35,580 nucleotides of DNA from an uncultured Marinoscillum sp. GTDB taxonomy: Bacteria; Bacteroidota; Bacteroidia; Cytophagales; MED-G16. The DNA lies in the NCBI GenBank assembly GCA_902626505.1, contig CACOFQ010000005.1:67401-102980 (forward strand), in the 5' to 3' direction. The position numbers and the translations under genes are program-made. Shown one piece after another: positions 1 through 35,580 of the stretch. Below the pieces are notes generated by a model, which was not told the DNA's origin, did not search any database, and saw only the letters and a list, made by a program, of their open reading frames with translations. The stretch's first letter is position 1; every line of letters starts with the position of its first letter.

Positions 1-1
1 G

Positions 2-1051
2 TTAATTTCTAAAATGAGTTTTGATAGTGAGATTGATGATATTGATATAAATGAAATAGAAACACAAGTTGAGAATGAAGAAAAATTAAAAGATGATTTT
101 AATAGTATAGATGAAATGAAACTTTCTTTACCATTTGAGGATGAAGATAAAAATGTTTTGTTAAAAGAAATTGAAGAAGCGTATTATGCTATTGGAAAGA
201 TATATATTCAAAAACTTAACGAAATTAAAAAAGGAGTTGAAATATATAATAATTTTTTAGAAAGATTTAATTCGTCAAATTATTTACCTGAGATATATTA
301 TCAGCTGTATTTGATTGAGGAAGATAATGAAAAGTATAAAGAAAGAATATTAACTGAATACCCAGATACGGAATACTATAAATTAATTATTAATCCTAAC
401 TATAAAATAGATGAATTCCAAGAGCTTAATTTTTTAAAGAAAAAATATAATGAACTATATAAAAACTTAATTGAAGGAAATAATCAAATAGTCATTTCAA
501 TGGTTGATTCTTTAAAAAATTTTTATAATGAAAATCCATTTTTTGAAAATTTATCCCTTCTTAAAGCTATTGGATTGGGAAATAAATCAGGAAATTTTTC
601 TTTACAATTTGAATTGAAAAAATTTCTAAAAAAGGCATCAAACGAATCAAGTATAAGCTATGCGTCAACACTTCTTAAGTCAGCAGAAGAAGTTCATGAA
701 AGATTTATATACAGTGGCTTACCAAAATTTGAAAATAATAATGACAATAAATATTTCTACTTTATAAAAACTAATAATAATAAAGATAAAATATCATTAG
801 TGTTAAATGAGTTAATAAAAAAAGCTAATATTTCAGTTGACATTTATTCATTTAATCTTAATAATGAGAATCATTTCGATATATTAACATATGAAAGTTT
901 AGAAATTTTAAAAAAATTAGAAAAAGATTTCAATATTATATTAAATGAAGAAGAATTAAATGGAAATATTAATTTTGTAGTAGGTGAAAAGAATATGAAT
1001 CTAATTTTTAAATCTAAAAACTATACAGAATTTAGTAAATTTTACAAGTAA
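2..1051 (+). CDS. sprE: SprE/PorW-like type IX secretion protein, C-terminal part (5' end outside window)
   Basis: The reading frame is open to the left edge with no stop before the first visible ATG at 14, so this is probably the C-terminal part of a longer protein rather than a 345-residue gene. What is visible is a charged, helical, TPR-like region (about residues 45-120 from that ATG) with the pattern 'LPEIYYQLYLI' followed by 'YPDTEYYKLI-NPNY', then a small C-terminal domain. This arrangement resembles the end of SprE/PorW, the TPR lipoprotein that supports type IX secretion and gliding in Bacteroidota; family members are roughly 800-900 residues as I recall. The gldKLMN genes a few kilobases away fit. 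It overlaps the following PBP1A gene by one base (TAATG), suggesting translational coupling. The identity rests on pattern recognition only; a generic TPR protein is the alternative. Confidence 0.6.
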   Translation, partial: LISKMSFDSEIDDIDINEIETQVENEEKLKDDFNSIDEMKLSLPFEDEDKNVLLKEIEEAYYAIGKIYIQKLNEIKKGVEIYNNFLERFNSSNYLPEIYYQLYLIEEDNEKYKERILTEYPDTEYYKLIINPNYKIDEFQELNFLKKKYNELYKNLIEGNNQIVISMVDSLKNFYNENPFFENLSLLKAIGLGNKSGNFSLQFELKKFLKKASNESSISYASTLLKSAEEVHERFIYSGLPKFENNNDNKYFYFIKTNNNKDKISLVLNELIKKANISVDIYSFNLNNENHFDILTYESLEILKKLEKDFNIILNEEELNGNINFVVGEKNMNLIFKSKNYTEFSKFYK

Positions 1052-3342
1052 TGGAAAAATCAAGAAATATCATAAAGAAGATATGGATTTCATTAATTAG
1101 TGGAATTATTTTATTAATCCTATTTATTGTTTCTGTAAACTATAATTTTTATAATTTATTTGGTGGAATGCCAAGTTTACAGGATTTAGAAAAACCTGAA
1201 ACTGAATTATCATCCGAGTTATATTCAGGAGACAATAAATTACTTGGGAAATATTTTAGATATAATAGATCTCCAGTAAAATTTGATGAACTTTCTGATG
1301 AACTTGTTACAACCTTACTAGTAACAGAAGACATTAGATTTTATAATCATTCTGGTATAGACTTAAAAGGATTAATTAGAGCAACATATGGCGTTGGAAA
1401 AAATATATTAACTTTTGGTTCAAGTGGTTTAGAAGGTGGGGGAAGTACAATTACTCAACAATTAGCAAAAAACTTGTTTAAAATTAGACAAGAGAAAAAA
1501 GGTAGTCTAAGTGGTGTTCCTTTTTTAGGTTTAATTATTTCCAAGGTTAAAGAATGGATTGTTGCTGTAAAACTAGAAGAGTTTTATACTAAAAAAGAGA
1601 TATTAGCTATGTACTTAAACACTGCTGAATACGGAAGCAATTCATATGGAATAAAAGTTGCAACTAAAACATACTTTAATAAACTACCTTCTGAATTAAA
1701 TTATAACGAATCATCAATTATTGTTGGTCTACTAAATAAACCAACAAAATATAACCCATATTTTAATCCTGATAATGCTATTGAAAAAAGAGCTGAAATA
1801 TTTTATAATTTATATAAATATGAAATAGTAGATAGAAAATATTATGATTCATTAAAATTAATGGGCTTAGAACTAAACTATAAAGTTGAAAATCAAAATG
1901 TCGGACAAGCTACATATTTTAGGACAGTTGTCAGAAATTATTTAATCAATTGGGCAAAGACAAATGGATATGATCTTTTTTCAGACGGATTAAAGATTCA
2001 TACGACTATTGATAGTAGAATGCAAGAATATGCTGAAAATGCTGTAAAAGATCAAATGAAAAGGTTACAAGGTATTTTTAGTGAGCACTGGAAAGGAAGA
2101 AATCCATGGATTGACGAAAAAGGATTTGAAATTGAAGATTTTTTGGAAAATACTATCAAAAGAACTAGGTATTTTAAAAACCAATTACAAATTCTAGATA
2201 ATGACACTATAGCTGTTTTCGATAAATTAAATAAAAAGAAAAAAATGAGAGTTTTTAGTTGGGAAGGGGAAATTGATACTGTATTTAGTATAATAGATTC
2301 TTTAAAATATTATAAAAATTTTTTACAGGCTGGTTTTGTATCAATTGAACCTAAAACCGGATATATCAGAGCTTGGGTAGGTGGTATAAATCATAAATAT
2401 TTCAAGTATGATCATGTCAAACAAGGTAGAAGACAACCAGGTTCAACATTTAAACCAATAGTTTACGCAGCTGCAATTGATAATGGCTATTCTCCCTGTT
2501 ATCCTGTAGTAGATGCACCTGTTGTTTTTGAATTACCAGGTCAAGATCCTCCATACTGGAGGCCAGATAACCATAATAGTAAATGGACTGGTGAAACTAT
2601 GACTCTAAGACAAGCAATGGCAAAATCAGTAAACTCAATTACTGCTTTTATGACAAAAAAATTATCTCCGAATACTGTTGTAGACTATGCAAAAAAATTA
2701 GGAATTCAAAGTAAACTAGAGCCTGTGCCTGCAGTTTGTCTTGGTGCTGGAGGAGACGTTTCTCTTTTTGACCTAGTTGGAGCATATAGTACATTTATAA
2801 ATAAAGGAATATGGACTGAGCCTTTCTTTATATCAAGAATTGAAGATAAGTATGGGAATTTAATTCAAGAATTTATTCCAACAAAACAAGAAGCCTTAAG
2901 TGAAGAGACTGCGTATTTAATGCTTCATATGCTAAAAGGGTCAAAAGAAGAAGAAGGAGGAACTGCAAGAGGATTAAATCCCGACCTTACATTTAATAAT
3001 GATGTTGGGGCAAAAACTGGTACCACTCAAAATGCATCAGATGGATGGTTTATTGGTGTAACTCATAATTTAGTTTCTGGAGCTTGGGTTGGGGGAGATG
3101 ATAGAAGTATACATTTTAGAGACTGGGTATTTGGTCAAGGTGCAAGAACAGCAATGCCTATTTGGCAACAATATATGCTAGATGTTTATGAAGATGAAGA
3201 GCTTGGAATCACTAAGGGTAAATTCGATAAACCAACCAAAACAATCAATGTAGAAATAGATTGCTCAATTTATAGTAATGATATTAACTCAGACTCTTTA
3301 GATGTTATTCTTGATAAAATTGATGCTTCGGATATTTTCTAA
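1051..3342 (+). CDS. pbp1A: Class A penicillin-binding protein 1A (transglycosylase/transpeptidase)
   Basis: A bifunctional peptidoglycan synthase that polymerises glycan strands and cross-links peptides on the outer face of the inner membrane. The 763-residue length is normal for Bacteroidota PBP1A. One N-terminal membrane anchor lies at about residues 11-30. The GT51 glycosyltransferase domain has the catalytic EDIRFYNH motif (Glu93) and GGSTITQQLAKNLF at 130-143. The transpeptidase domain has the catalytic STFK box (Ser465, Lys468), SVN (526-528) and KTGTT (655-659), so both activities look intact. The start ATG overlaps the stop of the upstream SprE/PorW-like gene by one base, and uvrC starts three bases after its stop, so the three genes are probably one transcript. 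No promoter is visible inside the window. Confidence 0.95.
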   Translation: MEKSRNIIKKIWISLISGIILLILFIVSVNYNFYNLFGGMPSLQDLEKPETELSSELYSGDNKLLGKYFRYNRSPVKFDELSDELVTTLLVTEDIRFYNHSGIDLKGLIRATYGVGKNILTFGSSGLEGGGSTITQQLAKNLFKIRQEKKGSLSGVPFLGLIISKVKEWIVAVKLEEFYTKKEILAMYLNTAEYGSNSYGIKVATKTYFNKLPSELNYNESSIIVGLLNKPTKYNPYFNPDNAIEKRAEIFYNLYKYEIVDRKYYDSLKLMGLELNYKVENQNVGQATYFRTVVRNYLINWAKTNGYDLFSDGLKIHTTIDSRMQEYAENAVKDQMKRLQGIFSEHWKGRNPWIDEKGFEIEDFLENTIKRTRYFKNQLQILDNDTIAVFDKLNKKKKMRVFSWEGEIDTVFSIIDSLKYYKNFLQAGFVSIEPKTGYIRAWVGGINHKYFKYDHVKQGRRQPGSTFKPIVYAAAIDNGYSPCYPVVDAPVVFELPGQDPPYWRPDNHNSKWTGETMTLRQAMAKSVNSITAFMTKKLSPNTVVDYAKKLGIQSKLEPVPAVCLGAGGDVSLFDLVGAYSTFINKGIWTEPFFISRIEDKYGNLIQEFIPTKQEALSEETAYLMLHMLKGSKEEEGGTARGLNPDLTFNNDVGAKTGTTQNASDGWFIGVTHNLVSGAWVGGDDRSIHFRDWVFGQGARTAMPIWQQYMLDVYEDEELGITKGKFDKPTKTINVEIDCSIYSNDINSDSLDVILDKIDASDIF

Positions 3343-3345
3343 TTT

Positions 3346-5160
3346 ATGATAGACATTAAAAAAATTGATCTTCCTAATTCATCAGGAGTATATAAATTTA
3401 TAAACCATAAATCAAATATAATTTATGTAGGCAAATCAAAAAGTCTTAATAAAAGGGTAAAAAGTTATTTTCAGAAACAACATAACAATAAGATATCAAA
3501 AATGGTAAGTGAAATTAAAAAAATTGAATTTGTAATTTCAGAATCGGAACATGATGCTTTACTTCTTGAAAACAATCTTATAAAGGAATATAAACCTAAG
3601 TATAATATTTTATTAAGAGACGATAAAACATATCCATGGGTCACCATAAAAAAAGAAAGATTCCCTAGAGTATTTTTAACAAGAAAATACATAAAAGACG
3701 GATCAGAGTATTTTGGGCCCTATACAAATGTAAAGGCAATTAACACTTTACTAAGTATTATAAATAATATTTATCCAATTAGAGTTAGCAATTATAACTT
3801 ATCCCAAAAAAAAATAAATGATACTAAAAATAAAATTGGACTTAGTATTCATTCTAAAAATGGACACACATTAATTCTTGGGTTTGAAAAGCTTTCTACA
3901 AAGAAACAAAGATTATTATCAGAGAAGGTATATAACAATAACATAAACTTTGTAAGGGAAATTTTAAAGGGGAATTTTAAGAATGTAAAAAAAAATTTAA
4001 AAAATCAAATGAAGGTATTCGCTACATCACTTGAATTTGAAAAATCTCAGAGCATTAAAGAAAAGCTAGATCTTTTAGATAAATATCAATCTAAATCTAT
4101 AATTGTAAGTGATAGACATAACGATCTTGATGTAATAGGAATAATTGAAGACATCAATTCATATTTTATCAATTATTTGAAAATAAATAACGGTATGATT
4201 ATTGGCTCAGAATCTTTAAAAGTTAAGAAAAAATTAAGTTTTGGAAAGAAAGAATTAAGACAAATAATTATGAGTCTAAAGTTAAGATATGATAGTTTAA
4301 ACAATAATATAATTTCTAATATTAATTTGAAAAAAATAATATCAAATGAATTTAAGACAACTGTCCCAAAAGCTGGTGAGAAAAAAAAACTATTAGATAT
4401 GAGTCTAAAAAACTTACTGTTCTTTAAGAAAAATTTATATAATGAAAAAAAAGAGAGAAAAACAAAAAGATTATCAATACTTGTTGACTTAAAGAATAAA
4501 TTAAATTTAAAAAAAATACCATTTCATATTGAGTGCTTTGATATTTCAAATATTCAAGGAAAAAATACAGTAGCATCTATGATTCTATTTAAAGATGGTT
4601 ACCCAAGTAAAAAAGAGTATAGAAAATATAAAATAAAAACTGTCGATAAACCTGATGACTTTGAATCTATGAGAGAGGTTGTTTTTAGAAGATATTCAAG
4701 AATATTAGAGGAAAAGAATCAACTTCCCGATTTAATAATTATTGATGGGGGTAAAGGTCAGTTAAGCTCAGCATGTGAGGTGTTAAGAACATTAAAAATT
4801 TATAATAAAGTTAATATTATTGGTATAGCAAAAAAGCTTGAAGAAATTTATTTCCCTAAAGATCCCTTCCCAGTACTTTTAGGAAAAAAATCTGAGCAAC
4901 TTAAATTAATACAAAACATAAGAAACGAAGCTCACAGATTTGCAATAAATTACCATAAAACCCTGAGAAGTAACACATTCATTAAATCTGAGTTAGAAGA
5001 AATTTATGGTATAGGCAATATTACCAGAATTAAATTAATGAAAGCCTTTGGATCATTAGAAAAAATAAAAAAGGCAGATAAAAATGAATTAATAAAAATA
5101 ATTGGTAATAATAAAACTGAAAAAGTATTTAACTATTTCTCTAATACTCCCAAAGATTAG
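3346..5160 (+). CDS. uvrC: UvrC excinuclease subunit, lacking the usual Fe-S cysteines
   Basis: The nuclease of nucleotide excision repair, which cuts on both sides of a lesion presented by UvrA/UvrB. The 604-residue length is normal. Domains in order: GIY-YIG nuclease (GVYKF 14-18, IYVGKSKSLNKRV 26-38, catalytic-type Glu75); a middle region; a UVR motif that contacts UvrB (about 212-248); an RNase H-like second nuclease (CFDISNIQG, then IIDGGKGQ, then RNEAHRF); and a C-terminal helix-hairpin-helix (LEEIYGIGNITRIKLMKAFG). Oddity: the four cysteines that normally hold a 4Fe-4S cluster in the middle region align without gaps to Ser148, Gly165, Gly173 and Ile177, so the cluster site is absent while both nuclease sites look intact. 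It is third in a sprE-pbp1A-uvrC run, and its last 20 bases overlap the end of the convergent gldN. Confidence 0.95.
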   Translation: MIDIKKIDLPNSSGVYKFINHKSNIIYVGKSKSLNKRVKSYFQKQHNNKISKMVSEIKKIEFVISESEHDALLLENNLIKEYKPKYNILLRDDKTYPWVTIKKERFPRVFLTRKYIKDGSEYFGPYTNVKAINTLLSIINNIYPIRVSNYNLSQKKINDTKNKIGLSIHSKNGHTLILGFEKLSTKKQRLLSEKVYNNNINFVREILKGNFKNVKKNLKNQMKVFATSLEFEKSQSIKEKLDLLDKYQSKSIIVSDRHNDLDVIGIIEDINSYFINYLKINNGMIIGSESLKVKKKLSFGKKELRQIIMSLKLRYDSLNNNIISNINLKKIISNEFKTTVPKAGEKKKLLDMSLKNLLFFKKNLYNEKKERKTKRLSILVDLKNKLNLKKIPFHIECFDISNIQGKNTVASMILFKDGYPSKKEYRKYKIKTVDKPDDFESMREVVFRRYSRILEEKNQLPDLIIIDGGKGQLSSACEVLRTLKIYNKVNIIGIAKKLEEIYFPKDPFPVLLGKKSEQLKLIQNIRNEAHRFAINYHKTLRSNTFIKSELEEIYGIGNITRIKLMKAFGSLEKIKKADKNELIKIIGNNKTEKVFNYFSNTPKD

Positions 5161-6016
5161 CTTCCCATTCCATTAGGTCTTGCTCTACTTTAAAACTAGC
5201 CATAATACCCTCTTCACGAGACCTAGCATATAATTCAGATACTCTTATGTCGTCAGCATTAGCAATTTTAACAATAATACCTTTAAATAGTCTAAGTATA
5301 AATGCATCACCTAAATTTTTATGTTGAGCAATATTATTTTCATTATACCAAATTGCATCTTTTGACATAGATTTAAATAGATTATATAGGTCAATAAATC
5401 TAAATGAGGCAATTGGTTTCTCAAATCCAGCAGGGTTATAGAAACTGTCACCAGGAAGATACATGGTTATTGATTGTATGTCAAAGTAAATTCTTGAGTG
5501 AATCCTATCAAAATATAGATCTTCTTTAATCTCAAAAATTGAAAATTCTCTTTTAGGAATAAAAATTGGTCCAGCCTCAATTTCTTCAAAATCATCAGCA
5601 AATGGATCATCTTCCTCAAATCCCGCAAATGGATCATCTAAATCAAACCCAAAATCTTCCTCTTGTTGTTCTTCTTCATCTATTTGCTGAATACTTTCTA
5701 CAAACTCTTCCCTAGACATCACATTACTATCGTTAACAGAATCACTATTATATGGAATTAAAACTCCTCTTTCAACAGCTTCAATTATAAGTTTTGATAT
5801 TTCTCTATTCCTCGCAAAAAAAGGTTTGTTTTGCTTTTCCTTCAAATCTACCCTTCTCCATAACGTTTTTTTCCACATTAAATAGGATTCATGTACCTGC
5901 CTTAAAGAGAGAGGATTATATCCATTAGACTCTGCGCTAACCTGAGAATATGAGTTATCTACAGTCAAAACAGACAATAAAACATAAAGTACAAGAATCT
6001 TATTTAGCTTTTTCAT
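5141..6016 (-). CDS. gldN: GldN/PorN, periplasmic ring component of type IX secretion
   Basis: GldN binds GldK in the large periplasmic ring of the type IX secretion and gliding machinery. The 291-residue product has a signal peptide (about residues 1-25, ending SYSQ). Family features follow: a 'ESYLMWKKTLWRRVDL' segment near the N-terminus (the family usually has 'MGKTVWEIIDLDER'), the 'IFEIKEDLYFDRIHSRIYF' region, and a C-terminus ending in 'DLMEWEANLWEY', matching the family's 'FEHDMWNY' ending. Oddity: residues about 113-148 form a strongly acidic, low-complexity insertion with two imperfect copies of a DDPFA-x-FEE unit. It is the last gene of the hemD-porP-gldKLMN run, starting three bases after gldM, and overlaps the 3' end of convergent uvrC. 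Confidence 0.93.
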   Translation of the reverse strand: MKKLNKILVLYVLLSVLTVDNSYSQVSAESNGYNPLSLRQVHESYLMWKKTLWRRVDLKEKQNKPFFARNREISKLIIEAVERGVLIPYNSDSVNDSNVMSREEFVESIQQIDEEEQQEEDFGFDLDDPFAGFEEDDPFADDFEEIEAGPIFIPKREFSIFEIKEDLYFDRIHSRIYFDIQSITMYLPGDSFYNPAGFEKPIASFRFIDLYNLFKSMSKDAIWYNENNIAQHKNLGDAFILRLFKGIIVKIANADDIRVSELYARSREEGIMASFKVEQDLMEWEANLWEY

Positions 6017-6019
6017 AAA

Positions 6020-7627
6020 TTATTTTAATGGTATTGTTATATATCTAGGCGCAAAGTTTTTAAACTCTTCAACTTCTCCTCTGAAGTTAGCTCTAGCTAC
6101 TCTTTTTATTTCAATTACAATATTATCCCCTTTTCTTTTTCCAGCGAGCTTATTTAAATTAACATCTTTACTATTAACTCTTTGTCTTGACACTCCTCTG
6201 CCAGCTCTAACAAGATTAACCTCAGCTTCTCTAACTTGGAATCTTGCGTCTTTAGGTAAAAATTCAGCAAAACTAGGATCAGCAATTGCGTCCAAGCTGA
6301 AGCTTGGTGTACTTACCGGAATACCTGATTTAGCATCAATTTCTTTACCCCTAATTCTGGCCTTGATTTCAGGTGCAGGAATTTGTCTAACACCAAAAGA
6401 CTGGGAACCTATAAAATTACCCGCATTACTTACATTCAAATCAACCTTTTTCGACTTTGGAATGATTGTTACCTGTCCAGCTTTAGAGCCTCTTACAACA
6501 TCCCCCCCTCTTGCAGAGAAAGTAGGATTATACTCTGATCCTAATGCAGGAACATTAACTGTAATTTCGTTACCACAATTAAGATACAATGCTTGAACAG
6601 ACGCAGACTGAATTTGAATTACTGGTCTAGCAACAAAATATTCTACAGTGTCAACAAAAGTAGTATCTCTTCCACCAGGAAGGGTTACACTAATGGTTCC
6701 AATATAACTCTGTTTTGATAAACCTTCTCTATCATACTGACCTCCTTTTGCTGTAAACTCGTAGTATCCTCTCCCATTGGTAACATCTAGAGTATCACCG
6801 TCAGCAGTCATTGTAGGAACAATAGCTGAGGATGCGGCTGATAAGAATAACTGTGTTCTGTATTTAGCTCCAGCAGCAACCACTTTTTGTTCAGGTAATG
6901 TTGTAAGAGTTACTACGTCAAACTTTAAATCTGCAGCACCAACAGAAGCAGCAAGTTTATCTAAAGCCTTAATTTCTAAATTTATTATATCAGATTGAAG
7001 TTGACTTATTGTCGCAAGACCTGCCCCTGCAGAAGTACCATAACCAAAATTCAATGATTTGAATGAAGGATCAGTTGGCGGAGCATCGTCGTATAATGGA
7101 ATTTGATCCGCATTACGTGCAAGATCTACGACTCCTGAATTTTCATCACCTAAGAAAATTGAGTCTTGAATAAAATCTGAAAATTCATTAAGTAAAACTT
7201 GTATTTCGTCTCCATTAAGTTTTCCATCGTCATCAATATCAACATTCATATATCTATATACATAGTCAGTATTCTTATAACCTTTAATTCCTCCCTTTCC
7301 ATCACTACCCCCAGTTTCTTCAACTATTATAGTTTTAATTTCCCCAAGGAAATTAACAAGAGTATTTGACCTATTTCTTACTTCTTCTGATAAATTTAAA
7401 ACACCAATATCTTCTTTTCTATTACCAGAATCTTCAACAGCCGCCTTAATTGACTCTATTTTCCTATTATTATCAGCAACCTTCTCAGAATTAGTGGCTT
7501 CAAAGCTCTGATTAATAAGAAGAAACTTTTTCAATACTTTAGTGTCTACGTTTAAGGCTAACATAGCAATTAACACTAAATACATTAGGTTAATCATTTT
7601 CTGTCTAGGGTTACTTCCAGCAGCCAT
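6020..7627 (-). CDS. gldM: GldM/PorM, type IX secretion motor subunit
   Basis: GldM and GldL form the proton-driven inner-membrane motor that powers type IX secretion and gliding; GldM's periplasmic domains reach up to the GldK/GldN ring. The 535-residue protein starts with the family hallmark: NPRQKMINLMYLVLIAMLALNV, a single N-terminal membrane helix preceded by the conserved Arg (Arg8 here). Four periplasmic domains are expected after it; the C-terminal part ends 'NFAPRYITIPLK'. Oddity: residues 130-141 (DIDDDGKLNGDE) match a canonical EF-hand calcium-binding loop inside the first, helical periplasmic domain, flanked by helix-like segments. The gene lies 36 bases after gldL and three before gldN. 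Its local G+C looks higher than the window average, as expected for a well-expressed core gene. Confidence 0.96.
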   Translation of the reverse strand: MAAGSNPRQKMINLMYLVLIAMLALNVDTKVLKKFLLINQSFEATNSEKVADNNRKIESIKAAVEDSGNRKEDIGVLNLSEEVRNRSNTLVNFLGEIKTIIVEETGGSDGKGGIKGYKNTDYVYRYMNVDIDDDGKLNGDEIQVLLNEFSDFIQDSIFLGDENSGVVDLARNADQIPLYDDAPPTDPSFKSLNFGYGTSAGAGLATISQLQSDIINLEIKALDKLAASVGAADLKFDVVTLTTLPEQKVVAAGAKYRTQLFLSAASSAIVPTMTADGDTLDVTNGRGYYEFTAKGGQYDREGLSKQSYIGTISVTLPGGRDTTFVDTVEYFVARPVIQIQSASVQALYLNCGNEITVNVPALGSEYNPTFSARGGDVVRGSKAGQVTIIPKSKKVDLNVSNAGNFIGSQSFGVRQIPAPEIKARIRGKEIDAKSGIPVSTPSFSLDAIADPSFAEFLPKDARFQVREAEVNLVRAGRGVSRQRVNSKDVNLNKLAGKRKGDNIVIEIKRVARANFRGEVEEFKNFAPRYITIPLK

Positions 7628-7663
7628 AATTTATAATTTTAATATAAATAATTTAACAAAATT

Positions 7664-8413
7664 TTATTTATGCATAGCATCATACATGCCTACATAAATT
7701 TTATTTAGTTTACTTAAATTCTCAGTTAAATCCTGTAATTCTTTCTGTAATCTTACAGCATCGTTTTGAGCATTTGTCATACTTTTAGCAGTTTCAGTAA
7801 TTTGTCCTGAAGCATCAACTATTGCGCCTAGAGAATTTGAAGCATTCTTTAAATTTTCTTTATACTCCTGAGTCAAGTTAACAGCCTCCTTAACACTTGA
7901 AGAAGAAGCAGCAAGATCTTGAGCAGTTGAAGATATAGCGCTATAAGACTCATTTACTGTCTTTAAAGATTCAGTTGCGCTTTTCATACTGTCTGAATAT
8001 TCTTTAGCAGCAACAGATGAACCTGCCAATTCGTTTATATTACTTGCTTGAGTAGCCATTTTTTTCATCCCATCTCCAACGCTTTTTAAAACAGCACTAT
8101 CTAATTGCGCCTCTTTCATCATATCTTTAAATTGAGTTGCATTTGACCCTTTACCCTCAGGCATTAATTGAGGATAAACTTTACTCCAATCCCACTCATG
8201 CGCAGTTGGCGGATCAAAAGCACTAATAGCAAAAATTATAGCTTCAGCTCCTAAACCAGCTATTAACATAGCGTTAGCAAATGGCCAACCCTGTAATTTG
8301 AATAAGGCACCTAAAATCACAATGGCAGCCCCTAGGCCATACATCATGTTCATATTATCCTCATTCTGTATAAATCTTAAGAATATGTTATTCGATCTTT
8401 TTTTAGTAATCAT
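7664..8413 (-). CDS. gldL: GldL/PorL, type IX secretion motor subunit
   Basis: GldL is the pentameric inner-membrane partner of GldM in the proton-driven motor. The 249-residue protein has two membrane helices close together (about residues 24-40 and 47-66) with the family signature GAAIVILGALFKLQGWP and AMLIAGLGAEAIIFAISAFDPP. Glu57 in the second helix sits where the family's key protonatable glutamate is found. The rest is a long cytoplasmic region rich in Ser/Ala/Gln heptads (about 90-240), likely coiled coil. The N-terminus carries about 20 extra residues before the usual family start; a later ATG (Met21) is possible. It lies 42 bases after gldK and 36 before gldM. Confidence 0.95.
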   Translation of the reverse strand: MITKKRSNNIFLRFIQNEDNMNMMYGLGAAIVILGALFKLQGWPFANAMLIAGLGAEAIIFAISAFDPPTAHEWDWSKVYPQLMPEGKGSNATQFKDMMKEAQLDSAVLKSVGDGMKKMATQASNINELAGSSVAAKEYSDSMKSATESLKTVNESYSAISSTAQDLAASSSSVKEAVNLTQEYKENLKNASNSLGAIVDASGQITETAKSMTNAQNDAVRLQKELQDLTENLSKLNKIYVGMYDAMHK

Positions 8414-8455
8414 TTTTAAAAAATTTAATTGTTTCTATATGTAATTTATTTTTAT

Positions 8456-9493
8456 TTAAAAGCCTTCTAAATTTCTACCTAAATGAGGCATAGCGGTTCT
8501 AAATCCTATAAAAGCTCTAGTAGAGTCTTTATATTCAAAAGTCCTCGTTGCCACTTCAATAAAGAAAGCAATATCTTTCCAAGATCCTCCTCTAATAACT
8601 TTTTTGTCATTAGTGTCATCTCTATATATAGGGTTTAAGTCCCATACTACTGGATTATAAGAATCAATGTATGCATCTTCACACCACTCTGCGACATTAC
8701 CTGACATATCATATAAACCAAAATCGTTCGGGAAGAAAACACCAACCGGAGATGTGTAAGCGTAGCCATCATCAACATAGTTTCCCCTTCCAGGTTTAAA
8801 ATTAGCTAATACACAACCTCTAGAATTTCTTGTGTATGGGTTACCCCAAGGATATTTAACATTATCCCTTCCCCCTCTTGCTGCATATTCCCATTCTGCC
8901 TCTGTTGGTAATCTGAAAGATGGGAAAGGTAAAAGTCCTTGTTCTCTTCTATAGCTATTTAAAAAACTTGTTCTCCATTTAGTAAACTCGCGAGCAGACT
9001 CCCAAGATACTCCAACCACTGGATAATCATCAAAAGCAGGATGTGACCAATAATAAGCTAATAAAGGGTCTCCATAATGATTAGTAAAATCACTTGACCA
9101 TACCGTAGTATCTGGTTTTAAAGATTCAATAGTTACGCCATCTGAAAGATCATAATCAGGGTTTTCTTCAATATACTGAATAAATTGTCTGTATTCATCG
9201 TTTGTAATTTCTGTATCATCCATATAAAATGCACTGATGGTTACCTGCCTGTTAAAATTACTTTGATCGGCTTGAATATTTTCATCAGCTTGACCCATAT
9301 AAAATCTCCCTGTTGGTATATATACCATACCATATTGAGCAGACATTTCAAAACCATCTCTATCTAAAGTACCAACCAATTGACCTCTAGGATTTTTTTT
9401 GCTAGAACCTCCACCAAGCAGACTACACCCCCCTATGGCAATTGCCAAAATACAATAGAATATTAATGAAATATTTTTATTAGTCTTCAACAT
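8456..9493 (-). CDS. gldK: GldK/PorK, outer-membrane lipoprotein of the type IX secretion ring
   Basis: GldK is a lipoprotein with a formylglycine-generating-enzyme-like (FGE-sulfatase) fold that forms a periplasmic ring with GldN beneath the outer membrane. The fold signatures are present: 'GMVYIPTGRFYMG' near the start, 'YPVVGVSWESAREFTKWR', 'FRLPTEAEWEYAARGG', 'GLYDMSGNVAEWCEDAY' and 'IRGGSWKD'. The signal peptide ends in a lipobox (IAIGGC), with Ser/Gly/Lys rather than acidic residues after the Cys, consistent with periplasm-facing attachment. I chose the ATG at 9493 (345 residues) over an in-frame TTG four codons upstream. A 142-base gap separates it from porP upstream and holds a candidate promoter, so gldKLMN may be transcribed separately. 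Confidence 0.95.
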   Translation of the reverse strand: MLKTNKNISLIFYCILAIAIGGCSLLGGGSSKKNPRGQLVGTLDRDGFEMSAQYGMVYIPTGRFYMGQADENIQADQSNFNRQVTISAFYMDDTEITNDEYRQFIQYIEENPDYDLSDGVTIESLKPDTTVWSSDFTNHYGDPLLAYYWSHPAFDDYPVVGVSWESAREFTKWRTSFLNSYRREQGLLPFPSFRLPTEAEWEYAARGGRDNVKYPWGNPYTRNSRGCVLANFKPGRGNYVDDGYAYTSPVGVFFPNDFGLYDMSGNVAEWCEDAYIDSYNPVVWDLNPIYRDDTNDKKVIRGGSWKDIAFFIEVATRTFEYKDSTRAFIGFRTAMPHLGRNLEGF

Positions 9494-9574
9494 AATTAAA
9501 CGCAAAGTTAAAACTTAACTTTAAAAAATCTAAATTATTGTTTTGAACGATAAATATTTAGCTAGAAAGTTACA

Positions 9575-9582
9575 CAAATATA
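9575..9582 (-). promoter_or_regulatory. Candidate Bacteroidota promoter -7 element for gldKLMN
   Basis: Read on the minus strand this is TATATTTG, an exact match to the Bacteroidota -7 consensus TAnnTTTG, in the 142-base gap before gldK. I see no convincing TTTG -33 element at the usual distance, so support is limited to the -7 match and the position. The inferred leader would be roughly 70-75 bases. Confidence 0.35.
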
Positions 9583-9635
9583 ATCAAACTAACTATTAAA
9601 GCTATGTTTCAATATTAATATGAAATCATATTATT

Positions 9636-10586
9636 TTAGTAAAAAAATCTCGGTGTTCTAATAGGTTTTTTTAATTGTGGTGTTGGTAAATCATATTTTA
9701 CAATTAATTCATGAGAAATTGGAGCCTTAGCATTAACATTATGAACCACGTAGTCAAAAGCATATCCAATAAACAACTTATTTTTTTTCAGGAAATGATA
9801 ACCTAAAAAGCCAACAATTGCTTCATCATACCTATAGGAAGCACCTATGCTCATATTTTCTTTGTATGTAGCTAAAGCACTTAAATCAAAAGTAAAAGAC
9901 TTTAAGTCAGATCTAAATAGTAAATAGGGTTCAACGTTAAGATCTCTATCAATTTCAATTAAATATTTACCAAAAAAAGAAAAATTTACATTGTCGGTGT
10001 TCTGTAGATCACTTACTCCAAAATTAAACGAGGGTTGAGCTAAGTTTTTTGCAGAAAGACTTAATAAAATTTTATCATTATAATATGAAATCCCAACTCC
10101 TAAATCCGGCTTAGATTGAGTTTCTCTTCCACCAACATTAAATGGGTCTGAGGGATTCACAAATATTAATGAACTAAAATTTAATGTAGTACTTTTAAAT
10201 GAAGGCGAAACCCCTAAGCTTAAGTAGGATTCATTAATTTTTTTTGCAATACTAAGGTATGGTGATAAATTAAATACTTCTTTTGGACCAAGATTATCAG
10301 TTATTATATTCATACCAAATGAAACTGATTTATCTCTATTTTTTAGGTTTAAAGATAAAATTCCTGTACTAGGTGATTCAGAAGATAGAGATAAATTAGT
10401 AGGACTATAATTAGCCCACTGATTCCTATAAACTAAAACCACATTATTATTATCATAAGTTGAAGACAAGCTAGAATTTATAATAGATGGATTAACCAAA
10501 TAAGTACTAAAATAAGGATCTTGTTGGGCTATTAAGCTATAATTGAATATTAAAAGTGAAAAAAATAAAAAAATATACTTCCTCAT
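9636..10586 (-). CDS. porP: PorP/SprF family type IX secretion outer-membrane protein
   Basis: A predicted outer-membrane beta-barrel of the PorP/SprF family, involved in type IX secretion and surface presentation of adhesins in gliding bacteria. The 316-residue protein has a signal peptide ending IAQ (about residue 20), then the hallmark mature N-terminus 'QQDPYFSTYLVNPSIINSS' and 'VLVYRNQWANY', then alternating hydrophobic strands and 'GVGISYYNDKILLSLSAKNL'. It starts three bases after the hemD stop and precedes gldK in the same direction. That reproduces the porP-porK-porL-porM-porN order known from Porphyromonas, whereas sprF in model gliding flavobacteria sits next to sprB/sprC/sprD. PorP and SprF are paralogues and sequence alone does not settle which one this is. 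Confidence 0.88.
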   Translation of the reverse strand: MRKYIFLFFSLLIFNYSLIAQQDPYFSTYLVNPSIINSSLSSTYDNNNVVLVYRNQWANYSPTNLSLSSESPSTGILSLNLKNRDKSVSFGMNIITDNLGPKEVFNLSPYLSIAKKINESYLSLGVSPSFKSTTLNFSSLIFVNPSDPFNVGGRETQSKPDLGVGISYYNDKILLSLSAKNLAQPSFNFGVSDLQNTDNVNFSFFGKYLIEIDRDLNVEPYLLFRSDLKSFTFDLSALATYKENMSIGASYRYDEAIVGFLGYHFLKKNKLFIGYAFDYVVHNVNAKAPISHELIVKYDLPTPQLKKPIRTPRFFY

Positions 10587-10589
10587 TTA

Positions 10590-11381
10590 TTAAATATTAT
10601 TTGCTTGCTTAATATATAACTCGATAGCTCTTGTCATTGAAGGAACGTCTTTTAGAGGTGCTTTAATATCTAATTTTAAACTATTTTCTTTTATTGCTTT
10701 AGCGGTATTTTTTCCAAATCCAGCAATTCTTGTATTGTTTTGTTCAAAATCTGGAAAATTTTTCACTAGTGAATCAATACCGTATGGTGTATAAAAAACT
10801 AAAATATCATAAAAAACTTTTTTTAATTTTTTTAGGTCACTAGGAACAGTATTATAAATAATCGCTTCAGAAAATGTACAATTTTTTTCTTTAAGAAAAT
10901 CAGAAATTGTATCTCTAGTGATATTAGAACATGGAAACAAATACTTTTCATCAGGAAACTTTACCATTGTATCTTTCATTACATCAAGAAGCTCAGCGAT
11001 TGTTCTTTCTCCAGTAAATATTTTTCTTTTTCTAATCACAATATATTTCTGTAAGTAATTTGCTGTCTGTTCAGAAATACAAAAATATTTCATGTCAGTT
11101 GGAACAGTAACATTCATTCCATCTGCTATTCTAAAAAAATGATCTACTGCATTTCTACTTGTAAAAATTATAGCAGTATGGTTTAATATATTTATTTTTT
11201 GTTTTCTAAAGTCTTTAATAGAAACAGGATCAATCTTAATAAATGGTTTAAAATCAATCTTTAAATCATATTTTTTAGCCAACCTATGAAATGGAGAATT
11301 CTCATCCTTTGGTTCGGGCTGAGAAACTAATATTGATTTTACAGGGTTTAATCTCTTTTTATCGTACTTAATTTCACTCAT
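10590..11381 (-). CDS. hemD: Uroporphyrinogen-III synthase
   Basis: This enzyme closes and inverts the linear tetrapyrrole hydroxymethylbilane to give uroporphyrinogen III, a cytoplasmic step of haem synthesis. The 263-residue length is typical. The HemD fold is suggested by 'HTAIIFTSRNAVDHFFRI', the central 'FCISEQTANYLQKY', 'KYLFPCSNITRDTISDFL', 'ILVFYTPYGIDSLV' and 'RIAGFGKNTAKAIKE'. HemD enzymes conserve little sequence, so these Bacteroidota-type segments are the main evidence. It is immediately upstream of porP (three-base gap) and 38 bases downstream of the DUF4271-type gene. Bacteroidota often place a DUF4271 gene next to hemD, which supports the call. Confidence 0.88.
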   Translation of the reverse strand: MSEIKYDKKRLNPVKSILVSQPEPKDENSPFHRLAKKYDLKIDFKPFIKIDPVSIKDFRKQKINILNHTAIIFTSRNAVDHFFRIADGMNVTVPTDMKYFCISEQTANYLQKYIVIRKRKIFTGERTIAELLDVMKDTMVKFPDEKYLFPCSNITRDTISDFLKEKNCTFSEAIIYNTVPSDLKKLKKVFYDILVFYTPYGIDSLVKNFPDFEQNNTRIAGFGKNTAKAIKENSLKLDIKAPLKDVPSMTRAIELYIKQANNI

Positions 11382-11400
11382 TTTAGATCTTTTTTGTATA

Positions 11401-11408
11401 CAAAGTTA
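11401..11408 (-). promoter_or_regulatory. Candidate Bacteroidota promoter -7 element for hemD-porP
   Basis: On the minus strand this reads TAACTTTG, matching TAnnTTTG, in the 38-base gap before hemD. The implied leader is only about a dozen bases. A TTTG -33 element is not obvious, so this is tentative. Confidence 0.3.
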
Positions 11409-11419
11409 AATAATTGAAT

Positions 11420-12142
11420 TTAAAATAAGCTAATTAAATATTTAAAGAAATCAATAAGTAATAAATTATCATATAGTAAAATTGATGGGATAAAATCGGA
11501 AATAATAATTAAGTAAAAAATTTTAGAAATATAGTCTGATGAAATTCTTTTAAAGTATGAATATAAAATAATAGGCCTTACAAAAATTATTATAAGCTTT
11601 ACAATATTCAAGTACCCAAATGCAAAATCAAATGATGAAAACTCATAAATTATATATGAAGATAAAATATTTAATAGACTAAAAATTATCGTAAGCCTTA
11701 AAAAGTTAAAAATGAATATTTTTTTAATTTTTACAGTTAATTGAATAAAACGAAGAGTAAAAAGTATTATAATTAATCTCAAAATTATTAGTAAAAGAAA
11801 AGGCAAAGAAAATAAGATCCATTTTTGAAATAAATTCAGGTTTAAAGAGGCATCAATTACTATATAATTTGCATCTTCAAAAACAAATACAGAAAAAAAA
11901 GAAATTATAATTGAATATAAAATTATTGGAATTGTATTCCCAAAAGAAATCAGCTGACTTCTAAAAAAGAAGTCTTCTTGGTTACCTAAATGTATTATGT
12001 TTTTTAAATGAAAATATTTTCTAAAGAAAAGGGGGTAATTGATTTTATAGAAGGTAATAATTAGAGTTATAATAAAAAAGGATAATAAAATGGAGTTATA
12101 ATCATAAAATGATTTTTTTTGTATTTGCATTAATAAATACAT
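11420..12142 (-). CDS. DUF4271-type integral membrane protein
   Basis: A hydrophobic protein of about 241 residues from the ATG at 12142 (or 237 from 12130) with six or so predicted membrane helices, including 'YNSILLSFFIITLIITFYKI' and 'ILFSLPFLLLIILRLIIILFTLRFI'. A conserved-looking short loop reads FRSQLISFGNTIPIILYS, and the C-terminus is 'LIIISDFIPSILLYDNLLLIDFFKYL'. Length, topology and position next to hemD match the DUF4271 family of Bacteroidota, whose function is unknown. The frame is open further upstream to 12274, but those codons lie inside hemW on the opposite strand, so I chose a start outside it. The gene is divergent from hemW with only 3-15 bases between the start codons. 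Confidence 0.75.
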   Translation of the reverse strand: MYLLMQIQKKSFYDYNSILLSFFIITLIITFYKINYPLFFRKYFHLKNIIHLGNQEDFFFRSQLISFGNTIPIILYSIIISFFSVFVFEDANYIVIDASLNLNLFQKWILFSLPFLLLIILRLIIILFTLRFIQLTVKIKKIFIFNFLRLTIIFSLLNILSSYIIYEFSSFDFAFGYLNIVKLIIIFVRPIILYSYFKRISSDYISKIFYLIIISDFIPSILLYDNLLLIDFFKYLISLF

Positions 12143-12145
12143 AAA

Positions 12146-13264
12146 ATGGCTGGAGTCTATATTCATATTCCCTTCTGTAAGAAAGCGTGTCATTATTGCA
12201 ATTTTCATTTCAGCACTATTAAAGATCATGATGAAATAATTAATACAATTATCCAAGAAATTGAAATCAATCAAAAAAAAATCTCAATAAAAAAAATCTC
12301 AACAATTTATTTTGGAGGGGGTACACCATCATTAGTTGATACAAATTCTATTAAGCTTATTTTAAAATCAATTCAAAATAAATATGATACGTCAGAAAAA
12401 TGTGAGATTACTCTAGAATCCAACCCAGACGATATCTCTGAAAAAAAACTAAATAGTTGGAAAGAGATAGGTATAAATAGATTAAGCGTTGGAATACAGT
12501 CTTTTAATAACTCTATCCTCAAAAAACTAAATAGAATTCATGATAATAATCAAGCAAAAAAATCTATTAAATTGATTAAAAAACATTTTGATAATTATTC
12601 AATTGATTTAATGTTTGGCACGCCTTTGTCAACTATTAAAAGTATAAATGAAGATTTAAATATTATCAAATCATTTGATCCGCCGCACATCTCTATTTAT
12701 AATATGACAATAGAAAAAAAGACTATGTTTGAAAAACAGCTAAAAAACAATCAATTATTATTACCAAATGAAAATGAAATCTTAGAGCAATATGACTTGA
12801 TTCTCAAAAAGTTAAAAAGCCTTGATTATGAAAATTATGAAATTTCAAATTTTTCAAAGAAAGGCTTACACTCAAGACATAATTCTAATTATTGGAATGA
12901 TAAAGAATATATTGGCTTTGGGCCAAGCGCACATTCATATGATAAAAAATATAGATATTGGAATATTAATAAAAACAAAAAATATATTGATTTAATTAAT
13001 AAAAATATGATGTGTTTTGAGAAAGAAAAGCTAACATTAAAGCAAAAAATTAATGAATATATAATAACAAGAATTCGCACAAATAAAGGAATAAATAATA
13101 TGGAAATAAACAAAAAATACAATGTTGACTTCTTCGAAAAAAAAGAACCAGAAATTGATATGCTATTAAAAAGAAATTTAGTCTCAAGAAAAAAACAAAC
13201 TCTTAACTTAACTGATAATGGAAAAAAAATTTCAGATCATATAACTGAAAAAATTATGTTTTAG
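12146..13264 (+). CDS. hemW: Radical SAM haem chaperone HemW (HemN-like)
   Basis: A radical SAM protein of the HemN family. The N-terminal cluster motif is Cys11-x3-Cys15-x2-Cys18 followed by Asn-Phe, the HemW pattern (true HemN has a Cys at that position), so a haem-binding/haem-delivery role is more likely than coproporphyrinogen oxidation. Other family motifs: FGGGTPS (about residues 56-62), 'LESNPDDI', 'GINRLSVGIQSF', 'SIDLMFGTP', 'YEISNFSKKGLHSRHNSNYW' and 'YIGFGPSAHSY'. The 372-residue length is typical, with a C-terminal winged-helix-like region. It is divergent from the DUF4271-type gene; its last 11 bases overlap the end of uvrA on the other strand. Confidence 0.9.
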   Translation: MAGVYIHIPFCKKACHYCNFHFSTIKDHDEIINTIIQEIEINQKKISIKKISTIYFGGGTPSLVDTNSIKLILKSIQNKYDTSEKCEITLESNPDDISEKKLNSWKEIGINRLSVGIQSFNNSILKKLNRIHDNNQAKKSIKLIKKHFDNYSIDLMFGTPLSTIKSINEDLNIIKSFDPPHISIYNMTIEKKTMFEKQLKNNQLLLPNENEILEQYDLILKKLKSLDYENYEISNFSKKGLHSRHNSNYWNDKEYIGFGPSAHSYDKKYRYWNINKNKKYIDLINKNMMCFEKEKLTLKQKINEYIITRIRTNKGINNMEINKKYNVDFFEKKEPEIDMLLKRNLVSRKKQTLNLTDNGKKISDHITEKIMF

Positions 13265-16067
13265 ATAGCTCCTTCTCTAAGTAACGACCAGTATAACTTT
13301 TCTTATTTTTAATAATTTTTTCAGGAGATCCTTCTGCCAATATTTCTCCTCCTTTGTCGCCACCTTCTGGTCCAAGATCAATAATATGATCAGCACATTT
13401 TATAATATCCATATTATGTTCAATTATTAAGACTGTATTACCTCTATCAACAAGGCTATTTATAACTACCATTAAATTTTGAATATCATAAAAATGTAAA
13501 CCTGTAGTAGGCTCATCAAGTATAAAAAGAGTGTTTCCTGTATCTTTTTTATATAGTTCAGAAGCAAGTTTTACCCTCTGAGCCTCTCCCCCAGATAATA
13601 TTGTTGATGGTTGTCCCAGTCTTATATAACCCAAACCAACTTCATTTAAAGCTCTAAGTTTATTAGAAATTTTTGGTTGTTTACTAAAAAAATTAACTGC
13701 ATCTGAAACTGTCATATCTAATACATCAGAAATAGATTTACCTTTATATCTAACTTCTAAAGTATCTCTATTGTACCTTTTTCCATAACAAGATTCACAA
13801 TTAACAAAAACGTTTGGTAAAAAGTCCATTTCGACTAATCTAACTCCTGCGCCCTTACATGTTTCGCATCGACCTCCTTTCACGTTGAACGAAAAAGCTC
13901 CCTGTTTTAATCCTCTAATTTTTGATTCAGTCAATGAAGAAAAAAGGTTTCTTATGTCTGTAAAAACACCAGTATATGTTGCGGGATTAGATCTAGGCGT
14001 TCTTCCAATTGGTGATTGATCAACTTCTATTAATTTATTAATATTTTTTATTCCATTAAATGTAGAATAAGGTAAAGATTCCTTTTTAGATTTATACAAT
14101 TCTCTTTTTATAATAGAGGATAGTGTTCCATGAATTAATGATGATTTACCGCTTCCAGATACTCCAGTAACACAAACCATACATCCAAGAGGCAAAATTA
14201 GGTTTACATCTCTTAAATTATTTCCTTTAGCTCCATTTAAATGTAAAAAATCCCCATTGCCTTTTCTTCTTTTTTCAGGAATTATGATGTCTAATTTTCG
14301 AGATAAATAATTAGATGTTAAGGATTCTTGTTCTAAAAATTTAAGTGGATCACCCTGAGCAACAACATATCCCCCTTCAATTCCTGGCCCAGGTCCAATA
14401 TCTATTATATTATCAGCACTTTCCATCATATCCCGATCATGTTCGACAACAATAACCGTATTTCCAAGATCCCTTAATTCCTTTAGTGAATCAATTAATT
14501 TATTGTTGTCTCTTTGATGTAAACCTATACTTGGTTCGTCTAAAATATATAAAACCCCTACAAGTTTGGTTCCAATTTGAGTAGCAAGTCTAATCCTTTG
14601 TGCTTCACCACCAGACAATGTTCTTAATGGTCTTTCTAAACTTAAGTATTCTAATCCAAGATTATACATTAACTCAACTCTTTGTTTTATTTCTTTAATT
14701 ATTGGGTCAGCAATAATTTTTTGATTATCATCTAAATTTTCTTTAACTGAAAAAATCCACTCACGTAATTTTTTTATGTCCATCGAGTTTAGATCAGTAA
14801 TTGAAGTCCCATTAATTTTAAAATAAAGAGATTCTTTTTTTAATCTTTGTCCAGAACATTTTTCGCATGGGGATTTAGTAATGAAGTCATCCATAAAATC
14901 TTTTGCTTTACCAGATCGAAATCTTAAAGTCTTTTTAATAAATCCGGATACACCATTATATGACGTATGCCATAATGTACCAGGATATTTTGTAGATTCA
15001 ACTGCAACTTCAATATTTTTACCAAATAAAATAATATCTAAAACATCTTCAGGTATTTTTTTTATTGGGGTTGAAATATCTAAATTATATTTTTTTAGTA
15101 TTGCATCAATTTTTTTAAATACCCACATATCTCTGTACTGACCTAATGGAGCAATACCACCTCTACTAATACTTAGATTATCATCCTCAATAATTTTTTC
15201 TTTTAAAATCTTATCTTCTATACCTAACCCCTTACATGAAGAACACCATCCATAGGGAGAATTAAAAGAGAAACTATTAGGCGAAGGTTCTTCATAAGAA
15301 ATGCCAGAAATAGGATCAACTAAACTTTTGGAATAGAATCTGGAATTATTAAGCTCATCGATAATATAAAGAGTTTTATCACCACTTTTAATTGCTATAT
15401 CAACTGAGTTTGATAATCTATTGATATTATCTTCATTGATCAATAACTTATCAACAACTATTTCAATATCATGAATTACATATCTATCAAGTTGCATATT
15501 TTTTTTAATTTCTAATATTTTACCATCAACTCTAACATTAGAAAATCCCTTTTTCCTAATCTGAACAAACAATTCTTTATAATGGCCTTTTCTTCCTTTA
15601 ACAACTGGAGCAGCTATGATAACTTTTTTATCCTTAAAATCTTTTTTAATATTATCAATAATTTGATCTTGTGATTGTTTTATCATTTTATGGCCTGAAA
15701 CATAAGAGAAGGCGACTGATGCTCTTGCATATAAAAGTCTCAAAAAATCATATATCTCCGTTAAAGTTCCTACAGTTGATCTTGGGTTTTTTGATGTTGT
15801 CTTTTGTTCAATAGAAATTACGGGAGACAAACCATTAATTTTATCTACATCCGGCCTTTCAATATTTCCTATAAATGATCTTGCGTATGCGGAGAAACTT
15901 TCCATGTATCTTCTTTGACCTTCAGAATAAATTGTATTAAAAGCCAATGAGCTTTTACCACTTCCTGAAACTCCTGTTATAACAACCAGATTGTTTTTAT
16001 TGAACACAAGGTCAATATTCTTTAAATTGTTTTCTCTAGCACCTAAAATTTCTATTTTCTTAGTCAT
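13254..16067 (-). CDS. uvrA: UvrA, ATPase subunit of the excinuclease
   Basis: The DNA-damage sensor of nucleotide excision repair: a dimeric ABC ATPase that loads UvrB onto lesions. From the ATG at 16067 it is 937 residues (E. coli has 940). An upstream in-frame GTG at 16091 would add eight residues inside the preceding gene and is less likely. Both ATPase modules are complete: Walker A GVSGSGKS at 32-39 and 635-642, signatures LSGGEAQRIRLA and LSGGEAQRVKLA, and Walker B-type LYILDEPSIGLH and LFILDEPTTGLH. Zinc-binding cysteine pairs are intact (WCSSCKG and CEKCSGQ in the first half; CETCKGAG and NCESCYGKRYN around 733-762). It follows the epimerase gene by one base and overlaps hemW convergently by 11. 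Confidence 0.97.
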   Translation of the reverse strand: MTKKIEILGARENNLKNIDLVFNKNNLVVITGVSGSGKSSLAFNTIYSEGQRRYMESFSAYARSFIGNIERPDVDKINGLSPVISIEQKTTSKNPRSTVGTLTEIYDFLRLLYARASVAFSYVSGHKMIKQSQDQIIDNIKKDFKDKKVIIAAPVVKGRKGHYKELFVQIRKKGFSNVRVDGKILEIKKNMQLDRYVIHDIEIVVDKLLINEDNINRLSNSVDIAIKSGDKTLYIIDELNNSRFYSKSLVDPISGISYEEPSPNSFSFNSPYGWCSSCKGLGIEDKILKEKIIEDDNLSISRGGIAPLGQYRDMWVFKKIDAILKKYNLDISTPIKKIPEDVLDIILFGKNIEVAVESTKYPGTLWHTSYNGVSGFIKKTLRFRSGKAKDFMDDFITKSPCEKCSGQRLKKESLYFKINGTSITDLNSMDIKKLREWIFSVKENLDDNQKIIADPIIKEIKQRVELMYNLGLEYLSLERPLRTLSGGEAQRIRLATQIGTKLVGVLYILDEPSIGLHQRDNNKLIDSLKELRDLGNTVIVVEHDRDMMESADNIIDIGPGPGIEGGYVVAQGDPLKFLEQESLTSNYLSRKLDIIIPEKRRKGNGDFLHLNGAKGNNLRDVNLILPLGCMVCVTGVSGSGKSSLIHGTLSSIIKRELYKSKKESLPYSTFNGIKNINKLIEVDQSPIGRTPRSNPATYTGVFTDIRNLFSSLTESKIRGLKQGAFSFNVKGGRCETCKGAGVRLVEMDFLPNVFVNCESCYGKRYNRDTLEVRYKGKSISDVLDMTVSDAVNFFSKQPKISNKLRALNEVGLGYIRLGQPSTILSGGEAQRVKLASELYKKDTGNTLFILDEPTTGLHFYDIQNLMVVINSLVDRGNTVLIIEHNMDIIKCADHIIDLGPEGGDKGGEILAEGSPEKIIKNKKSYTGRYLEKELSKT

Positions 16068-16068
16068 T

Positions 16069-16986
16069 TTAATTTTTCTTATATATTTCACTAAGAGCAG
16101 AATCCAGTTTAGAAAATTTGAATATAAATTTTACCTTAGATAAATTTTTGGAAGTTACATTAAGTCCATTAAGAACAAGATTAGATTGTTCTCCAAAAAT
16201 AAGTTTAATTATCAAAGAAGGGGCTTTAATAATATTTGGATATGAAAATCTCCCAAGAGCTTTTGATAAAGATTTGGTAAACTCTTTATTATTTATTCTT
16301 TCAGGTGCTACGGCGTTATAAATTCCGTCAAAATTATCATCTTCAATTGCTTTTACAATTAAATCAATCATATCTTTCTCATGAATCCAGCTAATAATTT
16401 GGTTGCCAGACCCAATAGGAACACCAAGAAAAAGTTTAAATATTGGATATAGCTTTTTTAGAACACCTCCGTCTTTTGATAATACTAGGCCAATTCTAAA
16501 AATTGTGGTTCTAATACCTATACTTTTAAATTTTAATATTTCTTTTTCCCACTTGACAACGACATCACTTAAAAAGCCGTCACCAGGATTACTTGATTCA
16601 TTTTGGGGTTCTAATGTATTGTTTTTGTAGTATCCAGTTGCAGAAGCAGATATTATTGATTTTGGAAGAATATTCATCTTCTTTATCTTTTCAAATAATA
16701 GTTTTGTAGAGTTAACCCTACTTTCTAAAATTTTTCTTTTGTAATTATATGTCCATCTTGAACCATCTATAGATTCCCCTGCAAGATTAATAATTGTATC
16801 AATATTTTTAATTTTAGAGAGATCAAGTTTTGATTTTTTAGGATTCCATTTAATGTAATGCACTCCTTTACTATCCGAATAAGTTCTTCTAGAAAGAATA
16901 TAAATTTTATATTTTCCTTTATCTAAATTTTTGATAAGCTTAGACCCAATTAATCCAGTTCCTCCAGTAATTAAAATAGATTTCAT
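16069..16986 (-). CDS. TIGR01777-family NAD(P)-dependent epimerase/dehydratase
   Basis: A 305-residue short-chain dehydrogenase-like protein of the YfcH/TIGR01777 type. The nucleotide-binding motif is ITGGTGLIGS at residues 6-15. Family segments follow: 'YIKWNPKKSKLD', 'DTIINLAGESIDGSRW', 'ISASATGYYK' (family 'SASAVGYYG'), 'FLSDVVVKWEKE', 'RTTIFRIGLVLSKDGGVLKKLYPIFKLFLGVPIGSG', 'ISWIHEKDMIDLI' and 'YNAVAPERINNKEF'. The substrate of this family is not established; a role in envelope or division has been suggested for some homologues. It ends one base before uvrA, with which it is probably co-transcribed, and starts 39 bases from the divergent secreted-protein gene. Confidence 0.88.
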   Translation of the reverse strand: MKSILITGGTGLIGSKLIKNLDKGKYKIYILSRRTYSDSKGVHYIKWNPKKSKLDLSKIKNIDTIINLAGESIDGSRWTYNYKRKILESRVNSTKLLFEKIKKMNILPKSIISASATGYYKNNTLEPQNESSNPGDGFLSDVVVKWEKEILKFKSIGIRTTIFRIGLVLSKDGGVLKKLYPIFKLFLGVPIGSGNQIISWIHEKDMIDLIVKAIEDDNFDGIYNAVAPERINNKEFTKSLSKALGRFSYPNIIKAPSLIIKLIFGEQSNLVLNGLNVTSKNLSKVKFIFKFSKLDSALSEIYKKN

Positions 16987-17025
16987 AATATTGCAACTAA
17001 ATGTAATACGTAGTTAATTAAATTA

Positions 17026-17667
17026 ATGATGTCACTACAAAAAGTTTTTATAAATTTTTATTTATTAGCCATTCCATTTTATGGTTTAGGACAAATTAAT
17101 TTAGATAGAGTAATACCAAAAAATGTTTTTTCAGAAATACAAACAGAACAAATAATGTTTAATGACAAAACATATAACTCTATCTTTTTTTCGACAGTAA
17201 TACCAAAAAAAATTATAGTTAAAGAATTAGAAAATCTCTATAATGAGATTGGAAATATAGAAAAGGAAAAAAAAATATATAAAGGAACTATTAAAACAAA
17301 AGGAGAATTACTTTCACTTTTAACTTACATATCAAAAAAAAACAGACAGACATTAATATATATAACTGATGAAAAGGACTTAGAAAATAAGTCGTCAATA
17401 AATAATTTACTTGTAACATTTAAAAAAATTTTAATGAGAAGATTTTTAAATGATTACATTATAAAACTTGAGAATAATATTTCAAAAATTGACAGAAAAC
17501 AAAATAAAATAATTAGAAATAACCCCAATAACTTAATGATGAATTCTGGATTTTTTTACAAAATCTATCATAATAAAGAATCAAAAAAAATAGGATTAAA
17601 ATCTGCACTAGAAACCCTTTATGAAGAGCTAGAAAACATTAAGTTTTTGTATAATTCTATTAATTAG
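17026..17667 (+). CDS. Hypothetical secreted protein, 213 residues
   Basis: I do not recognise this protein. It starts ATG-ATG; the second ATG at 17029 is an alternative start. The N-terminus looks like a signal peptide (hydrophobic about residues 6-19, ending FYGLGQ). Residues 60-75 include 'KKIIVKELENLYNEIGN', a charged helix; around 88-115 there is 'TKGELLSLLTYISKKNRQTLIYITDEK'; residues 140-213 are highly charged and helical, possibly coiled coil. There are no cysteines. The coding DNA is among the most AT-rich of the window (one 60-base line counted at 22% G+C). It is divergent from the epimerase and its stop lies one base from the end of moxR, so it is a single-gene unit. A periplasmic protein is the most that can be inferred. 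Confidence 0.7.
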   Translation: MMSLQKVFINFYLLAIPFYGLGQINLDRVIPKNVFSEIQTEQIMFNDKTYNSIFFSTVIPKKIIVKELENLYNEIGNIEKEKKIYKGTIKTKGELLSLLTYISKKNRQTLIYITDEKDLENKSSINNLLVTFKKILMRRFLNDYIIKLENNISKIDRKQNKIIRNNPNNLMMNSGFFYKIYHNKESKKIGLKSALETLYEELENIKFLYNSIN

Positions 17668-17668
17668 T

Positions 17669-18631
17669 TTATGAATTTATCTCGACTTTTTCTAGGATTT
17701 TTGAAATAATAAATTCTGACTTAATCCCTTCGGCTTCTGCCTCATAATTTAAGATAATCCTATGATTTAAAACATCATTAGCAACTTCTTTGACATCATC
17801 TGGCATTACATAATCTCTACTAGACAGAAAAGCATTTGCTTTTGAAGCAAGTGATAAATTAATACTTGCTCTAGGAGAAGCCCCAAAAGAAATATAATTT
17901 TTTAAGTCTTCTAAACCTATTGAATCAGGTTTTCTTGTCGCGGTTACAAGCTCAATGATATATTTTTCAATAGATTCAGAAATAGATATTTTATTTATTT
18001 CATTTTGAATAGAGTTAATGTCTTTTTTAGTAAGGATAGTTTTTACAGAATTCTTAAAATTTAAATCAGACATCCTCTGCATAATTTTTAGCTCTTCTTC
18101 TTTGGACGGATAAGATATATTTAGCTTCATCATAAATCTATCTCTTTGTGCTTCAGGAAGAGGATATGTTCCCTCTTGATCAATTGGGTTTTGAGTGGCT
18201 AAAACCAGAAATGGTAAATCTAACTTAAATGTGCCATCACCTATTGTAACCTGTTTTTCTTGCATAGATTCAAGAAGAGCAGACTGCACTTTAGCTGGGG
18301 ATCTATTAATTTCATCAGCTAATATAATGTTAGAAAAAACGGGACCTTTTTTAACTTCAAAGGCAGATTTTTTTTGATTATAAATCATAGTACCAATAAC
18401 ATCTGACGGTAATAAATCAGGTGTAAATTGAATTCTTTTAAAATTAAGTTTGAGGACATTTGCCAAAGTATTAACTGTTAAAGTTTTTGCAAGGCCTGGT
18501 ACACCCTCTAAAAGTATATGTCCTTGAGTAAACAATCCCATAAGTAATCTTTTGATCATATAGTCTTGGCCTACTACAACTTTACTTACTTCTTCAATTA
18601 CTTTATGAACTTTATTATAGTTAACACTCAT
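17669..18631 (-). CDS. MoxR-family AAA+ ATPase
   Basis: A 320-residue AAA+ ATPase of the MoxR class, chaperone-like proteins thought to help assemble or activate partner proteins that often carry von Willebrand A domains. Walker A is GVPGLAKT (43-50), Walker B ILADE (103-107), followed by the characteristic 'INRSPAKVQSALLESMQEKQVTIG', sensor 1 'LVLATQNPIDQEGTYPLPEAQRDRFMM' and a C-terminal lid with 'YISFGASPRASINLSLASKA'. MoxR genes in Bacteroidota are usually followed by DUF58 and VWA genes. Here none is adjacent: downstream is a convergent secreted protein and upstream a divergent phosphatase-like gene, so the partners must be elsewhere or absent. Confidence 0.92.
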   Translation of the reverse strand: MSVNYNKVHKVIEEVSKVVVGQDYMIKRLLMGLFTQGHILLEGVPGLAKTLTVNTLANVLKLNFKRIQFTPDLLPSDVIGTMIYNQKKSAFEVKKGPVFSNIILADEINRSPAKVQSALLESMQEKQVTIGDGTFKLDLPFLVLATQNPIDQEGTYPLPEAQRDRFMMKLNISYPSKEEELKIMQRMSDLNFKNSVKTILTKKDINSIQNEINKISISESIEKYIIELVTATRKPDSIGLEDLKNYISFGASPRASINLSLASKANAFLSSRDYVMPDDVKEVANDVLNHRIILNYEAEAEGIKSEFIISKILEKVEINS

Positions 18632-18646
18632 AGATTAAAAATTTAG

Positions 18647-18654
18647 CAAATTTA
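18647..18654 (-). promoter_or_regulatory. Candidate Bacteroidota promoter -7 element for moxR
   Basis: Reads TAAATTTG on the minus strand, matching TAnnTTTG, in the 84-base divergent region before moxR. A TTTA lies 17 bases upstream where TTTG would be expected. The implied leader is under 10 bases. Confidence 0.35.
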
Positions 18655-18715
18655 ACTATTTAATAATCTTTTAAATACTCTAAAACATGCTAAAATTTGT
18701 TAAATTCTTCTTTGT

Positions 18716-19288
18716 ATGAATTCCAAATTTGAAGATTTTTTTTCTGAAGTAAATAACTATAAACCTACAAATTTTCATAAAGACAGATTAAATAATATAG
18801 TCAAAAGCTTAAAGGAAAAGCTCAATATAACAAATACAATTGTCTTTGTATGTACTCATAATTCAAGAAGAAGCCAGCTATGTCAAGTTTGGGGATTTAT
18901 TTTCTCTAAAATTTATGGTATTGATTTGATATTTGATTCTGCAGGATCAAAAAAAACATATGTAAATCAAAATGTAATATCCTGTTTATCTGATGTAGGA
19001 ATTAAGGTTAAAGACAATAAAATTCTTTTTGAAGATTTGAGTATAAGTTTATACTCAAAGACATTGGATAAGATTAGCGCAAAAAAATTCATTACAATTA
19101 TGACGTGCTCAGACGTAGAAAAATCATGTCCTTCAGACCCACGATCAATAAAAAATATAAAGATGATTTATGGAGATCCTAAAATATTTGATAATACAAA
19201 TAGAGAAAAAGAAGAGTATTCTAAAACTTCAAAATTAATAGCTAAGGAAATAAACTATATTATAAAAAAATTAATTAATCCTATCTGA
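18716..19288 (+). CDS. Arsenate reductase-like low-molecular-weight phosphatase family protein
   Basis: A 190-residue protein with the low-molecular-weight protein tyrosine phosphatase fold. The active-site loop is VCTHNSRRSQ: Cys46-x5-Arg52-Ser53. A Cys131-x6-Cys138 pair (CSDVEKSC) has the same spacing as the two redox cysteines of thioredoxin-coupled ArsC, so all three cysteines of that mechanism are present, and a conserved-looking 'GDP' follows at about 153-155. This supports arsenate reduction or a related thiol-phosphatase activity, although no arsenic transporter or ArsR-type regulator is nearby. It carries about 40 residues before the usual family start. It is divergent from moxR and its last 18 bases overlap the convergent DUF4199 gene. 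A phosphatase with a different substrate is the alternative. Confidence 0.8.
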   Translation: MNSKFEDFFSEVNNYKPTNFHKDRLNNIVKSLKEKLNITNTIVFVCTHNSRRSQLCQVWGFIFSKIYGIDLIFDSAGSKKTYVNQNVISCLSDVGIKVKDNKILFEDLSISLYSKTLDKISAKKFITIMTCSDVEKSCPSDPRSIKNIKMIYGDPKIFDNTNREKEEYSKTSKLIAKEINYIIKKLINPI

Positions 19289-19825
19289 AACCTCTTCGTT
19301 TTTCTTTACAAAAATTGAGGCTATAGCACCAAAAATAAAAATAAATAATAGTCCCCAGGGGGTAGCTTTTATAATTCCCATGGGTGATGTATTATCATCA
19401 ATCGATTTTTCAATCTCAGGGATAGAGGCATCAATTGTCTCTTGGGGAGCTCCCCAGTTTTCCATCATAGCAACTGTATTTTGTACAGTAAGATCCTTTA
19501 GTGTTTCAGGAAGGCCTGGGTCTATTACATTATAAAGTAAAATATTAAATAATGCACCAACTAAATATGAAACTGTCAAAACTAAAAAGGTAAATTTTAA
19601 TGATTTCTTGTAAGACATGTACCCACCAATAGCGTTTCTAAAAGATATTCCTATATATATCACTAGACCCATACTTATAGCTAAAGCTAAAAGTCCAAAC
19701 CACCAGGCAACCATTAGTTCAACATTAACTATATAGGTTACCATAGTTACTAATATTGATACCCCTGCAATAATTAAACCGCCTTTTAAAACCTCTTCGT
19801 TGTAATTTATCTTATTTAAATTCAT
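19271..19825 (-). CDS. DUF4199-type membrane protein
   Basis: A 184-residue integral membrane protein from the ATG at 19825; an in-frame TTG seven codons upstream is less likely. About four membrane helices are visible: 'GGLIIAGVSILVTMVTYIV', 'WWFGLLALAISMGLVIYIGI', 'FTFLVLTVSYLVGALFNILLY' and 'TPWGLLFIFIFGAIASIFV'. Between them 'FRNAIGGYMSYKKSLKFTF' matches the 'R...GG..sf..af' segment of DUF4199, and a soluble loop with 'VAMMENWGAPQETID' sits before the last helix, also as in that family. The function of DUF4199 is unknown. It overlaps the phosphatase-like gene at its 3' end and is divergent from the DUF3050 gene with a 51-base gap. Confidence 0.8.
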   Translation of the reverse strand: MNLNKINYNEEVLKGGLIIAGVSILVTMVTYIVNVELMVAWWFGLLALAISMGLVIYIGISFRNAIGGYMSYKKSLKFTFLVLTVSYLVGALFNILLYNVIDPGLPETLKDLTVQNTVAMMENWGAPQETIDASIPEIEKSIDDNTSPMGIIKATPWGLLFIFIFGAIASIFVKKNEEVSDRIN

Positions 19826-19876
19826 ATTTGCCTTTTTTTTAAACAATATACTTCAATAAACGTAAGAAAAAAAGTC

Positions 19877-20656
19877 ATGAAAATACAAAATGTTATTAAA
19901 CATATAGAGTCCTCTCAAAACGAATTAGTTGATCATGATATTTATTCAAAAATTTCTACTATTCAAGATTTGAGGATATTTATGGAGAATCATATTTATG
20001 CTGTATGGGATTTTATGTCTCTTTTAAAAGCATTACAAGTAAATCTAACATGCATAAAAAATCCATGGGTTCCTTCAGAAAACACACAAGCAGCTAGATT
20101 CATTAATGAGATAGTGCTTGAAGAAGAAACCGACGAGATAAAAAACGGTAATGTTATCAGCCACTTTGAGCTATACCTCCAAGCAATGAACCAAATAGGT
20201 GCAAGCACATTAAAAATAAATGAATTTATTAGTGGAATAAAGACATCAAATAATTATAGGAATTATATCAATAACTACAATTTAGATCAAGAAATTAAAG
20301 ATTTTTTAAACTTTACATTTGATATAATAGAATCAGGAGAAACACATAAAATTGCAGCAGCTTTTACATTTGGTAGAGAAAATGTAATACCTGATATGTT
20401 CATTGAAATCGTAAAAGGTTTAAATAAAGATAATAGTAATACTGCTAATGATTTTGTTTATTATCTAGAAAGACACATTGAATTGGATGGTGACGATCAT
20501 GGACCAATTGCTTTGAAGATGATAGAAAACCTATGTGGCAATGATCAAAAAAAATGGGAAGAGGTCATGGAGGTATCAAAAAAATCAATTGATATTAGGA
20601 TTAAACTTTGGAGCCATATATCATCACAGATAGAACATGAATATTCAACTAATTAA
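19877..20656 (+). CDS. DUF3050 (haem-oxygenase-like fold) protein
   Basis: A 259-residue, all-helical soluble protein matching DUF3050. Family-like segments: 'MENHIYAVWDFMSLLKALQ' (34-53), 'PWVPSENTQAARFINEIVLEEETDE' (63-87), 'ISHFELYLQAMNQIG' (94-108), 'GETHKIAAAFTFGRENVIPDMF' (154-175) and 'ERHIELDGDDHGPIALKMI' (198-216). DUF3050 is related to the haem-oxygenase-like superfamily, some members of which are di-iron oxygenases. His39, Glu78, His96, His157, Glu168, His200, Asp204 and His208 are plausible metal ligands, but this is inference. The stop overlaps the start of the pirin gene by 20 bases in another frame, indicating translational coupling and a shared job. Confidence 0.82.
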   Translation: MKIQNVIKHIESSQNELVDHDIYSKISTIQDLRIFMENHIYAVWDFMSLLKALQVNLTCIKNPWVPSENTQAARFINEIVLEEETDEIKNGNVISHFELYLQAMNQIGASTLKINEFISGIKTSNNYRNYINNYNLDQEIKDFLNFTFDIIESGETHKIAAAFTFGRENVIPDMFIEIVKGLNKDNSNTANDFVYYLERHIELDGDDHGPIALKMIENLCGNDQKKWEEVMEVSKKSIDIRIKLWSHISSQIEHEYSTN

Positions 20657-21395
20657 AAAAGAAGAACAAGCAGATGGCAATTTCAATAACGGTGAAATAC
20701 TAGAAAAAAAACCTATTGGATTTCCTCAAGACGGAGGCAAAAACAAACCATATTCAAATTTATTTTATTGGGCGCATGCCTGGACTCCATATTCAAAAAG
20801 TACTATTGGTCTTCATCCTCATCAAGGGTTTGAGATTTGTAGTTTTGTACTAAAGGGTTCAATTAATCACTTTGATACCAAACAAGACAAATGGATATCT
20901 TTAAAAAAAGGAGATGTACAAATTATTAGAGCTGGGAATGGAATATCTCATGCAGAAGAACTTAATGAAAAATCAGAAATTTTTCAAATATGGTTTGATC
21001 CAAATATACAGTTATCAATCACACAAGAGGCTACTTACAATGATTATAAATCTGATGATTTCAAAGTAATTGAAAGTGATAATATTAAAATTAAAAAGAT
21101 AGCTGGTATTGATTCACCAATGAAAATTTTTTCAGAGGGGATTGAAATTAATTCGTATGAGGTTTCTAATAAAGGTCAGCTTAATTTAAAATTAAAAAAT
21201 GACTCTGTGTATTCTTATTTTATTTTAGAAGGAGAAGCTAAAATCGAGAAAAATATTGCTAATGAAGGGGACTTTATAATAATTTCAAATTGTAATGATT
21301 TAAGTTTCTCAGTTAATTCTATGACAAAAATTTTTGAAATAAAGAGTCCATTAAGGCCAAGTTATGCAACTTACAGTGAAAGATTCATGAACTAA
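20637..21395 (+). CDS. Pirin family bicupin protein
   Basis: A 252-residue two-cupin protein. The N-terminal cupin keeps the four metal ligands of pirin with the same spacing as the human protein: His60, His62, His105 and Glu107 ('GLHPHQGFE' and 'GISHAEE'). Bacterial pirins have been assigned quercetin 2,3-dioxygenase activity or regulatory partner roles; which applies here cannot be told from sequence. The C-terminal cupin (about 170-250) ends 'SPLRPSYATYSERFMN'. The start codon lies inside the end of the DUF3050 gene. Its stop is one base from the end of the convergent 89-residue gene, leaving no room for a terminator hairpin. Confidence 0.88.
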   Translation: MNIQLIKKEEQADGNFNNGEILEKKPIGFPQDGGKNKPYSNLFYWAHAWTPYSKSTIGLHPHQGFEICSFVLKGSINHFDTKQDKWISLKKGDVQIIRAGNGISHAEELNEKSEIFQIWFDPNIQLSITQEATYNDYKSDDFKVIESDNIKIKKIAGIDSPMKIFSEGIEINSYEVSNKGQLNLKLKNDSVYSYFILEGEAKIEKNIANEGDFIIISNCNDLSFSVNSMTKIFEIKSPLRPSYATYSERFMN

Positions 21396-21396
21396 G

Positions 21397-21666
21397 TTAT
21401 TTTTTATCAGCTACTCTTTTTCTTCTAGCCATATCTTCAACTTCCCTATCAATTTCATCAACTTGCTTGAAAATCATTCTTAGTTTCTTCTCAAATTCTA
21501 TAAGTCTTTTTCTGTTTTTATCATCCAAATCATTAGACTTATAAAGTTTCATAAGATTATCAGCTGCTTTAGTTAATTTATCTTTACTTGAATCTACATA
21601 TTCATCAAAAACCTTAAAGATATCCTCTTCATTAGAGTCATTAAATTGAAAACCTATTTTATTCAT
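21397..21666 (-). CDS. Small charged helical protein, 89 residues, unknown function
   Basis: I do not recognise this protein. It has no signal peptide, no cysteine and no membrane segment; about half its residues are charged. Residues 12-45 look amphipathic-helical ('EEDIFKVFDEYVDSSKDKLTKAADNLMKLY') and 50-80 likely form a second long helix ('RKRLIEFEKKLRMIFKQVDEIDREVEDM'), followed by a basic tail 'RRKRVADKK'. A helical hairpin or coiled-coil oligomer is the simplest reading. It starts with ATG 63 bases from the divergent peptidase gene and ends one base from the pirin stop. The compact placement and clean start support a real gene. Confidence 0.6.
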   Translation of the reverse strand: MNKIGFQFNDSNEEDIFKVFDEYVDSSKDKLTKAADNLMKLYKSNDLDDKNRKRLIEFEKKLRMIFKQVDEIDREVEDMARRKRVADKK

Positions 21667-21729
21667 TTTATAAAATTGAAATTGTTTACAATTTATTATA
21701 ATTTTTAATTTTTAAAAAATTGTAATAAC

Positions 21730-23946
21730 ATGATCAAACATACCCAAACCATATTTTATATATTTTTTTTAATTTCAACTAACCTATTGGGAAGAGTTTT
21801 GCCCAGTGATGTAGTTTGGAATGAAAATGAAACAGGCTACTATACAATAAAAGAGAATAGTATTGTTTTAGTGAGTACTAAGGGTAAAAAAGATAAAATT
21901 ATATTGACATCTTCACAGGTAAATAATATTAAGATTGAAGCTTTCTCTTTTTCTCAAAGCAAAAATAAAGTTCTCCTTTTCACAGAATCAGTAAAAGTAT
22001 GGAGATACAACACAAGAGGTGATTATTGGGTTTATGATTTTAATAAAAATGAAATGCAAAAATTAGGAAGAGAGATGTCTAGCTCAAGTCTAATGTTTGC
22101 TAAGTTCTCTCCAAACGAAAATTTTGTAGCGTATGTATCAAAAGAAAAATCTGATAGTGGAATAAGAAATAGTAGCACTAGTGTAAATATATATTTGGAA
22201 GATCTAGAATCACGAACTATAAAAAAACTCACAAGCTCAAAAGGAACAAAAAAACTTATAAATGGAACATTTGATTGGGTGTATGAAGAAGAATTTGGTT
22301 GTAGAGACGGTTTTATTTTTAATGATGATGGTTCAAAAATAGCTTTCTGGCAAATTGATGCAAATCAAGTTAGGGATTTTTATATGATTAATAATACAGA
22401 CTCAATTTATTCTTATACAATACCTGTAGAGTATCCTAAAGTTGGAGAAGATCTAAGCCCAGCAAGAATTGGAGTAATTAATTTGAAAGATGAAAAAATT
22501 ACATGGATGAAAATTCCAGGTGAAGAAAATAAATTTTATCTGCCAAGAATGACTTGGATGCCAAATAGAAATGATTTAATGATTCAACAATTAAATAGAA
22601 AACAAAACCATAGTAAAATTTATATAGCAAATTCTGACAGCGGTGATACAGAATTGCTTATGGAAGAAAAAGATGAAGCTTGGGTAGACCTTAGAAGTTC
22701 ATGGCCTTATCAAGTTCAAGCAGGTTGGAAATTTATCAACAATGGAAAAGAATTTTTATATACAACAGAAAAAGATGGGTGGTCACACATATATAGGTTT
22801 GATATAAATAAAAAATCAGAACATTTAGTGACAAAAGGAGAATATGATGTAGTAAAACCATTAGCTTATGATGAAAAAAATGAGGATGTATATTTTATAG
22901 CATCTCCTAAAAATCCTACAGAAAGATACCTATATAAAACCTCTTCTTTTGGAAATGGAGAACTAATTAAGGTTACACCTAATATTTTAGAAGGTTCTCA
23001 TAATTATCAAATTAGCACAAAAGCCAAATATGCTTTTCATTCGTTTTCAAATTATTTTACAAGACCTATGCAAGCGATTGTATCATTACCTGAACATAAA
23101 TTTATTAATAAAGATCAGAATATGATTGCAAAATATGATCCACAAATTAAAGATGAAAATCCGCTCGAGTTTTTTGAGATCACAACAATAGATAATGTTA
23201 CAATGGAAGGTTGGATAGTAAAGCCAAAAAACCTTGACCACGAAAAAAAATATCCTGTTTTATTTTATTTCTATAGTGAACCAGCCGGTCAGACGGGAGT
23301 TAATAGATATGGAGCAGGTAGAAATGGGTTATATGATGGAGATTTAGGCGAAGATGGTTATGTATATGTTACATTTGACGGAAGAGGAACTCCTTCACCC
23401 AAAGGTAGAGCATGGAGAAAAGCAATATATAGAAATATTGGAAGGATCAACGTAAGGGATATGGCCATGGGAGCAAAAGCCGTATTCAGTAAATATGATT
23501 TTATAGATACATCAAGAGTTGCTGTACATGGATGGAGCGGAGGAGGCACAGCTACACTAAACTGCCTTTTTCAGTACCCTGAAATTTTTCATACGGGCAT
23601 AGCAGTGGCTGCCGTTGCAAATCAATTAACTTATGATAATATATACCAAGAAAGATATATGGGTGACCCTAAAGAAAGTTATCAAGACTATATTGATGGA
23701 TCCCCAATTAAATATGCTAAAAATCTTCAGGGCAATCTACTATATATTCATGGAACTGGGGATGATAATGTTCACTACCAAAATGCAGAGATGCTAGCTA
23801 ATGAACTTATTAAGCATAAAAAAGTATTTTATATGCTATCCTATCCAAATAGATCACATGGTATTAGAGAAGATGATGCATATCCGCATGTAAGGTTAAT
23901 GTTTACTGATTTTCTTAAAAAGAATTGTCCTCCTGGAGGAAGGTAA
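21730..23946 (+). CDS. S9 family (dipeptidyl-peptidase IV) serine peptidase
   Basis: A 738-residue exported prolyl-type serine peptidase. There is a signal peptide (about 1-22) and a beta-propeller domain typical of DPP-IV, with the substrate-anchoring 'DWVYEEEFG' double-Glu motif and 'FWQIDANQVRDF'. The C-terminal alpha/beta hydrolase has nucleophile Ser603 in GWSGGG, the acid Asp in 'HGTGDDNVHYQN' (Asp678/679) and His710 in 'RSHGI'. All catalytic parts are present and the length is normal. It would remove Xaa-Pro/Ala dipeptides from peptides in the periplasm. There is no type IX C-terminal sorting domain. Its stop codon abuts the stop of the convergent alcohol dehydrogenase with no base between. 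Confidence 0.95.
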   Translation: MIKHTQTIFYIFFLISTNLLGRVLPSDVVWNENETGYYTIKENSIVLVSTKGKKDKIILTSSQVNNIKIEAFSFSQSKNKVLLFTESVKVWRYNTRGDYWVYDFNKNEMQKLGREMSSSSLMFAKFSPNENFVAYVSKEKSDSGIRNSSTSVNIYLEDLESRTIKKLTSSKGTKKLINGTFDWVYEEEFGCRDGFIFNDDGSKIAFWQIDANQVRDFYMINNTDSIYSYTIPVEYPKVGEDLSPARIGVINLKDEKITWMKIPGEENKFYLPRMTWMPNRNDLMIQQLNRKQNHSKIYIANSDSGDTELLMEEKDEAWVDLRSSWPYQVQAGWKFINNGKEFLYTTEKDGWSHIYRFDINKKSEHLVTKGEYDVVKPLAYDEKNEDVYFIASPKNPTERYLYKTSSFGNGELIKVTPNILEGSHNYQISTKAKYAFHSFSNYFTRPMQAIVSLPEHKFINKDQNMIAKYDPQIKDENPLEFFEITTIDNVTMEGWIVKPKNLDHEKKYPVLFYFYSEPAGQTGVNRYGAGRNGLYDGDLGEDGYVYVTFDGRGTPSPKGRAWRKAIYRNIGRINVRDMAMGAKAVFSKYDFIDTSRVAVHGWSGGGTATLNCLFQYPEIFHTGIAVAAVANQLTYDNIYQERYMGDPKESYQDYIDGSPIKYAKNLQGNLLYIHGTGDDNVHYQNAEMLANELIKHKKVFYMLSYPNRSHGIREDDAYPHVRLMFTDFLKKNCPPGGR

Positions 23947-24993
23947 TCATAAGGTCGACATATCTATTACAAACCTATACCTAACATCCTTATTTATTGT
24001 TCTATCAAATGCTTCATTAATTTTTGATATAGGAATCAATTCTACTTCGGGATATATGTTTTTTTCATAACAATAATTAATCATTTCCTGTGTTTCGGAA
24101 ATACTTCCTATTGCAGAACCAACAATTCCTTTTCTTTTATCTATAAGAGAAAAACTTGAAATAGCAAGGGGCTCCATTGGGAGACCAACTAGCATGATCA
24201 AACCATCAGTTTTCAAGAAAGAAAAAACTTTCCCCATGTCTCTATTTGCTGATACGGTATCTAAAATATAATCACATGAATTTAGATGATCTCTAACTTC
24301 ATTAGAATTATTGATATTTACAAAATGGTTTGCACCCATATCAAAAGCTTCCTCCTTTTTCGAGTCTGAAGTGCTAAATACAACAACATCAGCACCAAAA
24401 GATGATGCAAACTTTAAGCCCATATGACCCAATCCACCTAATCCAGCAATTCCAACTTTATGTGTATTATTAATTTTAAAATGTCTTAAGGGTGAATAGG
24501 TGGTTATACCCGCACAAAGGAGAGGAGCTGCTTTAGCTAAATCCATTTCAGAGGGTATATGAATAACATAATTTTCTTTTACTACAATACTTTTAGAGTA
24601 TCCCCCATATGTAATGTTTTTAGTGCCATACTCATAAGAGTTATATGTAAGCACGATACCTTCTTCGCAATAATGATCTTTTCCAGAATTACAATTATTA
24701 CATTTTTCACAAGCATCAACATATACTCCAACACCTACTGTATCTCCAACCTTAATTTTTTTTACCCTACTTCCAACTTCTTTCACTTTACCAATTATTT
24801 CATGACCGGGAACCATAGGATATATAGAAGTATTATTCCATTCATTTCTTGCCATATGAATATCTGAATGACATACCCCACAATATAAAATATCTATGTT
24901 TACATCATCAGGGTTTATATCTCTTCTATTTATATTGTAAGGATCTAGAGGTTTATCGGGTTGTAGTGCTGCGTAAGATTTAACCTTTACCAT
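23947..24993 (-). CDS. Zinc-dependent NAD(P) alcohol dehydrogenase (YahK/cinnamyl-alcohol type)
   Basis: A 348-residue medium-chain dehydrogenase, probably an NADPH-dependent aldehyde reductase. Catalytic zinc ligands: Cys38 and His64-Glu65 ('YCGVCHSD', 'PGHEIIG'). The structural zinc site has four cysteines at 95, 98, 101 and 109 ('[15 protein letters not shown]'). The nucleotide-binding motif is GLGGLGHMG (184-192). The order and sequence fit the YahK/CAD branch, where broad aldehyde reduction is common; the physiological substrate is unknown. Its start overlaps the end of tdk by 14 bases, so the two are probably co-transcribed although not functionally linked in an obvious way. Confidence 0.92.
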
Positions 24994-25573
24994 TAGATTT
25001 TCTTTTCATTTTTATAAATTCTTTTCTACTTAAAGCCTCATATTTTCTGGTATCGCCTAAAAGAATCAGCTCATCGCTTTTTGCAATCCTATGAGTATAA
25101 GAAGCCATCTTTCCTGATCTAGTACATATTGCATGAACTTTAGTTACATACTCAGCTATTGCAAGCAAATTTGGCATTGGACCAAAAGGATTCCCCTTAT
25201 AATCCATATCCAAACCAGCTACAATAACTCTTTTTCCTGAGTTAGCTAATTTGTTACAAACCTCAACAATACTATCATCAAAAAATTGAGCTTCATCAAT
25301 TCCAATTACATCAAACTTTTCAGCGACTTCAAGAATTTTTGATGGGGATTTAATTGGTTTAGATTTAATGGAATTATTATCATGAGATGTAACTTTTTTT
25401 TTGCTATACCTTATATCTTGTTTTGGTTTAAAAATCTTAATTTTTTGTTTTGCAAGTTTTGCTCTTTTTACCCTTCTTATAAGTTCCTCTGTTTTACCGG
25501 AAAACATTGAACCGCATACCACCTCTATCCATCCGATATTATTTGCTTGATTTATAGATCTTTCTAAAAACAT
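24980..25573 (-). CDS. tdk: Thymidine kinase (type II), lasso zinc site degraded
   Basis: Phosphorylates thymidine to TMP in the salvage pathway. The 197-residue protein has the P-loop GSMFSGKT (21-28), catalytic 'DEAQF' (Glu94 by position), '[16 protein letters not shown]' (118-133) and the C-terminal lasso '[10 protein letters not shown]'. In type II kinases the lasso is stabilised by a zinc held by four Cys/His ligands. Here only Cys150 remains; the other positions read Ser153, Ser182 and Glu185 ('CTRSG' and 'LSRKEF'). I believe some Bacteroidota kinases show the same loss, so it may be a lineage trait and not inactivation. It is divergent from susC across a 181-base gap and overlaps the dehydrogenase downstream. 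Confidence 0.93.
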
Positions 25574-25596
25574 TTAATAAAATTATTATTTTTTAA

Positions 25597-25604
25597 CAAA
25601 ATTA
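25597..25604 (-). promoter_or_regulatory. Candidate Bacteroidota promoter -7 element for tdk
   Basis: Reads TAATTTTG on the minus strand (consensus TAnnTTTG) in the tdk-susC divergent region, about 24 bases before the tdk start. No clear -33 element is visible. Confidence 0.3.
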
Positions 25605-25733
25605 AATACACACTTGCCTTGCTTGATTTTTCATTGAATGGTGTTAAATTTAATAGTTGTTTAATTTATCTAAATATAATTAATAAATAATTTATTTTAA
25701 GTTCTGTTTTTTTAAAAACTTTACAATATGAAA

Positions 25734-25741
25734 TAATTTTG
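25734..25741 (+). promoter_or_regulatory. Candidate Bacteroidota promoter -7 element for the susCD locus
   Basis: Reads TAATTTTG (consensus TAnnTTTG) 13 bases before the susC start. That would leave a leader of only about seven bases, so a promoter further upstream in the 181-base gap is equally possible. No TTTG is visible at the -33 position. I see no other gene, RNA or clear repeat in 25574-25754. Confidence 0.25.
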
Positions 25742-25754
25742 CAAATCACTAATA

Positions 25755-28700
25755 ATGAAATCTATTTTTAATTTTTTAATTCTATTGATTATTCCTTGGG
25801 CTGCTTTTTCTCAAGATCATACAATAAGTGGTAGTGTTATTGATGAAAACGGAGATGGTTTGCCGGGGGCAACAGTTATAATAAAAGGAACAACAATTGG
25901 TACAGTTACAGATATTAATGGTGATTTCTTTTTAGAAGCATTTTCTGATACAATAATTATAATTTCATTTTCAGGATATGAGAGACAAGAAATTCCTATT
26001 AACGGACAAACAATAATTAATGTCCAATTGACGCCTGATATTGAAACACTTAAAGAAGTTGTGGTGGTTGGCTATGGGTCACAAGAAAAAATAAATATAA
26101 CAGGGTCAGTTGCAACAATTAAACAAGAGGCGTTGACAACAATTCCAGTTGCAAATACATCTAATCTGATAGCAGGAAAAGTACCTGGAGTAATGACTAG
26201 ACAAAACTCAGGATTACCCGGTGGAGAAAATACTCAAATTAGAATAAGAGGTTTTAGTGAAGCTCCACTGGTATTGGTAGATGGTGTACAAATGGACTTT
26301 TCAAGAGTTGATCAAAATGATATAGCCAGCATAAGTGTTCTTAAAGATGCATCAGCAGCAGTATATGGGGCAAGAGCTGGTAACGGAGTTATTCTTGTTA
26401 CAACAAAGCGTGGAGAAGAAGGTGCACCAAAAATATCATTCAATACAAATTATACCTCACAGTCAGCAACAGCATTTCTTGAGCACGTAACTCCATCACA
26501 ATATGTCGAGTTAGTAAGAGAGGCAAATCTAAATGACTTTTCAGATGCTAATGCAACATTTACAGAAGAAGATGTAATAAGTTATGAAGATAAAGCAGAA
26601 GGTTATGAAGGAGGAGATTGGATTGATGCTCTTATAAATAATAATGCTCCAATGCAACAATATAATTTGAATGTATCTGGGGGATCAGATAACGTAAAAT
26701 ATTTTAGTTCATTTGGCTATGTAGATCAGGAAAGCTTTTTCAGGTCAAGAGATTTTAATTATAAGAGATATAATGTAAGATCAAATATTGATATTAATTT
26801 AAATAAAAATTTAAGTCTAGGTGTTGATATGTCTTATCGACAAGATATTCGTGAGAGACCTTCTAAAAACGCATTATCTGATATTTGGATTGACCTTTCA
26901 ACAGCTCAGCCTATTTTCCCAACTTCCTTTCCTGAAGGGATATCTGTTCCTGATCCATCAAGGCCTTATGTTTCCTATTCAGGCTCAACTACTGGAAACA
27001 GAAATCCATTAGCGCGCGCTAGTAGAAATGTATTTGGGACTTATGATCGCTTTGATAATACTTTTAGAAGCAAAATTGGAATGAAATATAATATTCCTCG
27101 AGTGGAAGGTCTTGTATTAAGTGCCAACATGAATATTCAAGTACTTGATAGATCTGAAAAATCTTTTAGAAATCCTTATAATGTATATAGATACTCTAAA
27201 ACAGATCAAAACTTTGTACTTGAAGGCGTAGGAAATGGAGTGTCTTCTGTTTCTGACTCTCAGTTTAGGAGAACAATGTTATACCCATTACTTTCTGCAG
27301 AATATGAAAAGACTTTCGGTTTGCATGACCTTAAAGTACTTTTACTAGCTGAACAAACTAGAAGGAGTTATAGTAGGTTTTCTGCCACCAGAAAAAATTT
27401 ATTTACTACTTCAATACCTGAACTATTTATAGGCTCAGAGAATGAACAGACGAATGATGGTTCTTCCGGCTCAGATATAGGAAGAAAGAGTATGGTTGCA
27501 CGAATTAATTATATATTCAATAATAAATATTTGTTTGAATCAACTTTTAGGGCTGATGGTAACGTTTTATTTTCTCCATCAAATAGGTGGGGGTATTTCC
27601 CAAGTTTCTCAGTAGGTTGGATTGCTTCCGAAGAATCCTTCTTTTCAAATAGCGAGAATATTAGTTTAAAGCTTAGGGCATCTTACTCACAAATGGGAGA
27701 TGATACCGCAAACGGTATTAGTGGATTTGACTATTTAGCGGGCTATCAATCACAAAACATTTATTTGTTTGGACAAAACATTTCAAATAATACAATTAGA
27801 ACCTTAGGAGAGGTTAACCCATTCTTATCGTGGGAAGTTATTACCATGTATAATTTAGGATTTGAAGGATCCTTTTTACAAGGCCGCCTTCAAGTTGAAC
27901 TAGATTATTTTTATAGAAAAAGAGAAAATATTCTTAGCAATGATCAGAAATCAGTAGCTAAAGAAGGAGGATTTAATTTACCATTAACTAATATTAATGT
28001 TAGTGATGACAGGGGTATTGAATTATCTGCTATTTTTCAACAAAAAATTGGTGATTTTAGAATTGATCTGTCACCAAACTTTGCAATTGGAAAAGAAAAA
28101 TTTGTTGTCCGAAATGATTTAGAAAAATTTACTGATCCAGATTATATTAGAATTTATGGTAGAGAGGGCCAGTGGGTAAATAGAAGATTTGGATATTTAT
28201 CAGATGGGATTTTTATGAGTCAAGATGAAATAAATAATCACCCTACAATTCAAGATGGAAATGGAAACCTTACCCTTAGACCTGGTGATATTAAGTACAT
28301 AGACCTTGATCAAAATGATACTATAAACTTCAGGGACCAGGATGTGATTGGATACGCTTCAAATATGCCTGAAATAACATATGGTATGGGAATAAATGTA
28401 AAATATAAAAACTTACAATTATCGACAGGTCTCCAAGGAGCTTCTAAATTTAGCATATATATTAATGGCCCTGCTGCAAACATGTTTAATAATGGCTCTA
28501 TCCCATTAGCCTATCAATATAGATATGCATGGCAACCTCATCCAGACAACCCAAATGTTAATATTAATCCTGATGCTATACTTCCTGCAGCAAGTTTATC
28601 TTCAAATAATAATAATTCAAAAACATCTGACTTCTGGCTAAGAGACGTAAGATATTTAAGAGTTAAGAATATAAACTTATCTTATAATATACCTGAAAAA

Positions 28701-28883
28701 ACATTTAAAAGGATCGGGCTAAAATCAACGCAGGTCTATATCTCATCAGAGAATCTAATCTCATGGACAAATCTTGGTATTTATAAAAATACATTTGATC
28801 CAGAATTTGATCCAGGAACACAAGCAACGAGAAGGTACCCAATAACAAGATCTTATACAATTGGACTAAGAGTATTATTTTAA
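25755..28883 (+). CDS. susC: SusC/RagA-like TonB-dependent outer-membrane transporter
   Basis: A 1042-residue outer-membrane transporter that imports oligosaccharides captured by its SusD lid, powered by TonB. It has a signal peptide (1-20, ending AAFSQ), a carboxypeptidase-regulatory-like beta-sandwich (about 22-98, 'GSVIDENGDGLPGATVIIKG'), a TonB box EVVVVGYG (101-108), a plug with 'IRIRGFSEAPLVLVDGVQMD' and the SusC hallmark 'ISVLKDASAAVYGARAGNGVILVTTKRG', then the barrel ending in an aromatic residue ('TIGLRVLF'). susD follows after two bases. No ECF sigma/anti-sigma pair or hybrid two-component regulator lies nearby, and the plug has no N-terminal extension for anti-sigma signalling, so control is probably by a distant regulator. 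Confidence 0.96.
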   Translation: MKSIFNFLILLIIPWAAFSQDHTISGSVIDENGDGLPGATVIIKGTTIGTVTDINGDFFLEAFSDTIIIISFSGYERQEIPINGQTIINVQLTPDIETLKEVVVVGYGSQEKINITGSVATIKQEALTTIPVANTSNLIAGKVPGVMTRQNSGLPGGENTQIRIRGFSEAPLVLVDGVQMDFSRVDQNDIASISVLKDASAAVYGARAGNGVILVTTKRGEEGAPKISFNTNYTSQSATAFLEHVTPSQYVELVREANLNDFSDANATFTEEDVISYEDKAEGYEGGDWIDALINNNAPMQQYNLNVSGGSDNVKYFSSFGYVDQESFFRSRDFNYKRYNVRSNIDINLNKNLSLGVDMSYRQDIRERPSKNALSDIWIDLSTAQPIFPTSFPEGISVPDPSRPYVSYSGSTTGNRNPLARASRNVFGTYDRFDNTFRSKIGMKYNIPRVEGLVLSANMNIQVLDRSEKSFRNPYNVYRYSKTDQNFVLEGVGNGVSSVSDSQFRRTMLYPLLSAEYEKTFGLHDLKVLLLAEQTRRSYSRFSATRKNLFTTSIPELFIGSENEQTNDGSSGSDIGRKSMVARINYIFNNKYLFESTFRADGNVLFSPSNRWGYFPSFSVGWIASEESFFSNSENISLKLRASYSQMGDDTANGISGFDYLAGYQSQNIYLFGQNISNNTIRTLGEVNPFLSWEVITMYNLGFEGSFLQGRLQVELDYFYRKRENILSNDQKSVAKEGGFNLPLTNINVSDDRGIELSAIFQQKIGDFRIDLSPNFAIGKEKFVVRNDLEKFTDPDYIRIYGREGQWVNRRFGYLSDGIFMSQDEINNHPTIQDGNGNLTLRPGDIKYIDLDQNDTINFRDQDVIGYASNMPEITYGMGINVKYKNLQLSTGLQGASKFSIYINGPAANMFNNGSIPLAYQYRYAWQPHPDNPNVNINPDAILPAASLSSNNNNSKTSDFWLRDVRYLRVKNINLSYNIPEKTFKRIGLKSTQVYISSENLISWTNLGIYKNTFDPEFDPGTQATRRYPITRSYTIGLRVLF

Positions 28884-28885
28884 TT

Positions 28886-30622
28886 ATGAAAAATTTTAAA
28901 AATAGATTATTAATATTTTCGATCATTATTTCCCTTTCAGGATGTTACGATCCCTTTGATCTTACTCGAAATGATATTATATCTGATCAAATAGTTTTTG
29001 ACAACCCTAGTTTAGCTGATGCTTTCCTATTTGATTTATATGATAGGGCACAATTTCATATTAAATCTGGAAATGGAAATTTAAATATGGGTTTGATTAG
29101 TTCATACGGAGGAGAATCAAGAAATTATGGTGTTTCGTGGCAAATACCTTATACTCAGGTGATAGATGTTGATTACAATGAAAGTGGCCTTCAGGGTAAG
29201 GTATTAGATTACTACAATTACTCACTAATTAGAGAGTGTAATCAGATGATAACAAAACTTCCTCTATCAAATAATTTAACTGAAGATTTTATAGAGTCAA
29301 GAGTTGCTGAAGCAAGGTTTATTAGAGCACACGCTTACTTTGAAATGGCGAAGAGGTTTGGTGGTATTCCTTTAATAACTGATGTGATACCAATACAAGG
29401 AACTTACGATGAAATTTATAGAGAAAGAAATTCAGAGAAGGAAATATATGACTTTATATCTAATGAAATGGATGATATAGCTGAAATTCTTCCTCCTTTT
29501 CCAATTGAAGATGGAAGAGTAACTAAATGGGTAGCTCTTGCTTTAAAAAGTAGGGCTATGCTTTATGCTGGTAGTATTGCAAACTTTGGAAGTGAACAGC
29601 TAAATGGGTTGTTAGGGTTTCCTTCAGATCAGGCATCATCATACTATCTCGAATCTCTCAATGCATCTAAAGAAATTATACAATCTGGTATATTTTCTCT
29701 TTATAAAAAGTATCCTGATCATGTTGAAAATTTTGGAAGTCTTTTTATAGATGAGGTAAATAATCCCGAAGTAATATTTAGTGAAAAATATGATTACGAA
29801 GCAGGTAAGAGTCACCAGTGGGACGCACTAGCTCAACCAGCTGGTTTCGGTTTTAATTGGAGCTCTAATTATACTGTGTATTTAGAAACTTTAGAGCAAT
29901 TTGATTTTACTGATGGCTCATCTGGTTTGGTAGACCGTGACATGTACGATGACAATACTCCTATAGACCCAAGCTGGTATTTTGAGATGAGAGATCCTAG
30001 GATGAGGGCATCAATCTTCTATCCCGGTTCTAATTTTAAAGACGGAAAAGTTTTCTTTCATAGAAGTATGACGGGTAATTTAGAGGGCTGGCCGAGAAGT
30101 GGTCTCTCAAAACTTACTGGAAGTATGGCAACAGGATTATTAATTAGAAAAAGGACAAACCCTGAAACACCTGATGCTTCAAGGTCTAGTACAGATTATA
30201 TAATATTTAGGCTCGGTGAAATTTTATTAAACTATGTAGAGGCTGCGTATTATCTTGGTGATCCAAATGGGGACTTGGTAAGTGTGATGAATCAAATTAG
30301 AGATCGAGCTGGAATGCCATCTTTATCTTTAGGAGAAATAACTGAGGACAAAATTAGACAGGAGAGAAGGTGTGAACTTGCTTTTGAGGATCACGTATTT
30401 TGGGATTTAAGAAGGTGGAGAATTGCTGTTCAAGAATTAGATAATAAACGAAGACACAGGCTTCATTATCGTTTTAATGCCAACACTGAAACCTATACCA
30501 TTGAGATTGCTGACGGAGACTTAGGTGGAGTAAGGCTCCATCCTGAAAGAAATTATTATTATGCGTTAGGTTTGAATAGACTTTCAGACAATCCAAAACT
30601 CATCGAAAATCCAGGATACTAA
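28886..30622 (+). CDS. susD: SusD/RagB-like glycan-binding lipoprotein
   Basis: The surface lid that binds the glycan and closes over SusC. The 578-residue lipoprotein has a signal peptide ending SLSGC (Cys20) with Asp at +3. Typical SusD features: an all-helical TPR core with 'YNYSLIRECNQMITKLP' and 'ARFIRAHAYFEMAKRFGGIPLIT', then 'YIIFRLGEILLNYVEAAYYLGD', 'MNQIRDRAGMPSLSLGEITEDKIRQERRCELAFEDHVFWDLRRWRIA' near the C-terminus. It is separated by two bases from susC and one base from the glycosidase gene, so the three are surely one transcript. The binding specificity cannot be read from sequence, but the neighbour suggests a beta-1,3-glucan. Confidence 0.96.
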   Translation: MKNFKNRLLIFSIIISLSGCYDPFDLTRNDIISDQIVFDNPSLADAFLFDLYDRAQFHIKSGNGNLNMGLISSYGGESRNYGVSWQIPYTQVIDVDYNESGLQGKVLDYYNYSLIRECNQMITKLPLSNNLTEDFIESRVAEARFIRAHAYFEMAKRFGGIPLITDVIPIQGTYDEIYRERNSEKEIYDFISNEMDDIAEILPPFPIEDGRVTKWVALALKSRAMLYAGSIANFGSEQLNGLLGFPSDQASSYYLESLNASKEIIQSGIFSLYKKYPDHVENFGSLFIDEVNNPEVIFSEKYDYEAGKSHQWDALAQPAGFGFNWSSNYTVYLETLEQFDFTDGSSGLVDRDMYDDNTPIDPSWYFEMRDPRMRASIFYPGSNFKDGKVFFHRSMTGNLEGWPRSGLSKLTGSMATGLLIRKRTNPETPDASRSSTDYIIFRLGEILLNYVEAAYYLGDPNGDLVSVMNQIRDRAGMPSLSLGEITEDKIRQERRCELAFEDHVFWDLRRWRIAVQELDNKRRHRLHYRFNANTETYTIEIADGDLGGVRLHPERNYYYALGLNRLSDNPKLIENPGY

Positions 30623-30623
30623 A

Positions 30624-32003
30624 ATGAAAAAAAGATATCTAAATTTTATTTTACTATTATTCTTATCAATCCTTATGTTTAATTGTACGGATGAATTAGA
30701 TATGACAAGGTTAGAGAGAGGCAAGAATGCCTCCCCAACTTCAAATACTGGGAATAATGCTGAATTAGAATCAAAAAAAGGAATAGGGATGGCATACAAA
30801 GAAACTACCTGGTCTACCCGAATCGGAAGACTAAAACCTTTCTGGCACTATTCTTGGAACAGGGACTTTAGGGACGAAATCCCTGACAGCGTTGAGTTTG
30901 TTCCTATGTTCTGGGGATCTGGAAGTGTTAACGATGTCGAGGTAGATAAAATAAAACAACTTGTAAATGCAGGTGTGGTGAAAAATGTTTTAGGATTTAA
31001 TGAGCCGGACCTTGAGTCACAATCAAACCTGACGGTTGATGAGGCAGTTGCCCTCTGGCCTAAGCTTGAAGAGATTGGTATCCCTCTAGGGAGTCCCGCT
31101 CCTGCAGGGCTTGAGAATGGTTGGCTAGATGAATTTATGGCAAGAGCTCAGGAAGAAAATTTGAGGGTAGATTTTATATGTATTCATATTTACAGGGGTA
31201 ATAACCCAACTCTTTTCCTTGATGTAGTAGATAAAGTTTTTCAAAAATATAATAGACCAATATGGATTACTGAGATGTCAGTTGTCGACGACCGTGCACA
31301 ATCCGCTGAAGATAATAAATATACCATACCAGAGGTCCTAGGTACGATGAGAACCCTTTTACCTGAGCTATATAAAAGAAATTATGTTAAGAGGTTCGCC
31401 TGGTTTACAGGAACAAAAAACTCACCGAACTACGCGAGATTGGCTTCTTCAGTTCTTTATGATGAGGATGATAACTTGACAGAACTTGGTGAATACTATG
31501 CCAATTATAAACCTAATTTATCTAGCGGCCCAGGTTCTGACCCAGTTATTGAGGTTGTAACAGAGGTAGAAGGAAATTTGCTTGATAACGGAACATTTGA
31601 AACTGGAAAAATTGAACCTTGGGCTGGCTTTAAAAATGGAGTAATTTCATCGGCGGCACAAGAACCAAATACAGGTAACTACCTTGCAAGAATAGATCCT
31701 CATGATGGTTCAATATTTCAATTAATTGATGTAGACCCAGGCGAAACTTATGAGTACACTTTTTTTCATAGATGGAAAACAAAACCAGAAAAAAGCTTTA
31801 ATGCTGTGATTAGAAATGAAACTGGAAATAAAGTAAAATTTGTTGAATATGAAATTCCTAAAGCTGATGTTTGGACTGAAAATAAAATTGAGTTTACAGT
31901 TCCTGAAGGAGTTACTCAAGCAAGGGTAGTTTTTTATAAACCACAATTAGACCCTCTGTTACCAAGTTTCTTCCTGGATGACGTAGTGGTATTAAAAAAA
32001 TAA
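30624..32003 (+). CDS. GH128-type glycoside hydrolase lipoprotein with C-terminal carbohydrate-binding domain
   Basis: A 459-residue lipoprotein (Cys21 in LMFNC, followed by Thr-Asp-Glu, which resembles the surface-export signal of Bacteroidota lipoproteins). Residues about 52-296 match the GH128/Asl1-like glycosyl hydrolase core: 'KGIGMAYK', 'FVPMFWGSGSV', 'VLGFNEPDLESQSNLTVDEAVALWP' with proposed acid/base Glu127, 'GSPAPA', 'FICIHIYRG', and 'PIWITEMSV' with proposed nucleophile Glu217. GH128 enzymes cleave beta-1,3-glucans. A short linker leads to a beta-sandwich domain (about 316-459) resembling CBM4/9 ('NLLDNGTFETGKIEPWAG' to 'SFFLDDVVVLKK'). With susCD it forms a minimal glucan-utilisation locus. 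G+C in the catalytic part is well above the local average. The convergent hydrolase gene ends two bases downstream. Confidence 0.88.
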   Translation: MKKRYLNFILLLFLSILMFNCTDELDMTRLERGKNASPTSNTGNNAELESKKGIGMAYKETTWSTRIGRLKPFWHYSWNRDFRDEIPDSVEFVPMFWGSGSVNDVEVDKIKQLVNAGVVKNVLGFNEPDLESQSNLTVDEAVALWPKLEEIGIPLGSPAPAGLENGWLDEFMARAQEENLRVDFICIHIYRGNNPTLFLDVVDKVFQKYNRPIWITEMSVVDDRAQSAEDNKYTIPEVLGTMRTLLPELYKRNYVKRFAWFTGTKNSPNYARLASSVLYDEDDNLTELGEYYANYKPNLSSGPGSDPVIEVVTEVEGNLLDNGTFETGKIEPWAGFKNGVISSAAQEPNTGNYLARIDPHDGSIFQLIDVDPGETYEYTFFHRWKTKPEKSFNAVIRNETGNKVKFVEYEIPKADVWTENKIEFTVPEGVTQARVVFYKPQLDPLLPSFFLDDVVVLKK

Positions 32004-32005
32004 AC

Positions 32006-33421
32006 TTAACGAGTTCCTTTTGGATTTAGAATTACAAATTTTGAATGAGGATATTTATTTGGTGTAATAACAGTTCCCGTAGTAATACTTATAGATTCCT
32101 CTGAATCCGAATCAAAAATTATTTCAATAAACTGAGCAGTATATCCTGAATCAGGATTATGAATAGAGATAGAATATTTTCCATTTTCATTTTTATCAAT
32201 ATCTTCAGATATCCAAGATTCTCCTACCTTATAAATTCTAAAGTCTCTTTCAGAATTATTTATGCTCCATTTTTTTAATTGATAATTCGCAGAAGGCTCA
32301 ATAATTATATTAAATATATTTTGGTCTACATTCCATTCATAATAAGGAAGTCTGTCTTTATTAATTGTCTTATTATAAAAATTAATTAAATCATCTGTGA
32401 CATATGTTCCATACAAGCCATGTCCAGCATTTGGCAAATATTGTAAGTGTTTTTCTCCTACAAGATCATCCCAATAAAATTGCCATGAATCAGTAACAAA
32501 AAATTCATCGCTAGATGCATTAATAATATACTTTGGCATATTTAAAGAAAACCTGTAGGAATAAGGATCAGTTATTTCAATAAGTTTTTCATACTCTTTT
32601 GATTCAGTCCAGTTCATAATATCTTCTTTAACATAATCTTCAATAGCAGGGGACCACTCACCATAAACTTTCCAATGATGTTGAAATGAAGGATATAAAT
32701 TTAAAAGATCAATGACTACTGGTGCAATACCCATTACCCTATCATCAGCAATTGCAGTTGTCCAGGTCACCCACCCTCTTTTTGATGCACCTGTAACAAA
32801 AAAACTATCAACTGGATTATTTATTTCATTGCTAATTTTTTGTACAACATCCATTGCTCTTACAACAGCTCTCGTCATAGGAAATCTTGGCAGCCATTCT
32901 AGTTCTTTTGCTCCTCCTTCCAAAAACTGTCTCCATGAATATGCAATTAAATCATCTTCATAACGTCCTTCTTTAGCGTCTTCAGAAAAATCTATTGGCT
33001 GAAAAGGAACATTATTTATTTCAGAAATTATTGATTTAGTCTTTAGAGCTGCTTTTAAATATTGAGAGTTTGTTTTTATATTACCATATCTTTCCCAAGA
33101 AAAATCCTGTGTTGATCCAGATCCGATAACCATCATAGAAGTAGACTTTTCTAAATTATCAGGAACTATAATTGAAATCCAATGCCACCACTCATTAGAA
33201 TTATCATCAAAGTCATTTTTATCTAACCACGAACCTGAAACCATTCTTATCTTATACTCTTTCCAACCATCTCCTAAAACAGTATCAACTATTTCATATC
33301 TATATGATTTTTCAGGTGTAGAAACATAATCTTTAATTAGGTTTTTCTGTTCTTTATGATAGGGTGTTTGGCATCCATTTAGAACAAGAAAGAAAAAAAA
33401 ATAAAATAATTTTCTAATCAC
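32006..33421 (-). CDS. PhoPQ-activated pathogenicity-related (PqaA-type) alpha/beta hydrolase lipoprotein
   Basis: About 471 residues from a GTG start at 33421. The signal peptide 'KLFYFFFFLVLNGC' gives a lipobox Cys17. The core is an alpha/beta hydrolase of the PhoPQ-activated (PqaA) family: 'WWHWISIIVPDN', 'VTGASKRGWVTWTTAIADDRVMGIAPVVIDLLNL' with likely nucleophile Ser213, 'PKYIINASSDEFFVTDSWQFYWDDL' with a candidate acid, and 'YLPNAGHGLYG' with the His. The substrate of this family is unclear. The frame stays open upstream through tRNA-Leu to 33520, but that extension is translation of the tRNA and is spurious; I chose the GTG because it gives a clean lipoprotein signal. It starts 19 bases after tRNA-Leu. 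Confidence 0.87.
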   Translation of the reverse strand: MIRKLFYFFFFLVLNGCQTPYHKEQKNLIKDYVSTPEKSYRYEIVDTVLGDGWKEYKIRMVSGSWLDKNDFDDNSNEWWHWISIIVPDNLEKSTSMMVIGSGSTQDFSWERYGNIKTNSQYLKAALKTKSIISEINNVPFQPIDFSEDAKEGRYEDDLIAYSWRQFLEGGAKELEWLPRFPMTRAVVRAMDVVQKISNEINNPVDSFFVTGASKRGWVTWTTAIADDRVMGIAPVVIDLLNLYPSFQHHWKVYGEWSPAIEDYVKEDIMNWTESKEYEKLIEITDPYSYRFSLNMPKYIINASSDEFFVTDSWQFYWDDLVGEKHLQYLPNAGHGLYGTYVTDDLINFYNKTINKDRLPYYEWNVDQNIFNIIIEPSANYQLKKWSINNSERDFRIYKVGESWISEDIDKNENGKYSISIHNPDSGYTAQFIEIIFDSDSEESISITTGTVITPNKYPHSKFVILNPKGTR

Positions 33422-33440
33422 TCGATAAATTAAAAATGAG

Positions 33441-33526
33441 TACCCGGAGTGGGACTTGAACCCACACGGACTATAAGGTCCACAGGATTTTAAGTCCTGC
33501 GTGTCTACCAATTCCACCATCCGGGC
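33441..33526 (-). tRNA. tRNA-Leu (UAA anticodon)
   Basis: An 86-base tRNA on the minus strand. Acceptor stem GCCCGGA pairs with TCCGGGT. The anticodon arm CAGGA-CTTAAAA-TCCTG shows anticodon TAA. There is a long variable arm as expected for leucine, and a T-loop GTTCAAG. CCA is not encoded. It lies 10 bases after tRNA-Gly and 19 bases before the hydrolase GTG. Confidence 0.96.
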
Positions 33527-33536
33527 AAAAAGGAAG

Positions 33537-33609
33537 AGCGAGAAATGGGATTCGAACCCACGACCCCAACCTTGGCAAGGTTGTGCTCTACCAACTGAGC
33601 TATTCTCGC
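33537..33609 (-). tRNA. tRNA-Gly (GCC anticodon)
   Basis: A 73-base tRNA on the minus strand. Acceptor GCGAGAA pairs with TTCTCGC. D-arm 'AGCTCAGTTGGTAGAGC', anticodon arm CAACC-TTGCCAA-GGTTG (anticodon GCC) and T-loop GTTCGAA are all visible. CCA is not encoded. It lies 72 bases downstream of the mutS stop. Confidence 0.96.
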
Positions 33610-33681
33610 TTTTACCAATTAGGTTTGCAAATTTATAATTCTATTAATGAAATTACATTCAAAAAATAAAAAAAAACTAAT

Positions 33682-35580
33682 TCACTTTTTTGATGATTTT
33701 ATTAAATCAATAATTTCATTAAGCTTTACAAGTGCCTGAACTGGATTAATATTATTTATATTAATTTCTTCAATAATTTTTTTAATCATATCATATTCTG
33801 GGTCTGAATATTTAAGTTTAAGTTGTTTTGATTCTTTTTTTAAACTTTGATTGATTGATTTCTTAAGAGTGTTTTTTTCTAATTCTCTAAGTACTTCGTA
33901 CGCCCGAATTAAAACTTGATTAGGCATTCCAGCAAGTTGTGCCACATTAATTCCAAAACTATGTTCTGAACCACCCGGTAAAAGTTTTCTTAAAAAAATT
34001 ATTTCGTTATTAATTTCCTCTACTGAAACGTTGAAATTTTTTACTCTGTCTAGCTTTTCTTCTAATTGATTTAACTCATGATAATGTGTGGCAAATAATG
34101 TCTTTGGGTGAATATTTTTTTGATTGTGGAGATATTCTACAATTGACCAAGCTATAGATATCCCATCATAAGTACTGGTCCCTCGTCCTATTTCATCCAT
34201 CAGGACAAGGCTTCTATCTGTCAGGTTATTCATGATACTAGAAGTTTCCATCATCTCAACCATAAAAGTTGATTCACCTTTCGAAATATTATCAGAAGCT
34301 CCAACCCTAGTAAAGATTTTATCAACAATACCAATTTTACTTGATTCAGCAGGAACATAAGATCCAATTTGAGCAAGAATTACAATTAGCGCAACCTGTC
34401 TTATTATTGCTGATTTACCAGACATGTTGGGTCCAGTTATAATTATAATCTGTTGTGAGCTATTATCTAAAAATATATCGTTAGGAATGTATAGCTCATC
34501 AGGGGGAAGGGTTTTCTCAATAATTAAATGGCGTCCTTTTTTAATATCAATAATCTTGTCATTTGCAATTTCGGGTTTTTGAAGATTTGAAGATAAAGCT
34601 AAAGTTGAAAAAGATAATACACAATCTAGAAAAGCTATTGATCTCGCTGTTTTCTGAAGGTTTGATATATCATTAGAAAGGTCCATCATCAAATTAAAGA
34701 ATAATTCTCTCTCAATAACTAAAATTTTTTCATCAGCATTTAGTATGGTCTCTTCATATTCTTTCAATTCCTCTGTAATGTACCTTTCAGCATTAACTAA
34801 AGTCTGTTTTCTAATCCAATTTGAGGGCACCTTATCTTTATGAGCATTCGTTACTTCGAGATAATATCCAAAAACCTTATTATATGCTATCTTCAGAGAT
34901 GAAATCCCTGTTTTCTCTATTTCCTCATTTTGAATTTTTAATAAAACATTTTTACCACTATCAGAAATTGACCTAAGCCTATCAAGCTCTTTATTATATC
35001 CCTTCTTTATGACCTTTCCACTGTTCAATAAAGAAGCTTCATCATTTAAAGATTCATGTATTTTTTTAATTATTAAAGTTAGAGTAGGTAAATCTTTGGC
35101 CCAAGATTTAAAATTTTTAAACTCGGCATTTTTAAGCTGAAGTTTTAAGTCCTCTACAGATAATAAAGAGTTTTTTAGATATATTAATTCTCTAGGTGAA
35201 GCTCTGTTAAGGGCTATTTTAGAAGCTATTCTTTCAATATCAGAAATTTCAGACATACTGTTAACAATATAATCTCTTACATTTTCATCAGATATAAATG
35301 ATGAAACGAATTCTTGACGGAACTCAATTTCTTTTTTATCAAGAAGAGGGTTTAAAATCCATTTACTGATTAATCTAGATCCCATTGGGGTCAAGGTTTT
35401 ATCAACAACAGACTTAAGTGTAACGGAATCTTCAGTCGCTGGGAAAATGAGTTCTAAGTTTTTAACAGTGAACTTATCTAACCACATAAACTGATCATCT
35501 TCAATCCTAGATAAAGATGTAATGTTTGATAAATCATTGTGTTCAGTTAATTCTAAATAAAAAAGAATTGCACCAGCTGA
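33682..35580 (-). CDS. mutS: MutS DNA mismatch repair ATPase, N-terminus beyond the window
   Basis: Recognises base mismatches and recruits MutL. The frame runs off the right edge: the 31 codons from 35488 to 35580 translate to a MutS-like stretch beginning SAGAILFYLELTEHNDL and ending SRIEDDQF, directly joined to MWLDKFTVKNLELIFP, so the internal Met is not the start. About 632 residues are visible; the missing part should hold the mismatch-binding Phe-x-Glu domain. Visible are the lever/clamp domains, the Walker A GPNMSGKSAIIRQVALIV, Walker B 'LVLMDEIGRGTSTYDGISIAWSIVEYLH', 'TLFATHYHEL' and the helix-turn-helix 'GINVAQLAGMPNQVLIRAYEVL'. Two tRNA genes follow on the same strand, and no clear terminator hairpin is seen between. 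Confidence 0.97.
   Translation of the reverse strand, partial: SAGAILFYLELTEHNDLSNITSLSRIEDDQFMWLDKFTVKNLELIFPATEDSVTLKSVVDKTLTPMGSRLISKWILNPLLDKKEIEFRQEFVSSFISDENVRDYIVNSMSEISDIERIASKIALNRASPRELIYLKNSLLSVEDLKLQLKNAEFKNFKSWAKDLPTLTLIIKKIHESLNDEASLLNSGKVIKKGYNKELDRLRSISDSGKNVLLKIQNEEIEKTGISSLKIAYNKVFGYYLEVTNAHKDKVPSNWIRKQTLVNAERYITEELKEYEETILNADEKILVIERELFFNLMMDLSNDISNLQKTARSIAFLDCVLSFSTLALSSNLQKPEIANDKIIDIKKGRHLIIEKTLPPDELYIPNDIFLDNSSQQIIIITGPNMSGKSAIIRQVALIVILAQIGSYVPAESSKIGIVDKIFTRVGASDNISKGESTFMVEMMETSSIMNNLTDRSLVLMDEIGRGTSTYDGISIAWSIVEYLHNQKNIHPKTLFATHYHELNQLEEKLDRVKNFNVSVEEINNEIIFLRKLLPGGSEHSFGINVAQLAGMPNQVLIRAYEVLRELEKNTLKKSINQSLKKESKQLKLKYSDPEYDMIKKIIEEININNINPVQALVKLNEIIDLIKSSKK

Follow-up and report, generated by a model that had tools for sequence, protein, structure and literature searches.

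A putative calcium-binding, EF-hand-like loop in the first periplasmic domain of GldM, gained within one genus

The 35,580-nucleotide stretch of DNA analyzed here (the window) carries gldK, gldL, gldM, and gldN next to one another, in gldKLMN order, on the minus strand. The minus-strand product of 6020–7627 is the GldM/PorM motor protein, the shaft of the type IX secretion and gliding motor: its 535 residues score 336 bits against TIGR03517 (cut-off 180) and contain all four Pfam GldM periplasmic domains (PF12081, PF21601, PF21602, and PF12080). Its neighbors are gldL (7664–8413; TIGR03513, PF22827), which encodes the motor ring partner of GldM, gldK (8456–9505; TIGR03525), which encodes the ring lipoprotein, and gldN (5141–6016; TIGR03523, PF19841), which encodes a ring subunit. 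The middle linker of GldN, approximately residues 101–155, is very acidic and contains repeated DDPFA units (DLDDPFAGFEEDDPFADDFEE). Across the genus this linker holds 21 to 25 Asp/Glu per roughly 64 residues, and many other GldNs of the order have linkers that differ from it yet are acidic or glycine-rich. In Cytophaga hutchinsonii, GldN is reported to be needed for acquisition of Ca2+ and Mg2+ (PMC7906972).

Residues 130–141 of GldM (7205–7240, minus strand) read DIDDDGKLNGDE and, with the following Ile142, satisfy 13 of the 13 positions of PROSITE PS00018. The canonical 12-residue EF-hand loop that a preliminary description had placed at these residues is therefore exact, with every position of the pattern fitting. 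It is the sole PS00018 match in the six frames of the whole window. With ligand roles taken from the EF-hand consensus, the putative ligands are D130, D132, D134, the main chain of K136, N138 through a water molecule, and E141. In shuffled versions of the 27 main window proteins, PS00018 arose by chance 0.063 times per window and 0.003 times per GldM, while a stricter pattern, D.[DN].[DN]G.[LIVM]...[DE], arose 0.021 times per window and 0.0015 times per shuffled GldM. Among 198 shuffled GldMs, 0.43 on average carried PS00018, so the presence of one match family-wide is not strong evidence alone.

A DNA pattern search of the whole genome for DxDxDG codons returned 174 forward and 15 reverse matches (3 and 1 for the control), which makes the motif common in this genome outside GldM. 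Many of the matches listed lie, regularly spaced, on contig C11 between about positions 10000 and 27000 and beyond, outside the window; such an array suggests a giant calcium-binding repeat protein, or several of them.

We modeled domain 1 of GldM with AlphaFold2 (45 sequences, mean pLDDT 82.5) and assigned helices by DSSP. The model contains helices at residues 7–66, 71–104, 122–129, 138–157, and 200–229, plus shorter ones. The loop is predicted to be entered from a short helix, residues 122–129 (YVYRYMNV; 7241–7264, minus strand), which stops before loop position 1, and to be left by a longer helix, residues 138–157 (7157–7216, minus strand), which begins at loop position 9, giving a predicted helix–loop–helix in EF-hand register. 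Over the two helices and the loop the pLDDT is 74–92 by block; the loop block itself (131–140) has a mean of 74, a middling confidence, and DSSP assigns bridge residues at 131 and 137. The prediction agrees with the preliminary description both in the helices that flank the loop and in its placement within the first periplasmic domain. With Foldseek, the domain 1 model had significant matches to GldM/PorM structures only, with TM-scores of up to 0.70 by query length, and a 46-residue helix–loop–helix fragment, itself poorly modeled (pLDDT 66), had 0 matches. GldM domain 1 is known to have an up-and-down bundle topology (PMC5790014), and from this fold and the helix topology of the model we infer that the loop would sit in the membrane-near part of the domain.

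The window loop is like the EF-hand domain (PF00036, PS00018) in fitting all positions and, in the model, in its helix register; it is unlike that domain in being single, without a partner, and in its profile score, which is below the cut-off. EF-hand profiles did not go in favor of a domain: the Pfam profiles gave no match on whole GldM, and on the loop fragment they reached only E 0.058 and 13.4 bits against a gathering score of 25.4. No second PS00018 loop, and so no partner EF-hand, was found within GldM. Because the profiles stay below threshold on whole protein and fragments and GldM offers no partner loop, this loop falls outside the EF-hand domain family. Its flanks exclude membership as well, since they align with the GldM helices of homologues that lack the loop and hence do not share common descent with EF-hands. 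A phmmer search of PDB sequences with a 44-residue fragment returned almost exclusively EF-hand or dockerin proteins (best E 0.0008), a value that sums weak repeats, the best single-repeat i-Evalues among the alignments shown being about 4–9 and each insignificant. EF-hand proteins were returned for the degenerate fragment of congener L003 too, and the fragment of L007 (DEDGDQ form) gave only two weak matches, calbindin among them.

To place the loop in the family we used 200 GldM/PorM proteins (198 unique) drawn from relatives, the phylum, and a genome-collection scan. Among the 198 unique proteins the full PS00018 loop is confined to the genus of the window, where it occurs in L001, L002, and L131; L006, of the same genus, has the full motif apart from one masked base at position 5. 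The L131 loop, DFDDDGIINGDE, departs from that of the window at positions 2, 7, and 8 only, where the pattern tolerates variation. Six congeners carry degenerate loops (DEDKNGLSNGDE, DEDQNGLSNGQE, DEDGNGLRFGDE, DENKDNLTNGDD, and, twice, DEDGDQLTNGDD) with the patterns DEDxNG..E and DExxD[NQ]..D, which keep Asp, Asn, or Glu at ligand positions 1, 3, 5, and 12 and are non-canonical at position 6 or 8. In congeners L010 and L011 the loop is shortened and broken by a two-residue deletion. The family genomes are mostly incomplete drafts; the loop nevertheless agrees between separate genomes.

Codon and protein alignments of 15 family genomes resolve a six-residue insertion, DIDDDG, at 7223–7240 (minus strand), its exact register being uncertain by about a residue. 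Two sister genera (L013–L015) read FMVK------LGNGDSLQ, without the six residues. At the same site many GldMs of the order read MVGAEGSKNGKAYELK or similar, those of the F. johnsoniae type read FTGDGYTKKGNEII, and the linker differs in length and sequence across all GldMs of the set. Missing from the sampled GldMs outside one genus, the loop is not a general GldM feature. In a GldM tree built without the loop columns, the four full-motif species cluster with a bootstrap of 89 and the whole genus with 100. The broken loops of L010 and L011 are nested within the genus, sister to L008/L009 (bootstrap 83), and thus look like losses. A different acidic loop recurs near residue 110, just before a short helix, in Bacteroidales-type GldM/PorM proteins (L058, L077, L084, L087, L088, L110, and L113). 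Its sequence resembles D[GA]DxxN and is followed by a pair of Asp residues, for example DGDVNNIRSRDD; in 7cmg, from P. gingivalis, the third position appears to be Lys.

Ten congeners have a full-length loop, and in them every readable residue at loop positions 1, 3, 5, and 12 is D, N, or E (39/39). By parsimony the codons of these ligand positions underwent 12 nucleotide changes, with 5 amino-acid changes, all within Asp/Asn/Glu. The positions that change freely, between very dissimilar residues, are 2 (I/F/E), 4 (D/K/Q/G), 6 (G/N/Q), 7 (K/I/L), and 8 (L/I/S/R/T). The four full-motif species have kept the motif despite synonymous drift at its Asp, Gly, and Glu codons. The conservation of NGD (positions 9–11) is uninformative because these residues are already present in the sister genera. 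This pattern is suggestive of selection on the four ligand positions, in a small sample that does not amount to proof. Conservation of the acidic positions among homologues, which the preliminary description had made a test of its reading, is thus found in the congeners with a full-length loop and ends with the genus, outside which the loop is absent from the GldMs sampled.

In PMC3123361, Dx[DN]xDG calcium loops are described for no fewer than 16 unrelated proteins, in varied flanking secondary structure and with many cases of a functional loop versus a short, motif-less loop in a homologue; its authors sought a series of loop emergence and could not draw one clearly. In GldM, DIDDDG and the later acidic residue E141 lie between two predicted helices, the close homologues in sister genera L013–L015 are six residues shorter and motif-less, and only a small part of the family has the loop, all of which resembles the loops covered there. 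GldM differs in that its calcium binding is putative and its helix–loop–helix context is that of EF-hands, and it is not among the cases in the accessible part of that source. The GldM loop has the look of a young Dx[DN]xDG calcium loop that arose by convergence, in a protein context new for such loops. The GldM/PorM proteins of F. johnsoniae, P. gingivalis, Capnocytophaga, Schleiferia, and Sphingobacterium (solved entries 6ys8, 6ey4, 7cmg, 7saz, 7sau, 7sax, and 7sat) are like the window protein over their whole length and in the domain 1 fold, whereas the PDB sequences aligned (7cmg, 7saz, 7sau, and 6ys8) lack the acidic insertion; these entries have no equivalent of the loop, as the preliminary description had supposed. 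The F. johnsoniae GldM crystal is listed without an ion, and we found no report in the literature of calcium in GldM or its structures.

We propose that, in the ancestor of the genus, the linker between two domain 1 helices gained about six acidic, glycine-rich residues, and that this linker then drifted and in one clade attained the full Dx[DN]xDGx[ILV]xxxE loop. One Ca2+ would be held there by D130, D132, D134, the main chain of K136, a water molecule held by N138, and bidentate E141; it would pin the short helix 122–129 to the long helix 138–157 and so stiffen the shaft domain at its base. Because the periplasm follows the Ca2+ concentration outside, the ion would be near-permanently bound. 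The role of the putative Ca2+ is probably structural: the GldMs sampled beyond the genus do without the loop and in two congeners it is broken, so motor function does not need it. That the full-motif loop binds Ca2+ is plausible, and we lean modestly toward it; that the insertion became a loop that both binds Ca2+ and stiffens the domain by pinning its helices is closer to an even call, which we narrowly favor. Counting against a Ca2+ site are the frequently weak binding of single, unpaired EF-loops, the subthreshold EF-hand profiles, the middling confidence of the modeled loop, the two congeners with a broken loop, and the six with a non-canonical position 6 or 8. Counting for it are a sole PS00018 match of a kind rarely produced by shuffling, the EF-hand helix register, the D/N/E ligand positions, the phmmer matches to EF-hand and dockerin proteins, and the precedent in PMC3123361.

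The insertion could instead be an ordinary expansion of an acidic, solvent-exposed linker, whose likeness to an EF-hand would reflect chance and acidic bias and which would have no useful metal affinity. Such an expansion would fit a site where neither length nor sequence is constant from one GldM to another, a domain 1 that is Asp-rich (20 D and 14 E per 202 residues), the expectation of 0.43 PS00018 matches among 198 shuffled GldMs, the loss of the motif in two congeners, and the missing glycine or hydrophobic position 8 in the degenerate forms. It fits less well with D/N/E being held at exactly four ligand positions while their neighbors vary, with predicted helix ends in EF-hand register, and with a motif maintained in four species through synonymous codon drift; we regard it as a possibility to be taken seriously, if a somewhat doubtful one. 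Acquisition of a genuine EF-hand domain by recombination with an EF-hand protein would supply a canonical loop flanked by helices, but the alignment leaves it close to refuted and we give it almost no credence: the insertion amounts to only about six residues, the flanking helices align with those of GldMs without the loop, congeners carry partial forms, and no EF-hand domain in the window's genome reaches significance.

A bound Ca2+ might also regulate the motor, altering how stiff the shaft is or how it couples to the GldL ring, so that outside calcium gates gliding or secretion. We consider this improbable, and calcium gating of the GldM motor finds no support here; the appeal to seawater calcium in the preliminary description assumes a marine habitat. 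Most bacteria are not known to control periplasmic Ca2+ as a signal, and no GldM sampled beyond the genus has the loop, which is broken in two congeners. What speaks for regulation is the membrane-near position deduced for the loop in domain 1, together with the shift in conformation that the GldM periplasmic domain undergoes with the proton gradient (PMC8986121).

The structural Ca2+ loop that we favor would leave the general understanding of the motor unchanged, because all GldMs sampled outside the genus are without the loop. We know of no metal site in the GldLM/PorLM motor, and if Ca2+ is bound here, this would be the first known to us. It is a long shot that, in this one young lineage, the shaft of a rotary motor acquired a genuine Ca2+ site at the foot of its periplasmic domain and that torque transmission or motor assembly thereby depends on outside calcium; were that the case, the steps by which such a site emerges would be visible across a dozen species. 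If the loop does bind Ca2+, the genus and its relatives would provide a rooted series of site emergence, with no site in the sister genera, a partial one in most congeners, and a complete one in a single clade.
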